From Fluviicola sp. (GTDB taxonomy: Bacteria > Bacteroidota > Bacteroidia > Flavobacteriales_D > Crocinitomicaceae): a stretch of 51,737 nucleotides of DNA. The notes under the pieces were generated by a model. That model had not been told where the DNA came from, did not search any database, and worked only from the letters and a program-made list of their open reading frames with translations. Below, piece after piece: positions 1 through 51,737 of the stretch. The number at the start of each line of letters is the position of its first letter. The first letter of the stretch is position 1. The stretch lies in contig JARWZO010000017.1 in the NCBI GenBank assembly GCA_029866325.1, forward strand, positions 1 to 51,737, given 5' to 3'. The position numbers and the translations under genes are program-made.

Positions 1-373
1 ACAATTTATTACGAATAGCCCGCCATGGCGAGCCTTCACCAACAAAATGGAAACTAGTTTCCATTATTCGCTCCCAATTCAATAATACAATTCCATTCGT
101 TTATTCGTGGGAGGCTGCGATGTGCTAATAAATAGGAAATCCCCCCTTGAGGGTGGATCGAGGAGGGTGGCCCACAGAATGATCTTCTCATCTGTGATTG
201 TGCACCAATTGTCGTATTTTTATTTATTCAATACAAATACCATGACTCACTATTGAAAACAATCCTCGTTTTAGGTTTCCATTTGTTAACCACTGTTGAA
301 AACTAAACTTCACCGCCGTCTTTTGAGACCCGCATGAAGGTGTTACATTTGAAGCTCATTCGAATACAGAATT
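1..373. other. Intergenic region upstream of mutS
   Basis: No convincing gene is seen in this stretch at the left window edge. It contains a perfect 20-nt palindrome at 46-65 (AATGGAAACT followed by its reverse complement) and a C-run/G-run hairpin around 140-155 whose core resembles the ends of the element at 3132-3424. No clear TAnnTTTG box was found close to the mutS start, so the mutS promoter is not assigned. Confidence 0.5.
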
Positions 374-3019
374 TTGGCTAAAAAGGAAAAAACCGGCGCG
401 GAAACGCCCTTGATGAAACAATACAACGAGATCAAAGCGCGACATCCGCAGGCCTTGTTGCTTTTTCGGGTGGGCGATTTCTACGAAACCTTCGGCGCCG
501 ATGCTGTGTTGACTTCGCGTGTGCTGGGGATTGTGCTCACCAAACGTGGTGCAGGCTCGGCTTCCGAAACCGAATTGGCAGGCTTTCCACATCATTCCCT
601 AGATGCCTATTTGCCGAAACTGGTGCGAGCCGGACATCGAGTGGCAATCTGTGATCAGCTTGAAGATCCGAAAATGACCAAAACCATCGTGAAACGCGGA
701 GTAACCGAATTGGTAACGCCCGGTATTTCGTTTAGCGACAAGGTACTCAACGGTCACAAGAATAACTTCCTTGCTGCCATTCACTTCGACCAGAATATTC
801 ACGGAGTGGCGTTTCTGGACATTACCACCGGGGAATTTTTCACCGCTCAAGGTTCGCTCGATTACATCGGGAAATTGATTCAAGGCTTCGAACCAAGTGA
901 AATTGTTTTTCAGAAAAACAAACACAAACTGTTCGACGAAACGTTCGGACAACGTTATTATACCTTTCGCCTCGAAGATTGGGTCTTTACACCCGATTTT
1001 GCGCAGGAACGATTGACCAATCAATTTCAGACCAATTCCCTCAAAGGATTTGGAATTGAAGATTTGAAACATGGTGTGATTGCTGCCGGAGCGATTTTGC
1101 ATTACCTCAGCGATACGCAGCACGACCGTTTGGGACATATTACCCAAATTCAGCGCATCGAAGAAGAAAAATACGTGTGGCTCGACCGGTTTACGATTCG
1201 TAACCTCGAGTTGGTAGCGCCGTTGAATGAAGGTGGTAAAACCTTGTTCGATGTCATCAACGCCACGCAAACTCCCATGGGCGACCGTTTGCTGAAACGC
1301 TGGATCGTGATGCCGCTCAAACAACCCGAGCAAATCAACCACCGTTTGGGAGCGGTAGAAGAATTGACGTCCAACGCGCAATTGCTGTTTGAAGTGGATC
1401 AGGAACTTAGCGCTATTGGCGACTTGGAACGCTTGGTGTCGAAAGTAGCCGTAGGTCGCATTTCCCCGAAAGAAGTGCGTGTGCTGGCGAGCATTTTAAA
1501 GCACATCGATCCGCTGAAATTCCTCACAGCAAGTGTTACCGACAAAAAAGGATTGTTGTTTCAGCTCTTTAACCGTCTAGAATCGTGCGAGCAATTCATA
1601 GAGTTGGTTGAACATACCATTTTGGAAGATGCGCCCATTGCTTTGGGAAAAGGTCCGGTGATTGCCAACGGAATCAATACCGAACTGGACGAACTGCGTG
1701 GCATTTCCGGTACGGGGAAAGATTTTCTGGAAACAATCCAAAACCGCGAATCGGAGCGAACGGGCATTCCGAGCTTAAAAATCTCGTTCAACAACGTCTT
1801 CGGGTATTACCTCGAAGTGCGCAATACACATAAAGACAAAGTTCCGGAAGAATGGATCCGCAAGCAAACTCTGGTGAATGCCGAGCGCTACATTACTCCA
1901 GAACTGAAAGAATACGAATCGAAAATTCTAGGGGCCGAAGACCGCATTGCCGTAATCGAATCGCGCATTTACGGTGAATTGATTCAGCAACTGGCACAAT
2001 TTGTTACACCGATTCAGCAAAACGCTCACCTCATTGCGCAACTGGATTGTTTGTGCGGATTTTCGCATGTAGCAACGCGTAATCAGTATGCCCGACCGGT
2101 GGTAAACGATGGTTTTGCATTGAGCATTACCGAAGGTCGCCACCCGGTGATTGAAGGTCAGCTGAAAGCCGGTGAGCAATATGTTCCCAACGATGTGTAC
2201 CTCGACAAAGAAACGCAGCAAATCATAATGATTACCGGACCCAACATGGCTGGTAAAAGTGCGTTATTGCGTCAAACTGCCTTGATTGTGCTCTTGGCGC
2301 AGATGGGAAGTTTTGTGCCTGCTGTGGCAGCCGAGATCGGGATCATCGACAAAGTATTTACCCGCGTGGGAGCGTCGGATAATATTTCTTCGGGCGAATC
2401 GACCTTCATGGTGGAGATGAACGAAACCTCAAGCATTCTCAATAACCTGTCAGACCGCAGTTTGATCTTGCTGGATGAAATCGGTCGCGGAACCAGCACT
2501 TACGACGGCATTTCCATTGCTTGGGCCATTGCCGAATACTTACACGAACACCCGACTGCGAAAGGAAAAACGCTCTTTGCGACGCATTACCACGAGCTCA
2601 ATGACATGGAAGAAGCTTTTCCGCGCATCCACAACTTTAACGTTTCGGTGAAAGAAGTGGGTCAGAAGATCATCTTTCTGCGCAAACTGGTGCGTGGTGG
2701 CAGTGAACACAGTTTCGGGATTCACGTGGCCAAACTAGCCGGTATGCCCAAACAAGTTGTAGAGCGCGCCGAATTGATGCTGCAACAACTGGAACTCAAC
2801 CACGCTTCGGCAGAAGTAGCGGTGAATGAAAAGAAAGGTCGCAAGAAAAATGCTCCTTCCGAAGTTTCAGCCGACAATATGCAACTCAGCTTTTTCCAGC
2901 TCAACGATCCTGTTCTAGAGCAAATCCACGATGAATTGGTAACGATTGATATCAATACACTCACTCCTGTTGAGGCGTTGATGAAGTTGAATGAGATTAA
3001 GAAATTGACGGGAGGGTAA
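374..3019 (+). CDS. mutS: DNA mismatch repair protein MutS
   Basis: MutS recognises mismatches and small loops and, with MutL, starts mismatch repair in the cytoplasm. The 881-residue product has the usual MutS1 length. Residues 36-38 are FYE, the Phe-X-Glu motif that stacks on the mismatched base. The core and clamp domains follow, then the C-terminal ABC-type ATPase with Walker A GPNMAGKS at 622-629, Walker B LLDE at 699-702 and the nearby signature segment ending [11 protein letters not shown]. The start is a TTG at 374: an in-frame TGA lies at 350 and no ATG lies between, and translation from TTG gives the expected N-terminus rich in Lys before the mismatch-binding domain. It is a stand-alone gene followed by a repeat element. 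Confidence 0.97.
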
Positions 3020-3456
3020 CTCTTTTGAGGGAACGAGGTATTTCGACTCTACTTCGTTTCGCGAAATGGGGGAGCTGGGTTTAGAGTTATCTGTTGAATG
3101 AAGAGTTGTTTTAAGACGGGAAATCTGTCTCCTCCCTCAAGGGCAATGTCATTAAGTTAAGCTCTAGAATTAATGCACAACCAATTAATAAATGAGTGGT
3201 ACAATATCTATTTCCGTCCTGTAGGGACGAAATATGGTAACACTAGGCCACCAAATAATCCATCACCTCGTAGGGGTGAAACTAAACAACAACCATATAA
3301 CAGTATATCTTACCCCACCTTAGGCGGGGCAAAAGCGTGGTTTACGTCCCGATGGGACTTCATTTATTGCGCAACTTGTTTATACGATATAAAGCTTAAC
3401 GTTATGACATTGCCCTCAAGGGAGAATGTGTGCTCTACCTCTTAAAATTGATTTTC
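3020..3456. other. Intergenic region holding a MITE-like repeat
   Basis: This stretch lies between the converging mutS and tatC genes. Most of it is the 293-bp inverted-repeat element described separately. An open frame of 90 codons runs through the element, but it follows the palindromic repeat modules and is not counted as a gene. Confidence 0.6.
3132..3424. repeat. MITE-like element with 35-bp terminal inverted repeats
   Basis: The left end (3132-3166) and the reverse complement of the right end (3390-3424) match at 30 of 35 positions, including the shared block AGGGCAATGTCAT. Between the ends lie four small hairpin modules: 3214-3233 (around CCTGTAGGGACG), 3271-3290 (CCTCGTAGGGGTG), 3314-3336 (CCCCACCTTAGGCGGGG) and 3345-3362 (GTCCCGATGGGAC). 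A 23-nt stretch (3221-3243) is identical to 30368-30390. No transposase gene and no obvious target-site duplication are seen, so 'MITE-like' describes the structure only. Confidence 0.6.
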
Positions 3457-4257
3457 TTAATCCTGACTAGCCCGTTTTTTCTCTACGCGCACCACCACCA
3501 GAATACCGATCTCATACAACAAAAGAATAGGAATAGAAACAATGATCTGGCTGATCATATCCGGTGGAGTAATCACCGCTGCCAAGATAAGTACAACAAC
3601 AATGGAATGCTTGCGGTATTTCTTTAAGAATCCGGAAGAAATGATACCAACTTTAGCTGTAATATACGCCACCACCGGCAGTAGAAAGAATAACCCCGTA
3701 TAAAACACTGTAGACAACACCATGCTCATGTAAGAACTGATGGTAAAGTTGTTTTTGATTTCTTTGGTGATTTGGTAGGTTCCAAAGAACTGCACACTCA
3801 TGGGAGTCACCACAAAATAGCCGAACAAAATACCGAGAAAAAACAGCATGCTCACATAAAACACAATGCCTTTCACCATCTTTTTCTCATTGGCTTTCAG
3901 TCCGGGTTTCACGAAACTCCACAACTGGTGAAACACATACGGAAACGAAACCACTACTCCGCCTAGGAAACTCATCATCAATCCGTAAGAGAACTGACCG
4001 CTCACGGTGGTACTTTGAAAGTCGACCGGAATTTCTTCCACGCACATAAAGTTGAGGTACTTGCAGCAAAATTCGAAGGTCACGAAGTCTTTCTTACTCA
4101 TCGAAATAAAAATATTCCGCATGATCCAATCCTGGTAACACCAAATAACAACCGCCATCACAAGAATCACCGCAACAGATCTTACCAACCTCCAGCGAAG
4201 TTCCTCCAAGTGCTGGAGAAATGACATATTACTTGGTGCTTCGTTTTGCTCTTCCAT
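3457..4257 (-). CDS. tatC: Sec-independent protein translocase TatC
   Basis: TatC is the multi-spanning receptor of the twin-arginine translocase; it binds RR signal peptides of folded substrates at the inner membrane. The product shows the classic N-terminal amphipathic motif HLEELRWRL, six hydrophobic segments, the conserved GYFVVTPMSVQFF region and TPPDMISQ before the last helices. I place the start at the ATG at 4257 (266 residues). An upstream in-frame TTG at 4272 would overlap a perfect TACTTTTG -7 box, which argues against it. No tatA/tatB gene is adjacent. A Cys/Phe-rich periplasmic loop after the first helix (FEFCCKYLNFMC) is longer than in the E. coli protein, as is usual in Bacteroidota. 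Confidence 0.95.
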   Translation of the reverse strand: MEEQNEAPSNMSFLQHLEELRWRLVRSVAVILVMAVVIWCYQDWIMRNIFISMSKKDFVTFEFCCKYLNFMCVEEIPVDFQSTTVSGQFSYGLMMSFLGGVVVSFPYVFHQLWSFVKPGLKANEKKMVKGIVFYVSMLFFLGILFGYFVVTPMSVQFFGTYQITKEIKNNFTISSYMSMVLSTVFYTGLFFLLPVVAYITAKVGIISSGFLKKYRKHSIVVVLILAAVITPPDMISQIIVSIPILLLYEIGILVVVRVEKKRASQD

Positions 4258-4269
4258 AAATTCCGAGTG

Positions 4270-4277
4270 CAAAAGTA
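4270..4277 (-). promoter_or_regulatory. Candidate -7 box for tatC (TACTTTTG)
   Basis: On the minus strand this reads TACTTTTG, a full match to the Bacteroidota -7 consensus TAnnTTTG. It ends 13 nt before the tatC ATG, giving a very short predicted leader. No well-spaced TTG -33 element is obvious. Confidence 0.45.
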
Positions 4278-4651
4278 ACGATTCTTACACACAAAGGCAC
4301 AATAGAGGAAGACAAGAACAAGGTAAGTTTCGTGAGTTTTTTCGTTAAGGTAGTTTTTTCGTTTAGTGAGGTAGGAAGTTCAACCCGATAAACTTAAAAA
4401 CTTGCGAACTCAATAACTTTTGTGTGAGCCTGAGACGGATAATAAAGTGAATTACTAAAAGATTAGCATTGTACAGCTGCATATTTCCGAATTGTGACTA
4501 AATTTCTTCACCCAAACTCATGTTAATAGTTGTTTTTTCCACTTTTATCACCTAATTTAGTATGGTTGCCGATTTTTACGCGGCATTCGGAATCATTTGG
4601 TTAATTTCGATTTAACATTTAATTTAGGTAACATTCTAATATTCAAACTTT
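4278..4651. other. Divergent intergenic region tatC/recQ
   Basis: This region separates the divergent tatC and recQ genes. It holds a copy of the AAACTTAAAAACTT / AACTCAATAA repeat family (about 4389-4420), also seen at 9028-9080, 22282-22333 and 23094-23143. For recQ the best -7 candidate is TAATTTAG near 4553, which is only a partial match. I see no gene here. Confidence 0.4.
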
Positions 4652-6832
4652 ATGGATCATTTAGATCTAAAAGGAGCACTTCGTAAGTTTTTTGGTTTTG
4701 ACAGTTTCAAGGGGCAGCAAGAAGACATTATTACCAATGTATTAAACAAACAGAATACATTCGTAATCATGCCTACAGGCGGTGGAAAGTCACTTTGTTA
4801 TCAACTTCCGGCGCTTCTTTCAGAAGGTACGGCCATTGTGGTTTCTCCGCTAATCGCCTTAATGAAAAATCAGGTAGATGCTATTCGCAACGTGAGTGAT
4901 CATGATTCGATTGCGCATTTCATGAACTCTTCATTGAGTAAAACAGAAATCAACCGCGTGAAAGACGATATTCTTGCGGGTAAAACAAAACTCTTGTACG
5001 TAGCTCCCGAATCGCTAACTAAACAAGAGAACATCGATTTCTTAACCTCGGTTCCGATTTCGTTTTTTGCCATCGACGAAGCGCACTGTATCTCAGAATG
5101 GGGACATGATTTCCGTCCTGAATACCGTCGTTTGCGAGAGATTTTTGAGAAAATTTCAGATGTTTCTATCATTGCTTTAACAGCTACGGCTACACCTAAA
5201 GTACAGTCTGATATTCAGAAAAATCTGAACATGACGGACGCCATTTTGTTCAAGTCGTCGTTTAACCGCGATAACTTGTACTACGAAATTCGCCCGAAAC
5301 GTCAGGTAGAAAAAGAAATCATCAAATACATCCGCGCGCGCGCCGGAAAGTCGGGCATCATTTATTGCCTTTCGCGCAAGAAAGTGGAAGAAATGGCCGA
5401 GTTGCTGCAGGTAAACGGTATCAACGCCCTTGCTTACCACGCCGGATTGGATGCTACCACACGTGCGCGTCACCAGGATATGTTCCTGATGGAAGAAGTG
5501 GATGTGATTGTAGCTACCATTGCCTTCGGAATGGGAATCGATAAGCCCGATGTGCGTTTTGTGATTCACCACGATATTCCGAAATCATTGGAAAGTTATT
5601 ATCAGGAAACTGGTCGAGCAGGTCGTGACGGCGGTGTGGGTGAATGCATTGTTTTCTATAGTTATAAAGACATTGAAAAGCTGGAGAAATTCCTGCAAGG
5701 GAAACCGGTGGCCGAACAGGAAGTAGGCAAACAACTCTTGAACGAGATTGTATCGTACAGCGAAACTTCGGTTTGTCGACGCAAGTTTATCCTGCATTAT
5801 TTCGGAGAGGAATTCAACGAAAAACAATGCTCGGAAATGTGTGACAATTGTCGTTATCCGCGCGAGCGTTTCGAAGGTTCTATCTACGTGCATCAGTTAT
5901 TACAAGTGGTGGATATTTTGCAGGAAATGCAAAAATCGAAACACGTTTGCGCTTTCTTATCCGGCGGTGTCACGGCAGAGATCAAAAGCTACCGTCACGA
6001 TCAAATGCCGATGTTCGGTATCGGAAAAGAGAAAGATGAGCATTTCTGGAATGCGGTGATCCGTCAAACGGTTGTGGGTGGCTTGCTTTATAAAGATGTT
6101 GAAACATACGGCACGCTGAAGTTTACGGATCGAGGTCGGGCATTTTTAGCGAATCCTGAACCATTCACCTTGCTCAAACAACACGATTTCTCTATTGCCG
6201 ATGATGATGAATCGATTATCTCGGGTGGAAAAGGCGGTGCGTTTGACGAAGAACTTTATGAATTGCTTGCAGATTTGCGTAAATCACTTTCCAAACAACA
6301 CAATATTCCGCCGTTTGTGATTTTCCAGGAACCGTCGTTGAAAGACATGTGCCTGCAATACCCGATCACGATTGAGGAATTGACCAACGTGCAAGGAGTG
6401 GGAACCGGAAAAGCGCAACGCTATGGATTGCCATTCATTGACCTCATCAAAAATTATGTGGAAGAAAACGACATTGATCGTCCGCAAGATTTGGTGATGA
6501 AATCGTTGGTGAATAAATCGGGATTAAAAGTGCAACTGATTCAAAACATCGACCGCAAATTGCCGTTGGAAGACATTGGTCGTGCGCAAGGAAAATCGAT
6601 GGATGAAGTAATTGAGGAAATTGAAGCAATCGTTTCTTCAGGAACCCGCGTAAACATCAATTATTACATCGACGAAATCTTGGATCCGGAAAATCAGGAA
6701 GAAATTTTTGATTATTTCTCGGAAGCTGAAACCGATGATTTGACGACAGCTTACCATGAATTGGACGGCGATTATTCCGAAGAGGAATTGCGATTGATGC
6801 GGATTAAGTTTATGAGTGAAATGGCGAACTGA
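4652..6832 (+). CDS. recQ: ATP-dependent DNA helicase RecQ with C-terminal HTH_40 domain
   Basis: RecQ is a 3'-5' DNA helicase acting in recombination and replication-fork repair. The 726-residue product has Walker A PTGGGKS (41-47), DEAH box D142-H145 followed by the aromatic-rich loop, motif III ALTATAT, and helicase motifs V/VI (FGMGIDKPDVR; QETGRAGRDG). The RQC zinc site is visible as CRRKF...CSEMCDNC. An HRDC domain follows (around ELLADLRKSLSKQ), then a helical C-terminal extension of the HTH_40 type, which E. coli RecQ (about 610 residues) lacks but Bacteroidota RecQ often has. The ATG at 4652 is in good position. It is monocistronic and converges on the kinase gene downstream. Confidence 0.96.
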   Translation: MDHLDLKGALRKFFGFDSFKGQQEDIITNVLNKQNTFVIMPTGGGKSLCYQLPALLSEGTAIVVSPLIALMKNQVDAIRNVSDHDSIAHFMNSSLSKTEINRVKDDILAGKTKLLYVAPESLTKQENIDFLTSVPISFFAIDEAHCISEWGHDFRPEYRRLREIFEKISDVSIIALTATATPKVQSDIQKNLNMTDAILFKSSFNRDNLYYEIRPKRQVEKEIIKYIRARAGKSGIIYCLSRKKVEEMAELLQVNGINALAYHAGLDATTRARHQDMFLMEEVDVIVATIAFGMGIDKPDVRFVIHHDIPKSLESYYQETGRAGRDGGVGECIVFYSYKDIEKLEKFLQGKPVAEQEVGKQLLNEIVSYSETSVCRRKFILHYFGEEFNEKQCSEMCDNCRYPRERFEGSIYVHQLLQVVDILQEMQKSKHVCAFLSGGVTAEIKSYRHDQMPMFGIGKEKDEHFWNAVIRQTVVGGLLYKDVETYGTLKFTDRGRAFLANPEPFTLLKQHDFSIADDDESIISGGKGGAFDEELYELLADLRKSLSKQHNIPPFVIFQEPSLKDMCLQYPITIEELTNVQGVGTGKAQRYGLPFIDLIKNYVEENDIDRPQDLVMKSLVNKSGLKVQLIQNIDRKLPLEDIGRAQGKSMDEVIEEIEAIVSSGTRVNINYYIDEILDPENQEEIFDYFSEAETDDLTTAYHELDGDYSEEELRLMRIKFMSEMAN

Positions 6833-6844
6833 TTAATGATGCTT

Positions 6845-6895
6845 GATTTTTGATGTTGGATTTTTGATTGGGTTTTCCATCCAACATCAAAAATC
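6845..6895. repeat. 17-bp inverted repeat between convergent genes (TTTTGATGTTGGAT family)
   Basis: Arms 6845-6861 and 6879-6895 are perfect 17-bp complements enclosing a 17-nt loop, and a partial third copy (ATCCAACATC) continues to 6910. The repeat lies between the stops of recQ and the ABC1 kinase gene, so it could act as a bidirectional terminator. The same word recurs at 10261-10282, 27571-27590 and 27679-27698, which marks it as a dispersed intergenic repeat. Confidence 0.7.
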
Positions 6896-6912
6896 CAACA
6901 TCCAACATCTAT

Positions 6913-8244
6913 TTAATCCAACGAATAATTCAACCTCACATTTGCCTTGAGCTGATGCATCAGTGAATACAATCCGAAAAAGGTGCGCATGATGTAGATG
7001 GCATGTTTGGAACCTCGGGCATTGTTCATTTTGCGCAGGTCTTTGTTTTGCGACAATTCTTCGCCCATCACAAAAATGCGTTTGAAGTAGGCTTCATCGG
7101 CAAAATCGAAGGTTTCGGAGTGAAACGGTAGGCCAAGCAAGCCGATCATGTCTCCATAAATCTGTTGCAATAATTTCTTTTGTTCAGGTGTATCTTCGGG
7201 ACGGAACAATTCAATTTGAACGTAAATTTCGTCGAGTTGCGCCTGATTTTTGATGATTTCGGGCTTGAGCAGCTGAAAGTAATTCACGAAAAAATCATTG
7301 GGAATTTCTTTGATACAACCAAAATCAATCACACAGAGGTTGTTATCGGCATCGATGATAAAATTGCCGGGATGCGGATCGGCGTGTACTTTGCGCAGGA
7401 TCTTCATTTGGTAAAGGAAAAAATCCCACATCGCTTGTCCGATTGCATTGCGCACTTCCTGAGACGGGTTGGTTTTCAGAAACTCAGGAAACATCAATCC
7501 TTCAATCCAATCCATGGTGAGAATGCGATTATTCGACCATTGTTCGTAATAGATCGGAAAACGCAATCCATTGATAAACGAGCAGGCTTCACCAATTTCA
7601 TTCCCACTTTTCAATTCCTGAATGTAATCGGTTTCTTCAAGCAATTTCGATTCCACCTCATCCATGTATTGCTTCATATCCGAAGCTTTCATGTTGAGCA
7701 ATTGAGTGGCAAGCGGTTTCACCAGTTTTAAATCGGAACTAATCGATTCGGCGACTCCCGGATATTGAATCTTTACCGCTAACTGCTGATCGCCTTTGCG
7801 TGCTTTGTGCACTTGTCCTATACTGGCAGCATGAACGGCATCGCGTGAAAACTCGTCAAATACATCGGTTGGTTTTTGCCCGAAATGCTTCTGAAAGGTT
7901 TTTAATACCAAGGGATACGAAAGTGGCGGAGCGTTGTATTGCGCCATGGCAAACTGATCCTGATAAGCCTGCGGCAAAATACCATTGTCCATGCTCATCA
8001 TTTGCGCTACTTTGAGCGCACTGCCTTTTAGCTGACTGAGTGAGGAATAAATATCGGACGCGTTGTCTTTGTGTAACTTCTCTTTGGTCAGCGACGGATT
8101 GACGCTTTTCTTGGCGTAATATTTCAGGTAGTTCCCTCCTACTTTGGCGCTTGTACCGATGATCTTGGCAGCGCGTTGTACTTTCGAGGTTGGTATTTTT
8201 GACATTCCTTCGCCATGGAGCGCATGGTCATCGTCTTCTTTCAT
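6913..8244 (-). CDS. ABC1/AarF (UbiB-like) atypical kinase
   Basis: This is a member of the ABC1/ADCK/UbiB protein-kinase-like family, whose bacterial members support quinone or lipid metabolism. The 443-residue product shows a KxGQ-like segment (LKGSALKVAQMMSMD), the Ala-rich nucleotide loop HAASIGQVHKA, the VAVK-like lysine in LAVKIQYPG, the catalytic-loop motif VHADPHPGNF and the metal-binding IDFG. The KxGQ motif is degenerate here (K-V-A-Q), as in many Bacteroidota members. No C-terminal membrane anchor is obvious. The start lies 1 bp after the tetR stop, so the two genes form an operon and are likely co-regulated. The substrate is unknown; a direct role in ubiquinone synthesis is not implied because Flavobacteriales use menaquinone. 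Confidence 0.88.
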   Translation of the reverse strand: MKEDDDHALHGEGMSKIPTSKVQRAAKIIGTSAKVGGNYLKYYAKKSVNPSLTKEKLHKDNASDIYSSLSQLKGSALKVAQMMSMDNGILPQAYQDQFAMAQYNAPPLSYPLVLKTFQKHFGQKPTDVFDEFSRDAVHAASIGQVHKARKGDQQLAVKIQYPGVAESISSDLKLVKPLATQLLNMKASDMKQYMDEVESKLLEETDYIQELKSGNEIGEACSFINGLRFPIYYEQWSNNRILTMDWIEGLMFPEFLKTNPSQEVRNAIGQAMWDFFLYQMKILRKVHADPHPGNFIIDADNNLCVIDFGCIKEIPNDFFVNYFQLLKPEIIKNQAQLDEIYVQIELFRPEDTPEQKKLLQQIYGDMIGLLGLPFHSETFDFADEAYFKRIFVMGEELSQNKDLRKMNNARGSKHAIYIMRTFFGLYSLMHQLKANVRLNYSLD

Positions 8245-8245
8245 G

Positions 8246-8881
8246 CTAAAAGACTTTGGTTTTTAACGCAAACTTACCGAAATCGAGGAGCGAGTCGAGC
8301 GGACTGCTGCCCAGCATATCAAAACTCAGGTTCACCGATTTCTCGATAGCCGCATCGGTTGTTGCAAACGCTTCCGAATCATCTTTCAACCAAACGCGGA
8401 ACAAGTAAGCAAACACCACAGGAATACCTTTGGCATAATGCTGACCGATCAGCGGACGATCTTTGATTTCTTCCTGCATTTTTGCTTCCGACAAAATCAA
8501 GCCGGCGCGTTCGGACAACAGCCCCATGAATTTTTTCCAATCTTTACTGGTTTCAGGAGCTTTTCTGAGCTCACTGTAGCGCGCCAGCAAATAAGAACGT
8601 TGTTCACTGAACTGTTCAAACAATGTAAAGAACATGGCCAGTAACTTTTCCCTTGCAGAAAAATCAGCGTAATTGGAATCTTCATCCAATAAAGCGGCTG
8701 TTTTCACCATAAATTCGGCAACGATGGCGTTTCGCAACGCATCTAAACTTCCGAAATGTGCATAAAAATCCGCTTCTTCGAATTTCAGTTTCTTAGTCAG
8801 TTCAAACACCGAGTTGGGCGATCTGCCATTCAGTAATTCAAACTCGATGTAGCCTTTGATGATTTTTTCGCGCTGAGCCAT
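8246..8881 (-). CDS. TetR-family transcriptional regulator
   Basis: The 211-residue protein has a TetR-type N-terminal helix-turn-helix: an N-terminal helix (KIIKGYIEFELLNG), then SVFELTKKLKFEEADFYAHF with the typical recognition helix ending in a YxxF-like HFGSLDALRNAIV. The C-terminal all-helical part is presumably a ligand or dimer domain. It is followed after 1 bp by the ABC1 kinase gene and probably controls that operon, autoregulation being usual for the family. The ligand cannot be read from the sequence. Confidence 0.8.
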   Translation of the reverse strand: MAQREKIIKGYIEFELLNGRSPNSVFELTKKLKFEEADFYAHFGSLDALRNAIVAEFMVKTAALLDEDSNYADFSAREKLLAMFFTLFEQFSEQRSYLLARYSELRKAPETSKDWKKFMGLLSERAGLILSEAKMQEEIKDRPLIGQHYAKGIPVVFAYLFRVWLKDDSEAFATTDAAIEKSVNLSFDMLGSSPLDSLLDFGKFALKTKVF

Positions 8882-9269
8882 AGCTTCCGTTTTTATGTGA
8901 TACAGTTGTTCCTTCGGTTTGCCGAAACCTTCTTTCGACCGGGATGATTAAACCGATAGAAAGGTAAGGAGTTTCAAAAGAAAGCGAGTAGAAATTATCG
9001 TTTTTTAACGGTGCTTTGTTTAGTTTGATGAGTTAACAAGTTTATCAGTTTATTAAGTTCATCCTACTAAAAAACGAACAAACTCATGCACCCATTTGCC
9101 TTATTTCAATTATTCGATTAGTTTTGGTACATAAATAACAACTGCGCTATTCATGCAATATCCTTTTAGTTTCAACATACTGTCGTTTCAACTGAACTTG
9201 CTAAAAAGCGATCAAACTATGATTTATATAGTAGATACGACAACCTATAGAATATAAAACAAATCAACT
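8882..9269. other. Intergenic region with AAGTTTAT repeat copy
   Basis: This divergent intergenic region lies between tetR and the small membrane gene at 9270. It contains a GGTTT-GCCG-AAACC hairpin near 8916-8929 and a degenerate copy (about 9028-9080) of the AAGTTTAT/TTAAGTT inverted-repeat family seen elsewhere in the window. A 34-codon open frame at 9154 has no supporting feature and is not called. Confidence 0.4.
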
Positions 9270-9590
9270 ATGGCACTAGCAAGAACCAAAACAAAATCGG
9301 ACTCATTGAAAAAAAATGATAAGTCGATGACCAAACTCGAGCAAATTCAGGTCCTCATGAATGCTTTCAAAATGGAACGAATTGTGTATATCATCCTCAC
9401 GACGATTTCTGCTATTTCATTGATTTTAACCAGTTTATTTTTTGTCGACACCGAAAAAAGAATGGAGACATTACTGATCATTTTAGCTCCAACCGGCGCA
9501 TTGACCATGTGTGTGTTCAGAATTCTAAAAATGTGGGACGACGCTCTGAAATTCATTACCGAATCAAACACTGGCGACGATGAACAATAA
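9270..9590 (+). CDS. Small two-helix membrane protein, unknown
   Basis: I do not recognise this 106-residue protein. It has a Lys-rich N-terminus, then two hydrophobic segments (about residues 30-53, IVYIILTTISAISLILTSLFF, and 63-80, LLIILAPTGALTMCVFRIL) and an acidic C-terminus (NTGDDEQ). Its 3' end overlaps the next start by 11 nt, which suggests translational coupling. It heads a four-gene plus-strand cluster reaching 10997 that looks like one membrane-associated unit. It resembles two-helix effector or accessory membrane proteins, but nothing more can be supported. Confidence 0.7.
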   Translation: MALARTKTKSDSLKKNDKSMTKLEQIQVLMNAFKMERIVYIILTTISAISLILTSLFFVDTEKRMETLLIILAPTGALTMCVFRILKMWDDALKFITESNTGDDEQ

Positions 9591-10248
9591 AAAATTAATT
9601 TTCAGACTGCTCCCAATCATCGGACTCACCTCCATTATCGTTGGGTACATCTATATCATGATTACCGGCATGCGGTTGGATACGGATTTAAAAGCGAAAG
9701 AAAGTGAACTGGCGGAGAAGCAAGCAGCCTGTGATAATTTGGATCGATTAATTGCCAAAAAAAATGAGGCGTACAGATTGCTACAGGAAACAAATGAGAG
9801 TGTGGTGGAAATCGCTTCTCAAAACAGCCCGGGTAGTGCATCTGAGATTGATTCGGTGATCGAAATAAACCAGCAGGAAATCTATAATCTGGAAAAAGAA
9901 ACAACCCTGTCTTTTACAGTCACCCCGAGAAAAGAAAGAGATCTCGATAAAGCGAAGGAGTGGGAAGAAAAAGGATTTTCGTTTTTAAAGGAAAAAAACA
10001 TTGAACAAGCAATTGATGCTTTTAAAAACAGTGAAAATGCCTATAACGGATTTCACAATGTATATGATATCACGCTTTATCTGGAAAAGAACAAAGCAAA
10101 ATTAGCTGATCCTAATTCCGAAGAATGGGAAATTCTTTATGCTAAAATGGTATCGGATTTCAGTTATAAAATGCCGCAGCACATCAAAACCGATCTGAGA
10201 AGCAGGTCTACCAATCTAAAACCCAGAACGGGAATAAGGAAACAGTAA
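9580..10248 (+). CDS. Membrane-anchored coiled-coil/TPR-like protein, unknown
   Basis: The 222-residue product has one N-terminal transmembrane helix (about residues 8-30), a charged coiled-coil region (about 35-105) and a helical pair resembling a tetratricopeptide repeat (about 125-165; AKEWEEKGFSFLKEKNIEQA then IDAFKNSENAYNG). The C-terminus is basic. It starts inside the end of the upstream membrane gene (11-nt overlap). With a single anchor and a helical soluble part it may be a scaffold for the neighbouring membrane proteins; that is inference from context. Confidence 0.7.
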   Translation: MNNKKLIFRLLPIIGLTSIIVGYIYIMITGMRLDTDLKAKESELAEKQAACDNLDRLIAKKNEAYRLLQETNESVVEIASQNSPGSASEIDSVIEINQQEIYNLEKETTLSFTVTPRKERDLDKAKEWEEKGFSFLKEKNIEQAIDAFKNSENAYNGFHNVYDITLYLEKNKAKLADPNSEEWEILYAKMVSDFSYKMPQHIKTDLRSRSTNLKPRTGIRKQ

Positions 10249-10260
10249 TTTTTAGTAGAT

Positions 10261-10282
10261 TAATGATGTTGGATTTTTGATA
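10261..10282 (+). repeat. Copy of the TGATGTTGGATTTTTGAT dispersed repeat
   Basis: This single arm of the repeat found as a full inverted repeat at 6845-6895 lies in the 45-bp gap between the second and third genes of the 9.3-11.0 kb cluster. No inverted partner is seen here. Confidence 0.6.
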
Positions 10283-10293
10283 CAGGTTTCGTC

Positions 10294-10494
10294 ATGAAAA
10301 AATCAGTTATTCTCTTTTCTATACTCCTTGTACTTAACTGTTGCACCAATTATCCAGCAAATGATGATGTCAATAGAGAATTAATTCCTGAACCGGATAA
10401 AGCCTTGCGTGAGGAATACGAAAAACACCAAAAAGAGTTAAAAGAAGAAACCATTGACAATTCTACTGATGAATCAACACAAAAAAAACCATGA
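10294..10494 (+). CDS. Small predicted lipoprotein
   Basis: The 66-residue product begins MKKSVILFSILLVLNCCTN, a lipoprotein-type signal peptide with a cysteine pair at the expected lipidation point; Asn before Cys is not the classic small residue, so processing is less certain. The mature part is short, very polar and Glu/Lys-rich (EEYEKHQKELKEE), probably flexible or helical. Its stop overlaps the next start as ATGA (10491-10494), a strong sign of co-translation with the 168-residue membrane protein. Confidence 0.65.
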   Translation: MKKSVILFSILLVLNCCTNYPANDDVNRELIPEPDKALREEYEKHQKELKEETIDNSTDESTQKKP

Positions 10495-10997
10495 AAACGC
10501 TTCTTGAAAAAGTCGGATTGACGGTGAGCATTTCAATTGTATTTCTAGTGTTATTTGGTCTTTTCATTGCTCTATTACCATTGTTTATTCCATTATTCAT
10601 CATTTCAACGATCAATTCGAAGATCGAGTACAAAAACTATAAGCGGTACCTGATAACATTAGAAGGAACAAACTTTTTTTGCTACAACAATCGAAAAGGC
10701 AATGAAGAGTTTTTCAAAAGCACCTTACAACCTCATTTACCAAAGGACGTTAAAATTGTATTCTTAAATGGTAGAAGTGTAGAATCTGATTATACAAAAA
10801 AGTACATATCAATGGCATTATACAATGTAAAACCAAAAACAGGCTTTCCATATCTCATGAAGGTCTCTGATGGAGAAATAAAATCTCTAAGTCTCAATCA
10901 ATCTTTTTACAATGTGAAAAATAACGGGAAAGATGTCTCGCCATTTATTCAGCAAGTTGAATCCTTTTTTGAAAATTCAGCCACACCAAATCAATAG
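10491..10997 (+). CDS. Membrane-anchored protein with soluble domain, unknown
   Basis: The 168-residue protein has a long hydrophobic N-terminal segment (about residues 10-42, probably one helix or a hairpin, rich in Leu/Ile/Pro) followed by a soluble domain of about 120 residues with mixed predicted strands (RYLITLEGTNFFCYNNRKGN). No known family was recognised. The coding sequence looks AT-rich compared with mutS or recQ. It is the last gene of the cluster and overlaps the lipoprotein gene by 4 nt. Confidence 0.7.
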   Translation: MKTLLEKVGLTVSISIVFLVLFGLFIALLPLFIPLFIISTINSKIEYKNYKRYLITLEGTNFFCYNNRKGNEEFFKSTLQPHLPKDVKIVFLNGRSVESDYTKKYISMALYNVKPKTGFPYLMKVSDGEIKSLSLNQSFYNVKNNGKDVSPFIQQVESFFENSATPNQ

Positions 10998-11071
10998 ATT
11001 TACTAAAAGAACTTCTTGTTTATACCATTCGATTTGCATGATAAAATCAGAAGAAAACAGCCCAAAAACCA

Positions 11072-11103
11072 CGATCCCTGCCTCAAACTGAAAACAGGGA
11101 TCG
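11072..11103. terminator. Hairpin between convergent genes
   Basis: CGATCCCTG (11072-11080) and CAGGGATCG (11095-11103) form a perfect 9-bp stem with a 14-nt loop. On the minus strand the stem is followed by TGGTTTTTGG, a weak T-tract, so it probably terminates the T9SS gene at 11126-12829 and may also stop readthrough from the plus-strand cluster. Confidence 0.6.
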
Positions 11104-11125
11104 CAATTGTGGGGAAAATCGGTTG

Positions 11126-12829
11126 TTATTCTTTTATTAAGCGGATTACTTCGTCGTTTGAACCATCGCTAAGCGTAGCAATGTAGATACCGCTTTTTAA
11201 CATCGAAAGGTCAATCTCTTGGGCAATTCCAGAGAGGTTTTCAGCAACATAAACCACTTTACCGGATGCATCAGTCACCACCAACTTCAATTGGTGAAAT
11301 GCTTTTTCGGCACTCAACTGAAAAACCCCTGTAGATGGATTGGGAGAAAGTTTGAACATGCCAGTGTTGTGTTCTTCCAAACTGTTAAATCCGGGACCTA
11401 GTTTTTGATACCAAATATCTGAACCGGAAACCGCCGACAAATTGTTCGTTGCGGCAGATGGATCAAAATCAACCGTTGAATAGAAATATCCGGTGGTATA
11501 AACATTGTTTATTTCGTCGGCATAAATTCCAAATCCTCTTGTGTATGCGCTAACTACTGTAGAACCATAACTCGTTGCCCAATTGAATTGACCGTCTGAA
11601 GCTAAGGAGACAATATAGGTATCCTCTGCACCGAGTTTTGTAAGCGTATTGGTCGACACCAGATCCGGATTTGCATCCATATCATCGGCCATTTCTCCGG
11701 TAATATAAACGTCACCAAAACTAGTGACATCCATATCCATGAAATCTTCCGTTCCAACACTTCCGAATGTTTTTACCCAATTCAAGGCGCCTGCAGATGT
11801 TAACTGCACAACAAAGACATCATCACTTCCGTTAGAAGTCACGTTGGTAACACCACCATTCGGATCAAAATTACAGGTTGAAATAAACGAGCCGTTGACA
11901 TAGATAAAGCCATTGGCATCAATATCTATGTTTCTTCCTTCATCTACGGCAATACCTCCCATTTTTTTAGCGAACAGGAAATCATTTGTAACATTGAGCT
12001 TCAATACAAACACATCATTGCTCCCGGTGAGCTGTGCAATTGATGCTCCCGGATCAAAATCCGTATCTCCACCAAAACTTCCGGTCATAAATTGAGCTCC
12101 TGTAACTACATCAATAACAATATCTCTGCCGCGATCAGCACTAATGCTTCCTACCGTTTTTGAGGTGATATAATCGCCCATGGGTGATAATTTCAACATG
12201 AAAATATCCGAACTACCAATACTTGTTGCATTTTGGGTCGCAGCTCCCGGATCAAGATCTATCGTTGTTCTAAAAGAACCGAACACAAAAACGGTTCCGT
12301 CATAATCATCAATATCAATTGCATTTCCTTCGTCATGTTGTGTACCACCAACACTTTTTACCCAACCCAGTTGTCCGGCAGCTGTTAATTTTAGAATAAA
12401 GACATCATCCATTCCAGCCGAAGTGAGGTTTGAAACTCCGGCATTAGGATCAAAATCGGCCGTTCCTGAAAAGGTTCCCGTTAAGTAAACATCTCCTGCA
12501 AGATCAATTACAATTTCCGATGGTACATCATCTCCACTACCTCCAACGTTTTTCGCCCAGATGAAATCTCCCTGAGAATTTGTTTTTACAACGAAAATAT
12601 CATTTGCCCCATTCGATGTGAGGTTGTTCAAAGCCGGAGAGTTATCGAAATCTGAAGTCGACCCGAATTCACCTGCTGTATACATATTGCCGGCAGCATC
12701 AACAGCTATACATTTTCCAACTGCAGAAGAACCTCCATTTGCGGTATTTGTCCAATGATGATTGGGCAATTGAGCTACAACTGACAATGTTGCACTAAAG
12801 CCGGCGAGCAATACGATAATTTTTTTCAT
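11126..12829 (-). CDS. Secreted beta-propeller-like repeat protein with T9SS sorting domain
   Basis: The 567-residue protein starts with a signal peptide (MKKIIVLLAGFSATLSVVA, cleaved before Q). The body contains seven repeats of about 60 residues resembling SBBP-type repeats, each with a core like TGTFSGTADFDPNAG, a D(D/S)(I/V)F(V/I)(V/L)KL strand and WAKxxGG. The Asp-rich xDFDPxA turns suggest calcium binding. The last ~75 residues form a type A T9SS C-terminal domain (FKLSPNPSTGVF ... LKSGIYIATLSDG ... RLIKE), predicting export across the outer membrane and surface attachment or release. It is a stand-alone gene; the ligand is unknown. Confidence 0.88.
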   Translation of the reverse strand: MKKIIVLLAGFSATLSVVAQLPNHHWTNTANGGSSAVGKCIAVDAAGNMYTAGEFGSTSDFDNSPALNNLTSNGANDIFVVKTNSQGDFIWAKNVGGSGDDVPSEIVIDLAGDVYLTGTFSGTADFDPNAGVSNLTSAGMDDVFILKLTAAGQLGWVKSVGGTQHDEGNAIDIDDYDGTVFVFGSFRTTIDLDPGAATQNATSIGSSDIFMLKLSPMGDYITSKTVGSISADRGRDIVIDVVTGAQFMTGSFGGDTDFDPGASIAQLTGSNDVFVLKLNVTNDFLFAKKMGGIAVDEGRNIDIDANGFIYVNGSFISTCNFDPNGGVTNVTSNGSDDVFVVQLTSAGALNWVKTFGSVGTEDFMDMDVTSFGDVYITGEMADDMDANPDLVSTNTLTKLGAEDTYIVSLASDGQFNWATSYGSTVVSAYTRGFGIYADEINNVYTTGYFYSTVDFDPSAATNNLSAVSGSDIWYQKLGPGFNSLEEHNTGMFKLSPNPSTGVFQLSAEKAFHQLKLVVTDASGKVVYVAENLSGIAQEIDLSMLKSGIYIATLSDGSNDEVIRLIKE

Positions 12830-13042
12830 TTTACTTAGTCTAATTGAATGGTCTTTAAGCTTCGAAACATCTATGTCACATTCTCTAAAGCATGAATTCG
12901 ACTGAGTCGGAGTATGCCTCTTTCGTTGAAACGCTGATGTATCCTGCTAATTTGCTTTTAGTTATTAATGGTAAAGTTCCGTAGATTCAGTGAACTGGAT
13001 GAGGGGGAATTTCCCCTTTTTTCCATCAGGGAATACCCTGGT

Positions 13043-13687
13043 TCAATCATTCAACAAACCGAGTAACAGGGTTTTTTTAACCAAACCGGTGAGGTTTGTT
13101 ACTTCTAATTTTAGCATCAAACTTGAGCGGTAATTTTCGATGGTTTTTTCTGACAAGAATAATTCTTCCGCTATTTTACGCGTTGTATATTCAGCCATAA
13201 TGAGTGTCAACACTTGTTTTTCCCTTTCGGAAAGATTGATATGTGTTTTATGTTTGGCATCTTGAAACAGCGACAAGTTGGTATAGGAATGTTTCGTTTG
13301 ATCACTTAAATAGACGGTGGTAAATGCTCCTTTTTCCATCCAACCCACTATTTCGGTTGGTGCATCCGATTTCAAGAAAAACGCTTTGAATCCGGCATTT
13401 ATAGTAGAACGAATTGTTTCCTGATCATCGAAACTAGTCAACGCAGCAAGAATAAGTGATGGTTGATCTGTCAATAGTATTCGGGCCAATTCTCTACCAT
13501 CTGCTTCGCCAAAATGGATATCCAGAAAAACGAGATCATACTTTTCTTGCTTAACTGCAACTAATAAATCAGCACTATTATTCGCACAATCAACCTTTGA
13601 TACAAAGGGCGTTTTCAGCAACAATTCTTTCAATCCATTCAGAATCAACTGATGGTCATCTCCCAACAAAACTGCCAATTGTTTCAT
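13043..13687 (-). CDS. NarL/FixJ-type response regulator
   Basis: The 214-residue protein has an N-terminal receiver domain with acidic pair D10-D11, phosphoacceptor D56 (DLVFLD) and the conserved Lys in FFLKSDA, followed by a LuxR-type helix-turn-helix (LSEREKQVLTLIMAEYTTRK then EKTIENYRSSLMLKL). Its start overlaps the stop of the kinase gene as ATGA (13684-13687), so the kinase at 13684-15537 is the cognate partner. Targets are unknown. Hairpins just downstream (CAGGG-aata-CCCTG, 13027-13040, and GGGGAATTTCCCC around 13003-13016) may mark the operon end. Confidence 0.93.
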   Translation of the reverse strand: MKQLAVLLGDDHQLILNGLKELLLKTPFVSKVDCANNSADLLVAVKQEKYDLVFLDIHFGEADGRELARILLTDQPSLILAALTSFDDQETIRSTINAGFKAFFLKSDAPTEIVGWMEKGAFTTVYLSDQTKHSYTNLSLFQDAKHKTHINLSEREKQVLTLIMAEYTTRKIAEELFLSEKTIENYRSSLMLKLEVTNLTGLVKKTLLLGLLND

Positions 13688-15537
13688 AATTCAACTAGAA
13701 TTTCGACACTTGTTCCCTGCTCTTGCGAATGAATAGCTAATCTTCCTTGCAATGCAGCTACACGTTCTTTTAGACTATTCAATCCGGAATCAATGTCGGC
13801 TTGAGCAATTCCCAAACCATCATCTTCCACTTCAATTCTCAGGATAGTGTTTACCAATTCAAATTTCACAAAAATGCTGTTACATTGAGCGTATTTGAGT
13901 GCGTTGCCGATTAATTCCTGAACGGTTCTATAAATCAGATGGCTTCTGGCGTTGTTCAGCACCAGACCTTCCGTATGATCTAAAACAATAATTTCAGTAG
14001 TTGGCGTCGACATCCTACCACAAAATGCCTTTATGGTATCCACTAAACCGGTTTTATCGAAATCAACCGGCATCAGATTGTGTGCAATTTTCCGGCTATC
14101 TTCCTGCAAACCTTTCAGCAATTGGATAATTTCTTCTTTATCCGTTGTGTCATTCGTTAATTTGTAGCTAATTCCCGTTAATGTTGCCGCTATCCCATCG
14201 TGAATCTCAAAAGCCAGACGCTTGCGTTCTGTTTCCTCGCCTTTTTGCACAGACTCATTGAGTTTTCGTTCCATCTGTAGTATCAAAAGTGCTTGTTTAC
14301 TTTTAACCAATCGACGTCTAAAAAACACTACCAGTGCACCAAGCATCACCAAGAGAGATAAGGTAATGATGATCGTTTGTCGCTTACCCAATTCTGCTTG
14401 TTGTTTGGCTAGTTGATAACGCTGCTCGAGTATTTTTTTTCCTTTTTTCTCCGATTCGTACTTAACACGCAGTTCATTGATGTTTTTTTGGTTTTCAATG
14501 CCAGCTGTTGTGCTGTACAAATCATACGATTGATTCAGATAATCAAATCCCCTTTTGAATTCTCCTTTTTGCGCGTAGGCTCTGCCGATAATCCGTTTCG
14601 AGGACTGCAACACATCCAGGTTATTGAGTTCTTGTGCCAACAACAGAAGGCTATCGGCATTGTCTATGATTTGTTGGAAATTGTGCTTTTCTTCATAGAT
14701 CGAAAGTAATCCAACTTTACTAATCAACTCAAAGTGCTTTATTCCTGTTTTTTTACTTAACGCAATACATTTGGCGTAATAGGTCTCTGCTTTGTCAAAT
14801 TGTTCCGACATTTTGTAAATTTCAGCATATCCGATGGTCGCAGCCAATTTGGCCAACACATCATTGGTAGCACTTGCTATACTATCTGCTTTTGCTTCGA
14901 TGAACAATGCTTTTTGAGGTTGCTCCGTTTTGTTTAACGCAATGGCATAAGTAGAGAGAATATTGGTTTTAATGCGATCTTCCTGAACTTTATGGAGCAA
15001 TTTATAGGCTTTAGAAGCATATTCGAGCGCCGTTCTGTAATCCTTTAAACTAAAATAGTTGTTTGCGATGTTGTTATAAATTCCAGCCAGTGAATTATAA
15101 TCATCGATGGATTCAAAGATCTTTTGTGCTTTGACATAATACTCCAAAGAAGCATACAGATTGCGCCGATAGCCTGCTACATTGCCTTTGAGGTTGTAAA
15201 ACTTCCCTCTAAAACCACTATCCTCCGGTTGAAATTGCATGCGCAAACCTTTGTTCGCAATTGCATCCACAGAATCCAACTGACCGGAATACAGGAAGTT
15301 TTTACCTTTCAGGAAAAGGTTTGTTGCCAAGCATTTTACAGAACCGTTCTCAAGCGTCACTTCTTCGGCTTTCGCTTTGTAAAAAGCGCTTGAATCGGCA
15401 GAAAGCATTGCTTTGGCATAATAGTCAGCTATTGCTGTAGAATCAGTTCGATCTTGTGCGGAACCACCTTTTTTTACCCCTGAATTTGTACAGGATCCGA
15501 TGATGCTCATTAGTGCGAAAAGCGGCCATATCTTCAT
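13684..15537 (-). CDS. TPR-containing lipoprotein sensor histidine kinase (HisKA_3)
   Basis: Translation from the ATG at 15537 gives 617 residues beginning with a lipoprotein signal peptide with lipobox IIGSC; an upstream TTG at 15573 would bury it. The extracytoplasmic part contains several tetratricopeptide repeats (for example SLAGIYNNIANNYFSLKDYR). A transmembrane helix lies at about 386-405, then a NarX/DesK-type kinase core with the phosphoacceptor H446 in LAFEIHDG, the N box ELIGNALKYA and G boxes EVEDDGLGI and GLNSLKERV. It forms a two-component system with the overlapping response regulator. A lipidated N-terminus plus an internal membrane helix means the sensor region is anchored at both ends, a layout common in Bacteroidota. 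Confidence 0.92.
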   Translation of the reverse strand: MKIWPLFALMSIIGSCTNSGVKKGGSAQDRTDSTAIADYYAKAMLSADSSAFYKAKAEEVTLENGSVKCLATNLFLKGKNFLYSGQLDSVDAIANKGLRMQFQPEDSGFRGKFYNLKGNVAGYRRNLYASLEYYVKAQKIFESIDDYNSLAGIYNNIANNYFSLKDYRTALEYASKAYKLLHKVQEDRIKTNILSTYAIALNKTEQPQKALFIEAKADSIASATNDVLAKLAATIGYAEIYKMSEQFDKAETYYAKCIALSKKTGIKHFELISKVGLLSIYEEKHNFQQIIDNADSLLLLAQELNNLDVLQSSKRIIGRAYAQKGEFKRGFDYLNQSYDLYSTTAGIENQKNINELRVKYESEKKGKKILEQRYQLAKQQAELGKRQTIIITLSLLVMLGALVVFFRRRLVKSKQALLILQMERKLNESVQKGEETERKRLAFEIHDGIAATLTGISYKLTNDTTDKEEIIQLLKGLQEDSRKIAHNLMPVDFDKTGLVDTIKAFCGRMSTPTTEIIVLDHTEGLVLNNARSHLIYRTVQELIGNALKYAQCNSIFVKFELVNTILRIEVEDDGLGIAQADIDSGLNSLKERVAALQGRLAIHSQEQGTSVEILVEL

Positions 15538-15686
15538 GAAATCGTTCGATTTAATACCCTTAATTGTTAACAAAGCAACACTTCAAAAGTTTTAGGCTGC
15601 GAATATAAACATGTTACCCCACACACAACCGGGCAAATCAAACGAGGTTAAATTAAAATCTAACGAAGTTTCATACATCAAGTGTT

Positions 15687-16031
15687 TCATTTAAGAAGAA
15701 TCATAGCCGCGATAACACCAACATACAACAATACCAATAAAGCCATTATCAAATAATATACTTCAGTTGCTGTACTCTTTGAATAAGCCTTCACCTTTGG
15801 AAGATACTTGTATCCCGGATAAAAAACCCAAGCAACAACCAAAATAAGAACCGTAGACTCTCCCCAAAAAAAGGCGTCGATGTCTCGGAAAAGTAGCTTA
15901 AAGAGAATGGTGAGAATCATTCCCGGTCCAAAAATGAGGAAACAGAAAGTCGCGCTCCAAACTTGAGACCGAGAATATCTAGAACTTTTTAATTCATAAA
16001 TTCTTCTGAAAATGGAATAAATATAATTCAC
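15687..16031 (-). CDS. Small integral membrane protein, unknown
   Basis: The 114-residue product has three hydrophobic segments (about residues 27-48, 58-72 and 91-113) joined by short basic loops, so it is probably an inner-membrane protein with three helices. No family was recognised. It starts 13 bp after the stop of the SH3-like gene, so the two are likely co-transcribed. Confidence 0.65.
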   Translation of the reverse strand: MNYIYSIFRRIYELKSSRYSRSQVWSATFCFLIFGPGMILTILFKLLFRDIDAFFWGESTVLILVVAWVFYPGYKYLPKVKAYSKSTATEVYYLIMALLVLLYVGVIAAMILLK

Positions 16032-16044
16032 TAAATAAGGTCAA

Positions 16045-16866
16045 TCACTTCTTCACCAACTTCTTTCCATCCCACTGAAACACGGTGGTTTCGTTTTTCT
16101 CATAACTCACCGTAGGCGGATCGGTATTGTTTTCGTCTTCCGAAAAAATGTATTCACCAACTTCTTCGTGTAAGAGGATTTGCCCTTTTTTTCCTTCCAT
16201 GTCGGATGGAAAAATGAATACATCTGTTGCAAAAACAGGCGCATCGGCTACATCGTAGAGCGTTTGAATGTTGTAGAGTTTATTGCCCGACCAAAAGAAC
16301 ACAATTGAACCGCCACCATCGCCACAAAATTCTGCGTTGGCATCTATGTAGAGCACATCATCAATATTGGTCAACCCGCGACAACCATGATTGGTAATCT
16401 CATGCGGTTTTTGTTCCCCGAAAAAACCTTCAAACGACATGCGCTGCACTTCTTTGTGGTTTTTCTCCACTCTGATTTGGTATGTTCCCTGACCTTCTAC
16501 CATTTTTTCGAGACCGAAGTGGAAGATGTAATCTGTGTTTTTCGAACTGCGAAATGAGTTTTTTGCCAGCTTTCCGCCCCACACATATCCTTTTTGTTTG
16601 TTGTTAAACTCCACCTTGTACCACGACATCGCAAAGCCGTTGAGATTCATTTGCACATCCGTTTTTTGAAGAATTTTCACTCGCGTTCCGATGGAAACCA
16701 CTGCTATTGTTTTAGAAGAAGTGCTTGTTTCCTGGCGGATATTGACACTGTCACCCAACACGTAAACCACTTGGTCGACATAAAATTCATACGGTTCGTT
16801 TTCTGTATCGCAGAATGCTGCTGTACTGAAAGAAAGGGCTATTAGTAGTGATGCAAAAATTTTCAT
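16045..16866 (-). CDS. Secreted protein with bacterial SH3-like domain
   Basis: The 273-residue protein begins with a signal peptide (MKIFASLLIALSFSTAAFC). Residues about 33-100 look like a bacterial SH3 (SH3_3/YgiM-like) domain: VLGDSVNIRQETSTSSKTI, then VSIGTRVKIL, then WYKVEFNNKQKGYVWGGKL. The remaining part has a Cys pair (HGCRG, EFCGDGGG) and no recognised domain. SH3-like domains of this sort bind cell-wall peptides or act as periplasmic adaptors; the ligand is not known here. It is probably in an operon with the small membrane protein downstream. Confidence 0.75.
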   Translation of the reverse strand: MKIFASLLIALSFSTAAFCDTENEPYEFYVDQVVYVLGDSVNIRQETSTSSKTIAVVSIGTRVKILQKTDVQMNLNGFAMSWYKVEFNNKQKGYVWGGKLAKNSFRSSKNTDYIFHFGLEKMVEGQGTYQIRVEKNHKEVQRMSFEGFFGEQKPHEITNHGCRGLTNIDDVLYIDANAEFCGDGGGSIVFFWSGNKLYNIQTLYDVADAPVFATDVFIFPSDMEGKKGQILLHEEVGEYIFSEDENNTDPPTVSYEKNETTVFQWDGKKLVKK

Positions 16867-16928
16867 AATGGGTGATTATTGTTATTGTTTAACTTAATTG
16901 AAATGCATTTATCAAGAACCGTGCTCCG

Positions 16929-18551
16929 TTATTCTTTGATCAGTTTTTCAAAGAAATCAATTCCGTTTTCCGATTTAAAGATAATAGAATACATACCTGA
17001 TTGCAGTTCTGTGAGATCAATTACCTGATTTCCAATCACGGTAGTTTCAAGACATTTTTTGCCTGCAACGGTATAAATAAACATCGTATAGCTTTCCACA
17101 CCTGTTTGCACATACAATTCTGTATTCATTGGATTCGGCCAAAAGGAAATACCTGTGGCAGTTTGTTCGGAGATTCCAACAACGGAAGGAATGGTAACAG
17201 TGACTGTCCACACACAATCATAGACATCACGAACGGTTAACGTATAGGTTCCACCTGCCAGATTATCAAAGAAATTGGTTGATTGGTAAGGTCCGCCCAA
17301 TGAATAAATATACGGTGGTGTTCCACCGACTGCAGTAACAGTAAGTGTTCCGTCGTTGCCAACAACTTCCTGCGTGACCGAGTATGATGCAGATAAAGGG
17401 AGCGTACTACCTAAAACAGTCAGCGAATCTTCGATACTGCAACCGTTGGAATCAACTACAGAGAAGTAATACGTTCCCGGAGAAAGGCTATCGAAACTAG
17501 TCGCATTGGTTACACTTCCCTCCCAAGTGAGTATAACGGGCTGTACTCCAGAAATATTCAACGAAACCATTCCATTATCAGCACCAGCGCATGTTTCATG
17601 GGTAATCACGCCGCTGAAAGAGACTCCTGTACTGGATACGATCATAGAGCTATCCGACAATGCAACCGGTAAATCGGGACATAAATCGGACGAAGCCACA
17701 CCAATGTAGGCATAACCATTTGAATTGGGAGCAATTGTCACCGTTAACGAATCGCTGTATGGATATACCTGATTATTCACCGACCAATAAACATCGAACG
17801 TAGAATCGATGACAAACAAATACGGAATATCGGTAACGGTATAGTTGGAAGGTCCGGAAGGCGTCCATTTTTTACCGTCGCTACCGCACGACCATGAAGC
17901 AGGAAAATTACGGCCGGGAACTACGTGTGCTATCGTTCCGTCGAAATTCTGAATTCCTTCAATGGCGGCACCGGCATTCCAAGTGGTACACAACGGTTTG
18001 TTTTTCAAATGAACTTCAATTTCGTTGCTTCCTTCGTTGAGTACAACCGCCATGAGCCAGCAGGAAATATTGCAGCTGTAGGCAATGGGGAAATACATCA
18101 CCACAAACTGACGATTGGGCGCGGTTCCGATTACCCCGTATTTGATTACGGTTGTGGACGTTAAATCCATCAATGGCGCCATAATACTGTTTTTGTGGTA
18201 AGCCGCCGTTGGTACTGCCTGATCGATCGTCCACGGACAATAATCACCAGCATAAGCTGTATCAAACGTCACAACTCCGTTGGACCCGATTACCAATTCC
18301 GTATACGTGGAATCGTAGAATGAAAAGTCAAAACCGATTGGAATCACCCCTGAATACTGATCATCATCCAGATCAATGGTAGTCATATTCGGAATAAGTA
18401 AAAACAAATTTGAATCGGGAGCAGTGCCCACCAATGTAATTTCCGAACCGCCACATACGGTTGTATCATCACCGAGTTGCACAATTTGGGTGTTTCCAAA
18501 GAATGTCAGAAGAGTCATTCCGGCTAGTAATATGATAGCGTTGATGTTCAT
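16929..18551 (-). CDS. Secreted protein with SprB-like repeats and T9SS sorting domain
   Basis: The 540-residue protein has an N-terminal signal segment (MNINAIILLAGMTLLTFFGN). The N-terminal half (about 60-250) is a beta-rich domain with GSNGVVTFDT, AAIEGIQNFDG and similar motifs typical of large Bacteroidota surface proteins. Two SprB-type repeats follow (about 320-380, CAGADNGMVSLNISG ... WEGS ... LSPGTYYFSVVDSNGC; and about 385-455, VGGTPPYIYSL ... GGTYTLTVRDVYDC). The C-terminal ~75 residues are a T9SS type A domain (FWPNPMNTELYV ... LQSGMYSIIFKSENG). It is expected at the cell surface, possibly an adhesin; gliding function cannot be inferred from the repeats alone. Confidence 0.85.
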   Translation of the reverse strand: MNINAIILLAGMTLLTFFGNTQIVQLGDDTTVCGGSEITLVGTAPDSNLFLLIPNMTTIDLDDDQYSGVIPIGFDFSFYDSTYTELVIGSNGVVTFDTAYAGDYCPWTIDQAVPTAAYHKNSIMAPLMDLTSTTVIKYGVIGTAPNRQFVVMYFPIAYSCNISCWLMAVVLNEGSNEIEVHLKNKPLCTTWNAGAAIEGIQNFDGTIAHVVPGRNFPASWSCGSDGKKWTPSGPSNYTVTDIPYLFVIDSTFDVYWSVNNQVYPYSDSLTVTIAPNSNGYAYIGVASSDLCPDLPVALSDSSMIVSSTGVSFSGVITHETCAGADNGMVSLNISGVQPVILTWEGSVTNATSFDSLSPGTYYFSVVDSNGCSIEDSLTVLGSTLPLSASYSVTQEVVGNDGTLTVTAVGGTPPYIYSLGGPYQSTNFFDNLAGGTYTLTVRDVYDCVWTVTVTIPSVVGISEQTATGISFWPNPMNTELYVQTGVESYTMFIYTVAGKKCLETTVIGNQVIDLTELQSGMYSIIFKSENGIDFFEKLIKE

Positions 18552-18574
18552 AGCGCAGTGATTGTTGTTGAAAC

Positions 18575-18582
18575 CAAAGTTA
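18575..18582 (-). promoter_or_regulatory. Candidate -7 box for the SprB-repeat T9SS gene
   Basis: The minus strand reads TAACTTTG, a perfect TAnnTTTG match, ending 23 nt upstream of the ATG at 18551. A correctly spaced -33 TTG is not seen. Confidence 0.45.
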
Positions 18583-18661
18583 GGGAAAGTTTGTGGGAAA
18601 CGAGATGAAGTTGTGTTTTATCTGTTTAGCTAGTTCCGTAGGGTATTCATTTAAGATGTCA

Positions 18662-20983
18662 TCACCGAATGGTCGACGCCTGGTACAACTTCAATTCCTC
18701 CCAAGTAACTTTGTCGCCCAATTTTTCTTTGAGTTGCGATAGCGATTGGTTCTGCTCTTTTACTTCGTCGAAATAGCCTTCCAATTCACGGATACGGCTC
18801 GGCGGCATAATTTCCTCCAATTCCACCTCTTCCTGTTTGATCAAGTTCATGAAATGGCTGTAAATGGTACCGATTGTCATTTGACGAACACGAGCAATTT
18901 CCTCGAGCGGTTTTCCTTCGCGGAACAACTCCAGCGTTTGTTCGTAAGTGGTTTTCTTTTCCTTTTTCTCTGCTTTTGTGGCTTTTCCTTTCTTCGGTTT
19001 GTCTTCTGATAAAACATTACTGAAATCGTCATGCAAATCAGTTGGATCGAGCAATGAAGGTTTTTCACGCAATTCTTGTTTGATAACTGCGATTTTAGCC
19101 AACTTATAATGTTTCAACTCTTCGTTCCAAACCGCTTCTTTGGTCAGCTCTCGCCCAGCGGTTACTGCTTCTACAAGTAAACGAACTTTCTTCAAGCGCA
19201 GAATAACCTCAAGGGTTTGTTGCTCCAATTCTTCCAATTCATCAACGTATTGTTTGGTTTTTTTAATGAGCTGCAACTCGGCCATACGTTTCAAAATGGA
19301 ATAATAAACATTGTCGAGCGGTTTAAAGAAATAGGTGTACGCCGCCTGAATGCGTTCATGGATAAAACTCCAGTCCATCTGCGGTTTCACAAATTGATTG
19401 GTGAGTTGTGCCACAAATTTCTTCGCAGGATCAATGGTCGACTGAATGGCCTGACTTTGATGCGCCACCCATGATTTATCTTTTCCTTTTTCGGTTTTCG
19501 GACCCGCCAATTTATAGCTATTTTCCAGAATCATCCAGGCACTTGCCAAATCATACCAATCGAACGCAGCACTGAGTGTGTTGTATAAATAATGCTTGGT
19601 TCCTTGTTCCAAAAACGATGAAAGTTGGTGTTCGTTGGCTTTTTGCTCGGCATAAGCCACCACTTGCTGGTCGTTGGAAAGACCGTTCATTGAAATGGGT
19701 TTCAGCAACACCAATCCCTGCAGTGATCGCAAGCGCGACAGTGCGACATAAGCTTGCCCGGGCGCAAATACCTGCGAAACATCCAGTACGGCTTTATCAA
19801 AGGTCAAGCCCTGACTTTTGTGAACGGTAATCGCCCACGCCAGTTTCAATGGATAATGCACAAACGTTCCCTGAACTTCTTCGGTGATTTCTCCGGTACT
19901 TTCACTGACCGTATACTTGATGTTTTCCCATTCGTAATGCTGCACCTCGATGGTGCGTTTTTCTTCGGGGAAATACACGAAGATTTCTTTCTCGGAGATC
20001 GCGTCGATACGACCGATTTTTCCGTTGTAGAAATTTTTCTCGAACGAAATATCGTTTTTGATAAACATAACCTGCGCACCCACTTTGAGTTCGAGTTGCA
20101 GTTCGAGCGGAAACAAATGCGGTGGAAAATCGCCCTGAACAATGGCTTCGTAGAAGAGTGATTTTCCTTCGAGTGATTTCAAAGCTCCGGCATTAATATC
20201 ATCTGCTTTGGCGTTGTGCGTGGTGAGCGTAATGGTTCCTTCGTGTTCTGACGGATCAAAATCTGGGCGTACAAACCGGTTCAGGATTTCCATATCAGCC
20301 GGAGTGACTTCATTATTACGCAAGTTGTTGAGCACCTGAATGAAATCGCTGTCTTGCTGCCGGTAAATGGTCGACAATTCAATATACAATGGAGGTTGCT
20401 CGTGAATGACCCGTGCATGGAAGAAAAACAAACCGCTGTAATAATTGCGCAACTCGCTCCATTCTTCGTTTTTCACAACAGGCGGCAATTGCAGCAAATC
20501 ACCAATAAACAAGACCTGAACGCCGCCAAAAGGTGTATTGTTTTTACGCACGTTTCGGAGAGTCCAATCCATGGCGTCGAGCAAATCCGCACGCAGCATA
20601 CTCACCTCGTCGATGATAAGCAATTCCATGGAACGAAACAATTGCTGACGCGATCCGCTGTGGCGAAAATGGCGTTTGAGTGAATCTTTGGTTTCAAACT
20701 TCACCGCCGAATTGTATTGTGGCGGATGAATAAATTCGGGAATAAATCCGCCGAACGGCAATTGAAAAAACGAGTGAATGGTTACTCCGCCCGCGTTGAG
20801 TGCAGCAATACCCGTAGGTGCTACGATCACGGTTTGTTTGTGGGTGGAATCAACGATTTTGCGTAACAGGGTTGTTTTACCTGTGCCCGCTTTTCCGGTT
20901 AGAAAAACCGAGCGATTTGTTTGGTTGATAAATCGTTCTGTGAACTCCGCCGGATTGCTTATAGCTTCTGATAATGTATTCAT
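18662..20983 (-). CDS. PIF1/RecD2-like SF1 helicase with HTH_40 tail
   Basis: The 773-residue protein is a PIF1-family 5'-3' DNA helicase: Walker A GKAGTGKTT near residue 31-39, motif Ia VIVAPTGIAALNAGGVTIHS, Walker B ELLIIDEVSMLRADLLDAMD, GGVQVLFIGDLLQLPPV, and the C-terminal SF1 motif LAWAITVHKSQGLTFDKAVLD followed by YVALSRLRSL. The last ~200 residues are helical and charged and end in an HTH_40-like segment (LELFREGKPLEEIARVRQM), similar in type to the tail of RecQ in this window. Its start codon and 42 nt of leader lie inside a 47-bp direct repeat that is repeated 1200 bp upstream beyond rhuM, so its native promoter has been separated from it. Confidence 0.92.
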   Translation of the reverse strand: MNTLSEAISNPAEFTERFINQTNRSVFLTGKAGTGKTTLLRKIVDSTHKQTVIVAPTGIAALNAGGVTIHSFFQLPFGGFIPEFIHPPQYNSAVKFETKDSLKRHFRHSGSRQQLFRSMELLIIDEVSMLRADLLDAMDWTLRNVRKNNTPFGGVQVLFIGDLLQLPPVVKNEEWSELRNYYSGLFFFHARVIHEQPPLYIELSTIYRQQDSDFIQVLNNLRNNEVTPADMEILNRFVRPDFDPSEHEGTITLTTHNAKADDINAGALKSLEGKSLFYEAIVQGDFPPHLFPLELQLELKVGAQVMFIKNDISFEKNFYNGKIGRIDAISEKEIFVYFPEEKRTIEVQHYEWENIKYTVSESTGEITEEVQGTFVHYPLKLAWAITVHKSQGLTFDKAVLDVSQVFAPGQAYVALSRLRSLQGLVLLKPISMNGLSNDQQVVAYAEQKANEHQLSSFLEQGTKHYLYNTLSAAFDWYDLASAWMILENSYKLAGPKTEKGKDKSWVAHQSQAIQSTIDPAKKFVAQLTNQFVKPQMDWSFIHERIQAAYTYFFKPLDNVYYSILKRMAELQLIKKTKQYVDELEELEQQTLEVILRLKKVRLLVEAVTAGRELTKEAVWNEELKHYKLAKIAVIKQELREKPSLLDPTDLHDDFSNVLSEDKPKKGKATKAEKKEKKTTYEQTLELFREGKPLEEIARVRQMTIGTIYSHFMNLIKQEEVELEEIMPPSRIRELEGYFDEVKEQNQSLSQLKEKLGDKVTWEELKLYQASTIR

Positions 20984-21025
20984 GATTTACTTGAAGTTAA
21001 GCAAAAAGTTGAGTTTGTGAAAGGG
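20979..21025. repeat. 47-bp direct repeat, helicase-proximal copy
   Basis: This copy includes the helicase start codon (20981-20983, minus strand) and its leader. It is identical over 47 bp to 22179-22225. The offset between copies is exactly 1200 bp, and rhuM lies between them. Confidence 0.95.
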
Positions 21026-21090
21026 GGAACTACTTTTTAATCTATTTTTTTTCATGGTGTCGTAACTTGAGAAAACCTTGAAACAGGATT

Positions 21091-22104
21091 TTACTTTTTA
21101 GGAGAAGAAATTTTTTTCGTTTGTTTTTCGAAGTCGCTTACAAAAGTAGAATCCTGAACTATTCGAAATTTACCGTACTCATTTTCAGCTAGACTTCTTG
21201 CGACTTCCTGTTTCACACTCCCGGCATCTGCTAAAATTTGGTACTCATTAAATTCAAGAAATGCATCAAGCTTAGAAATCCAGTCTTTCATTTTCATCGG
21301 TATTTTTCGATTCGCCTGATTTTCGGCATAGTCAAGATACATGGTAACAATTCGTTCGAGTTCTTTGATTTCTTTCTCGATTAGGTAATTTTTAGCAACA
21401 ATGATATCCGATTTCAAAATTTTTCCATCAGGTGAATTTTTCCAGGTTTGTAAGCCCATATTCGGTTTGGATGAGTCGACTCTTTCAGCAATAAGTTCTG
21501 CGGCTGTTTTTCCGGTAATCGCCCAATGCAATTTGTTTTGTACGGTCTTGAAGAATGTTTGCGTTAGCTCAATATCTTTATTGTAATCGATACTACATTG
21601 CTCATAAATATCTGTGATTTTCAAGTAAAAGCGTCTTTCACTGGCACGGATTTCGCGTATGCGGTCTAATAGTTGATCAAAATAATCTTTGTTAAACAAT
21701 GACTCGCCTTGCTTCAGTCGTTCATCATCCATCGCAAAGCCTTTCACTAGGTATTCTCTCAAAACTCCGGTTGCCCAAATCCGAAATCGCGTTGCGCTTT
21801 GAGAATTAACGCGATAGCCAACTGAAATAATGGCGTCTAGATTATAAAAAGCGGTTATGTATTTTTTGCCATCAGATGCAGTATGTGCATTTTTTGCACA
21901 CACTGATTCTTCCGCTAGCTCAGACTCTTTGAATATATTCTTTAAATGCTTCGTAATCACCGTTCTGTCTACCTCAAATAGTTCAGACATTCCCTTTTGT
22001 GTTGTCCAGACCGTTTCGTTTTGCTCATCAACAATCACTTGTACGGTATCCTTTCCACTGGGATTGGTGTAAAATAGGAAGTTTTGCGTATTCTCCAAAT
22101 TCAT
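21091..22104 (-). CDS. rhuM: RhuM family protein (virulence RhuM)
   Basis: The 337-residue product matches the RhuM family by its pattern: an N-terminal segment YTNPSGKDTVQVIVDEQNET, a helix-turn-helix-like WTTQKGMSELFEVDRTVITK then HLKNIFKESEL, the linker YNLDAIISVGYRVNSQSATR, then RIWATGVLREYLVKGFAMDDERL and a long helical region. RhuM-type proteins are scattered across genomes and often sit inside restriction-modification or phage loci; their biochemical role is not established. The N-terminus recalls phage antirepressor-like DNA-binding modules. Here it is a lone gene flanked by 47-bp direct repeats in the leader of the PIF1-like helicase gene, same strand, so it may be transcribed from the helicase promoter. 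Confidence 0.88.
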   Translation of the reverse strand: MNLENTQNFLFYTNPSGKDTVQVIVDEQNETVWTTQKGMSELFEVDRTVITKHLKNIFKESELAEESVCAKNAHTASDGKKYITAFYNLDAIISVGYRVNSQSATRFRIWATGVLREYLVKGFAMDDERLKQGESLFNKDYFDQLLDRIREIRASERRFYLKITDIYEQCSIDYNKDIELTQTFFKTVQNKLHWAITGKTAAELIAERVDSSKPNMGLQTWKNSPDGKILKSDIIVAKNYLIEKEIKELERIVTMYLDYAENQANRKIPMKMKDWISKLDAFLEFNEYQILADAGSVKQEVARSLAENEYGKFRIVQDSTFVSDFEKQTKKISSPKK

Positions 22105-22159
22105 TTTATCAATTCATTTTGTGTTTTGAAAGATGACTTTATAACGAATAAGTCCAAGC

Positions 22160-22183
22160 TTAATTACTGCTGTTTTCTTTCAT
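22160..22183 (-). other. Orphaned start codon with 7-codon frame
   Basis: The upstream repeat copy contains the same leader and ATG as the helicase gene, but the ATG now opens a frame of seven codons (MKENSSN) before TAA. It looks like the original helicase start cut off by the rhuM insertion, and may behave as a small upstream frame ahead of rhuM. Confidence 0.55.
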
Positions 22184-22225
22184 GATTTACTTGAAGTTAA
22201 GCAAAAAGTTGAGTTTGTGAAAGGG
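22179..22225. repeat. 47-bp direct repeat, promoter-proximal copy
   Basis: This copy is identical to 20979-21025. Sequence beyond it (22226 onward) carries the candidate promoter, so this copy sits in what was probably the original helicase leader. Confidence 0.95.
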
Positions 22226-22250
22226 AAATTGAAAAAAAATCATGCTGCTG

Positions 22251-22258
22251 CGAAGGTA
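22251..22258 (-). promoter_or_regulatory. Candidate displaced helicase promoter (-7 TACCTTCG)
   Basis: The minus strand reads TACCTTCG followed by CAGCA, one base off TAnnTTTG. The same 12-nt block (CGAAGGTACGGA on plus) occurs at 32067-32078 upstream of the thioesterase gene. Transcription from here would cross the 47-bp leader and then rhuM before reaching the helicase. Confidence 0.4.
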
Positions 22259-22281
22259 CGGAATTCGTTACGGAGTTACAT

Positions 22282-22333
22282 AGTTTTTAAGTTTATTGAG
22301 TTGAAACTTACAAACTCAATAAACTTAAAAACT
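22282..22333 (-). terminator. 21-bp perfect hairpin downstream of the 22342 gene
   Basis: Arms 22282-22302 and 22313-22333 are perfect 21-bp complements (outer bases AGTTTTTAAG, inner ATTGAGTT) with a 10-nt loop, beginning 9 nt after the stop of the minus-strand gene. The position suggests transcript 3'-end formation. It belongs to the same AT-rich repeat family as 23094-23143. Confidence 0.55.
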
Positions 22334-22341
22334 TAATAAAC

Positions 22342-23025
22342 TCAGATGCCATCCACCACCCTCATCAAATATCGCTCATCCTCTAGAATCCAAGTTACTT
22401 CATAGCGGTTCTCACCTTCGCCGTTGAGCATATAAAGATACATGTGATGACCTGTTTCCGATTTAAGCAGTCGCAAGTTTGGTGTGACTAATGGTTCTCT
22501 GTGAACATATTTACCAACAGGATGATACTCCCATTCACACGGCCATGGTTCGTAAATGCCTATGAATGCTGCCGGAGGAAAATCGACCAAAAAATGTGAA
22601 TGCAACACAAAAAACACATCGCTTACTTTGCGTGTGGGCAACTCTCCATTCGTGCCCCAAAATGGCTGACCATCTATTTTTGTAAGTACCTTGTGCCTTC
22701 TATTGGAATACGTAAGTGGATGCCCAACAGTATCAAAGGCTGAAAAGTAAAGGTGGATATACGCCGACTTTAAATGAAAATTGGCGACTGTATCCGAACA
22801 GGAAACTAGCGGAATTTCAGTCAATTTTACCGCTTTCACAGCAGCTTGTTGTTTGATCGAATCGCCCTTGCGGTTGAAAGAAGCAATTTCATTTCGGATG
22901 GTTGTATCTGTAAGGTTCCAGAAGCTTTCGCGGGCTTTCAAAGTTTGCACGGAAACCGAATCCTGCTGGCACAAGGCACTTTTCGTGATGCAAAACAAAA
23001 AAACAAGGGATGTTAGTTTAAGCAT
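22342..23025 (-). CDS. Secreted protein of unknown function
   Basis: I do not recognise this family. From the ATG at 23025 the product has 227 residues and a clean signal peptide (MLKLTSLVFLFCITKSALC, cleaved near Q); a TTG at 23049 would add eight residues. The mature part has a helical N-terminal stretch, then beta-rich segments with Trp/Tyr/His (GIYEPWPCEWEYHPVGKYVH; HHMYLYMLNGEG) and ends in a short strand-rich WILEDERYLMRVVDG. It is flanked by hairpins on both sides and by its own -7 box, so it is probably monocistronic. Confidence 0.65.
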   Translation of the reverse strand: MLKLTSLVFLFCITKSALCQQDSVSVQTLKARESFWNLTDTTIRNEIASFNRKGDSIKQQAAVKAVKLTEIPLVSCSDTVANFHLKSAYIHLYFSAFDTVGHPLTYSNRRHKVLTKIDGQPFWGTNGELPTRKVSDVFFVLHSHFLVDFPPAAFIGIYEPWPCEWEYHPVGKYVHREPLVTPNLRLLKSETGHHMYLYMLNGEGENRYEVTWILEDERYLMRVVDGI

Positions 23026-23064
23026 AAATAAGGTCAACTGCGTTTTCAATTAACTCGGTTCGCA

Positions 23065-23072
23065 CAAAAATA
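23065..23072 (-). promoter_or_regulatory. Candidate -7 box for the 22342-23025 gene
   Basis: The minus strand reads TATTTTTG, a full TAnnTTTG match, about 40 nt before the ATG at 23025. Confidence 0.4.
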
Positions 23073-23093
23073 TTGCCAAGATGGAAGTTTAGT

Positions 23094-23143
23094 AGTTTTT
23101 TGAATTCGCGAATTCAAACTTAAAAAACTCACGAACTTAAAAA
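23094..23143 (-). repeat. AT-rich inverted repeat with 20-nt perfect palindrome
   Basis: A perfect palindrome TTTGAATTCG/CGAATTCAAA lies at 23099-23118, flanked by AGTTTTT (23094) and AAAAAACT (23122-23129), with another AACTTAAAAACT copy up to 23143. It directly follows the stop of the minus-strand gene at 23144 and may act as its terminator. Confidence 0.55.
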
Positions 23144-24436
23144 CTAGTCTATTCGCTGCTTATACACATAATTGATACTATCATCGATATAGTGGTGAAA
23201 GATGTAATAAACATAATTCCCGCGACATTGAATACTCACCGGATAAATGTGTTTCTCGAGTTTCAGTTCGCCGATTACAGCGCCGTTTTGCGGATCAATC
23301 TCTAACAAACGCGCCATTCCTTGGTAATCAAATCGCGCGAAAATGCGGGTTCCTTCTTGATTGATGATGAGTTGCGAATCCCACTTTTTATGGTGCTGAT
23401 AAATAATGGGATAACTGCGCACGCGCCGCCCCTTTTTGGTAAACACCACTGCCGAATCGTTGAGGTGATCAAAAATCACAATCGAATCCTTGAGTTTAAA
23501 TGCCGGCGCGTAAACCGGATGATTAAGCAACTCAAGGTATTTTTGCTGAGTTTCGAGCAAGGCATGTAATTTTAATTGGTTGTCAACCGAGTTGTCGGCA
23601 AGCGGATCAACAACTGATCGCTCCTGTAGCTGCATTTCTCGCTGAAACTCGTCCAAAGCGCGTTTGTATTTTCGGTTCGAGACATAATACAAGCGCATAA
23701 TCTGATGAGAAAGCGTGTCGATGGCTACAAAATCGACCGTTTTATGCAATGATCCGTATTGCTGATAGAGTTGAATGTTTCCATACGAAAGCACACACGA
23801 TTCGATGGTTTCGGCGGCGGACTTTCTTGTTTGACCATTAAACAACGACAACGAATCAGCGGAAATATGCACCTGAAACGTACTATCTGTATAATAAACA
23901 TGAATGCCGTTCATACAATCCCGAAAAAACGATTTGGGATGTTTCCTTATGGGTAAATCCACCACCGGTTCATTAAATTCATTTACCAAACGCAGCAAAT
24001 ATTCATTGTGATCTTTGCACAGCAGCAACATGCCTTCGTTCCACAATTGAAAATCGATGATGTGCACATTGGGTTTGGGATAAGCCCATGAAATCCGCGA
24101 GGAAGTTATGATTACTTCTTCCAAATCGGTTTGTTTGTCTTCCAAATGGATAACCACAAACAAGGTGTCTTGTCCGGGCGGTGGAAAATTGATAAATTCT
24201 TCCTTGAGTCGGTAGGAATGGTGTTTGACGGTCAATACATTCGGTAAAACGGGACAAACAATCGTGAATTCACCTTTCGAATTAGTGGTGGCTGATTTGT
24301 TTTCGACCGAAACCGTTGCCCTGCTAACCGGTGCTTCTCCGGTGTTGAAGACAGTTCCGCTTACTACAATTTCCTGAGCTTGAACAGTAAAACTCAAACA
24401 ACAACAAATCAGGTAAAGCGCGTACAACGGTTTCAT
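23144..24436 (-). CDS. Secreted protein with CarboxypepD_reg-like domain
   Basis: From the ATG at 24436 the product has 430 residues and starts with signal peptide MKPLYALYLICCCLSFTVQA. An upstream non-ATG start at 24550 would add 38 residues ahead of the signal peptide and is rejected. Residues about 22-105 resemble a carboxypeptidase-regulatory-like beta-sandwich (VSGTVFNTGEAPVSRATVSV, NSKGEFTIVCP, DLEEVIIT), the module found before TonB receptors, but no receptor barrel follows. The rest may form a beta-propeller-like fold with a Trp/Tyr-rich strand pattern. Function is unknown. Confidence 0.72.
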   Translation of the reverse strand: MKPLYALYLICCCLSFTVQAQEIVVSGTVFNTGEAPVSRATVSVENKSATTNSKGEFTIVCPVLPNVLTVKHHSYRLKEEFINFPPPGQDTLFVVIHLEDKQTDLEEVIITSSRISWAYPKPNVHIIDFQLWNEGMLLLCKDHNEYLLRLVNEFNEPVVDLPIRKHPKSFFRDCMNGIHVYYTDSTFQVHISADSLSLFNGQTRKSAAETIESCVLSYGNIQLYQQYGSLHKTVDFVAIDTLSHQIMRLYYVSNRKYKRALDEFQREMQLQERSVVDPLADNSVDNQLKLHALLETQQKYLELLNHPVYAPAFKLKDSIVIFDHLNDSAVVFTKKGRRVRSYPIIYQHHKKWDSQLIINQEGTRIFARFDYQGMARLLEIDPQNGAVIGELKLEKHIYPVSIQCRGNYVYYIFHHYIDDSINYVYKQRID

Positions 24437-24567
24437 AAGTGGTTCAATGTAGCCAAAATCAGCATGCATAAATAGTTCGTAGCACAAACATTGACTAAAA
24501 CGTGTTGAGTATTGATTATAGCTAAAACAAAATGAGTATGTTCGTTTCAATGATCTAACGTGAGTAC

Positions 24568-25080
24568 ATGAAAGAACTTTTTGAATTTCGGCGATTTGAT
24601 GAGGAAAAACAAAAACGGGTGATGAAAGATGATTACCTGTTTGCCTTCGGAAAGTTCGACGGGTTCACACATAGGCTGCTCAATGTGGATTTCATTGTGG
24701 ATCATGACTACAACTACATCATGATCATCCATTCTTTCGACCGGCCATATTCCTATTCACAAGATACATTCTACCTGAAAATAGAAGGTAAGGTCACCAA
24801 TCATTTGCAGAACAAAATCAAACAATTGCTGCACATGAATCTGGCAAATGTAAAAGAGTCATATCACCACACTACTTTTTCGGCCAGCGGTATGGGTGCT
24901 TTGATCTGCCATATTAATAATGGTAAAGAGAATATTTGCGTCACAATAGAAGATCAGCATACGATCGATGACTTTGAACTAAAAGTGGAAAAACATCTGT
25001 TCCGCTTGCTAAACGAAATCGATAAATGGGTTGAAGAATTGTATGAAACACTGCTAATTGTGAGTACAAAAAATGTGTGA
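24568..25080 (+). CDS. Conserved-looking cytosolic protein, unknown
   Basis: The 170-residue product has no signal peptide or membrane helix. It mixes strands (FIVDHDYNYIMIIHSFD; ENICVTIEDQHTIDD) and helices (HLQNKIKQLLHMNLANV; LFRLLNEIDKWVEELYETLL). I do not recognise a family. It is divergent from the CarboxypepD_reg-like gene and has a compact coding pattern, so it is likely a real gene. Confidence 0.6.
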   Translation: MKELFEFRRFDEEKQKRVMKDDYLFAFGKFDGFTHRLLNVDFIVDHDYNYIMIIHSFDRPYSYSQDTFYLKIEGKVTNHLQNKIKQLLHMNLANVKESYHHTTFSASGMGALICHINNGKENICVTIEDQHTIDDFELKVEKHLFRLLNEIDKWVEELYETLLIVSTKNV

Positions 25081-25184
25081 TCCTTGGTATTCGTTTCAAC
25101 CCTGGAAACCATCGTCACCTAAGCTAGGGATTTCTTCTGTTACCTTTTCACATTTCCGACATTCCTTTGTAAAATCGGAATCTC

Positions 25185-26153
25185 ATGAAAACAATCTTTA
25201 CCCTTTTATGCTCGCTAATACTAATGAACAGCATAGCTCAAGTTGACAATCAACTTTACAACCAACGATTCAACGCCGCTAAAGCCAACTACGAACACGA
25301 AATCGACGGCAATAACGAAAGTGTTACCATTCTCACCGATGTGATTTACAACGCCATCCCTGACGGTTATCATGTCACTTACACGACTTCGTTTATCGGC
25401 AAATCGATTGAAGATGTCGACAATAAAATGAACACCAAAATGGATCAGTTGGTAGAAAAGGTCAAAGAACTGAAACTGGCACGTAAAGATGTGCGATTGG
25501 ATGTGGTGGCACTCGATCCAGTGTTTGATTTTCAGCTGGGCGATTCGGCTGCTCCCATCGGTTATAAAGTCACCGAAAACATCACCTTCAACATAAAAAG
25601 CAATGCCGTAATGGGACGACTTTCACAAATTTGCCTCGAATTCGGTATTTACGATCTCATCAACGCACAAGCCTATTTGCTCGACATTCAACCCATTTAC
25701 GACACCTTGAATGCCAAAACGGTGGAATTGCTCAATGACAAGAAAAAATTGTGCACTGATGTCGGTATTTCATTGAATTCCGGTGAGCCGAGTATTGTAA
25801 AAACCAAAGAAGTGTATTATCCGAGCGAACGCTACCTGAAATCGTATTTGACCAATGCTACGTTGTACAAACATCATCTTACACAAAACTCAACCCTAGG
25901 CATGCAACGAACCGTGGATGTGGATAATTATTACGATCTCAATCTAAAAGACGCCGATTATGTCTACAACTCGGGTGCCGACTGCCCGGTGATTCAGGTT
26001 TATTTCCGTTTGGTGTACACCCATCGAAAAGTACCTACTGAAGACGAAATCAGAGAGAAAGTCACCAAAGAATTGGAAGAAAAACAAGCAAAACAGGAAA
26101 AACAGATTTATGTAGTCGACGAAAACGGTACGTTGAAAAAAGTGGAGTTTTGA
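25185..26153 (+). CDS. Secreted SIMPL-domain-like (DUF541) protein
   Basis: The 322-residue product has a signal peptide (MKTIFTLLCSLILMNSIAQ). Residues about 50-170 follow the SIMPL/DUF541 pattern: a strand containing YHVTYTTSFIGKSIEDVDNK, a helix TKMDQLVEKVKELKLARKDV, then a strand with LDVVALDP, a YKVTENITFNIK strand, and a later helix YDTLNAKTVELLNDKKKLC. SIMPL proteins are periplasmic or outer-membrane associated with no single defined role. The C-terminus is a charged helix (DEIREKVTKELEEKQAKQEK) and a short strand. The family assignment rests on pattern, not on a search. Confidence 0.6.
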   Translation: MKTIFTLLCSLILMNSIAQVDNQLYNQRFNAAKANYEHEIDGNNESVTILTDVIYNAIPDGYHVTYTTSFIGKSIEDVDNKMNTKMDQLVEKVKELKLARKDVRLDVVALDPVFDFQLGDSAAPIGYKVTENITFNIKSNAVMGRLSQICLEFGIYDLINAQAYLLDIQPIYDTLNAKTVELLNDKKKLCTDVGISLNSGEPSIVKTKEVYYPSERYLKSYLTNATLYKHHLTQNSTLGMQRTVDVDNYYDLNLKDADYVYNSGADCPVIQVYFRLVYTHRKVPTEDEIREKVTKELEEKQAKQEKQIYVVDENGTLKKVEF

Positions 26154-26156
26154 CTT

Positions 26157-26226
26157 GAATTATCAATTATGAATTGAAAAATTATCAAGGAAATTCAAGT
26201 TAAAAACCCTTGATAATTGATAATTC
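26157..26226. terminator. Nested inverted repeat between convergent genes
   Basis: ATTATCAAGG (26181-26190) pairs with CCTTGATAAT (26208-26217), and outside it GAATTATCAATT (26157-26168) pairs with AATTGATAATTC (26215-26226). It lies between the stops of the SIMPL-like gene and rmuC, so a bidirectional terminator role is plausible. It lacks a strong T-tract. Confidence 0.5.
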
Positions 26227-26246
26227 TTTCATTGATAATTCAAAGA

Positions 26247-27527
26247 TTACTCACTCACATCATTCCCCTCATCCAACAACAAATTTCGGTCGATTTGCTT
26301 ACTCGCCTTGGCGCCGAGCGTTTTGAGTTTTTCAATTTTACCAACGATGTTACCTGAACCTTCGGAAAGTTTCCCGAATGCTTCTTTGAAGTTTTTACTG
26401 ACGTCGTTTTGGTTTTTCTCGATTTTCTTCAAATCTTCAATGAAACCATGAAACTTGTCGTACAAACGTCCGGCTTCCTGAGCGATCTGAATGGCATTGG
26501 CGTTTTGACGTTCCTGCTTCCAGATGCTTTCAATGGTTTTTAAGGTCGCAAGTAAAGTAGAAGGTGTAACAATCACTACACGTTTTTCCCACGCTTTGGT
26601 ATAGATGTCGGGTTCCTCGCGAATCGCCAGCGCAAACGAAGCTTCCATCGGGATGAACAACAACACAAATTCCGGAGTTTGCAAACCTTCTATATGGCTG
26701 TAGTTTTTATCGCCCAACTGCCTTACGTGTGCATTGATAGAAACGAGGTGATCTTTGAGTCCTTGCTTGCGCGCTTCGTCGTTATCGGCATTGATGTAGC
26801 GTTCAAAGGCTGTAAGCGACACTTTCGAATCGACCACAATGTGTTTGTTTTCGGGCAATTTAATCAGGAAATCCGGACGCAGCATCTGGTTGTGCTCATC
26901 ACGCAAAGTAGCTTGTTTTTCGTACTCCACGCCTTCCCGCAAACCACTCATTTCCAGAATGCGTTCCAATGCCAATTCACCCCAGTTTCCTTGCGTTTTT
27001 TGTTCGCCTTTCAACGCGTCAGCTAGGTTTTGAGCAGAAAGATTCATTTTTGCATGTTGTTCCGACAACGCTTTCACCAAACTTTCCATCGAAGCGAATT
27101 GCTCCACGCCCTTTTCCTTGTTTTCGCGTACTTCGGTTTCAAACGTGACGAGTTTTTCTTTGAACGGCTTCAACAACTGCTCCAACTGCGATTGATTTTC
27201 CTGTTTGATAGAGGCGTTTCCTTGTTGCACCACATCTTTGGCGATGGCGGTTAGTTGTTCCTTGAGTCTGGCTTCATCTTCAGCTTGTTTCTTGCGTTCA
27301 TAGGCCAATTGCTGACGCAACAATTCCACTTCTTTCAAACTTTGCGAATGCTCGATCAGCGCTTTTTCTTTTTCACCGGAAAGCGCATTTTTCTCAGCTA
27401 CCAATTGATCTGCGAGTAATTGTGCAGCTTTTAGAGAAGCTTCTGATCGCTGGCTTTTCGCATAAAAAACGGCACCTGCCCCCACGGCGGAAATGGCTAA
27501 TAACACAAGAATAACGTTGAGTAACAT
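26247..27527 (-). CDS. rmuC: DNA recombination protein RmuC
   Basis: RmuC limits inversions between short repeats and carries a PD-(D/E)XK-like nuclease-related core. The start is set at the ATG at 27527 (426 residues): this gives an N-terminal membrane helix (MLLNVILVLLAISAVGAGAV), whereas the longer open frame runs through an intergenic repeat. A coiled coil follows to about residue 165, then the RmuC domain with EQKTQGNWGELALERILEMS, LRPDFLIKLPENKHIVVDSK and EFVLLFIPMEASFALAI, and a helical C-terminus. It is probably monocistronic, with a TATCTTTA -7-like box about 20 nt upstream. Confidence 0.93.
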   Translation of the reverse strand: MLLNVILVLLAISAVGAGAVFYAKSQRSEASLKAAQLLADQLVAEKNALSGEKEKALIEHSQSLKEVELLRQQLAYERKKQAEDEARLKEQLTAIAKDVVQQGNASIKQENQSQLEQLLKPFKEKLVTFETEVRENKEKGVEQFASMESLVKALSEQHAKMNLSAQNLADALKGEQKTQGNWGELALERILEMSGLREGVEYEKQATLRDEHNQMLRPDFLIKLPENKHIVVDSKVSLTAFERYINADNDEARKQGLKDHLVSINAHVRQLGDKNYSHIEGLQTPEFVLLFIPMEASFALAIREEPDIYTKAWEKRVVIVTPSTLLATLKTIESIWKQERQNANAIQIAQEAGRLYDKFHGFIEDLKKIEKNQNDVSKNFKEAFGKLSEGSGNIVGKIEKLKTLGAKASKQIDRNLLLDEGNDVSE

Positions 27528-27545
27528 GGTTGTGAATTTGAGGAG

Positions 27546-27553
27546 TAAAGATA
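27546..27553 (-). promoter_or_regulatory. Candidate -7 box for rmuC (TATCTTTA)
   Basis: The minus strand shows TATCTTTA, seven of eight matches to TAnnTTTG, ending 18 nt before the rmuC ATG. It supports the downstream start choice. Confidence 0.3.
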
Positions 27554-27570
27554 ACTTTTTTGACGCTTCG

Positions 27571-27698
27571 CTTGATTTTTGATGTTGGATGCTTGATGAT
27601 TTGTGTTTCTCGTTGAAAAACTTAATTCCTATATATAATCTGGTTATTGTTACAGAGAACATTCTTCACCCCTGAAACCAATCAAAAATCCAACATCA
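27571..27698. repeat. Two opposed copies of the GATGTTGGAT repeat
   Basis: 27571-27590 is identical to 6842-6861, and 27679-27698 is the exact reverse complement of 6851-6870. Together they form a loose inverted repeat in the gap between the Omp85-like gene and rmuC, directly after the Omp85-like stop on one side. Confidence 0.7.
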
Positions 27699-27714
27699 AG
27701 CATTTAACATCCCT

Positions 27715-29445
27715 TTAAAAATAAGCAACGTATCCAAAATGAATCTTCGAATCGCGGAGCAAAATAGGATTGTTTTGTTGTTGTCCCAACGCATAAGTGA
27801 GTGAGAAAATTCCGATGTTGGTTCCAAAACTGATTCCGGCGCCAAAACCCAACGGATGATCATTGAGATAACTTGTGCTGAGGTTTCGTTCATACCAACT
27901 CTGATCGAAAAATGCAAAGAGGTAGGAATTCCGATCAAGGATAAAACGGTATTCAACCGTAGCGGTTGTTCGGGTTGTGGAGAGTAACTCATCTTCCAGA
28001 AATCCGCGCTGACTAAGGTTTCCACCAAAGCGCATCAACTCATTTTGCTGAATGTTGTCGGTGGAAAATGTTTCTGATACCGAAGCCAGTTTGATCACAT
28101 TGCGCTTGCCAAACGATAGATAGGTTTCCAACTGCAACTTGCCACCAAACAGCAATGATTTGCTTACAATCGAGTCTTTTGTTACCGCACGCTGACCGGC
28201 AGTTCCTTCTATCATCCAAACAAATCCACGCTGCGGATTGGGCAAATAATCAATGGTTTGATGCGTCAATGACAAACCGTATTGATTGCTTTTCACACTA
28301 CCGAATACACCCGAACCACTGGTGGAACCAAGCAATGAAGAACTACCGTTGCGGTAAAATGCCTTGAGTGTATTTCCGGCTGAAAGGAAATAATTCACGC
28401 CTATTGTTGACTTGAGTTCCAGAAAGGTGGTATCGCGTTTGAACAGCTGAAATTGCCCGTCGATTCCAAAAGGTGTATTGAACAAATACGGGTAACTCAT
28501 CGCAATTTTCAACTGCTGACTTCCCGGCTGAATGGATCGCCAGTTCAGGTCGAATAACTCGCCGTGTTTGAGGGTGTTTTGTAATTTCAGGCGTAAATCA
28601 CCCGTAAGTTGATAGGTCAATTTCGCGGGATCTTGTTGCAATCCAACCGTTCCGTTGAAGAGCGAAACAGGCTTGCTTTTTAGGTAAAGGAATAATTCAG
28701 CTCCTTCTTCGGTAAACAGCAATTCGGCCGGTTTGGTTTCCGAAAGGTAGGTGATTTGTTTCAACCTTAGCGGCACTAAATTCACGATTTCCTGTGAAAA
28801 CAATTCACCGACCTCCAACCGCAGGTAATTGGCAATAAACCGCTCTGAAATATTGATTTTTTCGCCGATGACATGAATCTTCACCCAACGCACCTCGGCA
28901 TTCTTTTCTACCACAAGTGTTGTTTTGATGCGATTCCCTTCTATTTCCAGGCTGTTGAGTCCGACTTTGGCAAACGGATGCCCGTTGTTTTCAAGCGTAG
29001 TACGAATTTCGTTTAGCATGCGGCTGATGACGGCAGGATTGGCGTTCGTACTGCTGATTGTACGAGGTTGAATGCCCATTTTCCGGAGTTGAGAACGGGT
29101 TGTTGGATCGATTGTAAAATCAACTTGTTCAAAACGTTGACCTACATATCCCACTAAATGAAAACGAGTGCTATCCAATCGGTTGATTGAGTCGATGGAA
29201 AATGTCAAAAAACCACGTTTATACGCTTGCAATTGAAGGTCTTGGCAATAATTAACAAGGGAAATACTATCCGGAAACGTTTTTTTTTCGCGTTTGGTTA
29301 ATTGCTCTAATCCATCTATTTGGTAGACCACTGAAAGTTGTGAAACACCAGTAAAACGGATTAAGACAGCCAAAACCATGGGTAGATAAAACCGCCATGA
29401 TAATCGCTTTTCAACCTCCAAAAACCTTGATTTCAACAATTTCAA
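27715..29445 (-). CDS. Omp85/BamA-TamA-like outer membrane protein
   Basis: The 576-residue protein has a membrane-targeting N-terminus (hydrophobic stretch about 19-36), POTRA-like alpha/beta repeats (about 60-250; VDFTIDPTTRSQLRKMGIQP, VRWVKIHVIGEK) and a C-terminal 16-strand-type barrel. The barrel contains MRFGGNLSQRGFLEDEL, matching the lid-loop RGF motif of Omp85 proteins, and ends HFGYVAYF with a terminal Phe, a typical beta-signal. It is shorter than BamA and is likely a TamA-like or ShlB-like accessory translocator. The start is a TTG at 29445; an internal ATG would shorten the signal sequence. Substrate unknown. Confidence 0.82.
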   Translation of the reverse strand: MKLLKSRFLEVEKRLSWRFYLPMVLAVLIRFTGVSQLSVVYQIDGLEQLTKREKKTFPDSISLVNYCQDLQLQAYKRGFLTFSIDSINRLDSTRFHLVGYVGQRFEQVDFTIDPTTRSQLRKMGIQPRTISSTNANPAVISRMLNEIRTTLENNGHPFAKVGLNSLEIEGNRIKTTLVVEKNAEVRWVKIHVIGEKINISERFIANYLRLEVGELFSQEIVNLVPLRLKQITYLSETKPAELLFTEEGAELFLYLKSKPVSLFNGTVGLQQDPAKLTYQLTGDLRLKLQNTLKHGELFDLNWRSIQPGSQQLKIAMSYPYLFNTPFGIDGQFQLFKRDTTFLELKSTIGVNYFLSAGNTLKAFYRNGSSSLLGSTSGSGVFGSVKSNQYGLSLTHQTIDYLPNPQRGFVWMIEGTAGQRAVTKDSIVSKSLLFGGKLQLETYLSFGKRNVIKLASVSETFSTDNIQQNELMRFGGNLSQRGFLEDELLSTTRTTATVEYRFILDRNSYLFAFFDQSWYERNLSTSYLNDHPLGFGAGISFGTNIGIFSLTYALGQQQNNPILLRDSKIHFGYVAYF

Positions 29446-29491
29446 ATGGTAAATGTGAATAATAAAATTTATTTATTAACGTTAAATATCA

Positions 29492-29499
29492 TAGATTTG
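29492..29499 (+). promoter_or_regulatory. Candidate -7 box for the 47-residue lipoprotein gene
   Basis: TAGATTTG is a perfect TAnnTTTG match, 43 nt before the ATG at 29543, in a very AT-rich upstream context. The -33 region lacks a clear TTG. Confidence 0.5.
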
Positions 29500-29542
29500 T
29501 ATCTCACACAGCAACTAGTTGAACACTTTAAAACAAACGACG

Positions 29543-29686
29543 ATGAAAAGATTTTTGGCCCTTACTGCTATCGCTGCCTTTATGGCTGTTGTAGCTGCGT
29601 CTTGCGGTTCTTCAAAAGGAGGACACTGTGATGCTTACGGAAGTGTTGATCAAACAGAGCAATCTTCTGATTTAGCATCAAGGTAA
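29543..29686 (+). CDS. 47-residue lipoprotein with GGHCDAYG motif
   Basis: This small gene encodes MKRFLALTAIAAFMAVVAAS followed by CGSSKGGHCDAYGSVDQTEQ and SSDLASR. The lipobox AASC predicts lipidation at C21. The mature peptide is 27 residues long with a second cysteine in GGHCDAYGS, a motif I associate with tiny lipoproteins of Flavobacteriia whose role is unknown. A perfect -7 box lies upstream and a rho-independent terminator follows 24 nt after the stop, so it is a complete, independent and probably well expressed transcription unit of about 240 nt. Confidence 0.8.
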   Translation: MKRFLALTAIAAFMAVVAASCGSSKGGHCDAYGSVDQTEQSSDLASR

Positions 29687-29710
29687 CAAACCATTTTAGA
29701 AAACTATAAA

Positions 29711-29742
29711 GGTCTCTTTCCCACAAAGGAGACTTTTTTTTA
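29711..29742 (+). terminator. Rho-independent terminator after the small lipoprotein gene
   Basis: GTCTCTTT pairs with AAAGGAGAC (one G-T pair) around a short CCCAC loop and is followed by eight T residues. It overlaps the last codons of the converging SRPBCC gene at 29740. Confidence 0.85.
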
Positions 29743-30183
29743 TGCCTTGTAGTCTCGTTCCACAAATGCTTTAAAATCTTCCAGGTACTTCATCGACTGC
29801 TTTTTGAACATCTTCGGGAATAACCAACCAATGATTTTCATCCCGCCTTTGAATTTAAAAAGCTGCGTGGATGTATGACGGGTAGTGTGTTCATCTATAG
29901 CCTCAAACGCATTTCCTACTTCATTGTAAACTCCCTTGGCTTCGTAATAACCATCGAAACGAGCCGGTAAATCTCGCACCGTAATGGTTTCGATCATTTC
30001 CAAGTTGCGCTTCCCCATTTGAAACACCAACCTCGCTTTTGAGCCCACTTGTCCGGGTTCACCTTCGATGGTTTCAAAACTCATCAAGCCAACCATCCAT
30101 TCCTTCATTTTTTCAGGATTGTCAAAACGGGTTATTACTTCATCTAGCGGGGCATTAATATCAATAGATACCTTGTAACGCAT
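29740..30183 (-). CDS. SRPBCC family (START-like) protein
   Basis: The 147-residue product fits the SRPBCC/polyketide-cyclase-like fold: an opening strand and helix MRYKVSIDINAPLDEVITRF, the W-containing helix PEKMKEWMVGLMSF, alternating strands (KARLVFQMGKRNLEMIETIT; RFDGYYEAKGVYNEVGNAFE) and a long C-terminal helix ending in KYLEDFKAFVERD. Such proteins bind hydrophobic ligands in a deep pocket. No partner gene indicates the ligand. It is monocistronic, followed by the lipoprotein terminator on the opposite strand. Confidence 0.82.
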   Translation of the reverse strand: MRYKVSIDINAPLDEVITRFDNPEKMKEWMVGLMSFETIEGEPGQVGSKARLVFQMGKRNLEMIETITVRDLPARFDGYYEAKGVYNEVGNAFEAIDEHTTRHTSTQLFKFKGGMKIIGWLFPKMFKKQSMKYLEDFKAFVERDYKA

Positions 30184-30254
30184 AAGCTTCTAATTGTGTG
30201 AAAGCCAAATATCGGAAATGTAAGTGAGAGTCCATTCGCTTTTCTCGATAAAGA

Positions 30255-30440
30255 CACATACGGCTAATGTCTCACCCCTACGGGGCGATTGTATCAATTA
30301 CACGGTTCTTCTAAGATATTTCGTCCCTTCGGGACTGCATATATGTCTGTTACTTTTATATAGTCCCGTAGGGACGAAATATGGTAACACCAAAATCGGC
30401 AAAAATGGGAATTTACCCCGTAGGGGTAAGACAAAACAAG
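30255..30440. repeat. Palindromic module array shared with the 3.2-kb element
   Basis: Four small palindromic modules are strung along this gap: CACCCCTACGGGGCG (30270-30284), CGTCCCTTCGGGACT (30322-30336), AGTCCCGTAGGGACG (30362-30376) and ACCCCGTAGGGGT (30414-30426). A 23-nt block at 30368-30390 is identical to 3221-3243. An open frame across it (30224-30451) encodes the same PVGTKYGNT and PRRG words as the 3.2-kb frame, which reflects the repeat rather than a gene. Confidence 0.7.
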
Positions 30441-30447
30441 TGTTACA

Positions 30448-31422
30448 TTAATTCACCACTAATTTGCGCACCGCGACACCTTTCTCGGCTTCCACCTGCA
30501 ATAGATAAATTCCTGCTTTTAAGCGAACGCCAGACAATCCCAGTTCGCTTCCACTATAAATTTCCGTTCCATTTGACTGGTAAACAGCAACTAAAACAAC
30601 CGTTTCATCGCAAACAATCGTCATCGATTCTCCTTCCGTTGCCGGATTGGGAAATAAGGTGAATGAAATCGTTGTATTCGGCTCGGTCAATCCGGCTTCG
30701 CCTTCATGAATCACGCCAACGGCATCCAAATCAAAACCACCTGAGGCAAACGGTGTCGGGTAAGGATCGTTGATCGCATTAGAAGCCTGATCGTAAGTTG
30801 CATACTGCGGATCGATCGCTCCAACCACATCGATGATTTTGACATGTGTAATGGCATTCAGGTTCAAATTGGGAATTCCGGTTAGTTCATCCAGATTAAA
30901 CGGAGTTCCGTAAAATTCACGGTACTTTCCTGCCAGGTTATTCAACAAGGTAGCATCGGCGAAATTCTCGAACGGACCGACTTGAACATCATCGGGAGTA
31001 TTGGATGTTGCCGGAAAACGAACAAAATTTTTACCGTCGCTGCTCACTTCAACCACTGCCAGTTCAAGAAATTCATCATTAAACGCATTTTCGAAAACCG
31101 CAAAATCAAATCCCGGTCCGTTGGTAATTGGATTTTGAAAGGTCAACACAGCTACTCCGCTATCTCCCAAACTTACTACGCCGTTATTACCTGCAGTACC
31201 AATAGCCATTGAAGGATCTCCAAAGCCGGCCGTTCCCAAACCCGGATCGGAAATATCAAGATAACCTCTTTGCACCACACAATTTGTTGCCCAAGCTACT
31301 ATAGCGCTGCTGTCTTTATGAATCGCTGTTGTTGTGGGCGATCCAACCGGTCCTGCAAACTGAGCTTGCAATTGGAAACAGCAAAAAACAATCAGAATAA
31401 CACTACTTATTATTCTAGTCAT
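30448..31422 (-). CDS. Secreted protein with T9SS sorting domain
   Basis: From the ATG at 31422 the product has 324 residues with signal peptide MTRIISSVILIVFCCFQLQA; the longer frame from 31467 would place 15 residues before it. The body resembles a beta-sandwich surface domain, with GFDFAVFENAFNDEFLELAV then VEVSSDGKNFVRFPA, PFENFADATLLNNLAGKYRE and FDLDAVGVIHEG. The last ~70 residues are a T9SS type A domain (FTLFPNPATEGESMTIVCDE ... LKAGIYLLQVEAEKG ... KLVVN). Its start overlaps the thioesterase stop by 8 nt, so both are translated from one mRNA. Ligand unknown. Confidence 0.83.
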   Translation of the reverse strand: MTRIISSVILIVFCCFQLQAQFAGPVGSPTTTAIHKDSSAIVAWATNCVVQRGYLDISDPGLGTAGFGDPSMAIGTAGNNGVVSLGDSGVAVLTFQNPITNGPGFDFAVFENAFNDEFLELAVVEVSSDGKNFVRFPATSNTPDDVQVGPFENFADATLLNNLAGKYREFYGTPFNLDELTGIPNLNLNAITHVKIIDVVGAIDPQYATYDQASNAINDPYPTPFASGGFDLDAVGVIHEGEAGLTEPNTTISFTLFPNPATEGESMTIVCDETVVLVAVYQSNGTEIYSGSELGLSGVRLKAGIYLLQVEAEKGVAVRKLVVN

Positions 31423-31807
31423 TGGAATTGATTTTGGTCGGTTTTTTATCTTCGCCCAAGGCAACAAACGTAAAACTTCCGGTAATGGCTTTGGTGCGTT
31501 TGTTACTGTACATTTCCTCGATGTAAATTTCCACCTTCACATCCAAACTTGTGGTTCCGATTTTGGAAACTTTACCCACCAATTCAATGATCGTTCCTGC
31601 TGGAATCGGTTGTTTGAAGTCAATGCGATCAGATGACACCGTCACACAAATTTTGCGGGTAAAGCGGGTGGCGGTAATAAAAGCCACTTCATCCATCAAC
31701 AGCATGGCCGTTCCACCAAACAAGGTGTCGTAGTGATTGGTTGTATTGGGAAATACTGCTTTGAAAATGCGTGTTTCCGATGCTGCTATTCGTTCTTCCA
31801 ACTTCAT
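31415..31807 (-). CDS. Acyl-CoA thioesterase (hotdog fold, YciA-like)
   Basis: The 130-residue protein (ATG at 31807) shows the hotdog acyl-CoA hydrolase pattern: NHYDTLFGGTAMLLMDEVAF with the catalytic-type Asp/Glu in the central helix, then ITATRFTRKICVTVSSDRID, FKQPIPAGTIIELVGKVSKI and TSLDVKVEIYIEE. Such enzymes hydrolyse acyl-CoA thioesters in the cytosol. An upstream frame to 31879 lacks an ATG and is not used. It is coupled to the downstream T9SS gene by an 8-nt overlap, an unexpected pairing of a cytosolic enzyme with a surface protein. Confidence 0.88.
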   Translation of the reverse strand: MKLEERIAASETRIFKAVFPNTTNHYDTLFGGTAMLLMDEVAFITATRFTRKICVTVSSDRIDFKQPIPAGTIIELVGKVSKIGTTSLDVKVEIYIEEMYSNKRTKAITGSFTFVALGEDKKPTKINSND

Positions 31808-32184
31808 ATACGCTATTTTGAATTGCGTTTGGGTAATCAATCGTGTTTGTGAAAAGCGAATCGCATAGATCCAATACATCCAAGAAAAGGATGATTGACA
31901 TAAGGCTCAAGCACTTCTCGTGATGCTCAACCAACAATCAATCGATATGTATCTGACTTATTCTCTCAAGAGAAATCACAGTTGCACGACAGTCCGGGAT
32001 TTAAACCCGGTTCCATAAAAACAGATGAGATCATCCGTTTCGATTGATTTTAGCAAAGAACTGGCACGAAGGTACGGATACAAATGAAAAATGCGCGTTT
32101 TTTGGAATTAATTCGCTGAGTGAGTTTTCGTAGATTAGCAGAATCAGGCATCATTATTGTGTCGGACTGCCAAATTTTCTTTCT
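31808..32184. other. Divergent intergenic region
   Basis: This gap separates the thioesterase operon (minus) and the repeat-protein gene (plus). It contains a CCGGG-N7-CCCGG hairpin at about 32007-32023 and, at 32067-32078, the same CGAAGGTACGGA block found at 22251-22262; on the minus strand it gives TACCTTCG, a -7-like box pointing toward the thioesterase. No gene seen. Confidence 0.4.
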
Positions 32185-32727
32185 ATGAAAAAGTCGCTAC
32201 TTCTCTTATTATTACCGTTGATTTTCCCATTGCTCCTTTCTGCGCAGGGTTCTGTCCACACCACTTATTCCGAAAGCTACGACCGTTGGGATGTGAAAGT
32301 GGGTGGCAGCGGAACTCTTCAGACAACCTACAACAACAGCTTCGACAACTGGGGTATTTCCATCGCCGGTGTTTCGGGAACTATTCATACGACGTATTCT
32401 GCCAGCTATGACAATTGGGAAATTTCAATCGGTGGAAAAACGTACAAACTACGTACCACGTATTCCAACTCATACGATAATTGGGAATTATCCGGTGGCG
32501 ATCTGAAATCGTCGGTAAAAATTAACACCACATACAGCAACTCTTATGATAACTGGAATGTAGATGGCCCGAATGGCGATTTCCGCATCACCACTACTTA
32601 CAACGAGAGTTATGATAATTGGAATATTTCCGGCGATTTCAACAACGAAGAAGCTGGGGTAAAAGCAGCCGTTGCATTTATTCCGGTGTTTGTAGCAGCA
32701 ATCTACAACAAAGGTCTTGCTAAATGA
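32185..32727 (+). CDS. Secreted six-repeat protein (TTYxxSYDNW repeats)
   Basis: The 180-residue protein has a signal peptide (MKKSLLLLLLPLIFPLLLSA) and then six tandem repeats starting at residues 26, 47, 69, 91, 115 and 137, with periods of 21, 22, 22, 24 and 22. The consensus is TTYSxSYDNWxISG followed by a variable strand. The invariant Tyr, Asp and Trp positions suggest a stacked beta architecture, as in a solenoid or small propeller. The end is a hydrophobic segment (AGVKAAVAFIPVFVAAIYNK) that could be a membrane or anchoring helix. No T9SS domain is present. I do not recognise the family. Confidence 0.75.
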   Translation: MKKSLLLLLLPLIFPLLLSAQGSVHTTYSESYDRWDVKVGGSGTLQTTYNNSFDNWGISIAGVSGTIHTTYSASYDNWEISIGGKTYKLRTTYSNSYDNWELSGGDLKSSVKINTTYSNSYDNWNVDGPNGDFRITTTYNESYDNWNISGDFNNEEAGVKAAVAFIPVFVAAIYNKGLAK

Positions 32728-32829
32728 AAAATAATTTTCTTTTTGCTACTCGCTGCTATGAGAGAGGCTCAATTCTGATAAATTTTGAGTTCCAAAATCG
32801 GGTGTAAGTTCCCAAAATTGCGAACCCGA

Positions 32830-32899
32830 ACGCAAGTTCGGGATATTACGAACCGGTTCGGGATATTGGGAACGCGTTCGTAATATCCCGAACTTGCGT
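32830..32899. repeat. 24-bp perfect inverted repeat
   Basis: Arms 32830-32853 and 32876-32899 are perfect 24-bp complements (outer ACGCAAGTTCGG, inner ATATTACGAAC). The 22-nt loop repeats the same word again in the form GGTTCGGGATATTGGGAACG. A relative with GTTCGTAATATTGCGAA arms sits at 43204-43263. Confidence 0.9.
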
Positions 32900-33074
32900 C
32901 AAATCTACAAAACACTCATTTTTCTATGAATTTAACCGGAATTAAAAATCCGTTAATCTTGTCAATTAATCTTATAGATACATACACAGCTGATTTCTCA
33001 ACTTCAGGAAAATTTTCCAAATGTAATTCTTCCATCAAACTTTCGCGTCTTCTATCTGTTCCACTACAAATAGC

Positions 33075-33082
33075 TATTTTTG
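33075..33082 (+). promoter_or_regulatory. Candidate -7 box for the ferredoxin reductase gene
   Basis: TATTTTTG matches TAnnTTTG completely and ends 20 nt before the ATG at 33103, giving a short leader. Confidence 0.45.
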
Positions 33083-33102
33083 CAGCACCTTTTTAGATCA
33101 AA

Positions 33103-34113
33103 ATGATTCAGACAGATATTATCATCATTGGCGCCGGACCGGTGGGTTTGTTTACCGTTTTTGAAGCGGGATTATTGAAATTGCGTTGTCACCTCATTGA
33201 CTCATTACCACAGCCCGGCGGACAATGTTCCGAAATTTATCCCAAAAAACCCATTTACGATATTCCCGGATTTCCTTCCGTATTGGCAGGCGAATTGGTG
33301 GATAATCTGATGGAACAGGCAGCTCCGTTCAAACCCGGATTCACTTTGGGTGAAGCGGCCATGACCATTGAAAAAACGGCCGAAAATAATTTTATCGTTA
33401 CAACAGTAAAAGGCACGAAGCACGAGGCTCCGATTGTAATGATCGCCGGAGGATTGGGTGTTTTTGAACCGCGTAAACCACCGATTGGAAACATTGTTGA
33501 TTTTGAGGATAAAGGTGTGGAATACATCATCAAAGACCCGGAATTTTACCGCGGGAAACGCTGTGTAATCGCAGGCGGAGGTGATTCAGCTCTGGATTGG
33601 TCGATCTTCCTGGCCGAAAAGAAAATTGCCAAGGAAGTAGTTCTGGTTCACCGAAGCAGTTCGTTCCGCGGACATTTGGATTCGGTACAGAAAGTCATTG
33701 ATTTGGCCGGAACCGGTCAGATTAACCTAATTACCGAAGCAGAAGTTGTCGGTTTGGAAGGAAACGGTGAATTACATTCGGTGAAAATTCAGCACGCAAC
33801 TCAAGGAGAAATTACCTGCGAAACAGATCACTTTATTCCATTGTTCGGTTTGAAACCGTCTTTGGGTCCCATTGCCGACTGGGGACTGGATATCGAAAAA
33901 AACGCCATTAAAGTCGACACGAAAGATTATTCCACCAACATTCCCGGCATTTACGCAATTGGCGATGTGAATACGTACGAAAACAAACTGAAATTGATTC
34001 TTTGTGGTTTCCACGAAGGAACATTGGCTGTTCAATCGGCATTTGCACGTATCTATCCTGATAAGAAAAACATTTTGAAGTATACCACGGTAAATGGGGT
34101 TACAGGGTTTTAA
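33103..34113 (+). CDS. Ferredoxin/flavodoxin-NADP+ reductase, thioredoxin-reductase-like
   Basis: The 336-residue flavoprotein matches the TrxR-like ferredoxin-NADP+ reductases (YumC type): FAD-binding GAGPVG near residue 11, then PGGQCSEIYPKKPIYDIPGF, which replaces the redox-active CxxC of true thioredoxin reductases; NAD(P)-binding AGGGDSALDW near residue 160; and the FAD motif GIYAIGDVN near 290. It transfers electrons between NADPH and ferredoxin or flavodoxin in the cytosol. The redox CxxC is absent, so thioredoxin reductase is excluded. It is followed by a CTTACTTTTTG hairpin. Confidence 0.92.
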   Translation: MIQTDIIIIGAGPVGLFTVFEAGLLKLRCHLIDSLPQPGGQCSEIYPKKPIYDIPGFPSVLAGELVDNLMEQAAPFKPGFTLGEAAMTIEKTAENNFIVTTVKGTKHEAPIVMIAGGLGVFEPRKPPIGNIVDFEDKGVEYIIKDPEFYRGKRCVIAGGGDSALDWSIFLAEKKIAKEVVLVHRSSSFRGHLDSVQKVIDLAGTGQINLITEAEVVGLEGNGELHSVKIQHATQGEITCETDHFIPLFGLKPSLGPIADWGLDIEKNAIKVDTKDYSTNIPGIYAIGDVNTYENKLKLILCGFHEGTLAVQSAFARIYPDKKNILKYTTVNGVTGF

Positions 34114-34117
34114 CTTT

Positions 34118-34145
34118 CTTACTTTTTGCTTGATCAAAAAGTAAG
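34118..34145. repeat. CTTACTTTTTG hairpin
   Basis: CTTACTTTTTG (34118-34128) pairs with CAAAAAGTAAG (34135-34145) over 11 bp with a 6-nt loop, 4 nt after the reductase stop. A related hairpin occurs at 37617-37646. It may serve as the transcript end, though no T-tract follows. Confidence 0.75.
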
Positions 34146-34206
34146 ATAAAGAGAACAACCTCTTTTCACCAATTGTTAGTAGTTTTAGCCCACAACTCTA
34201 CAACGT

Positions 34207-37200
34207 ATGAAAAAAACGATTCAGCTTGCTGTCATTGCACTCATTTCCTTTTCGGCAATGGCACAGAAAAAACCCGCTCCTACTACCAGCGCTCCATTTG
34301 ACGCGTCAACTGTTGGTGCGCTGAATTTCAGATTGGTTGGTCCCGCACTAACCTCGGGTCGTATTGCCGATTTGGCCATTCACCCAAAGAATCAGGATGT
34401 TTGGTACATTGCTGCCGCTTCAGGTGGTGTTTGGAAAACAACCAATCACGGCACAACATTCTCACCGATTTTTGATAATTACGGATCGTTTTCAATCGCT
34501 TGTGTGGAGTTAGCTCCTACCAACCCGAATACCGTTTGGGTGGGAACCGGTGAAAACAATAATCAACGTTCGGTTTGTTACGGAGATGGCGTTTACAAGT
34601 CGCTCGATGGTGGTAAAAGTTTCACCAACATGGGACTCAAAACCTCCGAACACATCGGTAACATCATCATACATCCAACGGATGAAAACACAGTTTGGGT
34701 AGCAGCTTACGGTCCGGTTTGGAGCGCAGGTGGCGAACGCGGTGTTTACAAAACAACAGATGGTGGTAAAACGTGGGAACGCACACTGTTTGTTTCAGAC
34801 GATACGGGAATTTCTGAAATTGCCATCGATCCGACCAACCCGAACATTCTATATGCAGCTGCACATCAGCGCAGAAGACAAGAATGGACCTACATCGGTG
34901 GTGGACCCGAATCGGGCGTTTATAAATCTACCGATGGTGGTAAAACATGGCGCGAAATCAACAGCGGATTGCCGAAAGGTGAAATGGGACGAATCGGAAT
35001 TGCCGTTTCTCCGGCAGATGAGAACTACATCTATGCTATTATTGAAGGCCGCGAAGACAAAGGCGGTTTTTTCCGTTCTACCAACAAAGGTGAAAGCTGG
35101 TCGAAAATGTCGGGTCACAACACAAGCGGAAATTATTACCAGGAAATTATTTGCGACAACACCAACCGCGACAAAGTATTCTCTATGGATACATGGTTGC
35201 ACCATACAACCGACGGTGGTAAAAACTTTGTGCTTACGGGCGAAGACTCCAAGCATGTCGACAATCATGCTATTTGGGTCGATCCGCAAAATCCGGATCA
35301 CTGGCTAGTTGGTTGCGATGGCGGTTTGTATGAAACCTACAATCACGCTAAAGATTGGAAATACTTTTCGAACCTGCCACTTATTCAATTCTACAAAGTA
35401 GCCACCGACAACGCTTATCCGTTTTACAATATCTATGGCGGAACGCAAGACAACAACTCTATGGGCGGCCCTTCTGCAAGCATCAACAATGCAGGGGTGC
35501 TCAACTCAGATTGGTTTATTACCAACGGTGGCGACGGCTTCGAATCAGCAATCGATCCTACCAATCCAAACATCGTTTATGCGCAATCGCAATACGGAGG
35601 TTTGGTGCGATATGACAAAGTTTCGGGTGAAAAAATCTCCATTCAGCCTTTGCCGGGAAAAGGCGAGGCAGCCATTCGCTGGAACTGGGATGCTCCTTTA
35701 TTGATTTCACCACACGATCATAAAACCTTGTATTTTGCTGCCAATAAAGTATTCAAAACAACCAATATGGGCGATGATTGGACAACGGTTTCTCCTGATC
35801 TTTCGCAGCAAATAGACCGCAACAAACTCAAAGTAATGGGACAAGTTTGGACCATTGATGCAGTGATGAAAAATGCTTCGACAACCATTTACGGGAACAT
35901 TGTTGCCTTGGATGAATCACCGAAAAAGCAAGGTTTGTTGTATGCCGGAACCGACGACGGTTTGGTTCAGGTTTCAGACAACGGCGGTCAATCTTGGACC
36001 AAAACTCAATCATTCCCGGGTGTTCCTGCCAATACGCGCGTGAACATGCTTACGGCTTCGCTCTTTAATGAAAACGAAGTTTACGCTGTATTCAACAACC
36101 ACCGTTCAGGCGATTTTAAACCATATCTTTTTAAAAGTTCAGATAAAGGGAAAACTTGGGTGTCGATTAGCGGAAATCTTCCTGAAAGAGGTTCGGTTTA
36201 TTGCATTAAACAAGACTTTACAGATCCGAATTTGTTGTTTGTGGGAACCGAATTTGGTGCTTATTTCACCAACGATGGCGGAAAAACGTGGACAAAATTA
36301 GGTGGTTTGCCTACCACAGCCGTTTACGATTTGGATATTCAGAAACGCGAAAACGATTTAGTAGCCGCTACATTCGGAAGAGGTTTTTACGTATTGGACA
36401 ACTATGCTCCATTGCGCGACTTGAAAAAAGAAACACTCGACAAGCCGGCGCATTTGTATCCGGTTGAAGACGCATTACTCTATGTTCCTTCTGCTCCACT
36501 CGGGTTGACTGGAACAGGTTCGCAAGGTGCAGATCTGTGGGCTGCTCCCAATCCTGCTTTTGGTGCCGTGTTCTCTTTGTATGTGAAAGAAACGCCAAAA
36601 ACCTTGAAAGAACTTCGCAAGGAAAAAGAAAGCGCCTTGGAAAAAGAGAAAAAAGATGTGTTCTATCCAACCTTCGAGGAATTGAAAAAAGAAGAATTGG
36701 AAGAAAAAGCGCAATTGATTTGGATTATTCGCGATAGCACAGGAACGGAAATCCGTAAACTCACTTCTTCGCCTTCCAAAGGAATCAGTCGCATGAACTG
36801 GAACCTGCGCTTAGAAACCACATCGCCGATCAACCCGAACAAACGTGCTCCGGGAAGATACGAATCTGCCGACGAAGGTGCATTGGTCACTGCGGGCACT
36901 TATTCGGTAGAAATTCTCTTGGTGAAAGATGGGAAAAGTGAATTACTGGTTCCTAAAACAACTTTTAAAGTAAAAGCGTTGAACAATCAATCATTGGTTG
37001 CAACCAACAAAGCCGAGCTGATGCGATTCAGAAAAGAAGTTGCTGAATTAGGTCGCAGCATAGGTGGTTCGGGCAAACTCATGCAGGAAACAAGTGAAAA
37101 ACTGAACCTGATGAAAATTGCCATTACCAATTACCCGAATGCTGACCTCAAATTACTGGAAGAAGTAAGAGCCATCAAACTAGGTCTATCGGATTGTTCA

Positions 37201-37479
37201 TTGTTGCTTTATGGCGACGGTTTAAAAGCTTCGCGTGAGTTTGAAACAGCACCTAGTATTGCCGGGCGCTTAGGAAATGTAGAATATCAATTGTATGAAA
37301 GCACAACCGGTGTCACCAAAACGCAAAAAGATAATATTGCGATTGCAGTAGAGGAATACACTATCTTCCGCAAGCAATTGGATGCGTTGATTGTTCGCGT
37401 AAAAGCACTTGAAACTAAACTGGATGCTGTACCGATTCCGTACACCAAAGGAAAAGACGAGAACTGGAAAGAGGATTAA
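34207..37479 (+). CDS. Large secreted VPS10/BNR-repeat protein
   Basis: The 1090-residue protein has a signal peptide (MKKTIQLAVIALISFSAMA). Residues about 45-740 form VPS10/sortilin-type beta-propellers with many BNR (Asp-box) motifs such as SLDGGKSFTNMG, TTDGGKTWERTL, STDGGKTWREIN, STNKGESWSKMS, SSDKGKTWVSIS and TNDGGKTWTKLG. About 790-880 is a charged segment (LRKEKESALEKEKKDVF) and a beta domain beginning IWIIRDSTGTEIRKL; the C-terminal ~150 residues are helical. No T9SS sorting domain is seen at the end (KGKDENWKED), so it is probably periplasmic or outer-membrane associated. The family is common in Bacteroidota; catalytic activity is not proven. Confidence 0.88.
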   Translation: MKKTIQLAVIALISFSAMAQKKPAPTTSAPFDASTVGALNFRLVGPALTSGRIADLAIHPKNQDVWYIAAASGGVWKTTNHGTTFSPIFDNYGSFSIACVELAPTNPNTVWVGTGENNNQRSVCYGDGVYKSLDGGKSFTNMGLKTSEHIGNIIIHPTDENTVWVAAYGPVWSAGGERGVYKTTDGGKTWERTLFVSDDTGISEIAIDPTNPNILYAAAHQRRRQEWTYIGGGPESGVYKSTDGGKTWREINSGLPKGEMGRIGIAVSPADENYIYAIIEGREDKGGFFRSTNKGESWSKMSGHNTSGNYYQEIICDNTNRDKVFSMDTWLHHTTDGGKNFVLTGEDSKHVDNHAIWVDPQNPDHWLVGCDGGLYETYNHAKDWKYFSNLPLIQFYKVATDNAYPFYNIYGGTQDNNSMGGPSASINNAGVLNSDWFITNGGDGFESAIDPTNPNIVYAQSQYGGLVRYDKVSGEKISIQPLPGKGEAAIRWNWDAPLLISPHDHKTLYFAANKVFKTTNMGDDWTTVSPDLSQQIDRNKLKVMGQVWTIDAVMKNASTTIYGNIVALDESPKKQGLLYAGTDDGLVQVSDNGGQSWTKTQSFPGVPANTRVNMLTASLFNENEVYAVFNNHRSGDFKPYLFKSSDKGKTWVSISGNLPERGSVYCIKQDFTDPNLLFVGTEFGAYFTNDGGKTWTKLGGLPTTAVYDLDIQKRENDLVAATFGRGFYVLDNYAPLRDLKKETLDKPAHLYPVEDALLYVPSAPLGLTGTGSQGADLWAAPNPAFGAVFSLYVKETPKTLKELRKEKESALEKEKKDVFYPTFEELKKEELEEKAQLIWIIRDSTGTEIRKLTSSPSKGISRMNWNLRLETTSPINPNKRAPGRYESADEGALVTAGTYSVEILLVKDGKSELLVPKTTFKVKALNNQSLVATNKAELMRFRKEVAELGRSIGGSGKLMQETSEKLNLMKIAITNYPNADLKLLEEVRAIKLGLSDCSLLLYGDGLKASREFETAPSIAGRLGNVEYQLYESTTGVTKTQKDNIAIAVEEYTIFRKQLDALIVRVKALETKLDAVPIPYTKGKDENWKED

Positions 37480-37508
37480 AAGACTCTTTTAGGTCCATTT
37501 CACTTAAC

Positions 37509-37546
37509 AAAAGCGCTTTCTGTATTCTTTACAGTTAGCGCTTTTT
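37509..37546 (+). terminator. Rho-independent terminator of the BNR-repeat gene
   Basis: AAAAGCGCT (37509-37517) pairs with AGCGCTTTT (37537-37545), and an inner CTGTA/TACAG extends the hairpin; the right arm ends in a T-tract. It starts 30 nt after the stop. Confidence 0.8.
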
Positions 37547-37616
37547 CAGTTAACAGAACGACTAAGAGCCTGTTTAAATTTGATATTGATTGGTCTCAAT
37601 CGTACCACAATTCTCT

Positions 37617-37838
37617 CTTACTTTTTGCCAAGGCTGAAAAAGTAAGCAAAACATCCTTTTGCGCCATTCATAGCCGCTCGTAAAAAATGGCTATTTCTGT
37701 GTTTTAAGGTCAAAAGTGTCAGATCAGGATCTGGAACGCAACACACAGCAGATTTGGCAATCGCTGCGTGTTTTAGCGCTTTTGACAAAACACAACGAAA
37801 TAGCCATTTTTCTTACTTCGCTTCCTTGAATTGGCGCT
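37617..37838. repeat. Large imperfect inverted-repeat element (~220 nt)
   Basis: The element starts with a CTTACTTTTT...AAAAAGTAAG hairpin (37617-37646). It then folds on itself: GCGCCATTCA (37661-37670) with TGAATTGGCGC (37827-37837), a perfect 15-bp core AAAAATGGCTATTTC (37683-37697) with its complement at 37797-37811, and TGTGTTTTAAGGTCAAAAG (37699-37717) with CTTTTGACAAAACACA (37779-37794). The middle carries GGAACGCAACACACAGC and GCTGCGTGTT, another imperfect pair. No open frame fits; it could be a non-coding RNA or a non-autonomous repeat. Confidence 0.65.
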
Positions 37839-38224
37839 TTACCGAAGCTAAATAATCGATTAATAAAAGGTTATGTGTTACGAATTATTGATTTTACTAA
37901 AATCGTTTAGTGGTATGATTAGGACTAATCAAATTTGATAAAACGAATTGAACGGTTGAAGAAATTTTTTAACCATTTTTTTTGATAGTTCGAATAGATT
38001 TCTTAACTTGTTGAATCAAAGGGACTTTTAAGATTAAAAAGAACGTCTTTGCTAACACTATTAATAACACTGAAAAAGCATTCGCCTATGACGTAATTTA
38101 TTAAACTCTGCCTGAGGATTTTTCTCGCAATACTTCGTTTCTCAAGCATGATTTTTTTTTAAAAACTGTCTTACCAACAGTTAAAAGATTGCAACACACT
38201 ATTTACTTACTAAAAAAACACCCT

Positions 38225-39529
38225 ATGAAAACATGCTACCCGAGCGCTGTTAAAAGCAGCACTTCGACTCGTTATATCGCATTCGATACAAACGCAAGCC
38301 GATTCACCACATTTATTCATCACATCCGTTTTTCCGCAATTGTATTGAGCGCTTCAACTTTAATGACACTCTTTGCGACATGCTATGCTCAAGTAAATGC
38401 TTACAGCTATAGCACTTCAACAGGAGTAACTCTGGAAACCGGAACTTTTACCAATCTATTAGGAACTTTCTTAGACGATGATGTTTCCGCCACCACGGGC
38501 ATTGGCTTTACATTCACCTACAACGGTACCAACTACACCACTTTTTCAGCTACCTCCAATGGGTTATTTCAATTGGGAGGAAGTGCCGTTACCGATTACA
38601 ACAACGTAATAGGCAACTTAACCGGACCGTATTTGATTCCGTATTGGGATGATAATTACACAGATGCCAACGGAAATGTTCAATACCAACTAAAAGGTGC
38701 TCCGGGAAGTCGTAAACTGATTGTAGAATACAATCTTTCTTATTTGGGAAACACCGGCGCCGCCGATAAAAGATTCCAGATTTGGCTCTTCGAAACAAGT
38801 AACATTGTACAGTTTGTTTATGGTGCAGGAAATAACTTCAATGGTGGTTACAGTGTGGGAATACTCAGTAATGGGCTAACCGATTTTCAAAGCGTTACGG
38901 TTGCCACCAATACCAGAAGTATTGTTACAACCAACGACAATAACACAACTTGGCCCGGAAGCGGAAGAGCTTATATCTTCAATCCGGCTGCCGGTTTACC
39001 GGTCAATTTCAATGCATTTGAATATACGTGTCAAGACAAAACCATTGAGTTGAATTGGGAAACCGTTTCAGAATTCAATTGCGATCGTTACGAATTGGAA
39101 ATCAGTCGAGATGGTTTAGACTATCAGCTAGTGACTACCGTTAATGGAAACGGAACAACTACCTTACCTTCCAATTATGCTGTTTCCATTCCTAAAAACA
39201 ATGAAATCCAGTATGCTCGCTTGCGTCAGGTTGATACAGATGGAGAATCGGTTATTTACGGACCTTTTTCGTTAATGTGTGAGGCAACGGATATTGTTAT
39301 TTACCCGAATCCGGCGCGTGATGAAACGTATCTTATTTGTCCGAAAAAAGAGCAGGAAGCAACCATCGAAATCTACGATTGCAATGCAACACTCGTTTAT
39401 TCAACCATTCATGATTTCAAAAAGTCTACTATGACAACAATCGATCTTCATGAGTTGAAAGCCGGAACTTATCTGCTAAAACTGATCGCATTGGATGAAA
39501 CGAGTGTTCATCTGATCATAAAAGAATAA
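38225..39529 (+). CDS. Secreted protein with T9SS sorting domain
   Basis: From the ATG at 38225 the product has 434 residues. A 35-residue polar extension precedes a hydrophobic segment (IRFSAIVLSASTLMTLFATC then YAQ), so the signal peptide is unusually long or the true start is further in; no later ATG before the hydrophobic core is available. The body is beta-rich (FTYNGTNYTTFSATSNGLFQ, YLIPYWDDNYTDANGNVQYQ, KRFQIWLFETSNIVQFVYG), resembling choice-of-anchor or galactose-binding-like surface domains, then a fibronectin-like part (KTIELNWETVSEFNCDRYEL). The end is a T9SS type A domain (IVIYPNPARDETYLIC ... LKAGTYLLKLIALDE ... IIKE). A strong terminator follows. Confidence 0.82.
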   Translation: MKTCYPSAVKSSTSTRYIAFDTNASRFTTFIHHIRFSAIVLSASTLMTLFATCYAQVNAYSYSTSTGVTLETGTFTNLLGTFLDDDVSATTGIGFTFTYNGTNYTTFSATSNGLFQLGGSAVTDYNNVIGNLTGPYLIPYWDDNYTDANGNVQYQLKGAPGSRKLIVEYNLSYLGNTGAADKRFQIWLFETSNIVQFVYGAGNNFNGGYSVGILSNGLTDFQSVTVATNTRSIVTTNDNNTTWPGSGRAYIFNPAAGLPVNFNAFEYTCQDKTIELNWETVSEFNCDRYELEISRDGLDYQLVTTVNGNGTTTLPSNYAVSIPKNNEIQYARLRQVDTDGESVIYGPFSLMCEATDIVIYPNPARDETYLICPKKEQEATIEIYDCNATLVYSTIHDFKKSTMTTIDLHELKAGTYLLKLIALDETSVHLIIKE

Positions 39530-39541
39530 ATCACCAATAAC

Positions 39542-39588
39542 AAAATCGCACGGGGTAGATGTAGCGCATGCCTTGTGCGATTTTTTTT
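39542..39588 (+). terminator. Rho-independent terminator of the T9SS gene
   Basis: AAAATCGCAC (39542-39551) pairs with GTGCGATTTT (39575-39584) and continues into eight T residues. It precludes an early start for the MoeB gene and supports the ATG at 39675. Confidence 0.88.
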
Positions 39589-39663
39589 ATACTCCTACTT
39601 TTTTCTTGATAAAGAGCCGGCATCGACTGACGCAGACGATTTGTTATTACCCTTGGCTATACC

Positions 39664-39671
39664 TAACTTTG
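39664..39671 (+). promoter_or_regulatory. Candidate -7 box of the MoeB operon, leaderless arrangement
   Basis: TAACTTTG is a perfect TAnnTTTG match lying only 4 nt before the MoeB ATG (39675); a TTTG at 39640-39643 sits 20 nt upstream as a possible -33 element. If used, the transcript would start at or just inside the first codon. Confidence 0.4.
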
Positions 39672-39674
39672 TAT

Positions 39675-40811
39675 ATGCTTTCAGCTTCGGAAAAAAAACG
39701 GTATCAGCGGCAAATTCACCTCGAAGGATTTGGTGAAGTGAGTCAGGAAAAATTGGCCAATGCGCGTGTATTGGTGATTGGTGCCGGTGCTCTGGGCTGT
39801 CCCGTTTTGACTTATTTGACCACAGCCGGAGTCGGCACGTTGGGTATTGTTGACAACGATGTGATTGACTTATCGAACCTGCATCGTCAACCGCTATATA
39901 CAACCGCTGATTGCGGAAAACCGAAAGTGGTTGTCGCACAAAAACGATTGTCTGCGATGAATCCTGAAATTACCATCAACGCATACCAAACGTACCTTTC
40001 ACCCGAAAACGTAATGGAACTCATTGCTGATTACCACATAGTTGTTGACGGCACCGACAATTTCCAAACGCGTTATCTTATTAACGACGCATGTGTGCTG
40101 ACCGGAAAACCGAATGTTCACGGTTCGGTAGTCCGTTTTTCAGGAACGCTTTCAGTATTTAATTATACCGATACGGCAGGAAACACGAGTCCGAATTACC
40201 GCGATTTATTCCCCGTTCCTCCTACTCCCGAAGAAGCGCCATCGTGTGCAGAGGCTGGAGTCATTGGCGTCATTCCTTCCATCATCGGATCGATGCAAGC
40301 CATGGAGGTCATCAAACTGATTACCGGTGTTGGCGAAGTCGCTTCGGGTAAATTTCTGCAATTAAACGCATTATCCAATTCCCAACAAACACTTTATTTT
40401 GATAAAGATCCGTTAAATCCGTTGAACAACGCCTCGGAAAACTTTATTTTTGAAACCGATTACGCAACATTTTGTCATCAAACACAACAACTCATGAAAA
40501 GCATTACTGTAACTGAACTAAAAGCACTGAAAGACCAAGGCGCAGATTTCCAATTGATCGACGTGCGCGAAACATACGAACATGATATTTGCGATATCGG
40601 CGGCGAATTGATTCCAATGAACGAAGTACCGAACAGCGTTGACAAAATCAGCAAAGACAAGCAAGTAATTGTTCACTGCAGATCAGGAAAACGCAGCGGT
40701 AACGTGATTAACTTTTTAGAAGACAATCATGGTTTCACCAACTTATACAACCTCGAAGGTGGAATTTTGGCTTGGGCCGGAGAGATCGATCCTACGATGG
40801 AGCAATACTAA
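39675..40811 (+). CDS. MoeB/ThiF-type adenylyltransferase with C-terminal rhodanese domain
   Basis: The protein (378 residues from the ATG at 39675) adenylates the C-terminus of a ubiquitin-like sulfur carrier. The E1-like domain shows the ATP loop VIGAGALGCPVLTYLTTAGV, DNDVIDLSNLHRQPLY, VDGTDNFQTRYLIND and the conserved CAEAGVIGVIPSIIGSMQA. The zinc-binding CxxC pairs of E. coli MoeB are not visible. Residues about 275-378 form a rhodanese domain with active-site Cys in VIVHCRSGKRSG, as in MOCS3-like proteins that supply sulfur. No moaD or thiS lies nearby. It is directly followed by a histidine kinase gene with no gap. Confidence 0.9.
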   Translation: MLSASEKKRYQRQIHLEGFGEVSQEKLANARVLVIGAGALGCPVLTYLTTAGVGTLGIVDNDVIDLSNLHRQPLYTTADCGKPKVVVAQKRLSAMNPEITINAYQTYLSPENVMELIADYHIVVDGTDNFQTRYLINDACVLTGKPNVHGSVVRFSGTLSVFNYTDTAGNTSPNYRDLFPVPPTPEEAPSCAEAGVIGVIPSIIGSMQAMEVIKLITGVGEVASGKFLQLNALSNSQQTLYFDKDPLNPLNNASENFIFETDYATFCHQTQQLMKSITVTELKALKDQGADFQLIDVRETYEHDICDIGGELIPMNEVPNSVDKISKDKQVIVHCRSGKRSGNVINFLEDNHGFTNLYNLEGGILAWAGEIDPTMEQY

Positions 40812-42167
40812 ATGAACAGGAAAACAGTTAATGCAGTTATCATACTCGGCATCATTTCGTTGGCGAGCATTTTGTTTATTCAGATTTTTTGGATCCGAAA
40901 AACCTTGCAGGCACAGCAGGTAAACATCGAGATTCAGGAAAAAGAAGACAGCTTAAACCTGAAACAGTTTTCCGAACATGCTCATATTGCCCTCCGCAAC
41001 GTATTGGAAGAAATCAATCACAATGCAGCAGACAGAATGGATCTTTATGGTGCCGTAAAACAAATCAGCACCAACTATTTTTCGGTTGATATTACCGAAG
41101 AATTGCACCCGTTTTACCTAGAGCAATTGCTAAAACGCGAATTCGACGAACAAAGCCTTAATCAGGATTTTCAATACGGTATTTACGATTGTTTCACCGA
41201 TTCCATTGTGTTCGGAAACATGATCCGCTATACCAAAACCAGTGGTTACAAACCGGTTAGCGATAGCATGAACGGTGTTACTTCCGAAAAACTGGACTGG
41301 AAAAAAGACGGTCATTATTTCACCGTATTGTTTCCGAATGTAAAAAGCAATCCCATTGATGCAGCTACACCATTGACATCTCCGTGGCTCTATCTGGTTG
41401 CTATTATCACCTTGATTTTGATCTTCTTCGCCTTTGCAATCAATGTGATTCTGAAACAAAAACGTTTGTCAGAAATCAAAACCGATTTCATCAATAACAT
41501 GACGCATGAACTGAAAACACCGATTTCAACCATCGGGCTTTCGAGTGAACTGTTGTTGCGCGGCGAATTCAAAGATGATCCGGAACGCCTGAAACGCTAC
41601 GCCGAAATCATTTACAAGGAAAACAAACGCCTCGAAAATCAAGTAGAGCGTGTGTTGAATGTAGCGAAACTCGACAAAGACAAACTGGTTCTTTCCAAAG
41701 AGAAACTCTCGATTCACGAGTTAATTTTAGACGCCAAAGAAAGCTTCGACCTCAACCAAACCGATAGCGGCGGACAAATCACCCTGCAATTGGAAGCGGC
41801 AAACGACATGCTCCAAGTGGATCAGGTTCATGTGACAAATGTGATTTACAACTTGCTCGACAATGCGGTGAAATATTGTGAACAAACGCCCGATATCACG
41901 ATTCGCAGCAGCAATCAAAACAACGGCTTTTTGCTTTCCATTGCCGACAACGGAATCGGGATCAAACGCGAAGACATCAAACTCATTTTCGATAAGTTTT
42001 ACCGCGTTCCAACAGGCAACCTACACAATGTAAAAGGCTTCGGATTGGGATTGTATTACGTGAAACTCATCGTGGAAGAACACAGCGGAAAAATTCAGGT
42101 AAAAAGCTCAATCGGTAAAGGAACGACGTTTCATTTGTGGTTTCCGATGAACAAGACAAACGATTGA
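40812..42167 (+). CDS. Sensor histidine kinase without adjacent response regulator
   Basis: The 451-residue kinase has a membrane helix at about 5-27, a periplasmic domain of about 165 residues, a second helix at about 194-216, then HisKA with phosphoacceptor H232 (FINNMTHELKTPISTIGLSS), N box NVIYNLLDNAVKYCE, G1 ADNGIGIKREDI, F box FDKFYRVPTGN and G2 GFGLGLYYVKLIV. No HAMP domain is evident. The ATG directly follows the MoeB stop, and its TGA overlaps the LuxE-like ATG as TGATG, so three genes are translationally linked. The usual response-regulator partner is not next to it, which is unusual for this class. Confidence 0.9.
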   Translation: MNRKTVNAVIILGIISLASILFIQIFWIRKTLQAQQVNIEIQEKEDSLNLKQFSEHAHIALRNVLEEINHNAADRMDLYGAVKQISTNYFSVDITEELHPFYLEQLLKREFDEQSLNQDFQYGIYDCFTDSIVFGNMIRYTKTSGYKPVSDSMNGVTSEKLDWKKDGHYFTVLFPNVKSNPIDAATPLTSPWLYLVAIITLILIFFAFAINVILKQKRLSEIKTDFINNMTHELKTPISTIGLSSELLLRGEFKDDPERLKRYAEIIYKENKRLENQVERVLNVAKLDKDKLVLSKEKLSIHELILDAKESFDLNQTDSGGQITLQLEAANDMLQVDQVHVTNVIYNLLDNAVKYCEQTPDITIRSSNQNNGFLLSIADNGIGIKREDIKLIFDKFYRVPTGNLHNVKGFGLGLYYVKLIVEEHSGKIQVKSSIGKGTTFHLWFPMNKTND

Positions 42168-43135
42168 TGCAACTGATTGATCGCATATTCAGCATTCAAA
42201 CTCAAACAGAGTTCGATCAACTGGCATTAGAAGTGTATCGTTTTCAGCGCGAACACGTTTCTGTTTACAAGCAGTTTGTGCATTTGCTGGGGAAACCCGA
42301 ACCGCTAACGGTAAATGAAATTCCATTTCTACCGATTTCTTTTTTCAAAACACATGCAATCATTGCTGAAGGCATGCAACCGCAAATTGTGTTCAAAAGC
42401 AGTGGAACTACCGGAATGGAACGCTCGCAGCATTTGGTAGCTGATAAGTCGTTGTACGAACATTCTTTTTTGCCAACTTATGCGCATTTTATCGGTCCGC
42501 TCGAAAATCAACTCATTTTTGCGTTGCTTCCCAATTACATAGAACAAGGCGAATCGAGTTTGGTGTATATGGTTGATCACCTGATTCGTGCAACCAAACA
42601 CGAACTTTCAGGATTTTACCTTAATGATTCTGAATCACTTTTAAATGCCATTGAACAAGGTCGGAAAACAGGAAAAAAACTCGTTCTCTTCGGAGTTTCG
42701 TATGCTTTACTTGATCTGGCAGATCGACAAGTTGATTTATCAGATGTGCAGATCATTGAAACCGGTGGCATGAAAGGTCGACGTAAAGAAATGACCAAAG
42801 AAGCGCTTCATGCCGAGCTAAAACAGGCGTTCGGGTGCGATTTTATTTCTTCTGAATATGGTATGAGTGAATTGTTATCGCAGGCTTACAGCGACAAAAA
42901 CGGTTTATTCGACCTTCCACCGTGGATGCGTGTTCAACTGCGCGATGTCAACGATCCGTTCTCTTTGGTGGGCGAAGGAAAAACCGGCGGTGTGAACGTA
43001 ATTGATTTGGCAAATCTTTATTCATGCGCATTCATCGCTACGCAAGATTTGGGAAAAATCACTACCGGACAGCTCCAACTCATGGGCCGGTTCGATCAGG
43101 CAGATTTGCGTGGGTGTAATTTGTTGGTGCAGTAA
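42167..43135 (+). CDS. LuxE/PaaK-like acyl-protein synthetase domain protein
   Basis: The 322-residue protein matches the LuxE-like branch of adenylate-forming enzymes: SSGTTGMERSQHLV near residues 78-91 (the ATP/AMP loop), the helix ETGGMKGRRKEMTKEALH, SSEYGMSELLSQAY, and a C-terminal TQDLGKITTGQLQLMGRFD. LuxE activates fatty acids and transfers them to a protein cysteine; homologues outside luminescent bacteria have diverse or unknown roles. The start is the ATG in TGATG (42167); a GTG at 42137 lies inside the kinase gene. It is the third gene of the MoeB-kinase-LuxE operon. Substrate unknown. Confidence 0.85.
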   Translation: MQLIDRIFSIQTQTEFDQLALEVYRFQREHVSVYKQFVHLLGKPEPLTVNEIPFLPISFFKTHAIIAEGMQPQIVFKSSGTTGMERSQHLVADKSLYEHSFLPTYAHFIGPLENQLIFALLPNYIEQGESSLVYMVDHLIRATKHELSGFYLNDSESLLNAIEQGRKTGKKLVLFGVSYALLDLADRQVDLSDVQIIETGGMKGRRKEMTKEALHAELKQAFGCDFISSEYGMSELLSQAYSDKNGLFDLPPWMRVQLRDVNDPFSLVGEGKTGGVNVIDLANLYSCAFIATQDLGKITTGQLQLMGRFDQADLRGCNLLVQ

Positions 43136-43203
43136 AGCTAGTAATTGAAGAAATCCAAGAATGGCAAAAGTGGACAAAACGCCTGTAATCAGTAAAAACC
43201 AAC

Positions 43204-43263
43204 GTTCGTAATATTGCGAATTTACTACCGTTATTTGATATGCCAATTTGCAATATTACGAAC
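43204..43263. repeat. GTTCGTAATATTGCGAA inverted repeat
   Basis: Arms 43204-43220 and 43247-43263 are complementary over 17 bp with one mismatch and a 26-nt loop. Located downstream of the LuxE-like gene, it resembles the hairpin at 32830-32899 in its GTTCGTAATAT arm word. Confidence 0.75.
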
Positions 43264-43333
43264 AGATTTCGAAAAGAAAATTCACCTCAAATTCACAAAA
43301 AATCCAAAATCAACCCCAATTATCCCTCAACTT

Positions 43334-43363
43334 TTTGTCTTGACCTCAAAATAACTATCTTGG
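43334..43363 (+). promoter_or_regulatory. Candidate promoter for the TauE/M20 operon
   Basis: A TTTG (43334-43337) lies 18 nt before TATCTTGG (43356-43363), a near match to the TTTG/TAnnTTTG Bacteroidota promoter. The ATG at 43380 follows 16 nt downstream. Confidence 0.4.
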
Positions 43364-43379
43364 TTCTACGAATTACCAA

Positions 43380-43787
43380 ATGAATACCGGAAAAATGTCT
43401 TTTGAAACAATTTTGATACTGGTGACTATCGGTCTCTTTGCCGGCACGCTCAGCGGATTTATCGGTGTCGGCGGCGGCATTATCATCGTTCCGGCGTTGG
43501 TTTATTTTCTAGGTCTGACACAACATCAGGCTACCGGAACCAGCTTGTTCATCCTAACACTTCCTGTGGTGATTCTGGGAACCATGAACTACGCCAAAAC
43601 AGGAAATCTCAATTGGCGTTACGGGTTGGTAATTGCTTCCACATTCGTAATCGGAGGATATATCGGGTCGAAACTTTCGCTCAAGATCTCTCCTGCACTT
43701 GTCAAAATTATCTTCGGATTCATTATGGCTTATGTTGCGTTTACCATGATTCGTTCCGGATTCAATCTCTATAAAAATGAAGAATAG
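43380..43787 (+). CDS. Half-size TauE/SafE-type membrane permease
   Basis: The 135-residue protein has four membrane helices and one TauE/SafE repeat, with the hallmark GLFAGTLSGFIGVGGGIIIV then PALVYFLGLTQHQATGTSLF. Full TauE/SafE sulfite or organosulfonate exporters carry two such repeats in about 250 residues, so this one probably works as a homodimer. There is no sign of a frameshifted second half downstream; the next 11 nt already overlap the M20 gene. Substrate unknown; the coupled amidohydrolase hints at export or uptake of a small anion product, which is inference. Confidence 0.85.
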   Translation: MNTGKMSFETILILVTIGLFAGTLSGFIGVGGGIIIVPALVYFLGLTQHQATGTSLFILTLPVVILGTMNYAKTGNLNWRYGLVIASTFVIGGYIGSKLSLKISPALVKIIFGFIMAYVAFTMIRSGFNLYKNEE

Positions 43788-44967
43788 CCTGCATACCCTA
43801 ATCCAACAACGTTCGGAAGAATTGTTTGCGAAAGTGAAAGCTTATCGTGAACATATTCACCGCTTTCCGGAATTGTCGTATGCCGAGCACGAAACAATGA
43901 GTTATGTGACAAAACAACTCACCGCGTTGAACATTCCATTTACTGCTAATGTAGCAGAAACCGGTATTACAGCTATTATTCGTGGTGATCATCATTCGGA
44001 AATAGATAGCTGTTTCGGGTTGCGTTCAGAGTTGGATGCTTTGCCGATTCACGAACTCAATGATGTACAGTATTGCTCGACTAGAGAAGGAATCATGCAC
44101 GCTTGCGGACATGATGTTCATACTGCAATTTTACTCGGCGCAGCCGAATTGTTACAGGAATTGCGTAACGAATTACCACATCCGGTGAAACTGTTTTTTC
44201 AACCCGGCGAAGAAAAAAATCCGGGCGGTGCATCTCTCATGATTGCCGACGGAGCACTTAAAAATCCTGATGTACACGCCATGGCAGCACTGCATGTGTT
44301 CCCCGAAATGGAAACCGGAAAACTGGGTTTTAAAACCGGTTTGTACATGGCATCGTGCGACGAAATTTATATCACTATCAACGGAAAAGGCGGACACGGA
44401 GCCACTCCGCATCAAACCATCGATCCGATAATGATTGGCGCACAATTGCTGGTTGGTTTGCAACAAATTGTCAGCCGGAATTGTGATCCTAAAATACCGT
44501 GTGTACTGTCATTCGGACACTTTGAAGCACTTGGAGCTACGAATGTAATTCCAGAAAAAGCGCACATGAAAGGCACTTTCCGAACCATGGACGAAGCCTG
44601 GCGCGCCAAGGCATTGGAATTAATCAAATCACACGTCAACCATGTTACAGCCCAGTTCGGTGCAACAGCAGATTTGACCATTTCTAAAGGGTATCCGTTT
44701 TTGGAAAACGATCCCGAGCTCACAACAGCAGTGAGAACCATTGCCGAAACGCATTTCGGTGAAGAAAACATTGAGACTCTTCCCATTCGCTTGACCTCGG
44801 AGGACTTTTCATATTACGCGCAGGAAATTCCGGTATGTTTCTTCCGTTTGGGTGTACGCAACGAAGCCCAAGGAATTGTACACGGCGTCCACCATCCGCG
44901 GTTTAATATCGATGATCGTGCGCTTGTTGTAGGTGTTCAAGCCATGACTTTGGCACCATTTTCGTAA
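43777..44967 (+). CDS. M20 family amidohydrolase (N-acyl-amino-acid/hippurate hydrolase type)
   Basis: The 396-residue enzyme belongs to the M20D amidohydrolases: RREIHRxPEL-like EHIHRFPELSYAEHETMSYV, LRSELDALPI, the metal-ligand MHACGHDVHTAILLGAA, catalytic Glu in FFQPGEEKNPGGASLM, dimerisation-domain motif GKGGHGATPHQTIDP and the C-terminal LTSEDFSYY and VHHPRFNID. These cytosolic metalloenzymes release amino acids from N-acyl or indole-acetyl conjugates. Its start lies inside the end of the TauE-like gene (11-nt overlap). The exact substrate is unknown. Confidence 0.92.
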   Translation: MKNSLHTLIQQRSEELFAKVKAYREHIHRFPELSYAEHETMSYVTKQLTALNIPFTANVAETGITAIIRGDHHSEIDSCFGLRSELDALPIHELNDVQYCSTREGIMHACGHDVHTAILLGAAELLQELRNELPHPVKLFFQPGEEKNPGGASLMIADGALKNPDVHAMAALHVFPEMETGKLGFKTGLYMASCDEIYITINGKGGHGATPHQTIDPIMIGAQLLVGLQQIVSRNCDPKIPCVLSFGHFEALGATNVIPEKAHMKGTFRTMDEAWRAKALELIKSHVNHVTAQFGATADLTISKGYPFLENDPELTTAVRTIAETHFGEENIETLPIRLTSEDFSYYAQEIPVCFFRLGVRNEAQGIVHGVHHPRFNIDDRALVVGVQAMTLAPFS

Positions 44968-44970
44968 ATC

Positions 44971-45564
44971 ATGACCGTTATGAAACATACAGTCACATAC
45001 CTCCTTTTAGCTTTGGCAGTTACGCTGAATAGTTGCGGAACCGACGATACACCTGTTAGCCACAAGGAGATTTTCGAAATCCGAACCATCGGAACGCTTT
45101 CTACCAGCGAATATACGGTTGGCAAAATCATTAAACTCAACGACGTTGGCGAATGGTATCATTGGGGCGACCGCAAGATTCTCATTAGCTGCAAAGCCAA
45201 AATAAAAGCCGGTGTCAACCTCAATAAATTGAAGGCAGATGACATAAAAGTGACCGGCAAAAAGATCGAAATTCAATTGCCAGCAGCCGAAATTATTTCC
45301 TTTGAAATGAACCCAGACCAAATCAAAACCGAAATGGTAGATGTGAGCGGTTTCAGAGGCGGATTTTCTCAGGCGGAAAAAAACAAGATCTTGCGTTTGG
45401 GCGAAAAATCGATCCGGGAAGACATGAAGCAACTCGACATTCTCACAGATGCAGAGACCAATGCCATTGTGTTCCTCACGGATTTTTACAAGAATTTAGG
45501 ATTTGAAGAAATAATCATTCATGGAACGAAACAAGATAAGCGAACTAAGAACACTGATCGGTAG
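44971..45564 (+). CDS. DUF4230 lipoprotein
   Basis: The 197-residue protein has a lipoprotein signal with lipobox LNSC (Cys near residue 22). The mature part follows the DUF4230 pattern: EIRTIGTLSTSEYTVGKIIK, KILISCKAKIKAGVNLNKLK, DDIKVTGKKIEIQLPAAEII, then FSQAEKNKILRLGEKSIRED and a C-terminal segment ending in FEEIIIHGT. Its function is undefined. It starts 3 nt after the M20 stop and overlaps the next gene, a paralogue, by 44 nt. Confidence 0.8.
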   Translation: MTVMKHTVTYLLLALAVTLNSCGTDDTPVSHKEIFEIRTIGTLSTSEYTVGKIIKLNDVGEWYHWGDRKILISCKAKIKAGVNLNKLKADDIKVTGKKIEIQLPAAEIISFEMNPDQIKTEMVDVSGFRGGFSQAEKNKILRLGEKSIREDMKQLDILTDAETNAIVFLTDFYKNLGFEEIIIHGTKQDKRTKNTDR

Positions 45565-46177
45565 GTTACTAATCGTAGCTGTCATCGTAGTGGTTGGGTA
45601 TCTCATATACCAACGTTTTTTTGCCGATAATTCTGGTTCGGATTACGCAATAGAAGATACGCCGCTGCATGTGGAAGAAATTCGCAAGATTGTGGAATTG
45701 AACACCATCAAGTTTCGCGACGAAGTAGTGGTCGATTCATTGGAATTGTATAAAACCACAGCCGAACAAATTCAGGGCAACCTGGAAAAACTCATAGATC
45801 CCGAACAAGCCAAACACGGTATTTCCAGTAGCAATGTCAAGCGCCGTCTCACGATGGTAGTAAAAGGCGAATTGTTATACGGAATCGATCTCAAACGCAA
45901 AGATTTTACGGTGATCCCAAAAGACGGAAAGCTGGTCATCAGTCTTCCCAATCCGGAATTGTTATCGATCAATCTTACACCGAAAAACACCGATGTTTTT
46001 GTGGAAAACGGAACCTGGAAAGACTACGAACGTCAGCTTCTGATGCGCAAAGCACGCACCAAGATGATCGCCACGGGTGAGAAACTGCGCCTAACAGAAA
46101 AAGCCAAAGCTCCGCTTGAGCGCTTACTGAAACAATTGATTCGTTCGCAGGTTCCGATTGTGATTGAGTATTATTGA
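45521..46177 (+). CDS. DUF4230 membrane-anchored protein
   Basis: The 218-residue protein has an N-terminal membrane helix (LLIVAVIVVVGYLIYQRFF) and then a DUF4230 domain parallel to its neighbour: EEIRKIVELNTIKFRDEVVV, RLTMVVKGELLYGIDLKRKD, FTVIPKDGKLVISLPNPELL, then YERQLLMRKARTKMIATGE and a C-terminal strand VPIVIEYY. It is inferred to be a paralogue of the upstream lipoprotein, and the 44-nt overlap of reading frames implies tight co-expression. Presumably the pair works together at the periplasmic side; the role is unknown. Confidence 0.82.
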   Translation: MERNKISELRTLIGRLLIVAVIVVVGYLIYQRFFADNSGSDYAIEDTPLHVEEIRKIVELNTIKFRDEVVVDSLELYKTTAEQIQGNLEKLIDPEQAKHGISSSNVKRRLTMVVKGELLYGIDLKRKDFTVIPKDGKLVISLPNPELLSINLTPKNTDVFVENGTWKDYERQLLMRKARTKMIATGEKLRLTEKAKAPLERLLKQLIRSQVPIVIEYY

Positions 46178-46228
46178 AATACCTATCCAAACCAAAGGAG
46201 CACTACAATCAGCTAGCTGATACATTAT

Positions 46229-46355
46229 TTCCCACAGATGCACAGATTTTTTGCGCTCCTAACGGCAGCGCGTGTTGCATATAACATTCACTCATATTGT
46301 AATATTGGGGAATGCGAGGGTGTTAACCGAGCTAAAATCTGCGCATCTGTGGGAA
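46229..46355. repeat. Inverted repeat with TTCCCACAGATGC arms
   Basis: The 22-nt arms 46229-46250 and 46334-46355 are complementary except for one position. The words CACAGATGC and AATCTG are frequent in intergenic repeats of many bacteria. The 83-nt interior contains smaller palindromes. It lies between the DUF4230 pair and the metK terminator. Confidence 0.8.
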
Positions 46356-46366
46356 GGGAAGAAAAC

Positions 46367-46394
46367 AAAAAAGGGCTGTGATAAATCACAGCCC
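46367..46394 (-). terminator. Rho-independent terminator of metK
   Basis: On the minus strand GGGCTGTGAT and ATCACAGCCC form a 10-bp stem followed by six T residues, starting 23 nt after the metK stop. The adjoining CCCCTACAA word is shared with the palindrome at 51683-51722. Confidence 0.88.
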
Positions 46395-46416
46395 CTACAA
46401 AAGTTATAGATCAAGA

Positions 46417-47697
46417 TTACAACCCGAAAGTCGATTTCACTTTATCTGTATAATCCAATTTTTCCCACGTAAACAATTCAACTTCTCTTGAAACAACAGT
46501 TCCATCAGGAGATTTGAAGGTTTTGTTAACCACTTCGTTTTTACGTCCCATGTGACCATAAGCAGCAGTTTCGCTGTAGATCGGGTTGCGCAATTTCAAA
46601 CGTTGCTCAATCGCATACGGACGCAAATCAAAGATTGCTTCCACTTTTTTAGCGATTTCACCATCGGTTAAACCAACTTTAGCCGTTCCGTAAGTATTGA
46701 CAAACAATCCGCATGGTTTCGCCACACCGATCGCATAAGAAACTTGCACCAATACCTCATCGCACAAACCGGCTGCAACCAGGTTTTTCGCAATGTGACG
46801 CGTTGCATAAGCAGCAGAACGGTCAACTTTAGAAGGATCTTTTCCTGAGAACGCTCCACCACCGTGAGCACCTTTTCCACCGTAGGTATCAACGATGATT
46901 TTACGACCAGTTAATCCTGTATCTCCGTGAGGTCCGCCGATAACGAATTTCCCTGTAGGATTGATATGGTAGGTAATTTGGTCGTTGAACAAGGCTTGCA
47001 ATTCAGGTTTCAATTTCGCTTTCACACGAGGAATGACGATAGAAACGATATCTTTTTTGATTTTCGCCAACATTTCAGGCTCTGACGCAAAATCGTCGTG
47101 TTGTGTAGAAACCACAATGCTATCGATGCGTTGCGGCACATTGTCGTCAGAATACTCAATGGTAACCTGTGACTTTGCATCCGGACGAAGGTATCCGATT
47201 ACTTCCGGTTCGTTATTACGAATCGCAGAAAGTTCCTGCAAAATTTTGTGCGCCAAATCCAACGCCAACGGCATGTAATTTTCGGTTTCTTTGGTTGCGT
47301 AACCGAACATCATTCCTTGGTCACCGGCACCTTGTGCATTTGCCAACGCTTCAAAATCGTTGTTATCTACCTTACGGTCAACACCTTGGTTGATATCGTC
47401 TGATTGATCGTGAATTGCTGAAAGAATACCGCATGAATTTGCTTCAAACATATACTCAGACTTCGTGTAACCGATTTTACGGATCACTTCACGGGCAATG
47501 GCTTGTACATCCAAATAGGTATTTGTTTTCACCTCTCCGGCCAACACCACCTGACCCGTTGTTACCAAGGTTTCGCACGCTACTTTTGATGTAGGGTCGA
47601 AAGCCATGAAGTTATCAATCAACGCGTCGGAAATCTGATCCGCTACCTTATCCGGGTGTCCTTCAGAAACAGATTCTGAGGTAAACAAATATGACAT
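46417..47697 (-). CDS. metK: S-adenosylmethionine synthetase MetK
   Basis: MetK makes S-adenosylmethionine from methionine and ATP. The 426-residue protein shows [20 protein letters not shown] with ATP-site His14 and Asp16, the [12 protein letters not shown] loop near 123-134, [20 protein letters not shown] and the P-loop-like [19 protein letters not shown]. It is longer than E. coli MetK (384) but typical of Bacteroidota, with an insert around residues 165-235. The leader (47698-47800) shows no SAM riboswitch features that I can identify. It is monocistronic with its own terminator. Confidence 0.97.
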
Positions 47698-47837
47698 AGT
47701 TCTGTATTAAAAAATTGTGACGCGCGAAATTAGTGAAAAAAAAAAGAACGGTAATGAAAGCGTTAATAATAGTCTAAAATATTCTACCAAATAAGTAGAT
47801 TACTGACTTGCTCATTTTTCAACCGAATAATTTTCGG

Positions 47838-47845
47838 TAGCTTTG
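47838..47845 (+). promoter_or_regulatory. Candidate -7 box of the LytS/LytTR operon
   Basis: TAGCTTTG is a perfect TAnnTTTG match ending 16 nt before the ATG at 47862; a TTTTTC at 47815-47820 is a weak -33 candidate with 17-nt spacing. Confidence 0.5.
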
Positions 47846-47861
47846 ACCAGGAATCGGTTCT

Positions 47862-48584
47862 ATGTTGTTCGCTGTAATTATATTATCCATTGTGCTGTTG
47901 GCAGCGCTGCTATACATACTACTTGTGAGTATGAAATTGCGTGAACTCACCAAACAACACGCCGATCTTTCCGAACGCAATCAAGAGCTCAACGCCATGA
48001 TGCATTCAAGTGAGTTGAAAGCCTTGCGCTACAAACTCAATCCGCATTTATTTAAAAATGCCCTCAATTCTATTCAGTCGCACGCTTATCAAACCTATTA
48101 TTCGATGGATAAGCTCTCAGGTGTGTTGGATTATATTTTATACGACAGCGATCAACCACTTGTTTCTTTGCAAGAAGAAATGGATTTTGCGGCCAATTTT
48201 ATTGAGATCAACCGCTTGAAATTAAGTCCGCTCTTTGATTTACGTGTCCGTAATACGATTGAAAAATCGAGCCTCGATTGGGCTGAATTGAAAATCATGC
48301 CGCTAGTAACGGTCGATCTTATCGAAAACGCCTTTAAACACACCGATTTTCAAAAAACGGAATCGTTCATTTCCATTAGCTTTCAATTGGAAAAAGGTTG
48401 GTTTCAACTGGAAGTGAGTAATCGGGTAAGTGAAAAACCACCGCTTCGCAAGAAAAACAGTGGTTTGGGATTAAAAAACCTGGAAGAACGATTAAAAATC
48501 GCCTATCCTAATCGCCACAAATTGCTAGTGATTTCGGAAGGATCGGTATTCCGAACTCAGTTAAAACTGCAATTGCATGACTGA
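47862..48584 (+). CDS. LytS-type sensor histidine kinase (His_kinase family)
   Basis: The 240-residue kinase has one N-terminal membrane helix (about 3-23), a short coiled coil, then the His_kinase signature LRYKLNPHLFKNALNSIQSH, where the His of LNPH is the phosphoacceptor, and a GHKL ATPase domain with VDLIENAFKHTD and GLGLKNLEERLKIAYP. There is no extracellular sensing domain, so it senses through the membrane or a partner. Its end overlaps the LytTR regulator gene by 8 nt, forming a two-component pair. Confidence 0.9.
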   Translation: MLFAVIILSIVLLAALLYILLVSMKLRELTKQHADLSERNQELNAMMHSSELKALRYKLNPHLFKNALNSIQSHAYQTYYSMDKLSGVLDYILYDSDQPLVSLQEEMDFAANFIEINRLKLSPLFDLRVRNTIEKSSLDWAELKIMPLVTVDLIENAFKHTDFQKTESFISISFQLEKGWFQLEVSNRVSEKPPLRKKNSGLGLKNLEERLKIAYPNRHKLLVISEGSVFRTQLKLQLHD

Positions 48585-49308
48585 AAAGTATCGCTGTATC
48601 TTGATCGATGATGAATTGCTGGCTCTAGCCTACCTGCGCACCTTATGTGAGACCATTCCGAATATAGAAGTGGTACGCGCTTACGATAATCCGGTCAACT
48701 TGTTAAACGATTTACCCGATTTGTCGGTCGATTTTTGCATTTCAGACATCGTTATGCCTTCGTTGACGGGCCTCGATCTAGCACTGCAGCTCAACGATTT
48801 ACCGATCATTTTCACTACTGCTCACAATGAGTATGCTGCAGATGCGTTCGACATTGATGCGGTTGATTATTTACGAAAACCGGTTCAAAAAGAACGTCTG
48901 GAAAAAGCCATCGAAAAAGTGGTGCAAATTCTACATCAACGTGCAGCGAAACCTCTTGTAGTGAATGTCACCACTTCGAAAGGAAAAATGCGTTTGGTTT
49001 CCAATCAGGTTGTAGCAGTTTCGTCAGAAACCATTGACCGGCGCGATAAACTAGTCACGCTTTCAACCGGCGAGGAATGGATCATCAAAAACACCTCGTT
49101 TGAACAACTCCTCAACCTGCTTCCCAACGAACAATTCTGCCGCATTTCCAAAAGCGAAGTCATCGGTTTGTCATTTGTCACCGGCTATACAGGCGAAACG
49201 GTTTTTACTTCGTTCAAATCCAAAAACGGCAGTTTGCGCAATTTTACCTTGAGCGACAATTACCGGAAAGAGTTTCTAGAAAAGCTCAGGCGCAAGTTCG
49301 GTACATGA
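48577..49308 (+). CDS. LytTR-family response regulator
   Basis: The 243-residue regulator has a receiver domain with acidic pair D11-D12, phosphoacceptor D57 (CISDIVMP), TTAHNEYAADAFDIDAVDYL and Lys in RKP, and a C-terminal LytTR DNA-binding domain (about 130-240; RLVSNQVVAVSSETIDRRDK, NEQFCRISKSEVIGLSFV). LytTR proteins bind direct-repeat sites of about 9 nt each spaced by 12-13; such repeats were not identified here. It pairs with the overlapping LytS-type kinase. Confidence 0.92.
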   Translation: MTEKYRCILIDDELLALAYLRTLCETIPNIEVVRAYDNPVNLLNDLPDLSVDFCISDIVMPSLTGLDLALQLNDLPIIFTTAHNEYAADAFDIDAVDYLRKPVQKERLEKAIEKVVQILHQRAAKPLVVNVTTSKGKMRLVSNQVVAVSSETIDRRDKLVTLSTGEEWIIKNTSFEQLLNLLPNEQFCRISKSEVIGLSFVTGYTGETVFTSFKSKNGSLRNFTLSDNYRKEFLEKLRRKFGT

Positions 49309-49365
49309 ATTGACCTTTTCATTACATTCTTTTGATTGGCTTCATGAACCTGTGAAACCACGGCT

Positions 49366-49373
49366 TACTTTTG
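49366..49373 (+). promoter_or_regulatory. Candidate -7 box for the antiporter gene
   Basis: TACTTTTG is a perfect TAnnTTTG match 24 nt before the antiporter ATG (49398), after the LytTR stop, which suggests independent transcription. No well-spaced TTG is seen. Confidence 0.4.
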
Positions 49374-49397
49374 CGCTAACGAAAGAGCTGTATCACC

Positions 49398-51677
49398 ATG
49401 AAAAACATCAGAAACCTACTTTTTTACGTTCTCACCATTGGTGGTTTTTCCACATTGATTTTTGGAATCATTACCTGGGGGCAGGTATTGGAAGACCGTA
49501 AAGTGATTACCAAGGTTCACCACGAGGCAACCGCCTCAACGTGGGATCAATTCATGGAAACGTTCTTTCATAATCTGAATCATCCGCTCGCTATTCTGTT
49601 ATTGCAAATCATTACCATTATTGTTGCAGCCCGTATCTTAGGATTCTTTTGCCGAAAAATCGGTCAGCCGTCGGTAATTGGTGAAATCATTGCAGGAATT
49701 GTACTCGGGCCGTCTTTATTCGGGATGTATTTCCCTGAGTTCTCCGGTTTTCTTTTCCCGAAAGAATCACTGGGAAATCTTCAGTTCTTAAGCCAAATCG
49801 GATTGATACTTTTCATGTTTGTGGTTGGTATGGAACTCGATTTAAATATCATCCGCAAAAAAGCCAATGATGCCGTAGTGATTAGTCATGCCAGTATTAT
49901 TTTCCCTTTCACGTTGGGGGTTACACTCGCCTACTTTGTCTACGATGCTTTTGCTCCGGAGAACGTCAATTTTCTATCCTTTGCACTATTCATTGGAATA
50001 GCGATGAGTATTACTGCTTTTCCGGTATTAGCCCGTATAGTGCAAGAACGCGGACTCACAAAAACCAAGTTAGGAGCTATTGTTATTACATGTGCCGCCG
50101 CCGATGACATTACTGCATGGTGTATCCTAGCAGCCGTTATTGCTATTGTGAAAGCGGGTTCTTTTCTCAGCGCATTGTACATCATTCTTGCTGCCGTGCT
50201 CTATGTATTTCTGATGATTAAAGTGGTGCGTCCGTTCTTGAAACGACTGGGTGAAAAATACTCTAGCAAAGAGAGCTTGAGTAAGCCGGTGGTTGCGCTC
50301 TTCTTCATTACACTGATCATTTCGTCTTACTTAACAGAAGTCATCGGGATTCACGCCTTGTTCGGAGCATTCTTAGCTGGTGTAATCATGCCATCAAGCC
50401 TGAGTTTCAGAACCATCTTTATTGAGAAAATAGAAGATGTAGCGCTAGTTTTATTGCTTCCGTTGTTCTTTGTTTTCACCGGATTGCGTACACACATCGA
50501 CTTGCTCAACGATTGGTCCTTGTGGGGAATTGCCGCCATTATCATCGCTGTTGCAGTAATAGGTAAATTTCTTGGTTCGGCATTGGCTGCGCGATTTGTA
50601 GGTCAATCATGGCGTGAAAGTCTGATCATTGGTGCGCTGATGAATACGCGGGGATTGATGGAATTGGTAGTGCTCAATATCGGTTACGATTTGGGGGTAT
50701 TGTCGGATGAGATCTTCACCATGCTGGTATTGATGGCACTTGTCACCACGTTTATGACAGGTCCGTTGTTGGATTTAATCAATTGGCTGATGCCGGAAAG
50801 GGACACCCAAATGGAGCAACAGGCAAGCGAGAACTCGACTAAATACACCATTCTTGTTTCGTTCGGAAGTCCGGAACGTGGACGAACATTGTTGCGCCTG
50901 GCCAATAGCTTTATTCGAAAGTCATTAGACAATGCCGGAGTAACAGCATTGCACGTTTCGCCGAGTAATGATTTGAATCAATTCAACGCCGAAGAGTACG
51001 AACGCGAAAGTTTCAAACAGGTAAAATCGGAAGCACGACGACTACAATTACCTGTAGTAACCTTGTTTCGTCCAACAGTCGACATCGACAAAGAAATCAC
51101 AGATACGGCCAACGCAGGTAATTTTGATTTACTCATGATCGGTATCGGGCGATCAGTGTTTGAAGGTTCGCTATTGGGCCGTGTGCTTGGTTTTACCACG
51201 AAATTGATCAATCCGGAACGTCTTTACGAAACCATTACCGGAAAGGAACCTTTGTTTGAAAACACGGTATTCGATGACAGAACCCGACAAATCATCAAAG
51301 GATCTAAAATTCCGGTAGGGATTGTGATCGATAAAGATTTGGAGAAAGTAGAAAACATTTTCTTACCGATTTTCTCAATACACGATAGCTTTTTGCTGGT
51401 TTATGCGCAGAAACTGATTCACCACAGTGATGCTCGCATTAGCATTCTGGACGCGGCCGGAATCATCAAGCAACATCCCGAAATCAAGGAATCGATTCGC
51501 TCCATCGAGCAGGTAGCACCCAACCACATTGTATTGCATACCGAACGCAAACTCGAAAAAGAATTCATGCAGCAGCAAGATTTGATGATTATCAGCCACG
51601 ACAGCTGGCGAAAAGCCGTGGAAACACAAAGCATTTGGTTGACGAACACGCCTTCGGTGTTGATTATTAAACCGTGA
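49398..51677 (+). CDS. CPA2 family cation:proton antiporter with cytosolic USP-like tail
   Basis: The 759-residue protein has an extra N-terminal helix, then a CPA2/Kef-type transporter of about 12 helices: GQPSVIGEIIAGIVLGPSLF, LILFMFVVGMELDLNIIRKK, IAMSITAFPVLARIVQERGL, the unwound-helix region TCAAADDITAWCILA with the acidic pair used in ion transport, and LMNTRGLMELVVLNIG. It probably exchanges K+ or Na+ for H+. The C-terminal ~290 residues lack membrane helices and look like two USP-type alpha/beta domains (YTILVSFGSPERGRTLLRLA; IPVGIVIDKDLEKVENIFLP), a possible nucleotide-sensing regulatory part. The KefC TrkA-N domain is absent. Confidence 0.9.
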   Translation: MKNIRNLLFYVLTIGGFSTLIFGIITWGQVLEDRKVITKVHHEATASTWDQFMETFFHNLNHPLAILLLQIITIIVAARILGFFCRKIGQPSVIGEIIAGIVLGPSLFGMYFPEFSGFLFPKESLGNLQFLSQIGLILFMFVVGMELDLNIIRKKANDAVVISHASIIFPFTLGVTLAYFVYDAFAPENVNFLSFALFIGIAMSITAFPVLARIVQERGLTKTKLGAIVITCAAADDITAWCILAAVIAIVKAGSFLSALYIILAAVLYVFLMIKVVRPFLKRLGEKYSSKESLSKPVVALFFITLIISSYLTEVIGIHALFGAFLAGVIMPSSLSFRTIFIEKIEDVALVLLLPLFFVFTGLRTHIDLLNDWSLWGIAAIIIAVAVIGKFLGSALAARFVGQSWRESLIIGALMNTRGLMELVVLNIGYDLGVLSDEIFTMLVLMALVTTFMTGPLLDLINWLMPERDTQMEQQASENSTKYTILVSFGSPERGRTLLRLANSFIRKSLDNAGVTALHVSPSNDLNQFNAEEYERESFKQVKSEARRLQLPVVTLFRPTVDIDKEITDTANAGNFDLLMIGIGRSVFEGSLLGRVLGFTTKLINPERLYETITGKEPLFENTVFDDRTRQIIKGSKIPVGIVIDKDLEKVENIFLPIFSIHDSFLLVYAQKLIHHSDARISILDAAGIIKQHPEIKESIRSIEQVAPNHIVLHTERKLEKEFMQQQDLMIISHDSWRKAVETQSIWLTNTPSVLIIKP

Positions 51678-51682
51678 TGCAT

Positions 51683-51722
51683 TTTATTGTAGGGGCGACT
51701 CGCGAGTCGCCCCTACAATAAA
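51683..51722. repeat. 40-nt perfect palindrome after the antiporter gene
   Basis: The palindrome is centred at 51702/51703 with 20-bp arms around GGGGCGACTCG/CGAGTCGCCCC and flanking TTTATTGTA. It sits 6 nt after the antiporter stop and has an AT-rich outer stem, so it may act as a transcript 3' hairpin. The CCCCTACAA end word also occurs beside the metK terminator. Confidence 0.9.
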
Positions 51723-51737
51723 TAAACACCCAATCAC

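What the first reader, a model, noticed from the sequence alone, without database searches (positions are those of the whole stretch)
20979..22225. rhuM gene flanked by 47-bp perfect direct repeats in the leader of a PIF1-like helicase
Two identical 47-bp blocks (20979-21025 and 22179-22225) lie exactly 1200 bp apart around a lone rhuM gene. The repeat contains the helicase start codon and 42 nt of leader. Outside the distal copy lies a plausible -7 box (TACCTTCG at 22251-22258), while the distal ATG now opens only a 7-codon frame. The simplest reading is that a single-gene unit entered the helicase leader with a long duplication, leaving the helicase intact but separated from its promoter, and that recombination between the copies would restore the original state. 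There is no recombinase nearby, so the mechanism would have to act in trans or be homologous. Whether this is a reversible switch or a defence-related cassette is inference.
Basis: partly seen in the sequence, partly recalled or inferred. Interest (0 to 1): 0.75.

Follow-up and report, generated by a model that had tools for sequence, protein, structure and literature searches.

The report
Old gene insertion with duplicated leader
Long ago a single mobile gene (rhuM) was inserted in front of a helicase gene together with an extra copy of that gene's start region, so both genes probably kept a promoter; it looks like a stable example of a known but poorly understood kind of gene insertion, not a reversible switch.

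Summary
In detail: 47/47 identical direct repeats, 1200 bp apart, flank a lone rhuM upstream of an intact PIF1-like helicase. A sister species (G011, one 4.55-Mb contig) has the same insertion with both copies. rhuM and the helicase have diverged equally (dS 1.01, 0.93) and rhuM is under purifying selection (dN/dS 0.08). So the insertion is old, stable and no assembly error; nothing supports a switch. The repeat carries a conserved -7-like box of the helicase leader (TANCTTNR in 21 of 30 leaders, 1.1 expected), so the promoter was probably duplicated, not cut off. Both copies stayed 96% identical between species while the spacers fell to 58-64%. Long direct repeats, in several cases a neighbouring gene's end or leader, also flank 8 of 68 other rhuM genes in an unpicked set, 8 of 29 YhcG and 5 of 69 viral rhuM genes, against 1 of 30 p450 and 0 of 30 helicase genes. 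This fits "insertion with long target duplication", described for restriction-modification genes. No empty allele with the same flanks was found, so the mechanism is inferred.

The parts
22179..22225 (-). distal repeat copy (47 bp): helicase-type leader with -7-like box TAACTTCA (22199-22192) and an ATG (22183-22181); now the leader of rhuM
22160..22183 (-). short frame opened by the distal ATG: 7 codons plus stop; first 4 codons kept in G011, whose frame stops after 5 codons
21091..22104 (-). rhuM, 337 aa, PF13310; dN/dS 0.081 against G011
20979..21025 (-). proximal repeat copy (47 bp): leader, -7-like box TAACTTCA (20999-20992) and start codon of the helicase
18662..20983 (-). PIF1-like helicase with C-terminal HTH_40, intact, 773 aa
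22251..22258 (-). second -7-like box TACCTTCG upstream of the distal copy, conserved in G011
22282..22333 (.). hairpin with 21-bp perfect arms between the upstream neighbour's stop and the distal copy; probable terminator that separates rhuM from the neighbour (inferred)

Best explanation
The locus is an old insertion of rhuM into the leader of the helicase gene, made with a long duplication of the target. The duplicated 47 bp (perhaps longer at first) contain a probable helicase promoter and start codon. Shown: the repeats, the shared insertion in a sister species, equal divergence of rhuM and helicase, purifying selection on rhuM, conservation of both repeat copies, and the conserved -7-like box inside the repeat. 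Inferred: that each copy works as a promoter, one for rhuM and one for the helicase, so the insertion did no harm; that this is why both copies persist; and that deletion by homologous recombination between the copies is possible but selected against because rhuM (a candidate defence gene) is kept. How the duplication arose is not known. The likeliest routes are integration by homologous recombination of a piece carrying rhuM plus a stretch homologous to the target (circle or single crossover), or template-switching repair; no dedicated recombinase is needed.
For: Repeats and genes. Same insertion in G011. Identity between G000 and G011: distal copy 45/47, proximal 46/48 columns, spacers 48/75 and 39/67, rhuM gene 82%; substitutions 3 of 94 in the repeats against 24 of 111 in the spacers, Fisher p 6e-5. 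dS 1.01 (rhuM) and 0.93 (helicase), dN/dS 0.081 and 0.024. TANCTTNR within 50 nt of the start in 21 of 30 helicase leaders, resampled leaders mean 1.1, max 5. The 12 other congeners searched have the helicase, no leader repeat and no rhuM beside it. Similar architecture elsewhere: 8 of 68 rhuM genes in an unpicked set, 8 of 29 YhcG, 1 of 30 p450, 0 of 30 helicase, 5 of 69 viral-contig rhuM; swapped flanks 0 of 240. In several the repeat is the end of a neighbouring gene: succinyl-CoA ligase, cytochrome c and DNA polymerase III alpha 3' ends, two HsdR 5' ends, two integrase 5' ends or leaders in viral contigs.
Against: No empty allele with the same flanks was found; the helicases of the 12 empty congeners are only 63-71% identical, so the exact empty site is not seen. 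The -7-like box of the proximal copy in G011 is changed (TAACTACA), so promoter function of that copy is doubtful there. Conservation could reflect some other function of the leader. No transcript data. The excess of flanked rhuM genes is modest: 8 of 68 against p450 plus helicase 1 of 60, p 0.026; against p450 alone 1 of 30, p 0.17.
Confidence: 0.7

Rival explanations
1. Reversible cassette or switch: recombination between the repeats removes and restores rhuM, changing helicase expression.
For: 47 bp of perfect identity 1.2 kb apart would allow deletion by homologous recombination (general knowledge); the copies are still 100% identical in G000.
Against: G011 carries the same filled state at dS about 1; its two copies differ at three bases and one inserted base, so they are not being homogenised there; rhuM dN/dS 0.08 means steady retention; the repeat carries its own -7-like box, so excision need not change helicase expression.
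Confidence: 0.06
2. Site-specific integration: the repeats are attL and attR of a tyrosine-recombinase element, integrase lost or acting in trans.
For: Direct repeats at a gene end that leave the gene intact are typical of att sites (general knowledge); in genus g50 the 3' end of carB is a repeated cargo site with duplicated carB ends, 8 of 18 of which start within the same 8 bases of carB.
Against: No recombinase among 13 neighbours scanned; the helicase leader is no hotspot: no leader repeat in the 12 other congeners; the repeats of ten other rhuM loci that I read share no evident common sequence (by eye) and differ in length, 69 to 215 nt.
Confidence: 0.12
3. Leader duplication came first (a tandem duplication of leader and helicase) and rhuM later replaced the body of one copy.
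For: It would give the same final order; each gene has its own leader.
Against: No helicase remnant between the repeats (best blastn E 0.07, best tblastn E 2.5); needs two events; other rhuM loci duplicate 3' gene ends, which this route does not explain.
Confidence: 0.07
4. Assembly artefact or chance similarity of two promoters.
For: None found.
Against: Same structure with slightly different copies in G011 on a 4.55-Mb contig; 47/47 identity.
Confidence: 0.01

Closest known systems
Insertion with long target duplication (Nobusato et al. 2000, Gene 259:99; not read, seen only as cited in passages of PMC3031569, PMC3874152, PMC1643837, PMC4978471)
   Same: Gene inserted in a chromosome between long, variable direct repeats of the target (order of 100 bp per PMC3874152), without a known mobile element.
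   Different: Cargo here is a lone rhuM, not a restriction-modification system; the duplicated stretch is a leader with probable promoter and start codon; both copies stay conserved at dS about 1. No empty allele seen.
Mobile ORF endonucleases of fungal mitochondria (Allomyces atp6, Glomus; passages of PMC3630166)
   Same: A lone gene sits at a gene end and a duplicated gene end lies on its far side.
   Different: Those carry a LAGLIDADG or GIY-YIG endonuclease; RhuM shows no recognised nuclease domain, and the duplication here is a leader, not a C-terminus.
RhuM family (PF13310; PADLOC PDC-S05)
   Same: The gene is a clear member (1.4e-109); RhuM-like genes occur in restriction-modification loci and are often fused to a DOC domain (passage of PMC3710099).
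   Different: Here it stands alone beside a helicase and is inherited vertically between two species.
Genomic islands with att repeats
   Same: Direct repeats at a gene end that keep the gene intact.
   Different: No integrase found nearby, a 1.2-kb unit with one gene, no hotspot at this leader.

Membership tests
Insertion with long target duplication | inserted gene flanked by long direct repeats of variable length | tested here: met
   47/47 in the window, 52 columns at 90% in G011; 69-215 nt at other rhuM loci
Insertion with long target duplication | repeat is target sequence present once in the uninserted allele | tested here: inconclusive
   the 12 other congeners have no repeat of the helicase leader, but none is known to share the upstream flank
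Insertion with long target duplication | no transposon ends or recombinase at the insertion | tested here: met
   no recombinase in 13 neighbours scanned; no inverted repeat of 16 nt or more at the unit's ends
Insertion with long target duplication | presence/absence difference between related genomes | tested here: met
   between species only: 2 of 14 genomes of the genus have rhuM beside the helicase; no strains of one species compared
Insertion with long target duplication | restriction-modification cargo (usual in the literature, not defining) | tested here: not met
   cargo is rhuM only; one carB locus in another genus does carry a methylase with a SacI-like enzyme (L260)
RhuM family PF13310 | match above the curated cut-off | tested here: met
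   365.7 bits against 33.7
Tyrosine-recombinase genomic island | integrase gene in the element or beside it | tested here: not met
   (13 neighbours scanned)
Insertion sequence or transposon | transposase, terminal inverted repeats, short target duplication | tested here: not met
   47-bp repeats
Homing-endonuclease mobile ORF | encodes a site-specific endonuclease | tested here: inconclusive
   Pfam only RhuM; predicted model (pLDDT 81.9) has no PDB match at E 0.001; activity not testable here
Phase-variable switch | two interconvertible states | tested here: inconclusive
   only the filled state seen in G000 and G011; no reads available

The most novel reading that the evidence does not exclude
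RhuM and YhcG genes belong to a class of lone mobile genes in bacteria and prophages that settle at the ends of other genes and each time duplicate some 40-300 bp of the host gene end or leader, so that they spare the host gene and may gain a promoter: a bacterial counterpart of fungal mobile ORFs, possibly driven by their own products (YhcG carries a PDDEXK nuclease domain).
Probability: 0.1. Interest if true: 0.75.

Novelty: new member of a known kind. Interest (0 to 1): 0.4.

Why it matters
Lone accessory genes without any mobility gene are common in bacterial genomes, and how they enter is poorly understood. In this survey about one in nine rhuM genes (8 of 68) and about one in four YhcG genes (8 of 29) of Bacteroidia still show a long direct repeat around them, against 1 of 30 p450 and 0 of 30 helicase genes. 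That makes the mode of entry countable and testable. The window's case adds that the duplicated stretch can hold a probable promoter, so an insertion upstream of a gene need not cut its expression, and that both copies can be kept for a very long time.

Tried and rejected
Close empty allele: sought by the genome search in 59 genomes and by a genome-contig scan with the helicase (2 loci, neither useful). The 47-mer has no exact match in viral contigs. Empty-site tests for two other rhuM insertions failed because their genera hold one genome each; a third search was run but I did not analyse its hits. carB hotspot: 20 loci picked out of 39 genomes, most because extra hits were visible, so no rate; 15 of 20 had extra copies of the carB 3' end; only 3 of 17 extra copies were nearest to their own carB end, which speaks for gene ends moving with cargo between species, but the tails of loci without extra copies were discordant too, and this is another genus and gene. 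A viral scan with the single rhuM protein found no relative; one with an alignment gave 80 loci of 232, 69 of them with enough flank. One search was partly wrong (two short loci compared with themselves, their letters printed whole); redone. One search used a 1000-bp limit (8 of 80 rhuM, 7 of 29 YhcG, 0 of 29 helicase); a 1200-bp limit (11 of 80 rhuM). The 80 include 12 genes from 11 stretches picked, three of which I had already seen to be flanked; without these picks it is 8 of 68, from 69 of the 77 rows; I report 8 of 68. In the rhuM loci 10 of 119 other ORFs were flagged with a looser limit, 3 of them by the same repeat as rhuM. The rhuM structure search gave nothing usable (best E 0.058). 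Taxonomy of the organism was not determined.
Full report
What is there. The window is one whole contig (C22) of a 4.68-Mb genome in 32 contigs. Reading the minus strand: an unnamed gene ends at 22342; a hairpin with perfect 21-bp arms follows (22333-22282, RNA fold -27.7 kcal/mol, z -7.3); then TACCTTCG (22258-22251), the distal repeat (22225-22179), a 7-codon frame, rhuM (22104-21091), a 65-nt spacer, the proximal repeat (21025-20979) and the helicase (20983-18662). The two repeats are identical over 47 bases.

Age and stability. The 14 genomes of the genus that were searched all have the helicase; two, G000 and G011, have rhuM beside it. Four of the others (G006, G007, G010, G013) have rhuM matches elsewhere. 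In the 12 others the longest exact repeat of the leader within up to 1.5 kb upstream is 8-16 nt (in G004 the contig gives only 1.05 kb). G011 has both repeat copies; they differ from each other at three bases plus one inserted base. Between G000 and G011 the distal copy is 45 of 47 identical and the proximal 46 of 48 columns, while the two spacers inside the unit are 48 of 75 and 39 of 67. Substitutions are 3 of 94 in the repeats and 24 of 111 in the spacers (Fisher p 6e-5). rhuM has dS 1.01 and dN/dS 0.081, the helicase dS 0.93 and dN/dS 0.024. So the insertion came before the two species parted, was inherited with the helicase, and both copies of the repeat appear to be held by selection. 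Perfect identity in G000 is therefore not a sign of a recent event.

Promoter. In 21 of 30 helicase leaders (genus, family and order; the window and G011 included) a box TANCTTNR lies within 50 nt of the start (resampled leaders: mean 1.1, max 5). In most of the genus it sits 13-16 nt before the ATG. It resembles the Bacteroidota -7 element TAnnTTTG (consensus recalled, no call). In the window this box (TAACTTCA) lies inside the repeat, so each copy has one. The upstream box TACCTTCG is also conserved in G011, so rhuM may have two starts. Against this: the box of the proximal copy in G011 reads TAACTACA, and no transcript data exist. I call the promoter duplication probable, not shown.

Is it more general? 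I fetched 69 of the 77 rhuM matches that a Pfam search of 296 Bacteroidia genomes listed; they hold 68 rhuM frames, of which 8 have a direct repeat of at least 75% identity and E 1e-6 on both sides within 1200 bp. Eleven further stretches picked add 3 of 12, but I had seen these three beforehand, so I leave them out of the rate. Flanks swapped between loci give 0 of 240. With the same test YhcG genes give 8 of 29, p450 genes 1 of 30 and the helicase 0 of 30 (families; the tool's best 30 loci each). rhuM 8 of 68 against both controls together p 0.026, against p450 alone p 0.17; YhcG against both p 0.0004. Viral contigs: 5 of 69. Several repeats are the end of a neighbouring gene: 108 nt of a succinyl-CoA ligase 3' end, a cytochrome c 3' end, 215 nt of a DNA polymerase III alpha 3' end, two HsdR 5' ends, the 5' part of a T5orf172 gene; the leader of a DUF1016-like gene in G046 (name by eye); two phage integrase 5' ends or leaders. 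Others are intergenic or unassigned (L116, L161, L172). In the six named by Pfam among the rhuM loci the neighbouring gene reads on and the other copy is a fragment; three of the units hold a second gene beside rhuM (L105, L114, L149). rhuM relatives also occur in 49 of 50,697 phage and 124 of 72,556 plasmid records, all below 60% identity, so the family is carried by mobile elements.

A richer example. In one genus (39 genomes) the 3' end of carB (Pfam CPSase_L domains) collects different cargo, among them YhcG genes and a cytosine methylase with a SacI-like enzyme. Of 20 loci that I chose, 15 have one or more extra copies of the carB end; 16 of the 17 copies compared reach the last few bases of the gene. 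Only 3 of these 17 are closest to their own carB end. This suggests that gene ends travel with cargo between species and recombine there. It is a lead for the mechanism, not evidence about the window itself.

Literature. PMC3874152 (passages) says some restriction-modification systems insert with long and variable target duplications in the order of 100 bp; PMC3031569, PMC1643837 and PMC4978471 (passages) cite Nobusato et al. 2000 for it; in PMC2869330 the term was found only in the reference list. I did not read Nobusato 2000; Furuta 2010 is not held. PMC3630166 (passages) describes fungal mobile ORFs with duplicated gene ends. PMC3710099 (passages) proposes that RhuM is a toxin domain. A search for 'rhuM' with 'target duplication' found 0 papers in the held library; that is not proof that nothing is in print.

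Verdict. A real, old and stable insertion of rhuM with a long duplication of the target that includes a probable promoter. A new member of a known kind, useful as a well-dated example; the switch idea is not supported. Interest is moderate; the wider pattern around rhuM and above all YhcG is the more interesting part.

Noticed in passing
L220 and L248-L267 (genus g50, carB 3' end): The 3' end of carB is a cargo hotspot with repeated duplications of the carB end (15 of 20 chosen loci); 14 of 17 extra copies are nearer to another genome's carB end than to their own.
   Followed up: partly
L174-L203 (YhcG loci): YhcG/DUF1016 nuclease genes are flanked by direct repeats more often than rhuM (8 of 29 loci).
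   Followed up: partly
window 22282-22333: Perfect 21-bp-arm hairpin between the upstream neighbour and the distal repeat; a related 22-nt motif recurs at 23116-23137.
   Followed up: partly
window about 21840-21940 (rhuM codons roughly 55-88): Short stretch of rhuM that differs strongly between G000 and G011, with a length difference, while the rest is conserved; may reflect recombination between rhuM alleles or diversifying selection.
   Followed up: no
L269 and L278: In two viral contigs rhuM lies next to a phage integrase gene whose 5' end or leader is duplicated on the far side of rhuM.
   Followed up: partly
L049 (G010:C1 around 261680): A rhuM fragment lies beside a large array of repeats with a spacing of about 141 nt.
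   Followed up: no
window 22160-22183: The short frame after the distal ATG keeps its first four codons (MKEN) in G011 although the sequence behind it is poorly conserved; possible leader peptide.
   Followed up: no
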